Positions 1 to 49,807 of a DNA stretch of 49,807 nt are shown one piece after another. The notes under the pieces were generated by a model. That model was not told where the DNA came from and searched no databases. It worked only from the letters and a program-made list of their open reading frames with translations. How positions within the stretch are numbered: position 1 is the stretch's first letter; each line of letters starts with the position of its first letter. The stretch is from a virus: the IMG/VR virus record IMGVR_UViG_3300031974_000668, positions 1 to 49,807 of that record, one strand, 5' to 3'. Both the position numbers and the translations under genes were made by a program.

Positions 1-1575
1 ATGGCAAATATAAAGTTTTCACAATTTACAGTAGAAACCGCGAAAGCAGATGTAGATTTTTTAGTAGGTTATTCTGGTCCAGATAACGTACAAATATCAC
101 CTACAAATTTATTAGCAGATTATCCAGCTGGTTCTGGAGCTGCAGGTCAAGTAACTTTTTTTAGTGCTGCTTCTACAGTAACTGGAGATAATGATTTTTA
201 TTGGGATAATGTAAATAAAAGATTAGGTATTGGAACTACCAGTCCTGATTACAATTTACATGTTAAAAAAGCTAGCACTAACACTTCGATAACGATAGAA
301 GGTAGTACAAATGCAGGTGCTAATTTTTCATCTAAATTAAATTTTTCAAACAAAGGTATATCTGGAAACGATATAGATTTTACTATTGGTTTAAAAAAGA
401 CAAATAATCTTGTTTTCATGGGTGATGCTGCTGCTAATGAATTAATGAGAATAGAAGGAAATACCGGTGATGTTGGTATTGGAACTGCTACTCCATCTGC
501 TAAACTACATGTAGACGGAACACTTATTGCAACTGGTGTATCACAACTTGGATCAGGCGGTTCTAATGTATTATTAACATCTTCTAGTGCAGGTGATGTA
601 GGTATAGGAGATAGTAGTCCTACTGCAAAGTTAGTTGTCAACAATGTTGGTACTAAAATGCTAGAATTAAAAAGAAGTGGTAATATTAAATTTAGAGTTT
701 TAGCAGATGCAAATCACGGGCAACTTAACATGTTTAATTCAGGATCTTCAAATACAGTAAGATTGCATACGAGTGGTGATTCATATTTTAATGGTGGTAA
801 CGTAGGTATTGGAACTACTAGTCCTACAACTAAACTACATATTGACGAATCAGGAACAACTTCACCTGCTTTATTTATTGATACTGCAAGATATGGAGCT
901 TATATAATTGGTGACGGAACAAGTAATTCTCAATATTTATTAAATTTGCAAAGTAATGGAGGTTCTACTGAAGTTATGAGAGTTCAGTCATCTGGTAACG
1001 TAGGTATTGGAACTACTAGTCCTCAAGAAAAGCTAGATATTTCAGGTGGCAGCATAAGGTTAGACGATAATCAAAAAATCACCTGGTCTACCAATGACTC
1101 AAATATCGGTAGAGTTAGAATAACAGGTAACGAATCAAATGATTTTTTAACATTTGTTACCGACAATTCTGAAAAAATGCGTATCAACTCTTTAGGTAAC
1201 GTAGGTATAGGAACTACTAGTCCTGTATCTAAATTAGATGTTGCAGGAAACATACAGGCTACAGGTACAAGATTTATTAATTGTTTATTCGACTCAAATC
1301 ATTATATGCGACTTGAATCCAACAGTAGTGGAGGTTTATTAAAAGGAGCAGATGGAGGTGTTATAACAACTTTAGTTAGAAGTTATGGTGATTCATATTT
1401 TAACGGCGGTAATTTTGGTATTGGAACTAGTAGTCCAGCATCTAAATTAGAAGTTGATGGAGGTGATATTGAAGTAGATGATTCAGCAAGCGGTTTAATA
1501 TTAAGATCACCTGATGGCACAAGATATAGAGTAACAGTAGCAAATGGAGGTACATTATCAGTATCTGCAGTATAG
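1..1575 (+). CDS. Tail fibre protein with GIGTTSP repeats
   Basis: The 524-residue protein is built from repeats centred on the motif GNVGIGTTSPxxKLxV, with about seven copies near residues 76, 159, 201, 269, 335, 402 and 473. Such repeats are common in tail fibres and receptor-binding proteins of marine phages, so it probably forms a trimeric fibre on the virion surface. It ends in a short segment (RSPDGTRYRVTV) and no S74-type intramolecular chaperone domain is visible. The ATG is the first base of the window and the N-terminus looks natural (MANIKFSQFTVETAK). The upstream region, however, lies outside the window unless the two ends join. Tail-fibre function is inferred from repeat type and position. 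Confidence 0.72.
   Translation: MANIKFSQFTVETAKADVDFLVGYSGPDNVQISPTNLLADYPAGSGAAGQVTFFSAASTVTGDNDFYWDNVNKRLGIGTTSPDYNLHVKKASTNTSITIEGSTNAGANFSSKLNFSNKGISGNDIDFTIGLKKTNNLVFMGDAAANELMRIEGNTGDVGIGTATPSAKLHVDGTLIATGVSQLGSGGSNVLLTSSSAGDVGIGDSSPTAKLVVNNVGTKMLELKRSGNIKFRVLADANHGQLNMFNSGSSNTVRLHTSGDSYFNGGNVGIGTTSPTTKLHIDESGTTSPALFIDTARYGAYIIGDGTSNSQYLLNLQSNGGSTEVMRVQSSGNVGIGTTSPQEKLDISGGSIRLDDNQKITWSTNDSNIGRVRITGNESNDFLTFVTDNSEKMRINSLGNVGIGTTSPVSKLDVAGNIQATGTRFINCLFDSNHYMRLESNSSGGLLKGADGGVITTLVRSYGDSYFNGGNFGIGTSSPASKLEVDGGDIEVDDSASGLILRSPDGTRYRVTVANGGTLSVSAV
796..1224 (+). repeat. Near-identical direct repeats inside the tail fibre gene
   Basis: A 30-base unit (GGTAACGTAGG followed by TATTGGAACTACTAGTCCT) occurs at 796-825, 994-1023 and 1195-1224. 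The third copy differs by one base. The spacing is 198 and 201 bases, and looser copies lie near 226, 475, 601 and 1417. A second unit (GGTGATTCATATTTTAA...) occurs at 775-800 and 1387-1412. The repeats are in phase with the reading frame. Confidence 0.85.
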
Positions 1576-1610
1576 TAAAAATACAATAATAATAATTTAA
1601 AACTAAAACA

Positions 1611-2033
1611 ATGGGACACGGATACACGGGTAATCACCCAAGATACACGATGATTCACGATAGAGAATTAATTTACGATGCAAAAAAACAATTGCACAGA
1701 GCAGACAAAGCACTACATGCTTATGATGATAAAAAGCATGCTACTAAAAGTTATGGCGAAAAAAATGAAGCTGTAATGTCTTATAGTAGTGAAGCTGATA
1801 AAGCAGCCGCTATGATGCTTCCAGGTAAAATACACCCACTAAGTGATGTTTATGGAAAAGTTAGAAACCTAGAAACATATATGCCAGTTGATAATAGAGC
1901 TGCAGCTAAAAAATTAAATAAAGGCGGCAAAAAAATTGATGCAATGGGAGATGGCGATGGTGATGTAGATGCTAATGATTTTGCTATGATTAGAGAAGGC
2001 GCTAAGAAAAAAGGATGTAGCTATAAGAGATAA
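1611..2033 (+). CDS. Unknown 140-residue protein with a dockerin/EF-hand-like loop
   Basis: I do not recognise this family. The protein is basic and rich in Lys, Ala and Asp, with no signal peptide or membrane segment. Near the C-terminus (residues 113-124, GDGDGDVDANDF) is a run of regularly spaced Asp and Gly residues resembling the calcium loop of dockerins and EF hands, although the first ligand position is not acidic. The start at 1611 follows a 35-base A/T-rich gap, the usual initiation context here. The stop shares one base with the next start (TAATG), so the gene is probably cotranscribed and translationally coupled with the HExxH protein. Its position after the fibre gene suggests a virion or late role, but that is inference. 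Confidence 0.6.
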   Translation: MGHGYTGNHPRYTMIHDRELIYDAKKQLHRADKALHAYDDKKHATKSYGEKNEAVMSYSSEADKAAAMMLPGKIHPLSDVYGKVRNLETYMPVDNRAAAKKLNKGGKKIDAMGDGDGDVDANDFAMIREGAKKKGCSYKR

Positions 2034-2350
2034 TGGCTTTTAAAATAAACCCACCATATCATATTGATAACACGCCGATATATAAAGTTGATTTTAAAGA
2101 TGGCGCTGTTCACGGTGTTACTTTAAACACAGGGGCAATTGTTATAAATAGACATTTACCTACTGACGTAGAGTCTCAGACTGTTAGTCATGAGATGGTT
2201 CATGTAGATCAAATAAAACGCGGTGATTTGTCTTATGATGATAAATATGTTTATTGGCGTGGTAAAAAATATCCAAGATCTAAAATGAAAGAAGGTGATA
2301 AAAATCTACCTTGGGAAAAAGAAGCTTATGCAAAACAAAAAAGAATTTAA
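2033..2350 (+). CDS. Small HExxH zinc-peptidase-like protein
   Basis: The 105-residue protein contains the zinc-peptidase signature HEMVH (His53, Glu54, His57), followed by VDQIKRGDLSYDD and a C-terminal PWEKEAY segment that could supply a third ligand. Two His plus a catalytic Glu is the normal arrangement of minimal gluzincin/zincin folds. There is no signal peptide, so it acts in the cytoplasm or virion, or leaves through the holin. It is coupled to the preceding gene by a TAATG overlap and overlaps the holin gene by 23 bases, placing it in a possible lysis group. Substrate unknown. Peptidase function is inferred from the motif alone. Confidence 0.55.
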   Translation: MAFKINPPYHIDNTPIYKVDFKDGAVHGVTLNTGAIVINRHLPTDVESQTVSHEMVHVDQIKRGDLSYDDKYVYWRGKKYPRSKMKEGDKNLPWEKEAYAKQKRI

Positions 2351-2786
2351 AGACACAACAGTTGGTAAATTATTATTTGGAGCAGCGTCAGTTGTAAACC
2401 CAACTTTAGCTAATGTATTAAAAGGAGTAACATCCCCACAAGAAGCTATAGCTGAGATTACAAAATCTCCTGCGCCAGTTGAAGATAAAATTAAACTTCA
2501 ACAATTAATATTTGATCAACAGAATAAAGAAATAGAGGCTATTACTTCAAGATGGAAAGCAGACTCAATGTCTGATTCTTGGATGTCTAAAAACGTAAGA
2601 CCATTAGTTTTAATATGGTGTATTGTTATATTTTCATTTGCTGGAATATTAGATAGCGTAGAAAGTATACCTTTTACGATACATGATAATTGGAACTCAA
2701 CTTTTGAAAATGTTATGATGGCCGTTGTATTAGCCTATTTTGGAGGACGCACAACAGAAAAAGCAACTAGTATATTTAAAAAGTAA
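2328..2786 (+). CDS. Holin, 3-TM (GTA-type) family
   Basis: The ATG at 2328 gives a 152-residue protein with a natural N-terminus (MQNKKEFKDTT). An upstream in-frame ATG at 2295 would add eleven residues inside the peptidase gene and is less likely. The central signature RWKADSMSDSWMSKNVRPL matches the Holin_3TMs group known from gene transfer agents and many phages. It is followed by two clear hydrophobic segments (LVLIWCIVIFSFAGILD and VMMAVVLAYFGG) and a charged tail. Holins open the inner membrane at a set time to release or activate the endolysin. The endolysin gene lies far away at 34114, unless the genome ends are joined. Confidence 0.7.
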   Translation: MQNKKEFKDTTVGKLLFGAASVVNPTLANVLKGVTSPQEAIAEITKSPAPVEDKIKLQQLIFDQQNKEIEAITSRWKADSMSDSWMSKNVRPLVLIWCIVIFSFAGILDSVESIPFTIHDNWNSTFENVMMAVVLAYFGGRTTEKATSIFKK

Positions 2787-2851
2787 AATACTAATAAAAT
2801 AAGTGACTATAATTAAGTAAACAATTATTAAAATTAAATAAAAATTAAATT

Positions 2852-3112
2852 ATGAGTGAAGAAATTAAAAAAGTCAAAGAAGAAGATTTAAAAAAGATTC
2901 AAGAAAATCAAAAACAAATGGCTCAAGTTATAAATCAAGTTGGCGCTATTGAAGCACAAAAACAAGATTTATTAGCTCAAGTTCCAGTAATTAGAAAAGA
3001 AATGGACGAGTTAAAAGCTGAGTTAGAAAAAGAGTATGGTAAAGTAAGTATTAACTTAGTAGATGGTACTTATGAAGAAATTCCAGAAGAAACTCTTAAA
3101 AAAGTAGACTAA
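2852..3112 (+). CDS. Small coiled-coil protein of unknown function
   Basis: The 86-residue protein is predicted almost wholly helical. Heptad-like repeats of Lys, Glu, Gln and Leu run from residue 3 to about 62, followed by a short Glu-rich tail. There is no membrane segment or cysteine. The start follows a 65-base A/T-only spacer, the longest gap in this cluster, so a promoter may lie just upstream. The stop overlaps the next start (TAATG at 3112). Similar small coiled-coil proteins sit near the packaging genes of flavobacterial phages, but I assign no function. Confidence 0.55.
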   Translation: MSEEIKKVKEEDLKKIQENQKQMAQVINQVGAIEAQKQDLLAQVPVIRKEMDELKAELEKEYGKVSINLVDGTYEEIPEETLKKVD

Positions 3113-3339
3113 TGTATTCTAATATAAGAAAAATCAGTATTGGTGCTGATTATAAAAATGATGCTATGCATTATTCTATAGGTCAACAGGTTTACGGAGG
3201 ACATGAAATACACTGTATAATGCTTGATGAATCTGATAGTTCTTATAATATTTATATAAAGAAAAACGATGAGGTATTGCCATGGAAGAAATTTAATTCT
3301 AACATGGCTATATCCGTTGAATATGATTTAGAATATTAA
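3112..3339 (+). CDS. Unknown 75-residue protein
   Basis: Not recognised. The protein is short and predicted mostly beta, with alternating polar and hydrophobic residues (SSYNIYIKKNDEVLPWKKF) and an acidic C-terminus. It carries no signal peptide or membrane helix. It is linked to both neighbours by TAATG overlaps (3112 and 3339), which is good evidence that it is a real translated gene in the same operon as the GroES-like protein and the terminase. Confidence 0.55.
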   Translation: MYSNIRKISIGADYKNDAMHYSIGQQVYGGHEIHCIMLDESDSSYNIYIKKNDEVLPWKKFNSNMAISVEYDLEY

Positions 3340-3938
3340 TGAAAAGTATTCAAAATTTTATTATATCACCGCTTAATAATAGATATGAAAATGAAATTAA
3401 AATCGGTGATAAAAAGTTAATTATAAACACTTCAATAGAAGAATTTGAGTTTATAAGTAGATTTGCTAAAGTAATAGCGACACCTACTGCTTATAAAACA
3501 GATATAAATATTGGAGATATAGTTGTTGTTCATCATAATATATTTAGACGATGGTATGATCAACAAGGTAGCGAAAGAAACTCTGCTTCTTATTTTAATG
3601 AAGACTTATATTTTGCAGCACCTGATCAAATATATTTATATAACAATAATGGTAATTGGAAAACGTTTGGTGATTATTGTTTTATTAAACCAGTTAAAGA
3701 CAAAGAATTAGTTGGTTTTGTAAAGTATAATAATAAAGAACTAAAAAACAAAGGTATAAACACTGGTGATTTAGTTGGTTATCCACCAAAACGCGAATGG
3801 AGATTTTTAATTGATGAAGAACTTTTATATTGTATGAAATCTAAAAATATCTTTGCTAAGTATGAAAACAAAGGAAACGAAGTTGAATATAATCCACGCT
3901 GGGCAAAAAGCAGTGGAAGAGTTAATAAAAGTAGCTAA
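3339..3938 (+). CDS. Putative GroES-like co-chaperonin
   Basis: In the 199-residue protein, residues 55-120 read NIGDIVVVHHNIFRRWYD, then EDLYFAAPDQIYLYNN and FIKPV. This layout (a GD-I-V-V-H-H-N turn followed by a short beta segment) resembles phage GroES-like domains that replace or assist the host co-chaperonin during capsid folding. The family link is from memory of similar phage proteins and is moderate. The N-terminal 50 residues are unrelated to GroES, and the C-terminus is basic. The gene is coupled upstream by TAATG, and its last 77 bases overlap the next gene in another frame. A location just before terminase and capsid genes fits a capsid-folding role. Confidence 0.42.
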   Translation: MKSIQNFIISPLNNRYENEIKIGDKKLIINTSIEEFEFISRFAKVIATPTAYKTDINIGDIVVVHHNIFRRWYDQQGSERNSASYFNEDLYFAAPDQIYLYNNNGNWKTFGDYCFIKPVKDKELVGFVKYNNKELKNKGINTGDLVGYPPKREWRFLIDEELLYCMKSKNIFAKYENKGNEVEYNPRWAKSSGRVNKSS

Positions 3939-4134
3939 AGAACCTATTGTAGATAGTGACGATGATATATCAGCTGATCGTTTAAAAAACGCTGCTGCTA
4001 CTAAAAAACTAGCTATATTCGATGCTTTTGAAATACTTAATCGTATACAAGAAGAAAAAGATATGTTAGAAAGCAAACCAAAAGAAACTAAACAAAGTAC
4101 TTTTAAAGGTTTTGCAGAGGGGAGATCTAAATAA
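3862..4134 (+). CDS. Small helical protein before terminase, possible small terminase subunit
   Basis: The ATG at 3862 gives 90 residues. An earlier ATG at 3853 in frame is possible. The protein is predicted all-helical (AGQKAVEELIKVAKEP, then a long helix around DAFEILNRIQEEKD) with a basic tail. Its size, helicity and place directly before the large terminase (TAATG overlap at 4134) are what is expected of a small terminase subunit, which recognises phage DNA for packaging. No DNA-binding helix-turn-helix could be confirmed by eye. The first 77 bases lie inside the preceding gene. Confidence 0.42.
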   Translation: MKTKETKLNIIHAGQKAVEELIKVAKEPIVDSDDDISADRLKNAAATKKLAIFDAFEILNRIQEEKDMLESKPKETKQSTFKGFAEGRSK

Positions 4135-6353
4135 TGTATCAGCAAAGTTTATATAAAATATTAAAAGATCATATAAATCCTAAAACTATAAATAGATTTA
4201 ACAAATCTAAAAAATGGAAATATGGATACAACAAAGAATATGATATTGTTGTAATTGGAAAAGATGGTACTATAGGTGATATATATGAAATACAAAATCT
4301 TAAAATAGCTTTACCAAAAGAGAAAGATGTTTATAGATTTAAAAATAATAAATGGACTAAGTTTGATTATCCAAAAGAGTTAAGTAAAATAAAAACTGTT
4401 TTTGATTTTAAACAATACCCACAAGAATTTAAAGAAATTTGGTATGATTACATCGATAATGAATTTACTCGTAGGGAAGAGGGTTTTTGGTTTTATAACA
4501 AAGATGTTCCTACTTACATTAGTGGTACTCATTACATGTACTTGCAGTGGTCTAAAATCGACGTGGGCGCTCCAAACTTTAGAGAAGCCAACAGATTATT
4601 CTTTTTATTCTGGGAGGCTTGTAAAGCCGACGTACGGTCTTACGGGATGTGCTACCTTAAGAACAGACGTTCTGGGTTTTCCTTTATGGCATCCGGAGAG
4701 GTTGTCAATTTGGCAACCATATCCTCTGACTCTAGATATGGTATACTATCCAAGTCTGGGCCTGATGCAAAGACCATGTTCACTGATAAGGTGGTACCCA
4801 TATCAGTCAACTACCCTTTCTTTTTCAAGCCGACGCAGGACGGTATGGACAGGCCAAAGACCGAGCTCGCCTACCGTGTCCCAGCCAGTAAATTTACCAG
4901 ACGTAAACTTACCAGCGCTGCCGACGAAACCTTACAGGATCTCAAGGGATTGGACACCACAATCGACTGGAAGAACACGGGGGATAACTCCTACGACGGT
5001 GAGAAACTCAAGCTCCTCGTTCACGACGAGTCCGGTAAATGGGAGAAGCCAAACAACATCCTCAACAACTGGAGGGTTACGAAGACAACATTAAGATTAG
5101 GTAGTAGAATAGTAGGCAAGTGCATGATGGGTTCAACTAGTAATGCGCTTGACAAAGGTGGGGATAACTTTAAAAAATTATATTATGATTCCGATGTTAC
5201 AAAACGAAACGCCAACGGACAGACTCGTTCGGGATTATATAGTCTGTTCATACCTATGGAATGGAATTACGAAGGATACATTGATTCTTATGGATTACCT
5301 GTATTCGAAACACCTAGAACAAAGACAAAAGATCCTGATGGATATGAGATAAACTTAGGTGTAATTGATTATTGGAATAATGAAGTCGAGGGTTTAAAAG
5401 GAGATCAAGATGCTTTAAATGAATTTTATAGACAATTTCCAAGAACAGAAAAGCACGCGTTTAGAGATGAGACAAAAGCTTCTTTATTTAATTTAACTAA
5501 AATATATCAACAAATAGATTACAATGAAGAGATATTATTAAAATCTCCTCTAGTAACAACTGGTAGTTTTCAATGGGAAAATGGTATACAAGATAGTAGA
5601 GTTATATTTGCTCCCCATAAAGATGGTAGATTTAAAATATCTTGGGTTCCACCGTTAAATTTACAAAATAATATTATTGTAAAAAACAATATTAAATATC
5701 CAGGTAATGAGCACATGGGTGCTTTTGGTTGTGATAGTTACGATATATCTGGTACCGTAGACAACAAAGGTTCAAAAGGATCTCTACATGGTTTAACAAA
5801 ATTTAGTATGGAGGATTGTCCTCCTAATCATTTCTTTTTAGAATATATAGCTAGACCACAAACAGCTGATATATTTTTTGAAGATATATTAATGGCTTTA
5901 GTATTTTATGGCATGCCATTACTCGCAGAAAATAATAAACCTAGACTTTTATATTATTTAAAACGTAGAGGTTATAGAGGTTATTCAATGAATAGACCTG
6001 ATAAAGTTTGGAATAAATTATCTACAACTGAAAAAGAAATAGGTGGTATACCAAACTCCAGTGAAGATATAAGACAAGCTCATGCAGCTGCAATTGAATA
6101 TTACATAGAAACACATGTTGGTGAAAAACCAGAAACATATGGTGATATGTATTTTCAAAGAACGCTAGAAGATTGGGCTAAATTTAATATAAATAACAGA
6201 ACGAAATATGATGCGTCTATTAGTTCTGGACTTGCTATAATGGCTTGTAATAAAAATAAATACAAACCAGTTGCTGAATTTAAAAGAGAGGTAGTACCTT
6301 TAGGATTTAAAAAATATAGTAACTCTGGTTATACTTCAAAAATTATACAATAA
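4134..6353 (+). CDS. Terminase large subunit
   Basis: The 739-residue DNA-packaging motor has an ATPase domain and a nuclease domain. The ATPase part has a Walker-A-like segment at about 174-184 (YLKNRRSGFSF) and a Walker B at 293-300 (KLLVHDES, Asp298 and Glu299). The C-terminal half contains FGCDSYDISG near residue 535, matching the first catalytic acid of the RNase-H-fold nuclease. The protein docks on the portal encoded next door, with no gap between the genes. The stretch coding for residues about 143-319 (4560-5090) is close to 50 % G+C and uses C/G-ending codons, unlike the rest of the gene (see findings). The reading frame is intact throughout, so the gene should be functional. Confidence 0.88.
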   Translation: MYQQSLYKILKDHINPKTINRFNKSKKWKYGYNKEYDIVVIGKDGTIGDIYEIQNLKIALPKEKDVYRFKNNKWTKFDYPKELSKIKTVFDFKQYPQEFKEIWYDYIDNEFTRREEGFWFYNKDVPTYISGTHYMYLQWSKIDVGAPNFREANRLFFLFWEACKADVRSYGMCYLKNRRSGFSFMASGEVVNLATISSDSRYGILSKSGPDAKTMFTDKVVPISVNYPFFFKPTQDGMDRPKTELAYRVPASKFTRRKLTSAADETLQDLKGLDTTIDWKNTGDNSYDGEKLKLLVHDESGKWEKPNNILNNWRVTKTTLRLGSRIVGKCMMGSTSNALDKGGDNFKKLYYDSDVTKRNANGQTRSGLYSLFIPMEWNYEGYIDSYGLPVFETPRTKTKDPDGYEINLGVIDYWNNEVEGLKGDQDALNEFYRQFPRTEKHAFRDETKASLFNLTKIYQQIDYNEEILLKSPLVTTGSFQWENGIQDSRVIFAPHKDGRFKISWVPPLNLQNNIIVKNNIKYPGNEHMGAFGCDSYDISGTVDNKGSKGSLHGLTKFSMEDCPPNHFFLEYIARPQTADIFFEDILMALVFYGMPLLAENNKPRLLYYLKRRGYRGYSMNRPDKVWNKLSTTEKEIGGIPNSSEDIRQAHAAAIEYYIETHVGEKPETYGDMYFQRTLEDWAKFNINNRTKYDASISSGLAIMACNKNKYKPVAEFKREVVPLGFKKYSNSGYTSKIIQ

Positions 6354-8768
6354 ATGCAAAGTGTTGACACTAATTATTTAAGTGGCTTTCCTAGTCAGGT
6401 AGTACCTGTTGAAGAAAAGAACACATACGAATACGGCTTGAAAGTAGCTAGAGCTATTGAAAACGAGTGGTTTAGTAATAATAGATATGGAAGCGGTAGC
6501 GTAAGATATGGCTTGTATAAAACTAATTATGCTGAATACCACAATAGAAGATTATATGCTAGAGGTGAGCAATCAATACAAAAATATAAAGATGAATTAG
6601 CTATTAACGGTGATTTATCTTATTTAAACTTAGACTGGAAACCTGTTCCAATTATTTCTAAATTTGTAGATATAGTTGTAAACGGTTTAGCTGATAGAGA
6701 TTACGATATAAAGGCTTATTCACAAGATCCAGACTCGGTACAAAAAAGAACTAACTATGCCAATGCTTTAATGAGAGATATTCAAACTAGAGAATATCTA
6801 CAAAAAGCTCAACAAGTATTAGGCATGGATTTATATTCAACTGAAAACAAAGATAATCTACCAGAAAACGAAGAAGAATTGTCTTTACATATGCAGCTTG
6901 ATTATAAACAAAGTATAGAGATAGCAGAAGAAGAAGCTATATCAAATGTATTAGCTCAAAATAAATTTCACGAAACTAAAAAAAGAATATTACATGATTT
7001 AGTAATACTTGGTATTGGAGCTGTTAAAACTAATTTTAATCCTGCAAATGGAGTAACTGTTGAGTATGTTGATCCTGCTAATTTAGTTTACTCATATACA
7101 ACTGATCCTAATTTTGAAGATTTATATTATGTAGGTGAAGTTAAAATGATTAGTATATCGGAGCTTAAAAAACAGTTTCCATATTTAACAGACGCTCAAA
7201 TGAAACAAATTGAAAAGTTTCCAGGTGAGCAAAATTATTTAAGAAACTACAATGAAGCTCCTGATGTAGTTGCTGTAATGTTTTTTGAATATAAAACTTA
7301 TATTGACCAAGTATTTAAAATTAAAAAGACAGATCAAGGATTAGAAAAAGCTTTAGACAAACCAGACACGTTTAATCCAGAGCCAAACGATAAATTTGAT
7401 AGAGTTGCTAGATCTATAGAAGTATTATATACTGGTGCTAAAGTTTTAGGTATAAATGAAATGATAAAGTGGGAGATGTCTGAGAATATGTCTAGACCTT
7501 TTGCTGATTCAACAAAAGTTAGAATGAATTATTCTATTTGTGCACCACGTATGTATCACGGTAGAATAGAATCAATGGTTAGCAGAATAACTGGATTTGC
7601 TGATATGATTCAATTAACGCATTTAAAACTACAACAAGTTATATCTCGTATGGTACCAGATGGAGTATACGTAGATGTAGATGGTTTAGCTGAAGTTGAT
7701 TTAGGTAATGGAACTAATTATAATCCATCAGAAGCTTTAAACATGTATTTCCAAACTGGTAGTATTGTTGGTAGAAGTTTAACGCAAGATGGTGATCCTA
7801 ATAGAGGTAAAGTTCCAATACAAGAATTAAGAACTTCAAATGGTGGCGCCAAACTACAAAGCCTTATACAGACTTATCAGTACTATTTACAGATGATAAG
7901 AGACGTGACGGGATTAAATGAAGCTAGAGATGCTAGTACACCAGATCCAGACGCACTCGTAGGATTACAGAAACTAGCCGCTTACAACTCTAATGTAGCA
8001 ACTAGACACATATTGCAAGCTTCGTTATATTTAGCCGTTAGAACTGCAGAAAATATATCACTAAGAATAGCTGATTGTTTTGATTATGAACTATTATCTG
8101 AGTCATTAAAACAGTCTATAAGTAATTTTAATGTTGGTACGTTAGATGAAATACAAAGCTTAAACTTATTTGATTTTGGTATCTATTTAGAACTAGAGCC
8201 TGATGAAGAAGAAAAAGCAATGTTAGAAAGAAGTATACAAATAGCTTTACAAAGTGGTGGTATTAATTTAGAAGATGCTATTGATATTAGAGAAATAAAT
8301 AATATTAAACTAGCAAACCAGTTATTAAAACTAAAACGTAAACAAAAGCAAGCTCAAGAACAGCAGCAGCAACAAGCTAATATACAAGCTCAAGCAGCGG
8401 CTAACGCACAAAGTGCAGAGCAAGCAGCATTATACGAAGTACAAAAACAAGAAGCTATTGCGCAAACACAACTGCAAATTGAACAAGGTAAATCTAATTT
8501 TGAAATACAAAAACTAGAAAAAGAAGCTCAAATTAAAAAAGAATTAATGGAGCAAGAGTTTCAATATCAGTTACGTTTAGCTGAAATGCAAGCAGCTGTT
8601 AAAAGAGAAAAAGAAAAAGAAATAGAAGATCGTAAAGATCAACGAACTAGAATACAAGCTACGCAGCAATCAGAAATGATTTCACAAAGAAAAAATGATT
8701 CTTTACCTGTAGATTTTGAATCACAAAATGATACATTAGGTGGTTTTGAATTAGAGCAGTTTGCGTAG
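6354..8768 (+). CDS. Portal (head-tail connector) protein
   Basis: The 804-residue protein is placed directly between terminase and scaffold, which is the standard position of the portal. Its N-terminal half has portal-like features: a long mixed alpha/beta core with LDWKPVPIISKFVDIVVNGL near residue 95 and a segment VEYVDPANLVYSYTTDP near 240. The C-terminal 140 residues form a very long Gln/Glu/Lys-rich coiled coil (about 650-785), which would make the barrel or crown protruding into the capsid. Portals form a dodecameric ring through which DNA enters and leaves. The start immediately follows the terminase stop. There is a short G+C-rich patch near 7905-7980. Confidence 0.8.
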   Translation: MQSVDTNYLSGFPSQVVPVEEKNTYEYGLKVARAIENEWFSNNRYGSGSVRYGLYKTNYAEYHNRRLYARGEQSIQKYKDELAINGDLSYLNLDWKPVPIISKFVDIVVNGLADRDYDIKAYSQDPDSVQKRTNYANALMRDIQTREYLQKAQQVLGMDLYSTENKDNLPENEEELSLHMQLDYKQSIEIAEEEAISNVLAQNKFHETKKRILHDLVILGIGAVKTNFNPANGVTVEYVDPANLVYSYTTDPNFEDLYYVGEVKMISISELKKQFPYLTDAQMKQIEKFPGEQNYLRNYNEAPDVVAVMFFEYKTYIDQVFKIKKTDQGLEKALDKPDTFNPEPNDKFDRVARSIEVLYTGAKVLGINEMIKWEMSENMSRPFADSTKVRMNYSICAPRMYHGRIESMVSRITGFADMIQLTHLKLQQVISRMVPDGVYVDVDGLAEVDLGNGTNYNPSEALNMYFQTGSIVGRSLTQDGDPNRGKVPIQELRTSNGGAKLQSLIQTYQYYLQMIRDVTGLNEARDASTPDPDALVGLQKLAAYNSNVATRHILQASLYLAVRTAENISLRIADCFDYELLSESLKQSISNFNVGTLDEIQSLNLFDFGIYLELEPDEEEKAMLERSIQIALQSGGINLEDAIDIREINNIKLANQLLKLKRKQKQAQEQQQQQANIQAQAAANAQSAEQAALYEVQKQEAIAQTQLQIEQGKSNFEIQKLEKEAQIKKELMEQEFQYQLRLAEMQAAVKREKEKEIEDRKDQRTRIQATQQSEMISQRKNDSLPVDFESQNDTLGGFELEQFA

Positions 8769-8798
8769 TATTTTTTATTAATTTTATATTATTTTATT

Positions 8799-9977
8799 AT
8801 GGCTAAAGACAAAGACACTGGATCTTTAAAGATCAAGAAAAAATCTATTAAGCAGCAGGTTACTAAAGATGAACCAGCTAAAGTAGATTTAACAAAAAAA
8901 ATAGAAGAAACAGTTGAGCCAACTGTTGAAGCTAAAGTAGATTTAACACAAGTAAAACAAGAAGAAGATGCCGTTCAAGAGCAAAGCACAGATGACAGCG
9001 ATGCTACTATCGGACAACCCGAAGACAGTAGCGACAGCGAAAAAGTGGTTGAAGAAGTACGGGCCACCGAAGAGGAAAAAGTAGAAGAAGTTACGCCTTT
9101 AAAAGAAGTAACTGAAGAAGAAGAAGTGGTTGCTCCAAAATTAGAACAACAACCACCTCAACAACAACTTCCAGAAAACATTGAAAAATTAGTAAAGTTT
9201 ATGGAAGAAACAAATGGAACTATTGAAGACTATGTTAGATTAAATGCTGATTATAGTACAGTAGATACAAATGTTTTACTAAAAGAATACTACAAACAAA
9301 GTAAACCACATCTTAATGATGAGGAAATAAATTTTATCATGGAGGAAAATTTCCAATATGATGAAGATGTTGATGAAGAGCGAGACATCAAAAGAAAAAA
9401 ACTCGCTTACAAAGAAGAGGTTGCTAAAGCCAAAAGCTTTTTAGATGATGTTAAAAATAAGTATTATGATCAGGTAAGATTAAGACCTGGTGTTACTGAA
9501 GAACAACAAAAAGCTATTGACTTTTTTAACCGCTATCAAAAAAATCAGGAAGTTGCTTTACAACAACATGAAGATTTTAAACAAAAAACGTCTAGTTTAT
9601 TTACTAATGAATTCAAAGGTTTTGATTTCAAAGTTGGTGAAAAGAAATTTAGATACGGTGTTAAAAATCCAAATGAAGTTGCAAAGGCTCAGAGTAATTT
9701 ACAGGACTTTGTTCAGAAGTTCTTGGACGATAAGGGCAATGTAAAAGATACTCAAGGTTATCATAAAGCAATATTTGCTGCTAGAAACGCGGACACTATA
9801 GCGCAGCATTTTTATGAGCAAGGTAAAGCCGATGCTGTTAAAGATGTTGTTAATAAATCTAAAAATGTATCAACCGAGGCGCGTACGTCTCCAAGCAATG
9901 ATGTATTTGTAGGTGGAATTAAAGTTCGTGCGATTAGTGGCTCTGATGTTAGTAAATTAAAAATTAGAAAACGATAA
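8799..9977 (+). CDS. Putative capsid scaffolding protein
   Basis: The 392-residue protein lies between portal and major capsid genes, where scaffold genes normally sit. The first 130 residues are of low complexity and very acidic (runs of Glu, Val, Asp and Gln). The middle is predicted helical (KAKSFLDDVKNKYYDQ), and the C-terminus is short and basic (SKLKIRKR), a usual capsid-binding tail in scaffolds. No enzymatic motif is visible. Scaffolds direct assembly of the procapsid and are then lost or cut. Function is inferred from position and composition. Confidence 0.6.
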   Translation: MAKDKDTGSLKIKKKSIKQQVTKDEPAKVDLTKKIEETVEPTVEAKVDLTQVKQEEDAVQEQSTDDSDATIGQPEDSSDSEKVVEEVRATEEEKVEEVTPLKEVTEEEEVVAPKLEQQPPQQQLPENIEKLVKFMEETNGTIEDYVRLNADYSTVDTNVLLKEYYKQSKPHLNDEEINFIMEENFQYDEDVDEERDIKRKKLAYKEEVAKAKSFLDDVKNKYYDQVRLRPGVTEEQQKAIDFFNRYQKNQEVALQQHEDFKQKTSSLFTNEFKGFDFKVGEKKFRYGVKNPNEVAKAQSNLQDFVQKFLDDKGNVKDTQGYHKAIFAARNADTIAQHFYEQGKADAVKDVVNKSKNVSTEARTSPSNDVFVGGIKVRAISGSDVSKLKIRKR

Positions 9978-9994
9978 TTTAAAAACAATTAATT

Positions 9995-11476
9995 ATGCCC
10001 TTAAATCCACAATTTGGTACGTTAAACCCGTCGCAGATTCAACAAATCACGTCGGATAACTACCTTAGTTTTACAGATGGTGCTAACGATTTTGCTCAGC
10101 AGTACCTACCTGAAATCTATGAGGCTGAAGTAGAGAGATATGGAAATAGAACTCTAGGAGGTTTCATTAGAATGGTCGGCGCTGAAATGCCGATGACTTC
10201 TGACCAAGTAGTTTGGTCTGAACAAAATAGATTACATATATCTTACGATACTGTACAGCCATTAGGTGCTGCAGGAAACGTATTAGATTTATTTGTTGTT
10301 CCAACAGCAGGACTTACTAACGTAATTACTCCAGGTATGACTGTAGTAATTTTACCTAAGTCTGGTGGTGATTCAATCAAAGCTTATGTTGCTGACTCTG
10401 GTATTGTTGCTGGATCTGCACTTAACGCTAATGAAATCCAAGTTTTCCCATATCAGGAAACTTCTGCTGGTAACGGACAAATTCCAGCTGATGCAGTAGG
10501 ATATAAAGTATTCGTTTATGGTTCTGAATATCCAAAAGGAAGTTCAGGAGTATTAGAAAATGTTGAGCCTTCTTTTACTCAGTTCTCTAACAAACCAGTT
10601 ATTATTAGAGATAGATACGTTGTATCTGGATCTGATACTGCACAAATTGGTTGGGTTGAAGTAACTACAGAAGACGGTGCAACTGGATACTTATGGTATC
10701 TAAAAGCTGAATCAGAAACAAGATTAAGATTTGAAGATTACTTAGAAATGGTAATGGTTGAAGGTGAAGACGCTGCTGTTGATGCAGGTTCTGCGAACTT
10801 ATTCCATACTCAAGCGCAAGCTGGTATTGTTGATTTCAACGCTAACAACGCTGCTATTCTAGGTACTGAAGGTTTATTCTCTGCTATTGAAAACAGAGGT
10901 AATGTATTCTCTGCTTTTGCTGGTGCGTTAGTAGACTTTGATGCTATTCTTGAGAATTTAGATAGCCAAGGAGCTATTGAAGAAAATATGTTATTCTTAG
11001 ACAGAGCTACTGAGCTTGATATTGATAACATGCTTGCTTCACAAAACTCTTATGGTATCGGTGGTACATCTTACGGTGTATTTGAAAATTCTGAAGAAAT
11101 GGCTCTTAATTTACAGTTCTCAGGATTTAGAAGAGGATCTTACGATTTCTATAAGACAAGCTGGAAATACTTAAACGATGCTTCTACAAGAGGTGGTTCT
11201 AGTAACTTTACTACTGGAGATGACATCGAAGGAGTATTAATTCCTGCTGGTACTTCAACTGTTTATGACCAAATTCTTGGTACAAACATTAGAAGACCTT
11301 TCTTACACGTAAGATATAGAGCTTCTCAAACTGATGACAGAAGAATGAAATCATGGATCACTGGTTCTGTCGGTGGTGCTTTCACTTCTGATCTTGATGC
11401 GATGGAAGTTCACTTCTTATCTGAAAGATGTCTATGTGTACAAGGTGCTAACAACTTTGTATTAATGACAGCTTAA
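9995..11476 (+). CDS. Major capsid protein
   Basis: The 493-residue protein follows the scaffold gene and has the expected length for a HK97-fold major capsid protein. Codon use differs from its neighbours, with more C-ending codons (TTC, AAC, TAC, ATC), as expected for the most heavily expressed virion gene. The N-terminal segment (TDGANDFAQQYLPEIYEAE) fits an N-arm, and no enzyme motif is present. The start follows a 17-base A/T-rich gap. A strong hairpin directly after the stop (11486-11517) probably sets transcript level or stability for this gene relative to the genes downstream. Confidence 0.8.
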   Translation: MPLNPQFGTLNPSQIQQITSDNYLSFTDGANDFAQQYLPEIYEAEVERYGNRTLGGFIRMVGAEMPMTSDQVVWSEQNRLHISYDTVQPLGAAGNVLDLFVVPTAGLTNVITPGMTVVILPKSGGDSIKAYVADSGIVAGSALNANEIQVFPYQETSAGNGQIPADAVGYKVFVYGSEYPKGSSGVLENVEPSFTQFSNKPVIIRDRYVVSGSDTAQIGWVEVTTEDGATGYLWYLKAESETRLRFEDYLEMVMVEGEDAAVDAGSANLFHTQAQAGIVDFNANNAAILGTEGLFSAIENRGNVFSAFAGALVDFDAILENLDSQGAIEENMLFLDRATELDIDNMLASQNSYGIGGTSYGVFENSEEMALNLQFSGFRRGSYDFYKTSWKYLNDASTRGGSSNFTTGDDIEGVLIPAGTSTVYDQILGTNIRRPFLHVRYRASQTDDRRMKSWITGSVGGAFTSDLDAMEVHFLSERCLCVQGANNFVLMTA

Positions 11477-11485
11477 TACTTTTAT

Positions 11486-11517
11486 AAGGTAAGGGCGCTT
11501 CGGCGCCCATATACCTT
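11486..11517 (+). terminator. Hairpin after the major capsid gene
   Basis: GGGCGC (11493-11498) pairs with GCGCCC (11503-11508) around a TTCG tetraloop. An outer stem AAGGTA/TACCTT extends it across a small internal loop. The following bases are only moderately T-rich, so it may be a partial terminator or a 3'-end stabiliser for the capsid mRNA. Confidence 0.7.
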
Positions 11518-11541
11518 TAACTTATTTAATTATATTATATC

Positions 11542-12318
11542 ATGACAAAAAAGAAAAAAGAAAAAGAGGTTGTTGTTGACAACTCTTGGGAAATAAAAGA
11601 TAGACAATATTATTTGTTAGGTGGTAAAGAACCACTAACATATACACTATCTTCAAGACATACACAAAGATACCCTTTACTTTGGTTTGATGAAGAAAAG
11701 AAAGAGCAAAGAGCTTTAAGATACGCAACAAATCAAGCATCACCATTTGTTGATGAGCAAAAAGGAGAAGTAACATTAAAACATATTCAATTTAAAGACG
11801 GTGTTTTAAATGTTCCAAAACAATATCAAGCTTTACAAAAACTATTATCATTATATCACCCAGCATTAAATAAAAAATATGCTGAAAGAAAACCTGTTCA
11901 GGTTGCTACTAATGAAGTAGAAGAAATAGAGTTTGAAATAGACGCGCTTAACGTTGCTAGAGGTATGGATATTGATTTAGCTGAAGCAATATTAAGAGTT
12001 GAAAAAGGAACAAAGGTATCTGAGTTAAGCACAAAAGAACTTAAAAGAGATATATTAGTTTTTGCTAAGAAAAATCCTAAGCTTTTTATTAAACTAGCGG
12101 CAGATGAAAATATACAACTTAGAAATATAGCTATTAAAGCTGTTGAGCAAGGTATATTAATGTTGGCTAATAAAAACAAAGATTTTGTTTGGGCTGAAAC
12201 TAAAGAACAAATAATGAAAGTTCCTTTTGGAGAAAATCCATATAGCGCTTTTGCTAGTTTCTTACAAACTGACGAAGGTATTATGGTTTTAAAATCTATT
12301 GAAAAGAAACTATACTAG
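11542..12318 (+). CDS. Unknown 258-residue late protein
   Basis: I do not recognise the family. The N-terminus is very basic (MTKKKKEKE). The middle is mixed alpha/beta, and residues 125-230 are predicted helical with several hydrophobic heptads. There is no signal peptide or transmembrane segment. It sits alone between two TTCG-loop hairpins (11486-11517 and 12325-12350), so its transcript level may be set separately from the capsid gene before it and the tail genes after it. The location suggests a capsid-associated or head-completion protein, but this is inference only. Confidence 0.5.
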   Translation: MTKKKKEKEVVVDNSWEIKDRQYYLLGGKEPLTYTLSSRHTQRYPLLWFDEEKKEQRALRYATNQASPFVDEQKGEVTLKHIQFKDGVLNVPKQYQALQKLLSLYHPALNKKYAERKPVQVATNEVEEIEFEIDALNVARGMDIDLAEAILRVEKGTKVSELSTKELKRDILVFAKKNPKLFIKLAADENIQLRNIAIKAVEQGILMLANKNKDFVWAETKEQIMKVPFGENPYSAFASFLQTDEGIMVLKSIEKKLY

Positions 12319-12324
12319 TAAATA

Positions 12325-12350
12325 ATAAGGCGGGTTCGCCCGCCTTTTAT
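12325..12350 (+). terminator. Rho-independent terminator
   Basis: GGCGGG (12329-12334) pairs with CCCGCC (12339-12344) around a TTCG tetraloop, followed by TTTTATT. A/T-rich flanks extend the pairing. This is a canonical intrinsic terminator on the + strand. Downstream tail genes would depend on read-through or a new promoter near 12350. Confidence 0.8.
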
Positions 12351-12367
12351 TATAATAAAAATATACT

Positions 12368-13114
12368 ATGGCTATAAACGTAAACACTGTATACAGAACC
12401 GTGTTGTCAATTTTAAATAAAGAACAACGTGGCTATATGACGCCTGATGAATTTAATAAAACGGCTACACAAGTACAGTTAGATATATTTGAAAAATACT
12501 TTGATGATTTAAATCAACAGTTACGCGTGGCGCAAACAGATACTGATTATGCGGACAGGCAAATGAATATAGACGAAAAAATAGCTATATTTAAAACCTT
12601 TGGAACTTGTACTTATGTGCCAGGCCAGGGGTATTTTGATTTACCTACAACAGACTTTTACGGAACTACACCCGAGTTTTATAGACTTGGAACTGTTGTA
12701 TACAATGACGACGTAGAACTACAAAGACTAGATAGACAAGATTTTTACTATGCTGAAAAATCTAAACTAACTAGAGCGTCAATTACATTTCCAACTTACT
12801 TATATGAAAACGAAAGAGTATTCGTTAGACCTACTAGTATACAAACTGGTATAACAGCTAACTATGTGCGCAAGCCTAATGATGTTAGATGGGGTTATCA
12901 AATTGGTGGCCAAGGTCAGTATGTATATGATCCATCAGCATATAATGAAACTACAAACCCTACTGGTTCTGTACAGTTTGAGCTTCACCCATCTGAACAA
13001 AGTGAAGTTATAATAAAAATATTAATGTACGCGGGTATTATAATTAGAGATCCGCAAATAGTACAAGCTGCAGCTCAAGAAGCGGCAATGAATGAGCAAA
13101 ACGAAAAAATATAA
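12368..13114 (+). CDS. Head-tail adaptor / tail structural protein
   Basis: The 248-residue protein begins MAINVNTVYRTVLSILNKEQRGYMTPDEFN, of a type I associate with head-tail connector proteins of Bacteroidetes podoviruses and crAss-like phages. The middle is beta-rich (YFDLPTTDFYGTTPEFYRLG), and the C-terminus (EQSEVIIKILMYAGIIIRDPQIVQAA, here split as a helix pair) is typical of connector or ring proteins. It precedes another structural gene by three bases and heads the tail block after the terminator at 12325. Assignment is by resemblance and order, with no enzymatic motif to confirm it. Confidence 0.52.
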   Translation: MAINVNTVYRTVLSILNKEQRGYMTPDEFNKTATQVQLDIFEKYFDDLNQQLRVAQTDTDYADRQMNIDEKIAIFKTFGTCTYVPGQGYFDLPTTDFYGTTPEFYRLGTVVYNDDVELQRLDRQDFYYAEKSKLTRASITFPTYLYENERVFVRPTSIQTGITANYVRKPNDVRWGYQIGGQGQYVYDPSAYNETTNPTGSVQFELHPSEQSEVIIKILMYAGIIIRDPQIVQAAAQEAAMNEQNEKI

Positions 13115-13117
13115 TAA

Positions 13118-14290
13118 ATGACGTTAATATCTGAAAACAATAGACAGTATTACGCAGGAACTCAAACGTTCATAGCAGATGGTGTTAACTTTGATTTTAC
13201 CACTACATTTAACACTGATTTAGTTTTTGCAACAGCTAATCCAACAAATGTTAATTGGCCTACAAATAATTTTTATTTAGAGGTTAGTATTGATGGCGGC
13301 TTAACATATACACCGTTATATAATACGTATACAGTCTCTGGTAACACAGTTACTGTTACAGCTGGATTAGCCGCTGGTAATTATTTAAAAGTACAGTTAA
13401 CAGAAAATACTGTTTGGAATAATTACGGTGGTTATTCATATACTAGTTTAGCAGATGTTATAACTAATTATATGATAGCTTATGTAGGCGCTGGTAAATT
13501 AATACCAAGCGTAAAAAGAACAGATGTTATATTTCATGCTAAACGCGGTTTACAAGAGTTTAGCTATGATACATTAAAAAGTATTAAGTCTCAAGAATTA
13601 GAAATACCACCCAGCCTATCTTTAGTAATACCTCAAGATTATGTTAACTATGTTAGACTAGCATGGAAAGATCACTTAGGAGTATTACATACTATACAAC
13701 CAAATAACGGGTTAACAACAAATCCATATCAAAGTTTAGCGCAAGATCAAGATGGCTTGCCAATACAAGATGCTTTAAATGAAAACCTAGAAACAACATC
13801 ATTAACAACTAGAGCTTGGAAACAAGCTAACACTAGATTAATAACTGGTTGGGACGGTAATTATTGGAGTTATTATTCAGATTATTTTGCAGCTGATTAT
13901 CCTTTATATTGGAATATAGTAGCTGGTCAAAGATATGGTTTAAACCCACAAACAAGTCAAATAAATGGTTGGTTTGGTATTGATGAAAGACAAGGTAAGT
14001 TTACTTTTTCTAGTAATTTAGCTGGTAGATGCATTGTAATAGAATATGTTTCTGATGGTCTTGCTTATGATTTAGATACTAGAGTACCTAAAATGGCTGA
14101 AGATGCTTTATACGCGTATATAAATTACAATATACTAGCGTCTCGAGTTCGTATACCAGAATATATTGTACAAAGATATAGAAAAGAAAAGAGTGCTAAA
14201 CTTAGAAATGCTAAAATTAGATTATCTAATATTAAGTTAGATGAAATAGTACAGGTTATGCGTGGTAAATCTAAATGGATTAAACACTAA
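13118..14290 (+). CDS. Tail tubular protein A-like / ring protein
   Basis: In the 390-residue protein, the first 110 residues form a beta-rich domain (immunoglobulin- or carbohydrate-module-like by appearance). The remainder contains AKRGLQEFSYDTLKSIKSQE, then a long region with PQDYVNYVRLAWKDHLG and a basic helical C-terminus. This layout is known from tail ring or tubular proteins next to the nozzle in Bacteroidetes short-tailed phages. It would attach the nozzle to the portal-adaptor complex. It is followed after six bases by the nozzle gene. Function is inferred from family resemblance and gene order. Confidence 0.55.
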   Translation: MTLISENNRQYYAGTQTFIADGVNFDFTTTFNTDLVFATANPTNVNWPTNNFYLEVSIDGGLTYTPLYNTYTVSGNTVTVTAGLAAGNYLKVQLTENTVWNNYGGYSYTSLADVITNYMIAYVGAGKLIPSVKRTDVIFHAKRGLQEFSYDTLKSIKSQELEIPPSLSLVIPQDYVNYVRLAWKDHLGVLHTIQPNNGLTTNPYQSLAQDQDGLPIQDALNENLETTSLTTRAWKQANTRLITGWDGNYWSYYSDYFAADYPLYWNIVAGQRYGLNPQTSQINGWFGIDERQGKFTFSSNLAGRCIVIEYVSDGLAYDLDTRVPKMAEDALYAYINYNILASRVRIPEYIVQRYRKEKSAKLRNAKIRLSNIKLDEIVQVMRGKSKWIKH

Positions 14291-14296
14291 AATTAA

Positions 14297-17200
14297 ATGG
14301 CAGAAATAAAAAATACTTTTCTAAAGTCCAAGATGAACAAGGACTTAGACGAAAGATTATTACCCAACGGAGAATATCGTGACGCGCAAAATATAGCTAT
14401 ATCAAAGTCAGAAGATAGTAATGTTGGAGCTGCTGAAAATATACAAGGAACACGACTTGTTTTAAATGGTGACATTGGATTACAAATGTCTGCTGTATTA
14501 GGTGTTGGTGGTCAATACTTAAAAGCTTGTGGTCAGTATGTAGATGAAGTAAATAGTAAATTGTATTTGTTTTTAACTAACAATACACTTAGTAATTTAA
14601 ATTATCAAACTGGTTTAAATGTTAATCATGCTATTGTTAGATATGATTTTGCAACTGGTGATATATTTATTTATTCTGCTGGTAAGTTTTTAAATTTTTC
14701 TTATGCTTGGAAAATTAGAAGTGTAAATCTAATAGAAGACTTATTGTTTTTTACAGATAATAGAAACCAACCAAGAGTAATAAGTGTTAGAGATGAGTTT
14801 GCTACACCTATTGATAGGTTTACTAGTATTGCTGATTTAGCTTATACAACAGAAGATCACGTAACTGTTTGTAAATATGCGCCTCATAAAGCGATAGATG
14901 TGTATAAGGAAACAGCGCCAGGTGTTTTTGAAACAACAATGACAGATGCTCTTACTCCAAATTTACCAGTTATTGTAGAAGCCACAACAGCTTTTACCCC
15001 AGCTGCTGGGGCTATAATAAACGTAAATCTTACGCTGCCTCCTTTTATAGCGCCTTTTTCTCTTCCAATAAATGATTTAAAAGATTTACAAATATGGACT
15101 AGTGATGGTCAAATAACTCAAACAGATAATGCTTATGTTGTTCTTGCTGGTATTCCAGACGGTTTAGCGGCAAATGAAATACAAGTTGCCTATAGAGCTG
15201 GTGGTGCTCCAACACTTAGGTTTCCATTAGGAGTTGGATTATATTTTGGTCCTCAAAATCCTAACTTTGTAAACAATGCTGGAGTATCTACATATGCTGG
15301 TGATGGAGAATTTTTAAAAGATAAATTTGTAAGATTTAGTTATAGGTTTAAGTTTTTAAATGGCGAGTTTTCTGTAATGGCACCGTTTACCCAACCTTGT
15401 TTTATACCTGAAAATTTTGGATATTTTGTAGAAAACAGTGAAGAAGCAACTTATGAAAGCACTGTTGTTAACTTTATGCAAAATCAAGTTAATAAAATTT
15501 TGCTGCAAATACCTATGCCGGATGATATTGATGGAACGCAATTAAATGCTGATGAAATAAGAGAAAAATTAAAAGTATCTGAAATAGAGATATTGTATAA
15601 AGAGTCTGATAGTTTAGCGGTTCAAGTAGTTGAAACAATTGACTCGAGTGATTTAAATACTGCTGGTGCAGTTACTACTTATGAATATGAATATCAATCA
15701 ACAGAGCCTTTTAAAACATTACCAGAAGCACAAACAACTAGAGTGTATGACAAAGTACCAGTTAAATCACATGGTCAAGAAATAATAAGTAATAGAGTTG
15801 TATATAGTAATTTTCAAAACAAGCATACACCACCTGAAGCTTTAGATTATAATGTTGGTGTGTCAGCTAAGTTCGACGCTTCAACTATTGCAGCTACTAA
15901 TAATTTAGGTGATTATGCTTTTTATGGTTATCCAAATCATACATTAAAACAAAACAGAACTTATCAAGTAGGTATTGTATTATCAGATAGATACGGTAGA
16001 ACTTCAACTGTTTTATTATCAAACAATCAAAGCTTTGTTACAGCGAGTGGAACTAATTTTGGCGGCGATACAATTAATTGGCCTTATAGAGATAGCTTTG
16101 ACAACTTTACTGGTTCAGATAATTTATTGTATTGGCCTGGTGATAGTTTAAAAGTTTATTTTAATAACTTAATTAGTTCAACTAAAAATGAACAAACAGG
16201 TACTCCCGGTTTATATAATGGAGATCCATTATCAATTAATTATAATCCACTTGGTTGGTATACTTGGAAAATAGTTGTTAAACAAAAAGAACAAGAATAC
16301 TATAATGTTTATTTACCAGGTATAATTAACGGACATCCTTTTGAAGCTCCTCAATTTAGCACAAACAATGAGGAGGGTGAAATAGCTCACGCAGTATTAT
16401 TTAATGATAATATAAATAAAGTACCTAGAGACTTAAGTGAAGTTGGTCCTGATCAAACACAATATAGAAGTAGTGTTAGAATGTGGGGTAGAGTAACACC
16501 TCAAATATATGTAAATAATGATCCAAGTTCTGGTTTTACAGATATTCCTTATTACAATTCACAGTATTATCCTTTGATACCAGCGGATACAGTTTCAGCA
16601 ATTGCTAAATTAAACGAATTATTTCAGACAAAAAAGACAGGTGGATCTGCAGTAGTTTTTAAAGATATTTATGAAGAAGAAAGCAATCCTCTTGTTGGAA
16701 GAATTATAACTAGAAAACCAATAGGTTCAATTGGTGATAATCCACCAGGTAATCTATATCCGTTTTGGTTAAGTGTATATGAAACAGCTCCAACAGAATC
16801 AAGATTAGAAATATTTTGGGAGACATCTACATCTGGTAGAGTTAAAGATTTAAATACTGCTATTGAAAATAGTTTACCAGCAGGTTCACCTTCTACATTA
16901 GAAAATTTAACAGGAGCTAGTAATATAAACTTTAAAGAAGACAGAGACTATACAGATCCAGCAACTGTATATACGGATGGTACTGGACCAATTATAACAA
17001 ATGACTTTTTTCCTGAAGATGCTGGTGGTGCAACTATAAACGATGCTGTGTCTATGACTATGGTTGTTGTAGATGGTGACGGCACAGATGTAACTTCTAA
17101 ATTTAATTTAGTTAGAACAGCTGGTACTGGCAATGGAGGACCAGCAACAACACCTAATGGTTTTGCTAACCCTGTATATGATACATTTACTATACAAATA

Positions 17201-18877
17201 GCGGATTATTTTGTTTACTTAGAAAACTCTAATTTAAGAACTTTTCAAGCAACGTTTGATATTACAAACACAGTAACAGGTGTTACTACTTTTGGAATAA
17301 GCAGTCCATTTGAATTTTCATTAGATAATGAAGTGCCAACAGCAACTCTATTAGTACCAACACATTGGAATTATAATGAGTTTGTTCAGTATGGCGGAGG
17401 CGGACCAGCTAACAACCCAGTAATATCAGCTGTAAACGGAACAGCAGCGCCTAGTCCTATAGATGTTTTACAACTAGTGTATGATATAAGCAGTCAAACT
17501 CAATATGGAACTCCAGTTAATATATTTAGCATAGACCCTGGAACTGGTGAAATTAGTCAAAATCCAGGTACTATAATGTCTGGACCGTACAATATACAAT
17601 TTGCTATTACTGATGCCAATGGCATTGGATCAACTACCACGTTAACTGTTGATTGGACTTTTGGTGAGTTACAAGTTAATTGCAATATGATTCAAGCTGA
17701 TTTAACAACTGCGCCTTTTCTACAAGGATCAGATGTAGGTGGTGTATTTTGGTCTAATAAAACAGGTACAACTTTACCTGTTGATTACAATAATAACCCA
17801 CCAGCTGGTTTTACTGATTGGGTTAACAATGTGCCTGCGCCTCAAGATCCTGTTAATATATCAACTATTAATACACCTGGATGTTTAGGTCAAACAAGAT
17901 CAGCTAAATCTTACAACGCGTCTTATGGTCCTAGCTGGTGTTCACTATCACCACAAGGTTTAATGCAAGGTAAGTGGTATGTTACTATTAGATTTACACA
18001 GTTAATAAACGGTTACGACGCGACGCTACCTGCAACTGTAGATGCTTTCTTTAAACTAGCAATACAACAAAGATCAGAACCAGCTATTGCTGGACCATGG
18101 AACGACGCTGTTGATTTAGAAGGTATAAATGTTAATAGTGAATTTAATAGAGGAGAGTGGTTAATTAATTATCCAGGTGGTGTAAACCCATATAGTTTTG
18201 CAATACAAAATGGTACATTAAGAAATACAACTGGAGTTACTCCTACTTATCCTACACCTTACGCTGATGAAATGAAAATTATAGCGGATCGACCACAGTC
18301 TCCAACTAGTACTCAATTAGTTTTAGATGTAACAAGAACATTTGTGTTTGATGGAGACAATCCAGCGACTAGAGGTGGATATAGAGTTATGGCCAATACA
18401 CTAAGAGGTGATTTAACAAGATATGATTCTTGCTCAGCTAGTTACGCTGATGATAGTCAGGTTACAATGAGTGTAATATATGGTGATTTTAATTACCCAA
18501 ATGGAGCTACAGAAATAGCTTGGCAATATTCTGTATCTCAAGTAGCAGAAATAGATGAACAGTCAGCGCAAAATACAAGTAGTCCTTTTGTAAATGTATA
18601 CGCAAGAGAACCTATATTTAGATATGTAACAGAGTTTTATTTAGATGCTAATTTAACAACACCTTGGACACCAACTCAAACAGGTGCCAACACTTGGCAC
18701 GCGTATAAAAGAAGATCAGGAGCTGGAACACCAGGTCTTTATCCAAACCCGTTTGGAGATGATAGAGCGGCAATAAGTAATGCAACAGTTTCAAGTACGC
18801 AAAATGATAGAAGATGGATTGGTCAGTTTAATGCAACAGGCGGTAAAGTAGGTAGATCATATCCAACAGTAAATTAG
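14297..18877 (+). CDS. Tail nozzle (tubular protein B-like), N-terminal part
   Basis: The 1,526-residue protein begins with FLKSKMNKDLDERLLPNGEY, a signature of the large nozzle or stabilisation proteins of crAss-like and other Bacteroidetes short-tailed phages. It is rich in Thr, Asn, Tyr and beta strands over its whole length. Residues about 940-1160 look like inserted immunoglobulin-like domains (TLLVPTHWNYN, QFAITDANGIG). The nozzle closes the tail tube and carries the fibres. The gene downstream carries the segment I would expect at the end of this protein and is in the same reading frame, separated by 24 bases, so the nozzle may be made as two chains. Confidence 0.65.
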   Translation: MAEIKNTFLKSKMNKDLDERLLPNGEYRDAQNIAISKSEDSNVGAAENIQGTRLVLNGDIGLQMSAVLGVGGQYLKACGQYVDEVNSKLYLFLTNNTLSNLNYQTGLNVNHAIVRYDFATGDIFIYSAGKFLNFSYAWKIRSVNLIEDLLFFTDNRNQPRVISVRDEFATPIDRFTSIADLAYTTEDHVTVCKYAPHKAIDVYKETAPGVFETTMTDALTPNLPVIVEATTAFTPAAGAIINVNLTLPPFIAPFSLPINDLKDLQIWTSDGQITQTDNAYVVLAGIPDGLAANEIQVAYRAGGAPTLRFPLGVGLYFGPQNPNFVNNAGVSTYAGDGEFLKDKFVRFSYRFKFLNGEFSVMAPFTQPCFIPENFGYFVENSEEATYESTVVNFMQNQVNKILLQIPMPDDIDGTQLNADEIREKLKVSEIEILYKESDSLAVQVVETIDSSDLNTAGAVTTYEYEYQSTEPFKTLPEAQTTRVYDKVPVKSHGQEIISNRVVYSNFQNKHTPPEALDYNVGVSAKFDASTIAATNNLGDYAFYGYPNHTLKQNRTYQVGIVLSDRYGRTSTVLLSNNQSFVTASGTNFGGDTINWPYRDSFDNFTGSDNLLYWPGDSLKVYFNNLISSTKNEQTGTPGLYNGDPLSINYNPLGWYTWKIVVKQKEQEYYNVYLPGIINGHPFEAPQFSTNNEEGEIAHAVLFNDNINKVPRDLSEVGPDQTQYRSSVRMWGRVTPQIYVNNDPSSGFTDIPYYNSQYYPLIPADTVSAIAKLNELFQTKKTGGSAVVFKDIYEEESNPLVGRIITRKPIGSIGDNPPGNLYPFWLSVYETAPTESRLEIFWETSTSGRVKDLNTAIENSLPAGSPSTLENLTGASNINFKEDRDYTDPATVYTDGTGPIITNDFFPEDAGGATINDAVSMTMVVVDGDGTDVTSKFNLVRTAGTGNGGPATTPNGFANPVYDTFTIQIADYFVYLENSNLRTFQATFDITNTVTGVTTFGISSPFEFSLDNEVPTATLLVPTHWNYNEFVQYGGGGPANNPVISAVNGTAAPSPIDVLQLVYDISSQTQYGTPVNIFSIDPGTGEISQNPGTIMSGPYNIQFAITDANGIGSTTTLTVDWTFGELQVNCNMIQADLTTAPFLQGSDVGGVFWSNKTGTTLPVDYNNNPPAGFTDWVNNVPAPQDPVNISTINTPGCLGQTRSAKSYNASYGPSWCSLSPQGLMQGKWYVTIRFTQLINGYDATLPATVDAFFKLAIQQRSEPAIAGPWNDAVDLEGINVNSEFNRGEWLINYPGGVNPYSFAIQNGTLRNTTGVTPTYPTPYADEMKIIADRPQSPTSTQLVLDVTRTFVFDGDNPATRGGYRVMANTLRGDLTRYDSCSASYADDSQVTMSVIYGDFNYPNGATEIAWQYSVSQVAEIDEQSAQNTSSPFVNVYAREPIFRYVTEFYLDANLTTPWTPTQTGANTWHAYKRRSGAGTPGLYPNPFGDDRAAISNATVSSTQNDRRWIGQFNATGGKVGRSYPTVN

Positions 18878-18901
18878 ATAAAATATAAGTGATTATAAAT
18901 T

Positions 18902-20377
18902 ATGGCTATAGCAGTAGAAGTAAATTACTTTAATTCCTTTTGGTTAAAAAGAGTGGCAGATCAAAACGCTAGTGCTACAATTGGATCTGGATCAAGAGGC
19001 GGCAACGTATTTCCAGGTATAATTGATACACCAGCTTTTCCATATTATGCTAATACAACAACTAATATAATAGAATTATATGACTGGTATGTTGAAGAGG
19101 CTAGAATTAGAGGAGGATATAATAATACTAATGTAGACTATGGGGTTAAAGCTTACTTAGAAGAAGAATATCCTCGGTCAGCAATTAGGTTTAACTCTAT
19201 GATTTATAGCGGTATATACAATGCTAGAACAGGTGTTAATAATACTAATCAATTTCCAGTTGGTGAAGAAATTATAAGAAGCGTAGATCCTAAACATGGT
19301 AGTATACAAAAGTTGTACGCTGAAGATACCAACTTAATTATATTCCAAGAGGCTAAAGTTAATAGAGCTTTAATTGATAAAGATGCTATTTACTCTGCAG
19401 AAGGAGGTGGAACAGTTACTTCTTCTAATGTTGTTATAGGTCAAATAGTTCCTTACGCTGGTGAGTATGGTATAAGTAAAAATCCAGAAAGCTTTGCAGT
19501 GTATGGATTTAGAAAATATTTTACAGATAAAAATAAAGGATCTGTACTTAGATTATCTCACGATGGTATTACAGAAATATCAAGATATGGTATGACTGAT
19601 TATTTTAGAGATCAATTTAACTTAGTAGACAACGGTGTTGAAACAGGTGAGTTGATTGGTGCTTGGGATAATTATACAAAACAATATACATTATCTATTA
19701 AACCATGGGATATGAGTTTTGATAATCAAAACTTTAATACTCTGGCTTTTGATGAGAGTGTACTTGGTTGGCCAACCTTCTATACGTATAATCCTGAGTT
19801 TATGTTTAGTGTGAATGGTAATTTTTATTCAATACCTAATCAATACGTAAGTGATCCTAATTATACTAGAGCAGATGGTAATATATATCAGCATTATGTA
19901 GAAGGAAATGGAACAAATAGAAATACTTATTATGGTAATTATAGTGACTCAAGTATTACGTTTGTGTTAAACCCTAATCCTTCAACACAAAAAGTATTTA
20001 AAACTATTAGTTATGAAGGTAACAATGGTTGGCAAGTAGATTCTATAACTTCAGATGTAACAGGTTTAGATTTAATTAACGCTGTTTGGCAAACCACAAA
20101 TGATCAGTCAGCTCAAATATTAAGTTATAACGAAGGCGCTTATACAGAAGACAACATACAGTATCACGCTGGGTTTACTAGAAAAGAAAATAAATACGTA
20201 GCTAATTTAATTAACAATTCGCCTGTGGCAGAAGGTGAAGTTATATTTGGAGTTGATATTAGCGGTATAAAAGGTTATGTAGCAACAGTTAAAATGTCTA
20301 CAGATTCATCAACAAATGTTGGTGGTGTTAAAGAATTATTTGCATCATCATCAGAGTTTGTTGTATCATCAATTTAA
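18902..20377 (+). CDS. Tail nozzle, C-terminal part (separate chain)
   Basis: The 491-residue protein contains DWYVEEARIRGG, VDPKHGSIQKLYAEDTNLII, and YGISKNPESFAVYGFRKYF. I associate these motifs with the propeller/platform half of Bacteroidetes phage nozzle proteins. It lies in the same frame as the preceding 1,526-residue gene. Between them are stops TAG (18875), TGA (18890) and TAA (18896) and a fresh ATG with an A/T-rich leader. It probably assembles with the upstream product as the distal tail. Whether this is a true split of an ancestral gene needs comparison with relatives. Confidence 0.58.
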   Translation: MAIAVEVNYFNSFWLKRVADQNASATIGSGSRGGNVFPGIIDTPAFPYYANTTTNIIELYDWYVEEARIRGGYNNTNVDYGVKAYLEEEYPRSAIRFNSMIYSGIYNARTGVNNTNQFPVGEEIIRSVDPKHGSIQKLYAEDTNLIIFQEAKVNRALIDKDAIYSAEGGGTVTSSNVVIGQIVPYAGEYGISKNPESFAVYGFRKYFTDKNKGSVLRLSHDGITEISRYGMTDYFRDQFNLVDNGVETGELIGAWDNYTKQYTLSIKPWDMSFDNQNFNTLAFDESVLGWPTFYTYNPEFMFSVNGNFYSIPNQYVSDPNYTRADGNIYQHYVEGNGTNRNTYYGNYSDSSITFVLNPNPSTQKVFKTISYEGNNGWQVDSITSDVTGLDLINAVWQTTNDQSAQILSYNEGAYTEDNIQYHAGFTRKENKYVANLINNSPVAEGEVIFGVDISGIKGYVATVKMSTDSSTNVGGVKELFASSSEFVVSSI

Positions 20378-20387
20378 ATTATATTAT

Positions 20388-20795
20388 ATGGAGTTTAAAG
20401 CAAGAGCTGTAACAGTTAAAGACTGGGACATGCTAGTTGAATGGTGGGATTGGTGGCCAGGTTGGACAGCACCACCACAAGATTTTTTACCAAACCACGG
20501 TACAGGAGGTTTTATTGTAGAAAAAAACAATCAACCGATCGTAGCGGGCTTTGTTTATTTTACTAACTCTAAGGTGGCTTGGGTCGAATGGATTATCTCT
20601 AGTCCTAATTACAAAGAAGATGACAGACAAGACGCGATAGAGTATTTAATTAATGAATTAGAACAATTTATAGTAAGCATGGGATATAAATATATGTTTA
20701 CTAACTTACAACATAAAGGATTAATAGAAACACACAAAAAATTAGGGTGGAATATGGACGAAAAACCATCCTATGAATTAACAAAAAATTTATAA
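20388..20795 (+). CDS. GNAT-like acetyltransferase
   Basis: The ATG at 20388 gives 135 residues. The longer frame starting at 20316 would lie inside the nozzle gene and lacks a good leader. The pattern fits the GNAT fold: GGFIVEKNNQPIVAGFVYF (beta 2-4), VAWVEWIISSPNYKEDDRQDA (beta 4 and helix 3), MFTNLQHKGLIETHKKLGW (last helix and strand). The Q/RxxGxG/A acetyl-CoA loop is degenerate (SPNYKEDDRQDA). It lies between tail and ejection genes, where small GNAT proteins often occur in T7-like phages. It may modify a host or virion protein, but the substrate is unknown. Confidence 0.6.
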   Translation: MEFKARAVTVKDWDMLVEWWDWWPGWTAPPQDFLPNHGTGGFIVEKNNQPIVAGFVYFTNSKVAWVEWIISSPNYKEDDRQDAIEYLINELEQFIVSMGYKYMFTNLQHKGLIETHKKLGWNMDEKPSYELTKNL

Positions 20796-20796
20796 T

Positions 20797-21519
20797 ATGG
20801 GAGCAGCAACTGCAACACTTGTCGGTATGGGTGCATCAGCTTTAACAAAAGGTATTTCAGCTGGTGTGCAGGCTAGAAGAGCCGCTGAAAGAGCTGAAAG
20901 AGCTCGACGCGCGTTAGAAAATTTTGAAAATAACAGGCAAGCTGTTATAAACCCATATGCTGGAGTAGAAGATGTTAGTGAGTTAGCACAAGACTTATCT
21001 AATAAAATAACAAACCCTATGGCTGATCTAGCTGTTGCTACACAAGCAGCTGAGTTTGCTGCTGAAGAAGCTGACATTGCTTTAGCAAATACACTTGATA
21101 CACTACGTGCTACAGGTGCTGGTGCTGGTGGTGCTACAGCTTTAGCTCAAGCAGCATTAAGAAGTAAGAAAGGTATTGCTGCTAGTATTGAGCAGCAAGA
21201 AGCTCAAAACGAAAGACTAAGAGCTCAAGGTGAAATGAACGCTATGAATCAAAGAATACAAGAAGAAAGAAGAGTTCAAGGTATACAAATAGGTGAAGCG
21301 CAAAGAGTTCAGCAAGCAGAAGCACAAGGCTTAGCGTTCCAGTTCCAAGCGCAAGAACAAAGAGAACAAAATAAAATTGACAGGCTTTATGGAGAAATGA
21401 GAACAAATCAAATGCAACAACTTCAAAGCCAACAAGATTTAACAGGTGCTATATCAGGCGCGTTTGGCGGGGCGGCAGCTTTCGCTGCGAGTCCAATGGG
21501 CGCAGAGTTTTTCGGTTAA
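20797..21519 (+). CDS. Internal virion (ejection) protein, small
   Basis: The 240-residue protein is Ala-, Gln- and Glu-rich. The N-terminus is hydrophobic (ATATLVGMGASALTKGISAG). The helical middle contains ATQAAEFAAEEADIALANTL and RATGAGAGGATALAQAALRS, followed by a long Gln/Arg coiled coil and a Gly/Ala-rich end (GAFGGAAAFAASPMG). This is the usual layout of internal core proteins (T7 gp14-like) that are ejected and form the first part of a channel in the host envelope. It starts one base after the GNAT stop and precedes two larger ejection proteins. The assignment rests on composition and order. Confidence 0.62.
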   Translation: MGAATATLVGMGASALTKGISAGVQARRAAERAERARRALENFENNRQAVINPYAGVEDVSELAQDLSNKITNPMADLAVATQAAEFAAEEADIALANTLDTLRATGAGAGGATALAQAALRSKKGIAASIEQQEAQNERLRAQGEMNAMNQRIQEERRVQGIQIGEAQRVQQAEAQGLAFQFQAQEQREQNKIDRLYGEMRTNQMQQLQSQQDLTGAISGAFGGAAAFAASPMGAEFFG

Positions 21520-21530
21520 AATAAATAATT

Positions 21531-23180
21531 ATGGCAAAAGCAAATCCAGGTAAATATGTTACAGGTCCTATAGGAGCAGGTTCAAGTACAACTGAAAGAG
21601 AAATATTAGGTATTGCATCTCAAATAACACAATCATATGCAGTTACTCAAGAGCTTCAAATGAAAAGAGACGCTATACAACAAGCGCTTATTGATAAAGA
21701 AAATCTTGAATATCAGAACATGTATAAGAAGATTAATGAAATACCTGAAACCGGTGTTGATAATCTTGATAAAAATATAAATTCTTTTTTCAACGAAAAT
21801 GCAGACAAAATATTTCAAATCAAAAAGCATATGAAAGATGGTAATATTAGTTTGCAAGAAGGTAACAAAGCTATATCTCAATTAACTAACTATATAGACA
21901 AGTATGCTGATCTAGCTCCTCAGATGATAGCTCAAGCACAGTATATGAAAGACTCTATGAAAAACGGTACACTATCTAGAGTAAACGTAGACGGTTTAAC
22001 AGCTATGATGATGGGTATTGCGGATAATAGTGCTGATATAAAGTTAGTTGAAAAAGACGGACTAATGTATTTAACAGGTAGTGGTAGTATAAAAACTGCA
22101 GATGGAGATAAACCTTGGAACTATAATATTAACTTAGATGAGTTTAACAACATGGTTAGTAGAGAAGGTTATACTGTAGCAAGAACAATACCTACAATAA
22201 AAGACATAGGCTTAGACGCTATGTATGAAGCTCAAAAAGCTTTAGTATTAAATGATAGAAACGTTGTTTCAAGAGAAAGAAGATATAATCCAGCTTCAAA
22301 ACAATATGAGTACGTAGATGTTTATAATAAAGAAGAAGCTGTAAAAAGATTAGTTGGCCAAGGTGTTTTTAAAGATTTACTTCAAGGTAATGATATGGAT
22401 ACTGTATGGGCTGACATTATAAATAAAGGACAAGATGCTGAGTGGGTTAAAAATAATCCATGGAATCCAAATGATGCAACGCAAACTGCTATCGCTGAAA
22501 ACTGGTTTGCAAACGAAGCAATACAAAGAAATATACCTGGTGATAAATTAATTGGTACACAAGAATTAGAAAAACCAACTGATACAAAAGGTGGTGGTGG
22601 TGTAGGCTTCGGTTCAGGAGGTGATGTTTATTTAAGTATAATGGGTATGGTAGATGAGGAAACTAGAGCTGCCACTTCACCCGGGCAGTTTAAAAAAGCT
22701 GTTATAAATTTAGATGAAGCAACTAAATATTTAACACAAGCATCAAAAGGTAAAGAGTTTTTTAGCTTAGCAGAGTCAGGTGGTTTGTTTAACGAAAAAA
22801 ACGTACAATCAATTGCTGATGAATCAGGCATGTCTGTAAACAAAGTTAAAGACATTATTCAAAAATCACAAATTGTAAAAAAAGAGGGAGATCCTTTAAT
22901 AGCGTATATTGAAAATGATGAGTTTAAAGTAATTCCTACAAGTAAATTTGACGGTACAGTAAAAGGAATGTTAAGTGTTATTAGAAATCATGCTGACTTA
23001 GGACAAAAAGTAGAAAATGAAATATTCTCTGTAATGAATAATATAGATCAATTTGGTGGTGATATACAATCGTTTAGAGATTGGTACGATGCCACTGCCG
23101 CTGACGCAAAGATTATAGACGATGCTGAGGAACAAGCTATTCTTGATAAATATCGAATTACACTTGAACCACCTAATTAA
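21531..23180 (+). CDS. Internal virion (ejection) protein, medium
   Basis: The 549-residue protein is predicted mainly helical (SQITQSYAVTQELQMKRDAIQ; YIDKYADLAPQMIAQAQYM) with a flexible Gly-rich stretch at about 350-360 (KGGGGVGFGSGG). No membrane segment or enzymatic motif is seen. Its place between the small and giant ejection proteins matches the gp15-like component of the T7-type internal core, which lines the DNA channel in the periplasm. It starts after an 11-base A/T gap. The name is by position and general character, not by a diagnostic motif. Confidence 0.5.
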   Translation: MAKANPGKYVTGPIGAGSSTTEREILGIASQITQSYAVTQELQMKRDAIQQALIDKENLEYQNMYKKINEIPETGVDNLDKNINSFFNENADKIFQIKKHMKDGNISLQEGNKAISQLTNYIDKYADLAPQMIAQAQYMKDSMKNGTLSRVNVDGLTAMMMGIADNSADIKLVEKDGLMYLTGSGSIKTADGDKPWNYNINLDEFNNMVSREGYTVARTIPTIKDIGLDAMYEAQKALVLNDRNVVSRERRYNPASKQYEYVDVYNKEEAVKRLVGQGVFKDLLQGNDMDTVWADIINKGQDAEWVKNNPWNPNDATQTAIAENWFANEAIQRNIPGDKLIGTQELEKPTDTKGGGGVGFGSGGDVYLSIMGMVDEETRAATSPGQFKKAVINLDEATKYLTQASKGKEFFSLAESGGLFNEKNVQSIADESGMSVNKVKDIIQKSQIVKKEGDPLIAYIENDEFKVIPTSKFDGTVKGMLSVIRNHADLGQKVENEIFSVMNNIDQFGGDIQSFRDWYDATAADAKIIDDAEEQAILDKYRITLEPPN

Positions 23181-23192
23181 AATTAAATTCAT

Positions 23193-26100
23193 ATGTCAAA
23201 CGTATATAGTTTAAAATCTCTTGTAGATCAAATGGAATCAGACGGGAGATCTTTTGAAGAAATACAATCATTTATACGCGAATATAAACGTAGACAACAA
23301 TCACAACCTGTGCCAGATATAGTTGGTGTAACTATGGAAGACGTGCCATTAGAAGAATTTGTAGCGCCTGAAAAACCACAATTAAGATATATAAATTATC
23401 CACAAAAAAATAAAAAAACAGGTGTTACAGAGTTTAAAGTATTATATGAGGACGAATATAATAATATTTATAAAGATCAAGAGGATTATCCTGATACGTT
23501 TGAAGAGTATGCTAATGGTTTAAATGCTAGCATATACAATGTAGAAGAAATAGAACAAGATATTGAACCAGCAATGGCTGGTGGTTTTAAAAAAGGAACT
23601 GTAGACAAAACACTTGAGGCTTATAAAAAAGAAGTAGCTGAATTAAGAGAGTCTATAACCCCAGAAAATTTTGAAAGAGAAATAATAGATTATATATTTC
23701 AACCATATATATCAGGGCAAATTACACCAGAACGCGATGTTGATATTACAGAGCTTCCACTAAAAGAAAGATTATTAGAAGCAGGTAGACGAACTCTTGC
23801 CCCACCAGATCGTTTACCCGCTGATTTAAGAATTTTATTCGATGAAAAAGGTAAAGATAATATTACTATAGAAGATGTTCAAGAAAATTATGGTGAAGAA
23901 ATATTTAATTTTATAAATGAAAAAAGAAGAAATAGTGTAACCGCTATTACTAAAAAATATAAAGAAGATTTCGATCTCACTGAAGAAGATGCTGAGCGTT
24001 TAGAGTTTGATAGTTTGCCAGGTGAATTAGGAGTTGCTGCTGAGCAAGTTTCTACATATAATAAAACAGTTAAAGCTAGATATAGAAGAGATTTAGCTGA
24101 AGCGGGATTTACTGATAGAGAAATAGAATCTTTAACAACAAATATGGTACCAGGTCAAACATATAAAATACCTACATTTGAAGGTGAAAGAGATGTATTA
24201 GACTTGGGAATGAGTAAGGCTGGTAAGTATTCTGCAAAATATCCAGAATATTGGGGAAAGAAAAAATATACATTAGCTAAATTTGATAGAGAAGCAGAAG
24301 TAAATAGATATATAACAAATTCTAATAAGCTTTACGAAAACTATGAAAGAGATCTTCAAAAACAAGTTGCTTTTGTAAATCAAAAATCTGCCCCATACAT
24401 AGAGCAATTAAAAGCTATAGAAACAGAGCTTAGAGTTTTATACGCCACAGGTGAAGCGGCTGATAATAAAACAGCTATTGAAAACTTAAATAGAAAAAAA
24501 CAAGAGATAGTAAACAACTATCACCAATCTGGAATAAAAAAAGACCAAGAAGTTTTAAACAATAACATGCAGTTTGCTTTAGATTATGCTAACCAGTTAG
24601 AAAAAACAAGTGAAGAATTAGATGATTTAAACTTAATGATGTATAGTTCTAAGCTTAACTATGACATGTTTGATAGGCTTTTAGCAAATCTAAATCGTGA
24701 TATTTTAACTATTCCTGTTTTAGCTATGACTACAGCTGGCTCATTAACAGTTGGTAATTTAATGGATTTATTTGATCCAGCCGGTGGTAACGCTAAGGCA
24801 ATGTTTAACGCAGGTATAGATTATTATGCTTTAGCATCAGAAAAATCTAAAGAGTTTGCTCCAGCAATGTCAATTACAGAAGTAGGATCTTTAGGTGATT
24901 TTGGCGCTTGGTCATTAAATACTATAGTTGATGGTGCTCCTAGTATTTTAGCTGTACTTGGTCCTCAAGCTGGAGCAAGAATAACTACCAAAGCACTTAC
25001 TAAAGGCTTAACGACTTCTGCTAAAGATATAGCAAAGAAAAATATTATACAGCAAACAGCTCTTAAAAACGCTTCTAAATTATCACTGGGTTTATTTTTT
25101 GGTATGTCAGGAGGTGGTAAATTTGGTGAGTTAGAAACTTCATGGAGAAATGCTGAAGAAAATATTAAAAACTTAAGAGCTCAAATAGATAATACTAATG
25201 ATTTAAATTTAAAACAAGATTTACTACAACAGTTAGATTATTACGAGGATGCAGCTGATTCTGCTAGATGGCAGAGAGCTTTAACAGGTGCTTTTTACGG
25301 TGGAGTAGAAATGTTTACTGAAAGATTAGGTACATTAAGATATATTAATGGTATACAAAAAGTAAATAAATATTCTAGACGAACTGGTATTCAAGATACA
25401 TTTGTAAAGGGTTGGACTACAAGCAAGTACTGGAAAAATAGATTTAAGCAGTTTGGTTACGGCACGTTACAAACTGGAAAAAATGTAGGTATAGAAACTG
25501 TAGAAGAAATAGCTGCTCAAATGGGTCAAAACATGATGGATAAAGTAATCATGGGTAACACAAAATCTATAATGGAAGGTGTTGATATAGACTTAATGAG
25601 TAGAAGCGCAATGATAAGTCTTGGCTTACAGTCTCCTCAATTACTTGGTAATGTTAATAATATTTTTCAAAATGAATTAAGTACTTACAGACAAGTAAAA
25701 CAAAACCGATTAGATACAACAAGGCTTCTAGAAATAGAACAACAACTTGAACAAAACAATTTATCAAGAGCTGAGATTAATTTATTACAGAATGAAAAGA
25801 AAGCGATTCAAGATAAGTTAGTATTAGGAGGTTTTATGACTTACCAGAAATGGGGTGCAATGTCTAAAGAAGAAAAACTTCAGTATATTCAAGATCGAGA
25901 AGCTTTAAATTTTAAAGAACAGCAATATTATCAAATGATTTCTAACCCTAGATTTGGTGAGAAAGGATTTAGAGAGACATTGAATTCAATGGAAAAAGAA
26001 ATAATAAAAGATAATGAAAAGCTAGGTGAGTATTTAAATAATAAAAAATATAAAGAATATAAAGAGTTTACTAAAAACTTAGAAGGAACAGGTAAAATGC

Positions 26101-29100
26101 TTACTAATCCTACTATAGCTGCGGCTAATATTGATTTATATACAGCTGCTTTAGAATTAGCAAACCATCATTACGATGGAGAAACAATTGTTCTTGATAG
26201 CAATCAAGCTATTGAAGATTATATTAATGAAAACAATTTAGATCAAACAGTTGCTGATAAAATAAGAAATTCTAATGCTTTTGTGTATGGTGATAAAATG
26301 GTTATTAACCAACCAAAAATATATGGTTCAATAGCGGGTCAAATGGCTATTACAGAACTTGGCGCTATAGTTAATTTACAAACAGAAAGTAATTTTGAAA
26401 GATTTAGAGCTGCTATATCTCCACTACATGAGTTAACTCACATGGAAATAAATAGTAAAAAAGTATTTAGTGATTTATTTCCTGAAGCAAAAGCCGCTGC
26501 AACAAGTGTTATTGATGTGCTTGGCAAGCAAGTTCAAAAAGGAAAATTAAAAGAAGAAGTTTTTAATAATATTAAAAATGTTCTTGATAAAGCATACACA
26601 GATGAAAATGGCGTTGTAGATGTAGACGAAATATTAACTACATTAAGTGAGTCTATGATCGCTGGTGACATTACGCAAAGCATGTTTGCAGAAATGTATG
26701 GTATGAAATATTTTTTAAACGGTATGTTTAGAAAAGCATTTCCTAAAATAGCATCTATTGTTAGTCCATTTAAAACAGCTAATGACATGTTTAATTTTGT
26801 TAGTAATTTTGTTGACAAAAAAACAAGCTATGTAAGATCTGCTGTTATGGTTCCTGAAGAAGAGAAACAAACCGTGCAAACTTCTGCGGCTATGGATATG
26901 ATGAGAGAGCTTACCAATGAAGAGTTGGTTGAAGTAATTAAATCACCATCTACATCACAAGCGCAAAGGCAAGCAGCTGAAAATGTTTTATTCGATGCGT
27001 CTGGTAAAATAGGTTTAAAAGCTATTGGATATGATACTCGTAAAGGTGACATATCTAGAGAAAATGTATTAGCTGAGATACAAGCTGAAATAGTTAAAAG
27101 AGATTTAATAAATAAGTTTACTCCAGTAGATCCTAAAACAGGTGAAGCTAGAACATGGAGCACATATGTAGGTAATCAAATAGGTTTTGAAGCTCCTAAT
27201 ATTTTTGAAAAAGCTAAAACAATAGCAAGAGAGGGTGAGCGTATAGATAGACCAGAGGCTAGACAAGTAGCTGAAGAACAAGTTGAACCAACAAGAGAAG
27301 CGCCAGAAGTAAAACCAACTATAGATATATTTACTATATTACCAGAAGAAGTTAGACAAGAGGCTCAAGAAGAAGTTGATAGAAAAATAAAAGAAAACAA
27401 TATTGATATAAGTGATAAAGAGTTATCTTTTAAAGAACTAAAACAAATAGCTCCTTATGAAACGCTTGCTAAATTTTTTAATATACCTGTATCTCGTATT
27501 ACAAATCCAAAAGATAATCTAAGAAAAGGAGATAACATATCTGAGGTACAAAGATATATACTAAAAAACATTGATAGACTTATCAATACAAGACCACAAG
27601 GTAATGCAGAAACAATACAGACGCAAGCGTTTGGAGGTGTTAAAGCTAAGTTAGAAGGTGGTGAATCAACAGGCTTATCTAGAAAATTTTTAAATACAGA
27701 GTATGACAAGGTATTAGATGCTCAGGGTAAACAAGTAAAAATAAATAACAATTTACAATATAAGTTAAGACCAGGTAATAGAACTAGATTTTTAGAAGCT
27801 AGTGGTATTACAAACAATAAAGTTAATCCTGATTTTACTCCAAGATCTGGTGAGTCTCAATTTATTAAAGGTGTTTTAGAAATACTAGCTAGAAACATGG
27901 GGCTTAGCTCGTTTGGTAAATATGTTAATGAGCAAGCTGATGCTGGTGTGGTTGAAAAACCTAGAGCCGTAAAAGTTAGAGCTAAAGCAGCTGCTGGCAA
28001 AGCTCCGCTACTTAAATTTAGTACGCCAGTGTTTACCGGTATGGCAGATAACTGGAACAATATATTAGCTACTGGTAAAATTAAACCTATTGATTTAAAG
28101 ACTGAAGAAGGTAGAGCAGAGTTTAAATCATGGTTGTTAACAGAAGCTCCTAAATATATGACAGAAGCCTTCATGAAAAACTATGGTACTTTTACTGGAA
28201 CTACAGATGGTTTAACTATAGAAGAACTTGGTATAGTTAATGGTAAGTATGTAGAAGAAGGAGATAAGTTTCTTGTAACTTATTTTGATGAGTCGGGTAA
28301 AACAAGAAGATTAAGAGACTATGCTGGTAACTTTGCTTTTTTAAATAACGATGAAGTTGAAGCTCTTATAAATAATATAGAGTCGTTTGCTAAAGAAGAT
28401 TCTGATATTACAGCGGCTGTAACTAGAGACACATATACAAATATAGAAAACAAACTTAATAATAAAGAATTTGTTGATCGACAAGATAAAAAAATAAAAG
28501 GTTTGTTTAAAATATTTCAATCTTTTCAACAAATGATGAAAGATGATAAAGCTAATATACCTTTCGTAGCAGCTTTATTATCTTCTACAAGTGCTTATCA
28601 AGGTCACTTTATTAGAACATCTGCGCCTATTAGATTTTATAGCGTAAACAGACAAGGTGGAATAACTGAAGAACACACGTTACCAGCTAGTATGGTTGCT
28701 AAATATTTATTTATACAAGCGGCTAATGGTACTTTGAATGATAAAACATTTGATGGTGTAAGAAAAAATTATTTCCAAGGTGGTTTAAGAAAGTATGATG
28801 ATAAAAAATTAAAAGGTATAGGTGTTGACGGTAGAAAATATAACTACGTAGCTCAAGCTCCAGAAGGTTGGACATTAGATCAGAGTATATGGTTAAGGTA
28901 TTTTAATCCTAATGTAGCAAACACTAGAGGTGGTATTGATCCTAATAGTATTATGCTAGCTAATAACCAAACTGCAGCTGAACTATTAAATTTAAATGTT
29001 AAAGGACAACCAACTACTCAAGCTATAAATAAAGCTGAAATAAAAGTAGCACCAAAAAATAATAAAAAGCAACCTAAAATTAGTCAATTTAGTAAACCGG

Positions 29101-31727
29101 TTTCTAATCAAACTGTTATAGATAATATGACTAACATTGACAAAGCTTTAGACAATGCTAGAGATATTAATGCAGAGCAAAAAGGTATAAGCATATATGA
29201 TTTTGATGATACACTAGCTTTTAGTGCTAGTAAAGTTATTGTTAAAATGCCAGATGGTACTACTAAAAAAATAACACCAGCTGAGTTTGCCGTGCAAGAT
29301 GAAAAATTAAAGTTTGATGGAGCTGAGTTTGACTTTAGCGAGTTTACTAAAGTGGTTAAAGGTAGACCAGGACCATTAGTTCCTAGGCTTAAAAAAGCAA
29401 TTGATAAGTTTGGTAATAAAAATATATTTGTTTTAACAGCTAGACCTCAAGCATCAGCAGAAGCTATACACGATTTCTTAAAAGGTATTGGATTAGAAAT
29501 ACCATTGGATAATATAACTGGTTTAGAAGATGGTACTCCTCAAGCTAAAGCAAACTGGGTTATAAGTAAAGCTGCTGAGGGTTATAATGATTTTTACTTT
29601 GTAGATGATTCAATTAAAAATGTTAAAGCTGTAGCAAAAGTACTAGATCAAGTTGATGTTAACTCTAAAGTTCAACAAGCTAAAATAAGATTTAGCAAAT
29701 CATTAGACGCAGACTTCAACAAAATGATTGAAGGTAAAACAGGTATTGGCGCTCAAAAAGAATACTCAGCTGCTAAAGCTCAAGTTGTAGGTGCTAGTAA
29801 AGGTAGGTTTAAATTCTTCATTCCTCCATCAGCTGATGATTTTGTAGGGTTAATGTATTCATTGTTAGGTAAAGGTAAAGAAGGTGATGCTCAAATGGCT
29901 TGGCTTAAAACACATTTACTTAATCCTTATGCTAGAGGTATGGCTAGTATTTCTAGAGATAGAATTGCTATGCAAAATGATTATAAAGCTCTTAAAAAAG
30001 AACTTGGTATTGTTCCTAAAAATTTAAGAAAGAAAATGCCTGGTGAAGATTTTACTATTGAGCAAGCTGTAAGAGTTTATATTTGGAATAAACAAGGCAT
30101 GAATATACCTGGTCTTTCAAAAACAGATTTAAAAGAATTAAATGATTTTATAACTAGTAGTAAAGACTTACAGATATTTGCCGACAACTTACTTAATATA
30201 TTAAAAGGAGAACAGTATGCTAAACCAAGAGCTGGTTGGTTAGCTGGAACTATAACAACTGATTTACTTGAAACATTAAATACTACTAAACGAGCAAAGT
30301 ATTTAGAAGAGTGGCAGAATAATGTTGACATTATATTTTCTGAAAAAAATATGAACAAGCTTGAGGCTGCTTTTGGTAAACCATATAGAGAAGCTTTAGA
30401 AAACATGCTACAAAGAATGAAGTCTGGTAGAAATAGAAACTTCTCTGGTGATAGTTTAACAGGTAAATTTACAGACTGGTTAACAAATAGTATTGGTACT
30501 ATAATGTTCTTTAATACTAGATCGGCACTACTTCAAACTATATCAGCTGTAAACTTTATAAACTTTAGTGATAATAACATACTAGCCGCTGGTCAAGCAT
30601 TTGCAAACCAAAAACAATTTTGGAAAGATTTTATGTTCTTAATGAACTCAGACTTTTTAAAAGAAAGAAGAGGTGGTTTAAGGTTTAACGTAAACGAAAG
30701 TGATATAGCAGATATGGCTAAGCAAGGTGGGCCAAGAGCTATTATATCTAAAATGTTAGAGTTTGGATTCTTACCTACGCAAATAGCTGATAGTTTTGCT
30801 ATTGCATCTGGTGGTGCATCAATGTATAGAAACAGAATTAAAACATATCTTAAACAGGGTATGGATCAGAAAGAAGCAGAGGAAAAAGCTTTCTTAGATT
30901 TTAGAGAAATAGCAGAAGAATCTCAGCAGTCTAGTAGACCTGATAGAATATCAATGCAGCAAGCTGGACCATTAGGTAGAATGATATTAGCATTTGGTAA
31001 CACACCTATGCAGTACAACAGATTGATAGGTAAAGCTATATCTGATCTTAGAAATAAAAGAGGTGATTGGAGAACTAATGTTTCTAAAATAATATATTAT
31101 GCGTTTGTACAAAACTTAATATTTACAGCTACACAACAAGCGTTGTTTGCTATTGGATTTGGAGACAGTGATGAAGAAGAAAAAGAAAAAGACGAAAAGA
31201 TGGTTAGCATTGCTAACAGTATGAGCGATACATTATTAAGAGGTTTAGGTTTTGGAGGTGCTGTAGTTTCTGTAGTTAAAAATGCTATACTAAGAGCTAA
31301 AAAAGAAAGTGAAAAGGATAGGCCTAACTATGAAAAGATAGCTTATGAAATTGGTAGGTTATCTCCACCTATATCTTCTAAGCTTTCAAGAATAAATCAA
31401 GCTGCTAGATCTTATCAATGGGACAAAGATAAAATGGAAACAATGGGATTTGATGTACAAAACCCAGCATTTTTAGCTGCTGCAAATGTTATATCGGCCG
31501 CAACAAACGTTCCAATAGATAGAGCAATAAGAAAAATGATAAACATAGACGATGCATTTACTCAAGACTTAATGATGTGGGAAAGACTTGCGTTGTTAGG
31601 GGGTTGGCAAGCGTGGGAAATAGGTATTGATAAAGATCCTGCGACTAAAAATAAAAATAAAGTTAAAACAAATAAACTTAAATTAAGATCTGGATTAAAA
31701 ATAAAAGGAATAAAACTAAAAAACTAG
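23193..31727 (+). CDS. Giant internal virion protein with HExxH and HAD-like domains
   Basis: The 2,844-residue single frame fills 8.5 kb and is probably ejected ahead of the DNA. Three regions are recognisable: a zinc-peptidase motif HELTH at 1079-1083; a HAD-type phosphohydrolase at about 2000-2145 (YDFDDT with Asp2003 and Asp2005, VLTARP at 2080-2085, FVDDS at 2136-2140); and a C-terminal third with hydrophobic segments near 2431-2460, 2632-2655 and 2677-2700. A further hydrophobic segment lies near 503-525. Between the motifs are long helical linkers. Such multi-domain late proteins form channels and carry effector activities into the host. The catalytic residues look intact, the substrates are unknown, and the peptidase call rests on the motif alone. 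Confidence 0.65.
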   Translation: MSNVYSLKSLVDQMESDGRSFEEIQSFIREYKRRQQSQPVPDIVGVTMEDVPLEEFVAPEKPQLRYINYPQKNKKTGVTEFKVLYEDEYNNIYKDQEDYPDTFEEYANGLNASIYNVEEIEQDIEPAMAGGFKKGTVDKTLEAYKKEVAELRESITPENFEREIIDYIFQPYISGQITPERDVDITELPLKERLLEAGRRTLAPPDRLPADLRILFDEKGKDNITIEDVQENYGEEIFNFINEKRRNSVTAITKKYKEDFDLTEEDAERLEFDSLPGELGVAAEQVSTYNKTVKARYRRDLAEAGFTDREIESLTTNMVPGQTYKIPTFEGERDVLDLGMSKAGKYSAKYPEYWGKKKYTLAKFDREAEVNRYITNSNKLYENYERDLQKQVAFVNQKSAPYIEQLKAIETELRVLYATGEAADNKTAIENLNRKKQEIVNNYHQSGIKKDQEVLNNNMQFALDYANQLEKTSEELDDLNLMMYSSKLNYDMFDRLLANLNRDILTIPVLAMTTAGSLTVGNLMDLFDPAGGNAKAMFNAGIDYYALASEKSKEFAPAMSITEVGSLGDFGAWSLNTIVDGAPSILAVLGPQAGARITTKALTKGLTTSAKDIAKKNIIQQTALKNASKLSLGLFFGMSGGGKFGELETSWRNAEENIKNLRAQIDNTNDLNLKQDLLQQLDYYEDAADSARWQRALTGAFYGGVEMFTERLGTLRYINGIQKVNKYSRRTGIQDTFVKGWTTSKYWKNRFKQFGYGTLQTGKNVGIETVEEIAAQMGQNMMDKVIMGNTKSIMEGVDIDLMSRSAMISLGLQSPQLLGNVNNIFQNELSTYRQVKQNRLDTTRLLEIEQQLEQNNLSRAEINLLQNEKKAIQDKLVLGGFMTYQKWGAMSKEEKLQYIQDREALNFKEQQYYQMISNPRFGEKGFRETLNSMEKEIIKDNEKLGEYLNNKKYKEYKEFTKNLEGTGKMLTNPTIAAANIDLYTAALELANHHYDGETIVLDSNQAIEDYINENNLDQTVADKIRNSNAFVYGDKMVINQPKIYGSIAGQMAITELGAIVNLQTESNFERFRAAISPLHELTHMEINSKKVFSDLFPEAKAAATSVIDVLGKQVQKGKLKEEVFNNIKNVLDKAYTDENGVVDVDEILTTLSESMIAGDITQSMFAEMYGMKYFLNGMFRKAFPKIASIVSPFKTANDMFNFVSNFVDKKTSYVRSAVMVPEEEKQTVQTSAAMDMMRELTNEELVEVIKSPSTSQAQRQAAENVLFDASGKIGLKAIGYDTRKGDISRENVLAEIQAEIVKRDLINKFTPVDPKTGEARTWSTYVGNQIGFEAPNIFEKAKTIAREGERIDRPEARQVAEEQVEPTREAPEVKPTIDIFTILPEEVRQEAQEEVDRKIKENNIDISDKELSFKELKQIAPYETLAKFFNIPVSRITNPKDNLRKGDNISEVQRYILKNIDRLINTRPQGNAETIQTQAFGGVKAKLEGGESTGLSRKFLNTEYDKVLDAQGKQVKINNNLQYKLRPGNRTRFLEASGITNNKVNPDFTPRSGESQFIKGVLEILARNMGLSSFGKYVNEQADAGVVEKPRAVKVRAKAAAGKAPLLKFSTPVFTGMADNWNNILATGKIKPIDLKTEEGRAEFKSWLLTEAPKYMTEAFMKNYGTFTGTTDGLTIEELGIVNGKYVEEGDKFLVTYFDESGKTRRLRDYAGNFAFLNNDEVEALINNIESFAKEDSDITAAVTRDTYTNIENKLNNKEFVDRQDKKIKGLFKIFQSFQQMMKDDKANIPFVAALLSSTSAYQGHFIRTSAPIRFYSVNRQGGITEEHTLPASMVAKYLFIQAANGTLNDKTFDGVRKNYFQGGLRKYDDKKLKGIGVDGRKYNYVAQAPEGWTLDQSIWLRYFNPNVANTRGGIDPNSIMLANNQTAAELLNLNVKGQPTTQAINKAEIKVAPKNNKKQPKISQFSKPVSNQTVIDNMTNIDKALDNARDINAEQKGISIYDFDDTLAFSASKVIVKMPDGTTKKITPAEFAVQDEKLKFDGAEFDFSEFTKVVKGRPGPLVPRLKKAIDKFGNKNIFVLTARPQASAEAIHDFLKGIGLEIPLDNITGLEDGTPQAKANWVISKAAEGYNDFYFVDDSIKNVKAVAKVLDQVDVNSKVQQAKIRFSKSLDADFNKMIEGKTGIGAQKEYSAAKAQVVGASKGRFKFFIPPSADDFVGLMYSLLGKGKEGDAQMAWLKTHLLNPYARGMASISRDRIAMQNDYKALKKELGIVPKNLRKKMPGEDFTIEQAVRVYIWNKQGMNIPGLSKTDLKELNDFITSSKDLQIFADNLLNILKGEQYAKPRAGWLAGTITTDLLETLNTTKRAKYLEEWQNNVDIIFSEKNMNKLEAAFGKPYREALENMLQRMKSGRNRNFSGDSLTGKFTDWLTNSIGTIMFFNTRSALLQTISAVNFINFSDNNILAAGQAFANQKQFWKDFMFLMNSDFLKERRGGLRFNVNESDIADMAKQGGPRAIISKMLEFGFLPTQIADSFAIASGGASMYRNRIKTYLKQGMDQKEAEEKAFLDFREIAEESQQSSRPDRISMQQAGPLGRMILAFGNTPMQYNRLIGKAISDLRNKRGDWRTNVSKIIYYAFVQNLIFTATQQALFAIGFGDSDEEEKEKDEKMVSIANSMSDTLLRGLGFGGAVVSVVKNAILRAKKESEKDRPNYEKIAYEIGRLSPPISSKLSRINQAARSYQWDKDKMETMGFDVQNPAFLAAANVISAATNVPIDRAIRKMINIDDAFTQDLMMWERLALLGGWQAWEIGIDKDPATKNKNKVKTNKLKLRSGLKIKGIKLKN

Positions 31728-31733
31728 CTATGC

Positions 31734-32057
31734 GTGAAAAAAATACTTGTCCTATTTGCGGTGGTACTTGTGGATTGTGCTAGTACACAATCAATAGGAA
31801 CTGATAAATACTATCACTTTGCGGCTGGAGCAGCTACAGAAGTGGTAGGACATAAAATGGATTTAACTCCTACAAGCGCTGCTTTTGCCGTAGGATTTGC
31901 AAAAGAATTATATGACTACGCTGACTATGGTAAATTTGATGCTAAAGATCTGTTAGCAACATGGTTAGGTGGGGTTGTTATTAACTATATAATAAAAGTA
32001 AAAAATGAAAGAAAAAATAAAAAAAGTAATAGACAAAATCCAAGAGGGTTGGAATAA
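31734..32057 (+). CDS. Small lipoprotein, YfiM-like
   Basis: The start is a GTG at 31734, six bases after the giant gene, giving 107 residues. The first 16 residues are a signal peptide (KKILVLFAVVLVDC), with Cys15 preceded by Asp, an imperfect lipobox. The mature part (DKYYHFAAGAATEVVGH, KELYDYADYGKFDAKDLLATWLGG) matches the short YfiM/DUF2279-type proteins of phages and bacteria, with an internal hydrophobic stretch. A membrane-anchored envelope protein is likely. It could serve as an outer-membrane partner in lysis or as an exclusion factor. Its last 53 bases overlap a 29-codon frame. Confidence 0.55.
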   Translation: MKKILVLFAVVLVDCASTQSIGTDKYYHFAAGAATEVVGHKMDLTPTSAAFAVGFAKELYDYADYGKFDAKDLLATWLGGVVINYIIKVKNERKNKKSNRQNPRGLE

Positions 32058-32094
32058 ATTATTATACAAACTAATGTTTAAAAAATACAAATAA
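32005..32094 (+). CDS. 29-residue basic peptide
   Basis: The frame encodes MKEKIKKVIDKIQEGWNKLL followed by YKLMFKKYK. It starts inside the lipoprotein gene in another frame and ends with a TAA that shares its last A with the ATG of the next gene (32094), exactly like the TAATG junctions elsewhere in the operon. The peptide is cationic and amphipathic and could bind membranes. Translation is likely from the coupling signal, but function is unknown. Confidence 0.5.
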   Translation: MKEKIKKVIDKIQEGWNKLLYKLMFKKYK

Positions 32095-33269
32095 TGAAAA
32101 AACTATTTACCATAACACTATTTTTATTTAGTTTAACTTTAAATTCTCAAAATATTTTTAAAGATTTATATAAAGATTTTTTAAAATATGGGACTATATA
32201 TATAGCTGGTGATATAGATAATCCTAAAGAAGAAGTAAAAGATTATTTCGTTAGAACAAATCCTAACGGTAATTTATATTCTGCACCTGTAGTAGTTGAT
32301 GGCACAGACTATTATGACTACGATTATAGATATGGTTTTGGTATACGTAAATTAGCTAGGTTTGATTACGAAGTAAAAGGTAAACAATACTACGATGGAA
32401 CAGAAAGCAACGTAGGTTTATCTGCCACTAACTCACCTGTAAAAGGTTTGGAATATGTATTTCATACTGAAAAAGAAAGATCTAGAGATGAAGTATTTAA
32501 AAACCATAGATACTTTATTAAACATAGTGGTAAAAACCACATGGTTAAATTAGAAAGTAGAGCACAAGGTAAAGTTGATTTTAAATATAAATCAGCAGAG
32601 ATTAGAGCTAAACTACCTATTGGTAAAAAGTTTAGCGTGTCTGCTGGAGCTATGTATCGTACACATGAAAGACCATATGGTTATAATCCAGTAGAAATAT
32701 GGTTAAACGAAACAAATGAGTTAGGGCAAATTGTAAATCCATGGTATACGCTAGGATTTATGTATGGCTATGACGATATATATTACACACAACAAGATCA
32801 ATTTGGAAACGAAATATCTGATTGGTATTGGATAGATGAAGAAGGTACTATCGTAGCTAATACTGATCTTGAATTTAGAGATACAGTATTTGCTGAATTA
32901 ATGAATCGATATAATCACGAAGTATGGGACGAACTAGATGCGTTTGGAGTATTATCTCCAGTGATCGGTTTTGACTACTACCATTATAAAAATAACTTCT
33001 GGCTTCACGCTTATGGTTCTTACTTACTACCATATCATAAATATGTTAAAGGCGATGAAGACTTTAGTTATTTAAATAGAAATAATTGGGGACTTGGAGG
33101 TTTAGTACAAGACTCAGAGTTAGAACAATGGGAGGATTATCAAGCTGGTATAGTGTTTGGATGGAAACTAAGTAAATCAATTGGTGTATTTGTTGAAGGT
33201 GAGTATACAAAATTTTGGGATAGTAAAATATACAACGGATCTGTAGGATTAAATATAACATTAAAATAA
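32094..33269 (+). CDS. Exported beta-barrel-like outer membrane protein
   Basis: The 391-residue protein has a clear Sec signal peptide (MKKLFTITLFLFSLTLNSQ). The mature part is rich in Tyr, Trp, Asp and Gly and in alternating amphipathic strands (KKFSVSAGAMYRTHERPYG; FWLHAYGSYLLPYHKY). It ends with a terminal strand (NGSVGLNITLK), which is the pattern of outer-membrane beta barrels, although the last residue is Lys rather than Phe. A phage-encoded barrel could block receptors for superinfecting phages or help disrupt the envelope. I know of no exact family. It sits in the middle of the exported cassette, coupled to the peptide before it. Confidence 0.5.
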   Translation: MKKLFTITLFLFSLTLNSQNIFKDLYKDFLKYGTIYIAGDIDNPKEEVKDYFVRTNPNGNLYSAPVVVDGTDYYDYDYRYGFGIRKLARFDYEVKGKQYYDGTESNVGLSATNSPVKGLEYVFHTEKERSRDEVFKNHRYFIKHSGKNHMVKLESRAQGKVDFKYKSAEIRAKLPIGKKFSVSAGAMYRTHERPYGYNPVEIWLNETNELGQIVNPWYTLGFMYGYDDIYYTQQDQFGNEISDWYWIDEEGTIVANTDLEFRDTVFAELMNRYNHEVWDELDAFGVLSPVIGFDYYHYKNNFWLHAYGSYLLPYHKYVKGDEDFSYLNRNNWGLGGLVQDSELEQWEDYQAGIVFGWKLSKSIGVFVEGEYTKFWDSKIYNGSVGLNITLK

Positions 33270-33270
33270 A

Positions 33271-33558
33271 ATGGCAAAACAAATAGGTGAAGATACTAAA
33301 GTAACGTTAGATTTAAAAACAATAGGACTAATTATTGGAGGAGCAGTTTCAATAGCAACGCTTTATTTTGCATTACAAGCTGATATAGCTCTTGCTAAAG
33401 AACTACCAGCACCTGTTATTGACAGAGTTGAATATGATTTAAAAGATGAATTAATTCGTCAAACAATTATGGATACTCAAGAAGATGTAGAAGAAATAAA
33501 AGAAACTATAGAAAAAATCGACGAACGTTTGTACGAGTTACAACAAAGAGGTAGATAA
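33271..33558 (+). CDS. Single-pass membrane coiled-coil protein, possible i-spanin
   Basis: The 95-residue protein has one N-terminal transmembrane segment (TIGLIIGGAVSIATLYFAL, about 17-36) and a long charged helical tail with heptads (MDTQEDVEEIKETIEKIDER). It has the topology of an inner-membrane spanin, which bridges to an outer-membrane lipoprotein and fuses the membranes at the end of lysis. The neighbouring lipoprotein at 31734 could be its partner. It starts one base after the barrel gene and ends one base before the next gene. Spanin identity is inferred from topology and context only. Confidence 0.45.
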   Translation: MAKQIGEDTKVTLDLKTIGLIIGGAVSIATLYFALQADIALAKELPAPVIDRVEYDLKDELIRQTIMDTQEDVEEIKETIEKIDERLYELQQRGR

Positions 33559-33559
33559 T

Positions 33560-33958
33560 ATGAAATACTTAAATATAATTTTATTATTAATATCGTTTAA
33601 CATGTCTGCTCAAGAGTGGATTACTGATAATAATTTTGATAATAAAATAAATGAAAGACAAGCTTTTGGTGATGATCAGACAAAGCCTGTAATTGTAGAG
33701 TTTTATGCTAAGTTTAACGATGCAAATAAATTTGAGCAGTGGTCAGAATTAAAAGACGTTATATATTATAGAGCAGATATAGCTGCGTGCCCAGCTGCTA
33801 AAAAGAAATATAAGGTACGTATGGCGCCGACATTAATTATATTTAAAGATGGTATTAAAGAAACCGTTTTTAAAGCAGGACTAGACTTAATGTTACCGGC
33901 AGATTTAAATGAAATACAAGAAGCAGTTAATGAGGTGAATACTGCAAGTCAATTTTAA
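33560..33958 (+). CDS. Exported thioredoxin-fold protein lacking CxxC
   Basis: The 132-residue protein has a signal peptide ending near residue 17 (FNMSAQ). The mature part follows the thioredoxin fold: PVIVEFYAKF (strand and the place where CxxC should be), YYRADIAACPAAKKKYKVR, and RMAPTLIIFKDG with the conserved cis-proline (Pro90). The usual CxxC after FYA is replaced by KFNDANKF, so it cannot perform ordinary disulfide exchange. It may bind peptides or act as a structural fold in the periplasm. It closes the exported cassette and is cotranscribed with its neighbours. Confidence 0.6.
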   Translation: MKYLNIILLLISFNMSAQEWITDNNFDNKINERQAFGDDQTKPVIVEFYAKFNDANKFEQWSELKDVIYYRADIAACPAAKKKYKVRMAPTLIIFKDGIKETVFKAGLDLMLPADLNEIQEAVNEVNTASQF

Positions 33959-33962
33959 TCAA

Positions 33963-34112
33963 ATGAAAAAAAGAAAATTAAACAGCACAAACCCTAAATA
34001 TTATAAAGTTAAAGAAGAAGAAGTTAAAGAGCGTAAAGAGTTAATAGCTACTATACGTAAAGGTAGAAAGCGTAACATAAGAGTTTATGCTGTGTTTAGT
34101 GAAACAGAATAA
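33963..34112 (+). CDS. Unknown 49-residue basic protein
   Basis: The frame from the ATG at 33963 to the TAA at 34110 codes for a highly basic protein (MKKRKLNSTNPKYYKVKEEE, later TIRKGRKRNIRVYAVFSETE). It fits exactly between the thioredoxin-like gene (4 bases away) and the endolysin (1 base away), a gap that would otherwise be unusually long here. Composition suggests a nucleic-acid or membrane-surface binding role, but there is no recognised family. Confidence 0.5.
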   Translation: MKKRKLNSTNPKYYKVKEEEVKERKELIATIRKGRKRNIRVYAVFSETE

Positions 34113-34113
34113 T

Positions 34114-34575
34114 ATGAGAATAAGTGATCACATAACCTATGCTGAAGCAATACATTCTAATACAGCAAAGAGAAAAGGAATAGACAATACACCTAATCCA
34201 AATCAAATAGAAGCTATGAAGTTATTAGCTGAAAAAGTATTTGAACCATTGCGTGAGTGGGTTGGTGGACCTATAAAAGTTAATTCTTTTTTTAGATCAG
34301 CTGATTTAAACGAAGCTATAGGAGGATCAAAAACTTCTCAGCATTGTAAAGGTCAAGCAATTGATGTTGATGATGTCTATGGTTATAAAACTAACGCAGA
34401 GATGTATCATTGGATAAAAGAAAACTTAAACTTCGACCAAATGATATGGGAGTTTGGTACTGATACACAACCTAATTGGGTACATATATCATATGTATCT
34501 GAAGAAGATAATAGAAACAGATGTTTAAAAGCCTATAAAGATGATATGGGTAGAACTAAATACAAAACAATATGA
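34114..34575 (+). CDS. Endolysin, peptidase M15-like (D-Ala/L-Ala-D-Glu peptidase fold)
   Basis: The ATG at 34114 gives 153 residues. A longer frame from 34087 would lie within the 49-residue gene and is unlikely. Zinc ligands typical of the M15/hedgehog fold are visible: His77 and Asp84 in SQHCKGQAIDVD, and His124 in NWVHISY. Glu113 in IWEFG is the likely catalytic base, and VNSFFRS supplies the conserved Arg61. The enzyme cuts peptide bonds in peptidoglycan. It lacks a signal peptide and should depend on the holin. The stop overlaps the next start (ATGA). Confidence 0.8.
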   Translation: MRISDHITYAEAIHSNTAKRKGIDNTPNPNQIEAMKLLAEKVFEPLREWVGGPIKVNSFFRSADLNEAIGGSKTSQHCKGQAIDVDDVYGYKTNAEMYHWIKENLNFDQMIWEFGTDTQPNWVHISYVSEEDNRNRCLKAYKDDMGRTKYKTI

Positions 34576-35336
34576 GTACAGATATTAAAAGTTTAGTAAA
34601 AAGATATACAAAATTTTTTTCAAGACAACCAGAACTAGCACCTGACAAACCTATGTCTGAGGTACAAGCGACATATGATAGTAATATATCTTATGCAAAA
34701 GATCTTTTAGATAAAGGTAAACTTACTCCAGAAAATTATCAAAGCTTTGTAGAAGAAGAACAGGGTATGGTACAAGACTGGAAAGATAGAAAAAAGAAAC
34801 AAGTTAGCAGTATTCCTTTTAAAAAAAAAGATGAAGACCAAAAGAAGTATGAAAAATTATTTGAAAAGGTAAAACAAAAAAGCGAAAAAGAATATGCTAA
34901 TATAGATAACGATACTTTAGTACAAAGGTTTTCTAACAATATCGCTGGTTTACCACCAAATGCAGACAACGTTACTTTTAATAGTGGTACTGGGCAATAT
35001 ACAGGAAGCTATATAAGAAATAAAGAGGAAGTAAAAAAAAGTGGTGGGCTTTTGCAAAAAAGAGATTTTGAACCACACAAAATGTATAAAGATGGTAAGG
35101 CTGTGATGGCTAATACATACCAAGAGCATTTATCATTAGGTGAAAAAGGATATGATCACTCAGCTGTACCTTTTAAAATGGTTCCTGAAACACCTTTGTT
35201 TGGTAAGATTAGCGAGCCTTGTAAAGCCGCTGCTAAAAAAAAGTTTGATGTTTGGCCTAGCGCTTATGCTTCTGGTTGGGGTGTAAGATGTACTAAAGCT
35301 GGTGGACCAAGTAAAATGGGTAAAAAGAAAAAGTAA
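34572..35336 (+). CDS. Lysine-rich protein with VWPSAYASGW motif
   Basis: The 254-residue protein is basic, with a helical N-terminal half and a C-terminal signature, CKAAAKKKFDVWPSAYASGW, followed by GVRCTKAGG and a poly-Lys end. This kind of tail occurs in small uncharacterised phage proteins, sometimes listed as DUF5872-type. There is no enzyme motif, signal or membrane segment. Expression is coupled to the endolysin through an ATGA overlap and to the next gene through TAATG. It may be a virion-packaged, DNA-binding accessory, but this is inference. Confidence 0.48.
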   Translation: MSTDIKSLVKRYTKFFSRQPELAPDKPMSEVQATYDSNISYAKDLLDKGKLTPENYQSFVEEEQGMVQDWKDRKKKQVSSIPFKKKDEDQKKYEKLFEKVKQKSEKEYANIDNDTLVQRFSNNIAGLPPNADNVTFNSGTGQYTGSYIRNKEEVKKSGGLLQKRDFEPHKMYKDGKAVMANTYQEHLSLGEKGYDHSAVPFKMVPETPLFGKISEPCKAAAKKKFDVWPSAYASGWGVRCTKAGGPSKMGKKKK

Positions 35337-35617
35337 TGATATATTCTGGCAACTCTCCATTCATGAAAAAGAAAAGCAAAGTAAAGGGTGGAGGAACTAA
35401 AAAGGTTTGTTTACCTGCTGCTAAAGTAAGATCAATGAGTAAAGCTGAAAAAGAAAAAGTTGTTCGAGCTAAAGAGTCTGCTGGTAAAAAAGGAAAGTAT
35501 AAGAGATCAAGCAAGTCTAATGTTAAAGGCGCTCGTAAAAAAGGAGCTACATTACGTGATTGGTTTGAAAAAGAAAATTGGATTAACGTTAAAACAGGAG
35601 AGCCTTGCGGCAAATAA
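35336..35617 (+). CDS. Basic 93-residue protein with WFEKENWINVKTGEPCG motif
   Basis: The protein has about 27 Lys/Arg in 93 residues. A motif KVCLPAAKVRSMSKAEK leads into a C-terminal LRDWFEKENWINVKTGEPCG, seen in small uncharacterised phage proteins. The two Cys (in VCLP and PCG) and the Trp pair may form a compact fold. It sits between two other basic proteins. The three together look like a set of DNA-binding or virion accessory proteins. The function is not known. Confidence 0.48.
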   Translation: MIYSGNSPFMKKKSKVKGGGTKKVCLPAAKVRSMSKAEKEKVVRAKESAGKKGKYKRSSKSNVKGARKKGATLRDWFEKENWINVKTGEPCGK

Positions 35618-35621
35618 TATT

Positions 35622-35906
35622 ATGGCATATCAACTACCACCAATTTTAAAAGTAGATAAGTCTACTTTAAAATGTAATAAACCTAGAAAAACACCTGGTC
35701 ACAAAACTAAATCACACATAGTTAAAGCTTGTGAAGGAGGTAAAGAAAAGATAATTAGATTTGGTCAGCAAGGAGTAAGCACTGCTGGTAAAAAGCAAGA
35801 TGCTAAATCAAAAGCAAGACGTAAGAGCTTTAAAGCTCGTCATGCTAAAAATATTAAGAAAGGTAAAATGTCTGCAGCGTATTGGGCAGATAAAGTAAAA
35901 TGGTAA
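35622..35906 (+). CDS. Basic 94-residue protein with SAAYWADKVKW C-terminus
   Basis: The ATG at 35622 gives MAYQLPPILKVDKSTLKC, and the C-terminal half reads RRKSFKARHAKNIKKGKMS followed by AAYWADKVKW. This ending is frequent in small basic phage proteins of unknown role. A longer frame beginning at 35460 would lie inside the preceding gene and is unlikely. This is the last gene before the terminator at 35956. High charge suggests nucleic-acid binding. Confidence 0.5.
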   Translation: MAYQLPPILKVDKSTLKCNKPRKTPGHKTKSHIVKACEGGKEKIIRFGQQGVSTAGKKQDAKSKARRKSFKARHAKNIKKGKMSAAYWADKVKW

Positions 35907-35955
35907 GGAACAAAAAATAAATGGGCGTACCATACCCAAATGTTCCTGTAACCAA

Positions 35956-35984
35956 GGGAGGCTTAATCGGCCTCCCTTTTTTTT
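35956..35984 (+). terminator. Strong terminator ending the late arm
   Basis: GGGAGGC (35956-35962) pairs with GCCTCCC (35970-35976), with a 7-base loop and then eight T (35977-35984). It lies between convergent genes. The nrdA stop codon is inside the T run, so the - strand transcript runs into the same element, although its own T tract is weak. Confidence 0.85.
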
Positions 35985-37677
35985 ATCCATCACAGGCCAC
36001 GCAGTCTTCCATAGCTTTAGAAGCTATATCCCCACGTAGTACTGATTCAGTCCTCATATAATATAAAGTTTTAATTCCTTTTTTCCAAGCGTCTAAATGA
36101 ACTTGATTAATCCATTTAGGGGAAGCTTCACTAGGAAAAGCTAAATTTAAACTAACAGACTGATCTATATATTGCTGGCGTATACCAGCTTGTCTTACTA
36201 ATTCTAGCTGATTTATTTCTTTAAACGTTTTAAATACTTCTTTAGTATCATCGTCTAATTCTTTTATATCTTGAACAGATCCACCATCTGCTAAAATTTT
36301 ATCCCATGTTTCTTTAGTATTTATACCTATGTCTTCTAATACTTTAACTAACGTAGGATTTTTTCTTATGAACGTACCTTTTGCTGATTGCTCTGTAAAA
36401 ACATTTGCTGCCCACGGTTCAATCCCGGGAGAGATATTCCCAGCAAGCTTGCTATTAGATACAGTGGGAGCAATAGCACGTAAATGGGTATTGCGAAAGC
36501 CAGTACCGACACACCAAAGAGGTTCTCCATAAACGTCAGCAAGAGCCATTGAAGCTCTTTCAGACTCGATTTTAATTTGACTAAAAATTCTTCTTGTTTC
36601 ATATTGCGCTAATAAACCTTCAAATGGTAAACCTTTTTCTTGTAAATATGTATGCCAACCAAGTACACCAAGACCTAATGCTCTACCTTTTTCAGCAGAT
36701 CTTACAGAATTTTCAAAACCTTTTCTGTATTTAGCTCTTTGTATAAACTCCTCAAGCACTCCATCAAGAAACCATATTGAATCATAAATGATATTTGTAT
36801 TTTTCCACTCGTCATATTTAGCTAGGTTTAAGCTAGATAGACAACAAACGAATGAATGATTTTCATCTGTGTGTAATGTTATTTCACTACAGATATTTGT
36901 CATATGTACTTTTAAAGCGTTGTCTTTGTAAGCTTTTGGATTTTGTTTGTTAGTGTTACCTTTAAAAAGTATATAAGGTTCTCCAGTCGCTTTACGTTTT
37001 TGTAATAGCTTTCCCCACTTCTTTCTAGCTTCTGTATCGCCAGCTTCAAGTCTTCGCATGAATTTATCGCCGACGACAGCGCATTGATGTAAGTTAAGCG
37101 ATTGTCTGTTAATGTCTCCTTTAGGTTCTCTAATCTCGAGCCACTCCTCAAAATCGGGGTGGTCAATGTTAATGTTAACTGATGCAGCTCCTCGTCTGAC
37201 AGATCCTTGATTAGTGGCAAGTATTGTGCTATCGTATATTTTACAAAAAGGCACAACTCCGTCGCTTGTTCCATTACCTGTTATTTTAGCACCGGCGGGT
37301 CTGATTTGATTTATACCGATGCCAACTCCACCGCCGTGTTTAGCGAGCAACATCATCTCTAAATTTTTCTGTCCTATGTCAATGATACTATCAGCCACAT
37401 CAATACCGAAACAGCTAATAGGCAAACCGCGATCAGTACCTGTGTTAGATAATACAGGGCTAGCGAGACACAACCATCCTTTCCATATGTACTCAAAAAA
37501 GACATCAGCCATTTCAGGTTTAAATAACCTTTTAGCAACAGTCTTTGAAACTCTTTGGTAAGCCTCTTTAGGAGTTTCACCATTATATAAATAACCTCCA
37601 CCTATTGTTTTTTTATATACTTCGTTATCACCCCAATCAGGATAATCAATCCCCTTTTTCCATTGATTGTTCCACAT
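35983..37677 (-). CDS. nrdA: Class I ribonucleotide reductase, large subunit
   Basis: The 564-residue protein reduces ribonucleoside diphosphates to deoxy forms for phage DNA synthesis. Active-site residues are present: Cys89 in ISCFGID, Asn261-Cys263-Glu265 in NICSEITLH, Cys278/279 in FVCCLSSLNL, the Tyr pair in KTLYYMRTES, and a C-terminal CxxC (EDCVACDG) for re-reduction. There is no N-terminal ATP-cone, so it should lack dATP feedback inhibition, which is common in phage enzymes. It is short compared with cellular NrdA (about 760). It overlaps the small gene upstream by 32 bases. Some internal stretches (for example 37021-37260) are about 43 % G+C, above the local background. Confidence 0.9.
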   Translation of the reverse strand: MWNNQWKKGIDYPDWGDNEVYKKTIGGGYLYNGETPKEAYQRVSKTVAKRLFKPEMADVFFEYIWKGWLCLASPVLSNTGTDRGLPISCFGIDVADSIIDIGQKNLEMMLLAKHGGGVGIGINQIRPAGAKITGNGTSDGVVPFCKIYDSTILATNQGSVRRGAASVNINIDHPDFEEWLEIREPKGDINRQSLNLHQCAVVGDKFMRRLEAGDTEARKKWGKLLQKRKATGEPYILFKGNTNKQNPKAYKDNALKVHMTNICSEITLHTDENHSFVCCLSSLNLAKYDEWKNTNIIYDSIWFLDGVLEEFIQRAKYRKGFENSVRSAEKGRALGLGVLGWHTYLQEKGLPFEGLLAQYETRRIFSQIKIESERASMALADVYGEPLWCVGTGFRNTHLRAIAPTVSNSKLAGNISPGIEPWAANVFTEQSAKGTFIRKNPTLVKVLEDIGINTKETWDKILADGGSVQDIKELDDDTKEVFKTFKEINQLELVRQAGIRQQYIDQSVSLNLAFPSEASPKWINQVHLDAWKKGIKTLYYMRTESVLRGDIASKAMEDCVACDG

Positions 37678-37882
37678 CTTTCTCTGTTATTATTCGTTTT
37701 TCTTTTTCTTTTAATTCTTCTACTAATTTATCCCACTCATCTTTACCTATGTGTAATTGAAAAGCTGTAAGCGTTCCTTTAGCAAGTGTTTCATTAGCAG
37801 CTACTTGCGATAATAAGTGCTTAACAATATTTGTTAAAGCATTTATTTTCTTTTTCATTTCTATTAGTTTACTTTCTTTCAT
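37646..37882 (-). CDS. Small helical protein between nrdB and nrdA
   Basis: The first ATG (37882) gives 78 residues starting MKESKLIEMKKKINAL. A TTG nine bases upstream is also in frame. The protein is predicted all-helical, Lys/Glu-rich and acidic at the C-terminus (TEKDVEQSMEKGD). It starts two bases after nrdB and overlaps nrdA by 32 bases, so it is translated with the reductase and could regulate or bind it. No family is recognised. Confidence 0.52.
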   Translation of the reverse strand: MKESKLIEMKKKINALTNIVKHLLSQVAANETLAKGTLTAFQLHIGKDEWDKLVEELKEKEKRIITEKDVEQSMEKGD

Positions 37883-37884
37883 GT

Positions 37885-38853
37885 CTACCAAATATCTTCA
37901 AAGTCTTCGTTTTCATTTGCTTTACTATAGTCTGTCGGTCTAATTGCGAAAAAATCTGTATGGGTGTGACCGCCAGTAAGATGATAAAACCAATCAAGTA
38001 CAGCAGCGCTATCTCTATCAAAGCTAAAGAAGCGTCTTTTATCTGTATAACCAAGCTCCATAAGTTTTTCATTTGTTCTTTTTCTTATAAATTGTTTTAA
38101 ATCGTTTGCCTTAAGGTTTTCAATATCACCCATCTCAAACATTTTATCTATATATTTTTCTTCAAGATCAACCATGATCTTAGCTGCTTTATAAATATCT
38201 TCTTTACAGTCTTCTTTCAGTGTAGGTATTTCTTCACACATGTGTCTAAATAATTGACAACCCATTTTACTATGTAACGACTCATCTCTTACAGACCATT
38301 TCATTTGTTGACCTATTCCTTTGAGTAGATTACGTAATTGAAAAGAGTATAAAACAGCGAAAGCACTATATAAACTAACACCCTCTGCGAAAGCGGAAAA
38401 GATTGCCAAGCTACGACCGATGCCCACAGGATCATCGCCGTCATAAGCAACCAAGTTGTCAAAGCGTTCCGACGTTGCAGGTTCGTGAAGAAACGCCTCA
38501 AAGTTTTCAAGTCCCAATGTTTCATTTAAATAACTATATGCAACAGCGTGTATTGTTTCTTGTGAGCCGAACATCATAGCCATCTGTTGCACTTCATGTT
38601 TTGGAAACCATGATACGACTTTTTGTGTCCAATAATCTGACACCGCACATTCTGTTTGTGCAAACCCTAATAGTATATTACCAACTAAATTTTTCTCAGC
38701 GTCAGTAAGCTTTTCGTTCCAGTCTTTAACATCACCTGACATAGGTATTTCTGTATGCAACCAAAATGCTTGCGCCTGTTTTAACCAACCCTCAGTATAA
38801 TATATTGGATATTCAAAAGGTTTATAAGGTATTCTTTCTTTAAATAAACTCAT
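37885..38853 (-). CDS. nrdB: Class I ribonucleotide reductase, small (radical) subunit
   Basis: The ATG at 38853 gives 322 residues, preceded by an A/T-rich leader. The earlier frame begins with TTG. Metal-binding residues are visible: Glu68 in AQTECAV, Glu99 and His102 in SQETIHAVAY, Glu157 in FAEGVS, and Glu191 and His194 in DESLHSK. Tyr106, four residues after the His, matches the radical tyrosine position. The first ligand is Glu where E. coli has Asp84. The C-terminus (NENEDFEDIW) provides the tail that docks on NrdA. The stretch 38401-38520 is 50 % G+C by count, above the local average. It works with NrdA two genes downstream. Confidence 0.88.
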   Translation of the reverse strand: MSLFKERIPYKPFEYPIYYTEGWLKQAQAFWLHTEIPMSGDVKDWNEKLTDAEKNLVGNILLGFAQTECAVSDYWTQKVVSWFPKHEVQQMAMMFGSQETIHAVAYSYLNETLGLENFEAFLHEPATSERFDNLVAYDGDDPVGIGRSLAIFSAFAEGVSLYSAFAVLYSFQLRNLLKGIGQQMKWSVRDESLHSKMGCQLFRHMCEEIPTLKEDCKEDIYKAAKIMVDLEEKYIDKMFEMGDIENLKANDLKQFIRKRTNEKLMELGYTDKRRFFSFDRDSAAVLDWFYHLTGGHTHTDFFAIRPTDYSKANENEDFEDIW

Positions 38854-38854
38854 T

Positions 38855-39004
38855 TTAATTATAAGGCATTTCAAATGCTATATCTACAAACGGTAGATAA
38901 AACACATAAGTTAATCGATCTTGTTCTTCATAGGCTCTTGCTCCGAATAATATACCCGGATAAAAACCTACAGACAAAGACCAGTTCCATTTTTCTTTAT
39001 CCAT
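38855..39004 (-). CDS. Conserved 49-residue phage protein
   Basis: The ATG at 39004 gives a small aromatic-rich protein (MDKEKWNWSLSVGFYPGILF, then GARAYEEQDRLTYVFYLPFV). I recall closely similar small proteins from many marine phages, always near nucleotide-metabolism genes, with no assigned function. Its first 8 bases overlap the end of the gene upstream, and it ends one base before nrdB, so it is part of the same operon. It is probably membrane-associated or a small regulator. Confidence 0.58.
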   Translation of the reverse strand: MDKEKWNWSLSVGFYPGILFGARAYEEQDRLTYVFYLPFVDIAFEMPYN

Positions 39005-39170
39005 AAACTTTAATATTGTATTGGTCTTGATAACCAACTAATTCTTTATATTTTATTTTTCCTCTTTGCTCCCACGACCATTTAACCCACTTGTCAATTT
39101 GTCGCTCAGCATATTTTTTCCTAGCTATTATTTTCGCAAGCTTAGGATTAACTCTATTACTCTGTCGCAT
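38997..39170 (-). CDS. Unknown 57-residue basic protein
   Basis: The frame starts at the ATG in the end of the endonuclease gene (43-base overlap) and runs to a TAA at 38997-38999, which overlaps the start of the next gene by eight bases (ATGGATAA). The product is basic and Trp-rich (MRQSNRVNPKLAKIIARKKY, AERQIDKWVKWSWEQRGKIK). The tight junctions at both ends support translation. No family recognised. Confidence 0.6.
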   Translation of the reverse strand: MRQSNRVNPKLAKIIARKKYAERQIDKWVKWSWEQRGKIKYKELVGYQDQYNIKVYG

Positions 39171-39580
39171 TCTTTTTGATTTTGTGGCTTATATAATCTA
39201 TGATACAATTTGTTATCAACTAAATATTTTTTAAATAATTTCCAGCGTAATGGAAAAGACTCGTTAGCTCTACCTTTACATTCAATTATAAAGTCTTTAC
39301 CAACAAAGTCTGGAGTGTATTTAATTGGTAGTATTTTTTTACCACCGCGTTGTTTAAATTCTCCTTTACCATTAGCCGTTCTTTCATGTGATGGATTTAT
39401 AAAATTAAATCCAGAAACTACTTCATAAGTTTGACCCTCGTATTTAGCTTTTATTTTAGCTTTTTTTAAAGCCATATACATATAACGCTCAAGACCTGAA
39501 GCAAATTTGATACCGTCATACGTTACCTTTTTTGCTTGTACAGGTCCGCGTTTTCTTTTTTTATAGATCTTCTTCTTCAT
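39128..39580 (-). CDS. PD-(D/E)XK endonuclease (T7 endonuclease I / DUF1064-like)
   Basis: The start at the ATG 39580 gives 150 residues. Another ATG at 39595 would add five. The fold signature is present: Glu31 in FASGLERYMY, Asp91 in YTPDFVG, and Glu100-Cys-Lys102 in IIECKGR. This is a PD-(D/E)XK nuclease resembling the small phage family of Holliday-junction or host-DNA-degrading nucleases. It probably resolves branched replication intermediates before packaging or degrades host DNA. It overlaps the gene upstream by 20 bases. It also has a very basic N-terminus (MKKKIYKKRKRGPVQ). Confidence 0.68.
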   Translation of the reverse strand: MKKKIYKKRKRGPVQAKKVTYDGIKFASGLERYMYMALKKAKIKAKYEGQTYEVVSGFNFINPSHERTANGKGEFKQRGGKKILPIKYTPDFVGKDFIIECKGRANESFPLRWKLFKKYLVDNKLYHRLYKPQNQKECDRVIELILSLRK

Positions 39581-39866
39581 AATGTAATCCGTCATTACCG
39601 TTTTGACCTATAATATTCATACGGTTTAACATTGCTTCCTCAACTTCATCACGCAAGCAAGCTCTTGCTGCTTGTATGTATAACAATGCATCCATTATTT
39701 CTTCTTGCACATCGATTAGAAAGTCGTTTAAGTCTTTGTCTTTGCCTTCAACTTCTTCCATCATCATTGCACCGTACTTAGCTTGACCAATCAGACTACG
39801 TTGATCTATCTTTTCGATTACTTGTTGTACGATTTTATCGTCTGTTTTTACTACGTAATTACTCAT
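39561..39866 (-). CDS. MazG-like nucleotide pyrophosphohydrolase (small)
   Basis: The 101-residue helical protein has the pattern RSLIGQAKYGAMMM, then NDFLIDVQEEIMDALLYIQA. The EExxDA segment matches the metal-binding helix of all-alpha NTP pyrophosphohydrolases (MazG/dATP-dGTP pyrophosphohydrolase group). Such enzymes remove unwanted dNTPs or (p)ppGpp-type signals. It overlaps the next MazG-containing gene by eight bases, so the phage encodes two members side by side. Activity is inferred. Confidence 0.5.
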   Translation of the reverse strand: MSNYVVKTDDKIVQQVIEKIDQRSLIGQAKYGAMMMEEVEGKDKDLNDFLIDVQEEIMDALLYIQAARACLRDEVEEAMLNRMNIIGQNGNDGLHYEEEDL

Positions 39867-40647
39867 CTTTTACAAATGTTCCGTTAATCATTTTACCTGT
39901 TCGTTTGCTAATAACTTTATAAGCACTGTTTATACAGTCTTCTATAGTAACTCCTTGTAAATGAGCTAGGTTTGTTAATACAACAACCATGTCGCCAATA
40001 GCATCTATAACTTCTGGTTTATCATCTTTTAACAATGCTTTAGCTAGCTCACCAGCTTCTTCTTGAAGTTTAACATATTGCGTGTGGCTGTTGCCTTTAC
40101 TATACAAACCTCTTTGTTCTGCCCAGTCTCTTATTTTACTAAACATATCGCTGTCAGTTATATTTGGCTTTTCATCTAACTGATCTTCACTCCATAGCTC
40201 AGGTGTTTTAAACCACTCAGCAAAAGCTTTATTATATACATAGCATCTATTATCGTTGAACATAGAAGTTTTAACGTTCTTCATTATCCAACGAATAGAA
40301 TCTAAATTAAGTACAAACTCACCGTGTTCTGACTTCCATTCAAATCCTATATTATCCATTAAATTACCTTTTAGTTTTTTAATTGGATAAGGAAACGTAG
40401 TGGTTTGTTCTGTTACGTTTATATTCATTTTATTTAATTTAACTAATTCATTATATTTTTTACGATCAACTTTATAGCCATAAGACTTTTGAAGTTCTAT
40501 CTCTTTCTCTGATATATAATCTATATCATCGGACTGATCAAGAACTTCATATTCGTCTGGGCCATAACCCTGTGTTAACGTAACTCTGTTATTAAGATTA
40601 CATGTAACACCGATCTTTTTACCCGGAATGTGATATAAATAATACAT
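39859..40647 (-). CDS. Fusion of a GIY-YIG-like domain and MazG pyrophosphohydrolase
   Basis: In the 262-residue protein, residues 1-75 resemble a degenerate GIY-YIG nuclease domain (MYYLYHIPGKKIGVTCNLNN; EKEIELQKSYGYKVD). The C-terminal 95 residues carry the MazG core: KLQEEAGELAKALL with Glu196, Glu197 and Glu200, then EVIDAIGDMVVVL with Asp215 and Asp219. Between them is an uncharacterised region of about 90 residues. MazG hydrolyses (d)NTPs or alarmones. Whether the N-terminal part cuts DNA is doubtful, because the usual catalytic Arg and Glu pattern is incomplete. Start and stop overlap both neighbours. Confidence 0.58.
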   Translation of the reverse strand: MYYLYHIPGKKIGVTCNLNNRVTLTQGYGPDEYEVLDQSDDIDYISEKEIELQKSYGYKVDRKKYNELVKLNKMNINVTEQTTTFPYPIKKLKGNLMDNIGFEWKSEHGEFVLNLDSIRWIMKNVKTSMFNDNRCYVYNKAFAEWFKTPELWSEDQLDEKPNITDSDMFSKIRDWAEQRGLYSKGNSHTQYVKLQEEAGELAKALLKDDKPEVIDAIGDMVVVLTNLAHLQGVTIEDCINSAYKVISKRTGKMINGTFVKDE

Positions 40648-41288
40648 TATATTTTATCGTTATATAAATGTAAGTTGTGTGCATAATGATAATATTCACC
40701 AACTTTAATATCTAATCTGTCTGCAACTAATTTTTGTATCATACTAAAACAGTACTGGTCATTGCAGAAACCGTACCAGAGATCATTAGAACGCATTAAA
40801 ACAGCCATGTTTAATCTATTGTTAACAATTGTAAATTGTATCGCGTAAGTACATGGAGTATCTTTGCTATAAAACTTATGTTCTTTAGCGTCATATATAC
40901 TAATTGCTGCGTGTCTAGTATCTTTTTCATGTCTAAGCTTAGCTACAACATAATCCAATTGATCGTTGCGATACATTTGCCAACCGTAATTAGAATTGAC
41001 ACATCTTTCACTGTCAGCCATACGTTCCCATATTGGTGGTACTTTACCGTATATTTCACCAAGCTTGTCAATACTAGGATCACCGGATAAATACCACTGC
41101 CATTCAGCTTCAGCATAATCAGGTTTCCAATTACGTTCTTTATTAAATATATAATTTTCTAATGGGTTTTCTAGTGTAAACCCTACATTAAATAAAGCTT
41201 TAGTATTACCAAAAGGTATACCATCAACTATAATCTTGTCAAGAAAATAATTGTAAGCTTCGTCTGCATTATGAAATTTTCTGCGCAT
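40647..41288 (-). CDS. Thymidylate synthase-family enzyme, Asp at base-recognition position
   Basis: The ATG at 41288 gives 213 residues. With this start, residue numbers coincide with E. coli ThyA landmarks: Cys146 (DTPCTYAIQF), Arg166-Ser167 and Asp169 (LMRSNDLWYG), His207 and Tyr209 (HNLHLYN). The residue at the place of Asn177 is Asp (GFCNDQYC). Asp there is the mark of dCMP hydroxymethylases, while thymidylate synthases use Asn. The enzyme therefore may act on dCMP rather than dUMP, to make 5-hydroxymethyl or methyl deoxycytidylate. A longer start at 41348 would overlap the upstream gene by 80 bases and is less likely. Family membership is confident, substrate is not. Confidence 0.72.
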   Translation of the reverse strand: MRRKFHNADEAYNYFLDKIIVDGIPFGNTKALFNVGFTLENPLENYIFNKERNWKPDYAEAEWQWYLSGDPSIDKLGEIYGKVPPIWERMADSERCVNSNYGWQMYRNDQLDYVVAKLRHEKDTRHAAISIYDAKEHKFYSKDTPCTYAIQFTIVNNRLNMAVLMRSNDLWYGFCNDQYCFSMIQKLVADRLDIKVGEYYHYAHNLHLYNDKI

Positions 41289-41523
41289 ATTTTTTATAAT
41301 AATATTTATAGTACTCGTACATTTGAATCCATATTGATACTGGACCATATGTTAACGGTGATCTATTGTTTTTATTGTTTATCTTTATATCAATGTACCA
41401 AGCTCCTTCTCCATTCGCAAATGGGGATATATATATTCCGTTGTTTATACACCACCTGTACGCTTCCATTTCCTGCGTAGTAGGCATATATTGTCCCATT
41501 ACATCTTTCTTTTTTCGTGGCAT
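41269..41523 (-). CDS. Unknown 84-residue aromatic-rich protein
   Basis: The protein starts MPRKKKDVMGQYMPTTQEME and is rich in Tyr, Trp and Ile (AYRWCINNGIYISPF; IWIQMYEYYKYYYKK). It has no signal peptide or helix-turn-helix that I can see. It lies between primase-helicase and the ThyA-like gene, ends 20 bases inside the latter, and starts directly next to the helicase stop. I recall similar small proteins in flavobacterial phages but know no function. Confidence 0.52.
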   Translation of the reverse strand: MPRKKKDVMGQYMPTTQEMEAYRWCINNGIYISPFANGEGAWYIDIKINNKNNRSPLTYGPVSIWIQMYEYYKYYYKKYAQKIS

Positions 41524-43245
41524 TTATTCCCAAGGCATTGGTTCTTCTTTAATCTGATCTACTATATGTGGTATGAATGAACCTGAATTTGGCTCCCATT
41601 TAAAATGACACTCAGCACCGTTTTCGCCGAGATTTTGAAACTTAACTTTAAGGACTTTTGCCTTGACAGTCTTTGCATCATAATCGCGGTGTACGAGAAT
41701 GCCATGATAACTCGCGTCATACCATTCACCTCCCCCTTTAATATTGTACATGTTCGGTTCTTCGATTTGTCCATCTTTATCTTTATACATTTTAGTAGGA
41801 TGTGCTACAATAAACACAAGCACATCAAACTTTTTAGCAAAGTTTTCTATCTTAGTTAGGTATTCCATGGTATATGTATTAACATCTAACGAGCTAGCAT
41901 TTTTATCTCTAACTTTATTAAAAGGATCAATAACTAAACATTTAATACCCTTACGTTTAACAAGTTCTGCGCCTTTACGCAGCACTGATTCAAGACTATA
42001 CTTATCCATGTCTATAAAAAAGAAATTATCATTTACATGATCTGCTACTTCTTTCCATTTATCTGTATCTATATCATCTACGTTTGGCATATTACCCCAT
42101 ACTTTACGCATTAACTTGTGTGCATGTAAATAGTTTGGAGTATTTTCTGGTGATGCAAATCCTGTTTTCCAGCCATAATTTTTATTATAGCCTACACACA
42201 TTTGATCTACAAAATCTGACTTGCCACTACTAGGTATCCCAGTAACAGTAATGAACTGACCAGTATAAGTTGAAAAAATACTATCAAAGTTGGGTAAACC
42301 AACTTGATAACCTGGCTTGAATCCATTTTTAACAAAGTCCTTAACGTCTCCCTCGATGTCTTTAAATGTTGTGACATTTTCCAAAGGATATGCTTTTGCT
42401 TTGTCAATCGCTTGCTTAAGTTTTTCTTTGCCATATTTTATTAAGTATTCATTAGCATCTTTACAGTCTTCAAAGTCTACAAGAAAACAAGCTTCAGCAC
42501 CTAGTCTACGAACAAACTCTGTACGTAGTGCTATACCAGGAGCATCAGTATCTAACGCTAATATAATTTGTTTTTTATCTTCAAAATAATCTATACAATT
42601 ATCTAGATAATCTAAGTTATTATGTGTTATTGTTGCGCCATTAGGTACAGATACACAATTTTTAATACCCGCTTCGTGTAAAGCAAGTACATCCATTTCA
42701 CCTTCGGTTATAACACAATTATCATAACCTACTATGCTGTTAATATTATAAAATACTTTTTCAGCACCTTTGTATAGTTTAAAATTTTTACGGCCATCTC
42801 TATATTTTACATTAATAAGTTGATCGCCGACATAATAATTAAACTTTATAGTGTTCTCGGTCTTACCGGTTTGTGGCATATACTCAGGACCCTCACTGAT
42901 CTGAAGATCAATTAGGGTCCTAGTAGATATACCTCTAGTTTTAAACCACTCAGCTACTTTAGTACGAGGAATATTAAACTCCTCTTTTGGTGGATCAACT
43001 GGTCTAACGTATTCTTTATCAGTTGCTCCTTTACGTTGATACGTATGTAGTTGAAAAGTGGTGTCACAGTTGTGGCAAGTTCCAAGACCACGTTCCCAGT
43101 CGTATGAAGCACATTTCTTCTTACGGTTTTCGGGTTTTCTATCTTCAGAACAAAGAGGACATATGCCCTGTTTCTTCTGCTCTAGATTATATTGATTGAA
43201 CTGGTCAATAACAAATCCATTGATCTCGTATTGTTCTACTTGCAT
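41524..43245 (-). CDS. Primase-helicase, T7 gp4-like
   Basis: The 573-residue enzyme unwinds the fork and primes the lagging strand. An N-terminal zinc ribbon (Cys29, Cys32, Cys57, Cys60 in CPLC and CHNC) is followed by a TOPRIM primase with Glu181-Gly182 and Asp185 (ITEGEMDVLAL) and Asp232-Asp234 (ALDTDAPG). A DnaB-type helicase follows, with Walker A at 336-343 (GIPSSGKS), Walker B at 436-441 (CLVIDP) and a later VAHPTKM motif. All parts are in one chain as in T7. It stands next to SSB. No phage DNA polymerase has been found, so it may work with host Pol III or Pol I. Confidence 0.88.
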   Translation of the reverse strand: MQVEQYEINGFVIDQFNQYNLEQKKQGICPLCSEDRKPENRKKKCASYDWERGLGTCHNCDTTFQLHTYQRKGATDKEYVRPVDPPKEEFNIPRTKVAEWFKTRGISTRTLIDLQISEGPEYMPQTGKTENTIKFNYYVGDQLINVKYRDGRKNFKLYKGAEKVFYNINSIVGYDNCVITEGEMDVLALHEAGIKNCVSVPNGATITHNNLDYLDNCIDYFEDKKQIILALDTDAPGIALRTEFVRRLGAEACFLVDFEDCKDANEYLIKYGKEKLKQAIDKAKAYPLENVTTFKDIEGDVKDFVKNGFKPGYQVGLPNFDSIFSTYTGQFITVTGIPSSGKSDFVDQMCVGYNKNYGWKTGFASPENTPNYLHAHKLMRKVWGNMPNVDDIDTDKWKEVADHVNDNFFFIDMDKYSLESVLRKGAELVKRKGIKCLVIDPFNKVRDKNASSLDVNTYTMEYLTKIENFAKKFDVLVFIVAHPTKMYKDKDGQIEEPNMYNIKGGGEWYDASYHGILVHRDYDAKTVKAKVLKVKFQNLGENGAECHFKWEPNSGSFIPHIVDQIKEEPMPWE

Positions 43246-43255
43246 TTAGATTTAA

Positions 43256-43567
43256 TTAAAATGGTAAATCGTCTTTTACTTCAACTGCTGCTGCTTTCAA
43301 AGCTGGAGCTGGTGCCCCTTGCTTTGGTGCATCAGGGAAAGTACCGTTGCTCCACACAACTCTAACGTTACCAAGATATTTTTTGGCAACCTTAGCATCT
43401 CTTTCCTCTTTTGACTGATCAACTATGATTGGACCGAAGTTGCCGAACTGATCGACCTCATCGTTAATCGTAATTGATATTGGTAAGTATTTACCTTTTT
43501 TACCATCGATAATTTTATCTTTAGGTATTTCAGCAAGGTTAATACTACCTTTAATAATTCCTGCCAT
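43256..43567 (-). CDS. ssb: Single-stranded DNA-binding protein
   Basis: The 103-residue protein is beta-rich (KGKYLPISITINDEVDQFG; NVRVVWSNGTF) with a flexible Ala/Pro-rich linker and a C-terminal acidic tip, VKDDLPF, very close to the bacterial SSB tail DDIPF that recruits partner proteins. The short OB-fold-like body is in keeping with small phage SSBs. It is encoded next to primase-helicase and recombination genes and would coat ssDNA during replication and strand annealing. Length is at the lower end of the family. Confidence 0.65.
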   Translation of the reverse strand: MAGIIKGSINLAEIPKDKIIDGKKGKYLPISITINDEVDQFGNFGPIIVDQSKEERDAKVAKKYLGNVRVVWSNGTFPDAPKQGAPAPALKAAAVEVKDDLPF

Positions 43568-43568
43568 A

Positions 43569-43745
43569 TTATGCGTATTGATTTATTTGGTTAAACATTC
43601 TCTGCAATTGCTCTTTAGTAGCATTTGTAGTTCTTCTTAAATTATCTACAGCTTTAACGTGGTTCTGATTTTTGTAAAAATTTGTTTCACTAGTTTCTAA
43701 TCCAGTTACACTGCATACTTTTAAATTTAATTTTTTTCTAGGCAT
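43569..43745 (-). CDS. Unknown 58-residue protein
   Basis: The frame runs from the ATG at 43745 (MPRKKLNLKVCSVTGLETSE) to the TAA at 43569-43571, one base before ssb. It fits exactly between the exonuclease stop (43748) and the ssb start. The start leader is A/T-rich. The protein is small and polar with a single Cys and a helical end (KEQLQRMFNQINQYA). I recall similar phage proteins from flavobacterial viruses, but they have no assigned function. Confidence 0.6.
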   Translation of the reverse strand: MPRKKLNLKVCSVTGLETSETNFYKNQNHVKAVDNLRRTTNATKEQLQRMFNQINQYA

Positions 43746-43747
43746 AA

Positions 43748-44479
43748 TTAAAGTGTTTTATTAATAAAATACTGCTTCGGATCAAAACCTTCTTGCTTAT
43801 AAAATAATCTATAAGCTTCCACTGCTCGTTGGACTTTGTCTTGACCTTTAGCATAAAATTCTGGTGAGCAGTCAAATATTCCGAGTTGTCCTGTGTTTTT
43901 ATCTATTACAATAAAAATCATTTCATAACCAAACAACTCGCTATAAATATAAGCTTGAGAGTCGTAATTATATTTAGAAGCAGACCATTTAAATCTTTGA
44001 ATATCATTAGTAGTTTTTAAATCAATTACTAATTTTTCATTGTGATTTATAATATCTGCTTTGCCCTTCCACATTTCGCCCTCAATCTCTTTAATACCTG
44101 GTGTTTCATATTCTGTATTACTATCACGTATCATAGCTTTACATACATCATTATCTAACATTATGTCGGATAATTTTTCTATTTCATCTACCTCGTGTTG
44201 TAATAAACATAATTCACCACCAGACATCTCTTTGTAAACTTTAGTATTCCTAGTTGACGAAGGTATTACTCGGTATTTCTTCAACTTATCTGGTTCAAGT
44301 ATAGCGGTGTGAAAATATCCGCCAACTAAGAATGCAGGCCTAGGCTCGCTAGGCTTTCCTAAAGCTAAAGGATTTGTAAGTAAAGCTTTAATGTCAGAAT
44401 TACTAAGATACTTTTTACCAAAGTCACCATAGTAATTTTTGTCATCACGTAGCTTTTCAATTACATTTTCTTTGTTCAT
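43748..44479 (-). CDS. PD-(D/E)XK exonuclease (RecE/YqaJ/Cas4-like)
   Basis: The 243-residue protein begins with a helical part containing FLVGGYFHTAILEPDKL (Gly53, His57), a segment common in RecE-type exonucleases. The catalytic set is Asp142 (KGKADI), Asp153-Leu-Lys155 (VIDLKTTND) and Gln175-Tyr177 (YDSQAYIYS, the QxxxY-type motif). It degrades one strand from dsDNA ends, leaving 3' tails for the annealing protein encoded next to it. The two share a base at 44479. Together they form a lambda-red-like recombination pair for replication and repair of phage DNA. Confidence 0.75.
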   Translation of the reverse strand: MNKENVIEKLRDDKNYYGDFGKKYLSNSDIKALLTNPLALGKPSEPRPAFLVGGYFHTAILEPDKLKKYRVIPSSTRNTKVYKEMSGGELCLLQHEVDEIEKLSDIMLDNDVCKAMIRDSNTEYETPGIKEIEGEMWKGKADIINHNEKLVIDLKTTNDIQRFKWSASKYNYDSQAYIYSELFGYEMIFIVIDKNTGQLGIFDCSPEFYAKGQDKVQRAVEAYRLFYKQEGFDPKQYFINKTL

Positions 44480-44997
44480 TAGAGAGTTTTGAGTTCAGCT
44501 TCTTGTGCTGATGTTAATTGATACTTAGCTTTAATAGCATCTATTTTACCACCGTTAGCAATAAAGTTTTTAGCTGCAATTATGTCAGTTAATTTACTTT
44601 TAGCTTTACCGTGATTATTAGTTGCATCACTGTCTTTAGTATCATCAATTAGAAATAAATTTCCTAGTGCATACTTCTTTGCGTAACTCGATGCTGACCC
44701 AAACTGTTGAGGTGCTTGCATACCTTTTTGGTTAAGATCAACTCCAACTACTGATGTAGCTGTAATTTTTCCTTCACCATCAGTTATTGTAGCAGTTGTT
44801 TGTATAACAGGTATAGGCTCTGTTGCAATCAACTCTTCATTAACTGTTACGGTAACTCCTAACTCTAACAGAAAGGGTTTTGTAGCTTCGAGAATGTCTT
44901 CGGCTGACCTGAAGTAATACTTGCCGAACGAATTAAATCTACTTTTTTTCGATTTAAATTTTGTTTGAATTTGTGATAATTTTTCGTATATGGTCAT
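44479..44997 (-). CDS. erf: Erf-family single-strand annealing protein
   Basis: The 172-residue protein has the Erf signature: FRSAEDILEATKPFLLELGV in the N-terminal part, then QQFGSASSYAKKYALGNLFL followed by IDDTKDSDA (residues 97-125). A short helical C-terminal module follows (KLTDIIAAKNFIANGG). Erf proteins pair complementary single strands and support circularisation and recombination of phage DNA. It is coupled to the exonuclease gene directly downstream. A 43-base A/T-rich gap separates it from the sigma factor stop upstream, where no terminator is seen. Confidence 0.78.
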   Translation of the reverse strand: MTIYEKLSQIQTKFKSKKSRFNSFGKYYFRSAEDILEATKPFLLELGVTVTVNEELIATEPIPVIQTTATITDGEGKITATSVVGVDLNQKGMQAPQQFGSASSYAKKYALGNLFLIDDTKDSDATNNHGKAKSKLTDIIAAKNFIANGGKIDAIKAKYQLTSAQEAELKTL

Positions 44998-45040
44998 AGT
45001 ATTATAATTACATGTTTTAATATTATTTTACATATCTAAC

Positions 45041-45784
45041 TTACAGATAATCAAGCACTTGCGAGTGATCAACATTATCTATAAGTTTTTGTACGGCTTG
45101 CTTTTTTAACTCAGAAATTCGTACATAATTACTTGCTCCATCAATACCTAATTTTTCTGCTATTTGCTTAGCTGAAAGCTTGTCTTCATCTAAACCATAA
45201 CTTAATCTTAACACTTCATATTCAGCAAAGTCTAAATGCTTTTGCATTAAACTTTTTAAATATAAATTCATTAAATGAATGTTGTATGGTTCTGATTTAT
45301 CAGGTATTTGATTAAACATATCTTCATCATTTACTTTAGCATCTATTGATAAAAATATACTATTAAAAAACATTTCAACAACTTTTTTATCTTTAGTTTT
45401 ACGCATTTCATTAAGCTTGTGTTCAGGTATTCTTATATTACCTCTATTTATATCTATACGTCTACGTATACCACCTTTAATACGTTTACTAAAAAATGAT
45501 TTTAATGTTTTTTCTATATCATCTGATTTTTCAAGTGTTTCCCAGTCTAGTCTGTCTACAGCTTTTGTTAAAGCCTCGCCACCACACTGTATAAAATCCA
45601 TAATAGTTAATACTCCAGATGCTTGATCACTAGTTGAAAATTTTCTACCCATAGTTTCTACTAAAGGTAAAAACTTTACAATAAGTTCTTCTCTTGTGTA
45701 TTCCTTATATGGTTTGTCTTCTGGCATAGAAGCTTTTAAGTCTTCTTTATACCGAATGTAGTTTGCTACACTATATTTTTTCAT
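45041..45784 (-). CDS. Phage sigma-70 family factor
   Basis: The 247-residue protein has region 2-like helices in ELIVKFLPLVETMGRKF and MDFIQCGGEALTKAVDRLDW, then SFFSKRIKGGIRRRIDI. The C-terminal region 4 contains the helix-turn-helix: LSAKQIAEKLGIDGASNYVR followed by ISELKKQAVQ. It probably redirects host RNA polymerase to phage late promoters, because no phage RNA polymerase is encoded. Expression is coupled by an ATGA overlap to the 33-residue gene upstream. Target promoters remain to be found. A repeated ATAAGTGAYTATAA sequence at 2799 and 18885 is one weak candidate. Confidence 0.72.
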   Translation of the reverse strand: MKKYSVANYIRYKEDLKASMPEDKPYKEYTREELIVKFLPLVETMGRKFSTSDQASGVLTIMDFIQCGGEALTKAVDRLDWETLEKSDDIEKTLKSFFSKRIKGGIRRRIDINRGNIRIPEHKLNEMRKTKDKKVVEMFFNSIFLSIDAKVNDEDMFNQIPDKSEPYNIHLMNLYLKSLMQKHLDFAEYEVLRLSYGLDEDKLSAKQIAEKLGIDGASNYVRISELKKQAVQKLIDNVDHSQVLDYL

Positions 45785-45882
45785 TTTCTTTTTTTGTTTC
45801 TAGCTTTTTTAAATTGCTTTATTTTATCTCTAATACCAAATACATTGGTACTAATTAAGTGTTCATATAGTTTTTTTCTCAT
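45781..45882 (-). CDS. 33-residue basic peptide before the sigma factor
   Basis: The frame encodes MRKKLYEHLISTNVFGIRDK followed by IKQFKKARNKKRK. Its TGA overlaps the sigma factor start (ATGA at 45784-45781), and its ATG lies 20 bases inside the end of the gene upstream. These junctions strongly suggest it is translated. The peptide is very basic in its second half. It could bind RNA or RNA polymerase, but no function can be assigned. Confidence 0.55.
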   Translation of the reverse strand: MRKKLYEHLISTNVFGIRDKIKQFKKARNKKRK

Positions 45883-46363
45883 ATATTATATCTCTTGTTA
45901 TTAACATTTCATCTTTATTCGCTACAGTGTATTTTTCACCTTCATAATAGTTCCAATAAGCAGTGATACTACAACCTGGAACTTTATATTGATCAGGCAT
46001 AGCTTGTGGCGGTTCACAAAAAGCACCATCAGGTATATGTGCAGGCGGAACATTTAAAAACGTAGCACACTTATGTATTGTCATATGTGTTTTACCATAT
46101 CTTTTTGTATACTCACTACCTAAAGCCATCATGTGTAAATATAACCATCTGTAGTTAGCTCTACATTGTCTAGTCCATATTGTTGATGGGTGATTTAAAT
46201 GAGCTTGTTTGTATGGCACGTTTAATTTTTGTTCTGCATTACCATAAACATGATGTGCAGTACAAAGCATTTGCGCCGATTCTAGTATCATCTTTACAAC
46301 ATGCTTATTATATTGTACCTTTGCCGCAAGATATGGGCTCTGATGTAAATAAAATATGTTCAT
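45863..46363 (-). CDS. Possible pyrimidine-dimer glycosylase-like protein
   Basis: The 166-residue protein begins MNIFYLHQSPYLAAKVQYNK, followed by HVVKMILESAQMLCTAH, then HLNHPSTIWTRQCRANYRWL and KVPGCSITAYWNYYEGEKY. Proteins with this arrangement are frequent in marine phages and have, as I recall, similarity to the T4 endonuclease V (pyrimidine dimer excision) superfamily. The helical, His-, Arg- and Trp-rich sequence fits, but the catalytic N-terminal Thr of DenV is not present, so activity is uncertain. It is linked by ATGA to the 36-residue gene upstream. Confidence 0.45.
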   Translation of the reverse strand: MNIFYLHQSPYLAAKVQYNKHVVKMILESAQMLCTAHHVYGNAEQKLNVPYKQAHLNHPSTIWTRQCRANYRWLYLHMMALGSEYTKRYGKTHMTIHKCATFLNVPPAHIPDGAFCEPPQAMPDQYKVPGCSITAYWNYYEGEKYTVANKDEMLITRDIIYEKKTI

Positions 46364-46470
46364 TTGTATCGTTTATGTTCTAGTCTATTATAATGTTTGT
46401 CTAATAAGAGGTTTGCTACCTCGTAACTTATCATATTGTCGTTGTATAGTTGCCATATTAATTTACTCAT
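46360..46470 (-). CDS. 36-residue peptide between ligase and repair-like gene
   Basis: The frame encodes MSKLIWQLYNDNMISYEVAN followed by LLLDKHYNRLEHKRYK. Its ATG overlaps the end of the ligase by eight bases (ATGAGTAA), and its TGA overlaps the next start (ATGA). Such two-sided coupling supports a real gene. The sequence is helical and may be a small regulator. A longer frame starting upstream at 46545 would run through the ligase gene and is unlikely. Confidence 0.55.
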   Translation of the reverse strand: MSKLIWQLYNDNMISYEVANLLLDKHYNRLEHKRYK

Positions 46471-47296
46471 AATTTCTAATACATTTAAATAGCGGGTGTC
46501 TGTAACTACCTGCTTGTGTTCTTTGAAAATAGGTAAAGGTAGCACGCTGACCTATATAATCATTAATGTTAAGTAACATTTTTGATAGATCCTTGTAGCT
46601 GTAGCCTTTGCCCGGTGGACAACCGAACCGTACACCTTCGTCATCCATCATCAGAAACTTGCCAAGCGTGCCTGTCCTTTTGCCTTTACCTAGTTCATAA
46701 CCTACAATAGTTGCTTCAGCATCACTGAAGTCTTTAAATTTCATTAGATCGTAAGATCTACCGTGTTTGTATAGACCGTCAAGTCTTATGATAGAGCCTT
46801 CGTAGCCCTGATCAAGAAACTCTTGATGTAATTCTCTAGCGTAATTGTAGCTATCAACTAACTTAGCAGGCACATACTTAATTTGCGCATCATATATGTC
46901 TGATGTTACAAGCATTTGCATACGAGTTTTGTAGCTGTCATACATAACGCCATCAAAATAATCATATACGTGAAACTGCACAAGATGTTGAGCATCTAGT
47001 CTATCATTTGCGGTAGGCTTTTGCTTACGAACTAATGAAATAATCTTTTCAAAGTCATTTTTAAGTTTATGATTGTACAACTCACCATCGAGTATAACAT
47101 CTGGGTTTTTTTTAAAAAATGATATAAGTGCTAACTCAATATGAGCTAGATTTTTAAATTGTTTACCAGTACGAGAATATGCACCGTCTTTAGTAAACAG
47201 ACAGCGGACGCCGTCAAGTTTAGGTTGTATGTACACAGGTTTAGACCAGTCAACTCTTGACTTATCAAACTTGTGTGCTAACATTGGTTTCATCAT
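46463..47296 (-). CDS. ATP-dependent DNA ligase
   Basis: The 277-residue protein carries the nucleotidyltransferase motifs in order: I, KLDGVR (Lys26, the adenylated lysine); III, LDGELYN (Asp70-Glu72); IV, EGSIIR (Glu166); V, LMKFK (Lys186 and Lys188). The last 75 residues form the OB-fold. This short size is typical of phage ligases. It seals nicks during replication and recombination. The start shares bases with the stop of the small gene upstream. The stretch 46621-46680 in the OB-fold is 50 % G+C, more than its surroundings. Confidence 0.85.
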   Translation of the reverse strand: MMKPMLAHKFDKSRVDWSKPVYIQPKLDGVRCLFTKDGAYSRTGKQFKNLAHIELALISFFKKNPDVILDGELYNHKLKNDFEKIISLVRKQKPTANDRLDAQHLVQFHVYDYFDGVMYDSYKTRMQMLVTSDIYDAQIKYVPAKLVDSYNYARELHQEFLDQGYEGSIIRLDGLYKHGRSYDLMKFKDFSDAEATIVGYELGKGKRTGTLGKFLMMDDEGVRFGCPPGKGYSYKDLSKMLLNINDYIGQRATFTYFQRTQAGSYRHPLFKCIRNYE

Positions 47297-47586
47297 AGGT
47301 TATCAAGTTTTTTATTTATTTCTTTTATTTTTTCTTCTATTACTTTAGCTTTTTCATACTGTTCTTTGTCTTCGTATATAGCTAAAAGCGTTGTAAGTTT
47401 TGCCAATTCAGCAATAAGCTTTTCTTCTGTATCATCGTTTAAGTCAAACTTTGAATCAAAGAGGTCATTAAACGTGATGTCGCTGACCTCTTGATCCTCT
47501 AACTTAAAACTAAATTGACTATTTAACTTATCAACAACTAAATCTGCTACAAAAGTAGCAAATAAAATTTTTTCATCTTCAGTCAT
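47293..47586 (-). CDS. Acidic helical protein before the ligase
   Basis: The 97-residue protein is very acidic in the middle (TFNDLFDSKFDLNDDTEE) and ends in a coiled-coil-like helix (EQYEKAKVIEEKIKEINKKL). No family is recognised. It ends four bases within the ligase start, so the two genes are coupled. The 105-base A/T-rich gap upstream (47587-47691) is the longest unexplained gap in the early arm and may hold a promoter. Confidence 0.5.
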   Translation of the reverse strand: MTEDEKILFATFVADLVVDKLNSQFSFKLEDQEVSDITFNDLFDSKFDLNDDTEEKLIAELAKLTTLLAIYEDKEQYEKAKVIEEKIKEINKKLDNL

Positions 47587-47691
47587 ATTATCAATAAGTT
47601 ATAATATTTTGTTTGTAATGTAATTCTTGTTTTAGACATGTAATAATATAATTATATTCATAATAAATATGAAATATTTATCTATGTATTA

Positions 47692-48243
47692 CTATTGGGT
47701 TAGGATGTCTATAATCTTTTGAGCGTTAGCCCTAACTTTATTATATTTAGCTATATCTTCTTTTTGAGCTTTGTTAATTGATTCTCTAGAATCTCTTAAA
47801 TCATCTTTATACCTAGTTTCACCATTAGCAAAATCAGTATATTCCATATCGTCCATATATCTAGATATAACTTTTTCAGGAGGTAGTACAAATACATTTC
47901 TATCATAATATCTGTCCCAACAACTTATCCATCTGTCTTTTTTACCAGTCCATATTATATACGTGTATTGATGGTCAATGTTATCTATATCATAATATAA
48001 ATAACAACTATCATAATACATATCATGTACAAGTTTTGCTGCTAATCTTGCACCATCTTGTGATGGATTAGCGTGAAGCCAATTAGCAATTTGTACACCT
48101 TGCCATTCAGGATAACCATCGTGGTGCATATACATGTGTACATGACTGTGTTTAGTTACGCTAGCTGGATCACAAGCAAAGCCGAGACTACTATTTTCAG
48201 CATGCTTACGATCTACTACCATTATCATATTTCTTGTTGCCAT
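47692..48243 (-). CDS. Unknown conserved phage protein with His-rich centre
   Basis: The 183-residue protein contains SHVHMYMHHDGYPEWQGVQI near residue 33 and ARLAAKLVHDMYYDSCYLYY near 70. The H-x-D-G-Y-P-E-W motif recurs in uncharacterised marine phage proteins. The His/Asp cluster could bind a metal, but no catalytic family can be named. The C-terminal 60 residues are a charged helix. It starts 15 bases after the tRNA-like element on the same strand. Confidence 0.52.
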   Translation of the reverse strand: MATRNMIMVVDRKHAENSSLGFACDPASVTKHSHVHMYMHHDGYPEWQGVQIANWLHANPSQDGARLAAKLVHDMYYDSCYLYYDIDNIDHQYTYIIWTGKKDRWISCWDRYYDRNVFVLPPEKVISRYMDDMEYTDFANGETRYKDDLRDSRESINKAQKEDIAKYNKVRANAQKIIDILTQ

Positions 48244-48257
48244 AATTTAAATTTTAG

Positions 48258-48334
48258 TGGACGTGGCAGGATTCGAACCTGCGTTACTACCAACCATGGG
48301 ATACCCTGGTGCGTAGTCTAACCAATTCACGCCC
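48258..48334 (-). tRNA. tRNA-like element without a normal D and anticodon arm
   Basis: On the - strand the acceptor halves GGGCGTG (48334-48328) and CACGTCC (48265-48259) pair over seven positions with one G-U. A perfect T-arm (GCAGG-TTCGAAT-CCTGC) and a discriminator A are present, and CCA is not encoded. The D-loop consensus AATTGGTTA is there, but the 5' half of the D stem is missing. In place of an anticodon arm is a hairpin ACCA-GGG-TAT-CCC-TGGT with a three-base loop, so no anticodon can be named. It may be a degenerate tRNA, a tRNA-like processing signal, or a relic. It fills the gap between two genes. Confidence 0.5.
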
Positions 48335-48339
48335 TTTGT

Positions 48340-48597
48340 TTAGTCTAGTAAGACCATATAAGCTTTAGGGTTTACAGTTCTAAACCAAGATAAAGCTTTT
48401 TGATGAGTGGTTACTAATTCATCGTCCCAACCTCTATGATCGCCGACGTAGTTAATACCCATTATCAAATCGTACATAGATAATTCACCAGCATTTAAGT
48501 CATAAGACTCACCGCTAAATGGATTTTCAACTGTACTACCTTCTTCGTATACCTCACCTTCAAACCAGTCAGGTAATGTGCTGTTAATTTTCTTCAT
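48340..48597 (-). CDS. Small conserved phage protein of unknown function
   Basis: The 85-residue protein starts MKKINSTLPDWFEGEVYEEG, with PFSGESYDLNAGELSMYDLI and ALSWFRTVNPKAYMVLLD at the end. I recall near-identical small proteins from marine phages, all without assigned role. It is acidic, with no signal or membrane segment. It overlaps the end of the upstream gene by 14 bases and its stop lies just before the tRNA-like element. Confidence 0.55.
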   Translation of the reverse strand: MKKINSTLPDWFEGEVYEEGSTVENPFSGESYDLNAGELSMYDLIMGINYVGDHRGWDDELVTTHQKALSWFRTVNPKAYMVLLD

Positions 48598-49039
48598 AAT
48601 ATTCTTCTGTGTCTAATAATTCATTTTTTTTCTCATCATACAACTCGTCATATACATCTTGCCACCATTGTTCAAGTTCATAGTTAAAGTCATATTCCAT
48701 GTCTGACCACAAGCAAGGATCTACCCACACATCAGAGCCGCTAGTTAATTCTTGCACTGCTTGATCTGACCATTCCGCGTAATCTTCGTAGTAATATCCA
48801 TCTTGTGACACATAAGGTCTATCTTCATGAGTACACCAATATATATCGTAGCAATCAGCTGTTGATTCACTATATATTTTTAAAGTCCACTTGTTGTCTA
48901 AAAAATCACTACTGTTATCTAGTTTACCACCGTAATGTTCTTCGATATACTCTAATAGCCAAGGACCATCCGGCTCTTGCATGATGCCATCATTGTTTAA
49001 GTGTTCGATGATAATATCATCTGTTAATAATTCTGCCAT
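48584..49039 (-). CDS. Acidic 151-residue unknown early protein
   Basis: The protein is extremely acidic, with many Asp, Glu, Tyr and Trp (DRPYVSQDGYYYEDYAEWSD; YDFNYELEQWWQDVYDELYD). No recognised domain. Such early acidic proteins often mimic DNA to block host nucleases or repressors, but that is speculation here. It is separated from the gene upstream by two bases. Confidence 0.5.
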   Translation of the reverse strand: MAELLTDDIIIEHLNNDGIMQEPDGPWLLEYIEEHYGGKLDNSSDFLDNKWTLKIYSESTADCYDIYWCTHEDRPYVSQDGYYYEDYAEWSDQAVQELTSGSDVWVDPCLWSDMEYDFNYELEQWWQDVYDELYDEKKNELLDTEEYYEEN

Positions 49040-49041
49040 AT

Positions 49042-49407
49042 TTATTTATTTAAGTAATTTTTCTTTGCATATTCGTGTAAGAAGTTTAATCTAGCCAAAC
49101 CTGACCAGATCTTAGCTCTTGACCACGTTGTAAATTTTTGAGTAACTAATTCAGTACCGTTAAGAAATACCCATCTTTTTTCACGCTTGTATTTAGGATT
49201 TAGTTGCCATATTCTATCACTGCTATCACATCTACGTACATAACCTGATTTATATGTTGCTAATAGTTGTCCTGTTGGTAATTTAAATTGACGTGTACCG
49301 TTGAGGTATTGTTTTTTCGTGGTAACTTCTACGATACCGTCTTCGTAAAGCATAGCTCGAGCGTATGCATTTTCTAGTCGTAATTGTTCTTGTCTCCATT
49401 TAGTCAT
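49042..49407 (-). CDS. Basic 121-residue unknown early protein
   Basis: Not recognised. The protein is basic with aromatic residues (GIVEVTTKKQYLNGTRQF; LATYKSGYVRRCDSSDRIWQ; KRWVFLNGTELVTQKF). It appears to be mostly beta in the middle and helical at the ends. It overlaps the start of its neighbour by 8 bases. It lies second in the early operon, where host-takeover genes are usual. Confidence 0.5.
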   Translation of the reverse strand: MTKWRQEQLRLENAYARAMLYEDGIVEVTTKKQYLNGTRQFKLPTGQLLATYKSGYVRRCDSSDRIWQLNPKYKREKRWVFLNGTELVTQKFTTWSRAKIWSGLARLNFLHEYAKKNYLNK

Positions 49408-49639
49408 TTGATTCGGGTTTTAAAAATTCTGTTCCATACATAATATCTGTACCGCTAACATCAAAACTGTGCTTGTCGGTAAACATTAGTATAGTTCTAA
49501 TAGTATCTAGGTTTAAATCATACCAACCACCTGAAGCCATAAGTGTATACTTAAGTCTTTTAGCCGAATGGTATTTGTGCGAAGCCTGTCTAATCTTAAT
49601 TTGATAATGAGGCTTTAGTTGTTGCCAAACGTTTTTCAT
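49400..49639 (-). CDS. 79-residue unknown protein, first gene of the early operon
   Basis: The protein starts MKNVWQQLKPHYQIKIRQAS and is basic in the first half. The second half (GGWYDLNLDTIRTILMFTDK) is mixed. No family is recognised. It is the first protein gene after the paired palindromes at 49692-49723 and after the tRNA, so it is probably expressed very early. Its A/T-rich leader (TTAAAATAAAAACT before ATG) is typical of the host group. Confidence 0.5.
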   Translation of the reverse strand: MKNVWQQLKPHYQIKIRQASHKYHSAKRLKYTLMASGGWYDLNLDTIRTILMFTDKHSFDVSGTDIMYGTEFLKPESND

Positions 49640-49691
49640 AGTTTTTATTTTAATATATTATCAATTAGTGTTAATATTAAGTTTGTAAACG

Positions 49692-49723
49692 TGACATTTT
49701 GTCATAAAATTGACATATTGTCA
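49692..49723. promoter_or_regulatory. Two TGACA-N3-TGTCA palindromes, operator-like
   Basis: TGACA-TTT-TGTCA (49692-49704) and TGACA-TAT-TGTCA (49711-49723) share both arms exactly, and their centres are 19 bases apart, close to two helical turns. They lie between the early gene block and the tRNA on the same strand. A dimeric regulator binding side by side is the simplest reading. Confidence 0.6.
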
Positions 49724-49728
49724 TATAG

Positions 49729-49800
49729 TTGCGGGAGTAGGAGTCGAACCTACGACCTCAAGGTTATGAGCCTTGCGAGCTACCACTGCTCTATCCCGCT
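49729..49800 (-). tRNA. tRNA-Met (CAU), initiator-like
   Basis: The - strand folds into a full cloverleaf: acceptor AGCGGGA/TCCCGC, D-arm GAGC-AGTGGTA-GCTC, anticodon arm CAAGG-CTCATAA-CCTTG with CAU, and T-arm GTAGG-TTCGACT-CCTAC. Two features are typical of initiator tRNA: position 1 (A) does not pair with 72 (A), and the D stem has A11:U24. The third feature, three G:C pairs next to the anticodon loop, is only two (G30:C40, G31:C39) because 29:41 is A:U. CCA is not encoded. It ends 7 bases before the window end. Confidence 0.85.
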
Positions 49801-49807
49801 AATATTA

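Follow-up and report, generated by a model that had tools for sequence, protein, structure and literature searches.

A thymidylate synthase homolog that is very probably a T4 gp42-type dCMP 5-hydroxymethylase, encoded beside a MazG-family gene in a marine phage lineage

The locus described here raises the question of whether a phage gene labeled as a thymidylate synthase supplies dTMP or instead diverts dCMP toward a modified cytosine. It lies in a 49,807-nucleotide stretch of viral DNA (IMG/VR record IMGVR_UViG_3300031974_000668), referred to below as the window, and its family bears the PHROGs name thymidylate synthase. From Asp177 alone, the original prediction had proposed a possible dCMP hydroxymethylase and had left open whether a methyl or a hydroxymethyl group would be added. 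We conclude that the gene very probably encodes a dCMP 5-hydroxymethylase of the T4 gp42 type. The enzyme is of an already known kind; its carrier is a little-studied, widespread marine phage lineage.

Table 1. Hydroxymethylase gene and neighboring features of the window
Feature	Position	Strand	Basis or occurrence
Probable dCMP 5-hydroxymethylase, 213 aa	40647..41288	-	Pfam PF00303, PDB search, residues, AlphaFold
Proposed dCTPase: small T5orf172/GIY-YIG-like N-terminal domain followed by a PRA-PH/MazG pyrophosphohydrolase domain (~95 aa, C-terminal)	39859..40647	-	
Conserved 101-aa protein, no known function	39561..39866	-	76/80 relatives; second gene downstream in 75
DUF1064/Holliday-junction-resolvase-like protein	39128..39595	-	Third gene downstream in 75/80 relatives
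84-aa ORF, no known family, just upstream of hydroxymethylase	41269..41523	-	
Primase-helicase, upstream of cassette	41524..43245	-	
NrdA, large subunit of class I ribonucleotide reductase	35983..37677	-	
NrdB, small subunit of class I ribonucleotide reductase	37885..38874	-	

The minus-strand open frame, 40647-41348, could encode 233 residues, and a Met at 41288 gives a protein of 213; the shorter start is favored because its Met1 aligns with Met1 of a 53%-identical homolog (L116) from an environmental sister clade. The protein matches PF00303 at 8e-22 (78 bits; cut-off, 24.3). Given the Met at 41288, Cys146, Arg166, Ser167, Asp169, Asp177, His207, and Tyr209 carry exactly their E. coli ThyA numbers, as had been claimed, although the identical numbering is partly fortuitous because indels lie between these residues. 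Asp177 is real and not an alignment artifact, since residues 166 to 177 align without gaps to both E. coli ThyA and T4 gp42 and Asp is found at this position in 80/80 window-clade relatives, 80/80 sister-clade sequences, and 36/36 more distant ones. Other key residues are Glu62, Ser99/Tyr101, Arg125, Asp143, Thr147, and Asn168. A phage collection searched with half of the window DNA gave no match at the near-identity level, and a plasmid collection gave TS-like matches only, all below 60%.

Among solved structures, sequence searches placed hydroxymethylases nearest. T4 dCMP hydroxymethylase (4.6e-18) and the CMP hydroxymethylase MilA (7.8e-18) preceded the best thymidylate synthase (2.6e-11) in the PDB sequence search, and the same two were again at the top of a family-profile search. 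Structure prediction and comparison with gp42-type enzymes, proposed earlier as a check, bore out the assignment: an AlphaFold2 model computed from 66 aligned family members (pLDDT 96, pTM 0.91) confidently predicted a TS fold, and a Foldseek search with this model returned MilA first (TM 0.90), T4 dCMP hydroxymethylase at ranks 8 to 11, and thymidylate synthases lower. Class assignment from a maximum-likelihood tree of the TS superfamily was abandoned. T4 gp42, the RB69 type, and E. coli ThyA all sat on very long branches, and the position of T4 gp42 was unsupported; because the deep splits lacked support, residues and context served instead to define the class.

In T4, hydroxymethylation is marked by Asp179, for dCMP, by Asp145 at Cys-3, which activates the substrate water, by Ser94-x-Tyr96, which holds a second water, and by the absence of a C-terminal tail (PMC6400193), while positions 177 and 147 best separate the TS homologs of cytosine-modified and unmodified phage contigs (PMC8670742). 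The window protein has the whole T4 signature, namely Asp143 at Cys-3, S99-N-Y101, Asp177, and no C-terminal tail; 4 residues follow Tyr209, compared with 28 in T4 and 55 in E. coli ThyA, and the short end is a trait of the clade. In a focused alignment, E. coli ThyA has Leu at Cys-3, His147, and Asn177; the dUMP hydroxymethylases of SPO1, PhiW-14, and Ab20 have Asp, Asn147, and Asn177; and T4 gp42 has Asp, Thr147, and Asp177, as does the window protein. For PhiW-14, position 177 read as Ile in one large alignment and as Asn in the focused ones, and the focused reading was used. The large alignment also set a gap wrongly at E. coli 143, and the Cys-3 residue was therefore identified by counting back from the catalytic Cys. 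Asp at Cys-3, Thr147, and Ser167 are as invariant as Asp177 across the three sets of homologs, and the Ser-x-Tyr motif and the missing tail likewise extend to the 80 window-clade relatives and the 80 sister-clade sequences. It is therefore highly improbable that the gene supplies dTMP as an ordinary thymidylate synthase, or 5hm-dUMP as a dUMP 5-hydroxymethylase: the fold, the catalytic Cys, and the PHROGs name are shared with thymidylate synthase, but His147, Asn177, and the hydrophobic Leu143 of that enzyme and the Asn147/Asn177 of the compared dUMP enzymes are all replaced, the C-terminal tail required by thymidylate synthase is gone, and no thymine-hypermodification partner occurs among the annotated window genes.

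Asp177 alone cannot settle the chemistry, because the RB69-class enzyme also has both Asp177 and Thr147. RB69 ORF048c, long annotated as dCMP-hydroxymethylase-like, has almost the same sequence as PDB 9iqc, an entry whose title names a riboflavin-dependent monooxygenase, dCMP, and FAD; this Mosigvirus enzyme is described as a 5-hydroxy-dCMP synthase (PMC13390438). A flavin-dependent enzyme of this type would place OH directly on C5 of dCMP, and 9iqc, with the same TS fold, is a close match to our model (TM 0.87/0.80). However, it is only 20% identical to the window protein, and Glu at Cys-3, Val80, Gln168-Asn169, Val173, and Phe209, present in 9/9 examples of the class compared, are replaced in the window protein by Asp143, Trp80, Asn168-Asp169, Gly173, and Tyr209, like T4. 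We regard RB69-type chemistry as extremely unlikely. With none of the RB69-class residues and this low identity, the reading as a dCMP hydroxymethylase is firmer than it could be from Asp177 alone.

The residues held in common with T4 gp42 (PDB 1b49 and 6a9a) are E58, W80, S-N-Y, D at Cys-3, T147, S167, D169, G173, D177, H207, and Y209, in a background of 33% identity over 180 residues. One substitution counts against the T4-type reading: the second phosphate-binding Arg (E. coli Arg127) is His in the window protein, and in 78/80 relatives. MilA, the best structural match, likewise has Asp at 177 but carries Lys/Ala where deoxy-specific enzymes have Arg/Ser, the switch between ribose and deoxyribose substrates (PMC5175136), and it has an extra C-terminal helical domain. 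The window protein has Arg125 (not Lys) and Ser167 (not Ala), the marks of a deoxy substrate, in place of the Lys and Ala of MilA and BcmA.

Further evidence on the group added to dCMP comes from the sister clade and the annotated dCMP hydroxymethylases of BF503P2-type Bacteroides phages, which are 44-61% identical to the window protein and share its diagnostic residues and the motif FCNDQYCF. In 55 of 80 sister-clade loci, MazG and the hydroxymethylase are no more than 700 bp apart. Five of these loci encode a T4-type beta-glucosyltransferase (PF09198); L112, L113, L114, and L116, apparently near copies of a single virus type, show the order glucosyltransferase-MazG-hydroxymethylase, and the L116 MazG is 66% identical to that of the window. 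Eight other sister-clade loci and the cultured Bacteroides phage BF503P2 encode a carbamoyltransferase, a family of which a tested member carbamoylates 5hmC specifically (PMC8670742). The hydroxymethylases linked to these partners are 46-53% identical to the window protein. Both partners act on the hydroxymethyl group and therefore point to hydroxymethylation rather than methylation in this group of enzymes. BF503P2 itself carries two TS-superfamily paralogs with Asp177 (L002:12124-12930 and L002:15004-15684), the first of which carries Leu in place of Glu58 and may lack activity or have a different chemistry; a second TS paralog is also present in L092, L098, L101, L118, and L119.

A dCMP 5-methylase, that is, a TS-like enzyme switched to dCMP by Asp177 and making 5-methyl-dCMP, has a precedent in E. 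coli ThyA N177D, as this substitution in thymidylate synthase is reported to yield 5-methyl-dCMP (PMC8670742). Such an activity is nevertheless very unlikely here. Asp143 and the S-x-Y motif form a hydroxylation signature where thymidylate synthase has Leu143, the missing C-terminal tail is the element that seals the site for hydride transfer, no DHFR was found in 14 records, and the beta-glucosyltransferase and carbamoyltransferase of the sister clade need a hydroxyl. Of the two outcomes first entertained for the gene, the hydroxymethyl one is thus the better supported.

Gene order in the window clade is strict. The start codon of the PRA-PH/MazG gene overlaps the hydroxymethylase stop (TAATG), and this gene is the next one downstream in 80/80 window-clade loci. 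Of the two adjacent MazG-type genes originally described, this one is genuine, with an intact EExxE...ExxD motif; the gene for the 101-aa protein has no Pfam MazG match. Upstream of the hydroxymethylase, a family of ~90-aa ORFs, to which the 84-aa ORF of the window may belong, is found in 55/80 relatives. By fold, the MazG domain resembles MazG pyrophosphohydrolases, human dCTP pyrophosphatase, and the MazG-like enzyme of S-2L, all at modest E-values. Its substrate can be proposed by analogy, as T4 pairs its enzyme with a dCTP pyrophosphatase; a dCTPase role is plausible and is backed by the strict synteny. PF01503 beside a TS homolog is, in addition, one of the co-occurrences of modified contigs (PMC8670742).

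The first ~70 residues of the MazG protein adopt a beta-beta-alpha-beta-alpha arrangement and match T5orf172/MUG113 weakly. This compact domain (window:40437-40647, minus strand) has an invariant Tyr, Lys-x-Gly, Arg, and Glu and is tentatively assigned as GIY-YIG-like; it may act as a nuclease or bind DNA. The GIY-YIG proteins include T4 EndoII, a nuclease that cleaves unmodified DNA.

The earlier statement that no glycosyltransferase is visible holds for the GT1, GT2, and GT29 families in the 49.8-kb fragment, and neither beta-glucosyltransferase nor carbamoyltransferase homologs occur in the window clade, unlike some members of the sister clade. Models for GT1, GT2, ThyX, and DNMK (PF21448) had no match in 27 records (the window and relatives), nor did thymidylate kinase (PF02223), DNA polymerase A/B, dCMP deaminase, or DHFR in 14 (the window and 13 relatives). 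The absence of DHFR and ThyX was counted in favor of the hydroxymethylase reading, and the missing dNMP kinase and DNA polymerase A/B count against the T4-type one; all these absences are weak evidence, as the records, which come from uncultured viruses, may be incomplete. Phosphorylation of hm-dCMP in T4 depends on a phage-encoded kinase, which accompanies the hydroxymethylase without defining it. The window does encode a primase-helicase, a ligase, and an Erf-like annealing protein despite having no DNA polymerase A/B match.

From the predicted fold, the residues, the gene order, and their conservation, we infer an enzymatic activity, a dCTPase partner, and genomic 5hmC, according to the following model drawn from T4. 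Cys146 would attack C6 of dCMP while Asp177 would orient the base and protonate N3. Glu62 would activate methylene-tetrahydrofolate, whose carbon would pass to C5, and waters positioned by Asp143 and Ser99-x-Tyr101 would remove the proton from C5 and hydrate the exocyclic methylene; the products would be 5-hydroxymethyl-dCMP and tetrahydrofolate. The adjacent MazG protein, by analogy with gp56 of T4, probably hydrolyzes dCTP to dCMP, which would both remove the ordinary competitor and supply substrate. The 5-hydroxymethyl-dCMP would then be phosphorylated and incorporated into phage DNA; with no kinase or polymerase match, these steps would fall to the host or to unrecognized phage proteins. 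The presence of 5hmC in the phage DNA, in place of cytosine or together with it, is somewhat less certain than the identity of the enzyme.

A separate gene module was observed in 18-20 of the 80 relatives and is absent from the window. It comprises cupin, JmjC-like, and GT29 sialyltransferase-like genes with a small putative transferase and lies between nrdA and the lysis/structural genes (L226:8100-11987, on the contig of L023; also L017, L018, L020-L024, L026, L028, L030-L032, L040, L041, L048, L050, L063, and L073); KdsB-like and KdsA-like genes are also present in 11 of the module-bearing loci. We interpret it as a module for CMP-ulosonate synthesis and transfer beside the ribonucleotide reductase/hydroxymethylase cluster. 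That it decorates the 5hmC of phage DNA with an acidic sugar resembling Kdo or sialic acid is conceivable but unlikely, and a role in surface glycans is at least as likely; the papers found contain no report of a sugar of this type on 5hmC.

Relatives of the enzyme are encoded in at least several hundred IMG/VR stretches, and among phages with named hosts the terminase is nearest to those of Flavobacterium and Cellulophaga. A GroES-like co-chaperonin gene adjoins the terminase (window:3339-3938, plus strand), and a thioredoxin-like gene (PF00085; window:33560-33958, plus strand) may donate electrons to the phage ribonucleotide reductase. One 77-kb contig (G004, containing L007 and L013) encodes the hydroxymethylase twice, at 87% and 77% identity to the window protein, perhaps reflecting a chimeric assembly or a real duplication. 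Another (G026, containing L082) has two equal-scoring hydroxymethylase matches ~67.5 kb apart near both ends, which suggests that the genome of this lineage measures ~67.5 kb and is nearly complete here, with terminal redundancy.

The residue comparison provides a key that splits phage "thymidylate synthases" into thymidylate synthases, dUMP-hydroxymethylases, dCMP-hydroxymethylases, and 5-hydroxy-dCMP synthases. If the assignment is correct, a widespread lineage of ocean phages would make cytosine-modified DNA with a compact kit consisting of a hydroxymethylase and a MazG enzyme. Such 5hmC would probably serve the evasion of host defenses, a known strategy, and would affect restriction and CRISPR sensitivity, the efficiency of sequencing, and the tally of phage types with noncanonical DNA.
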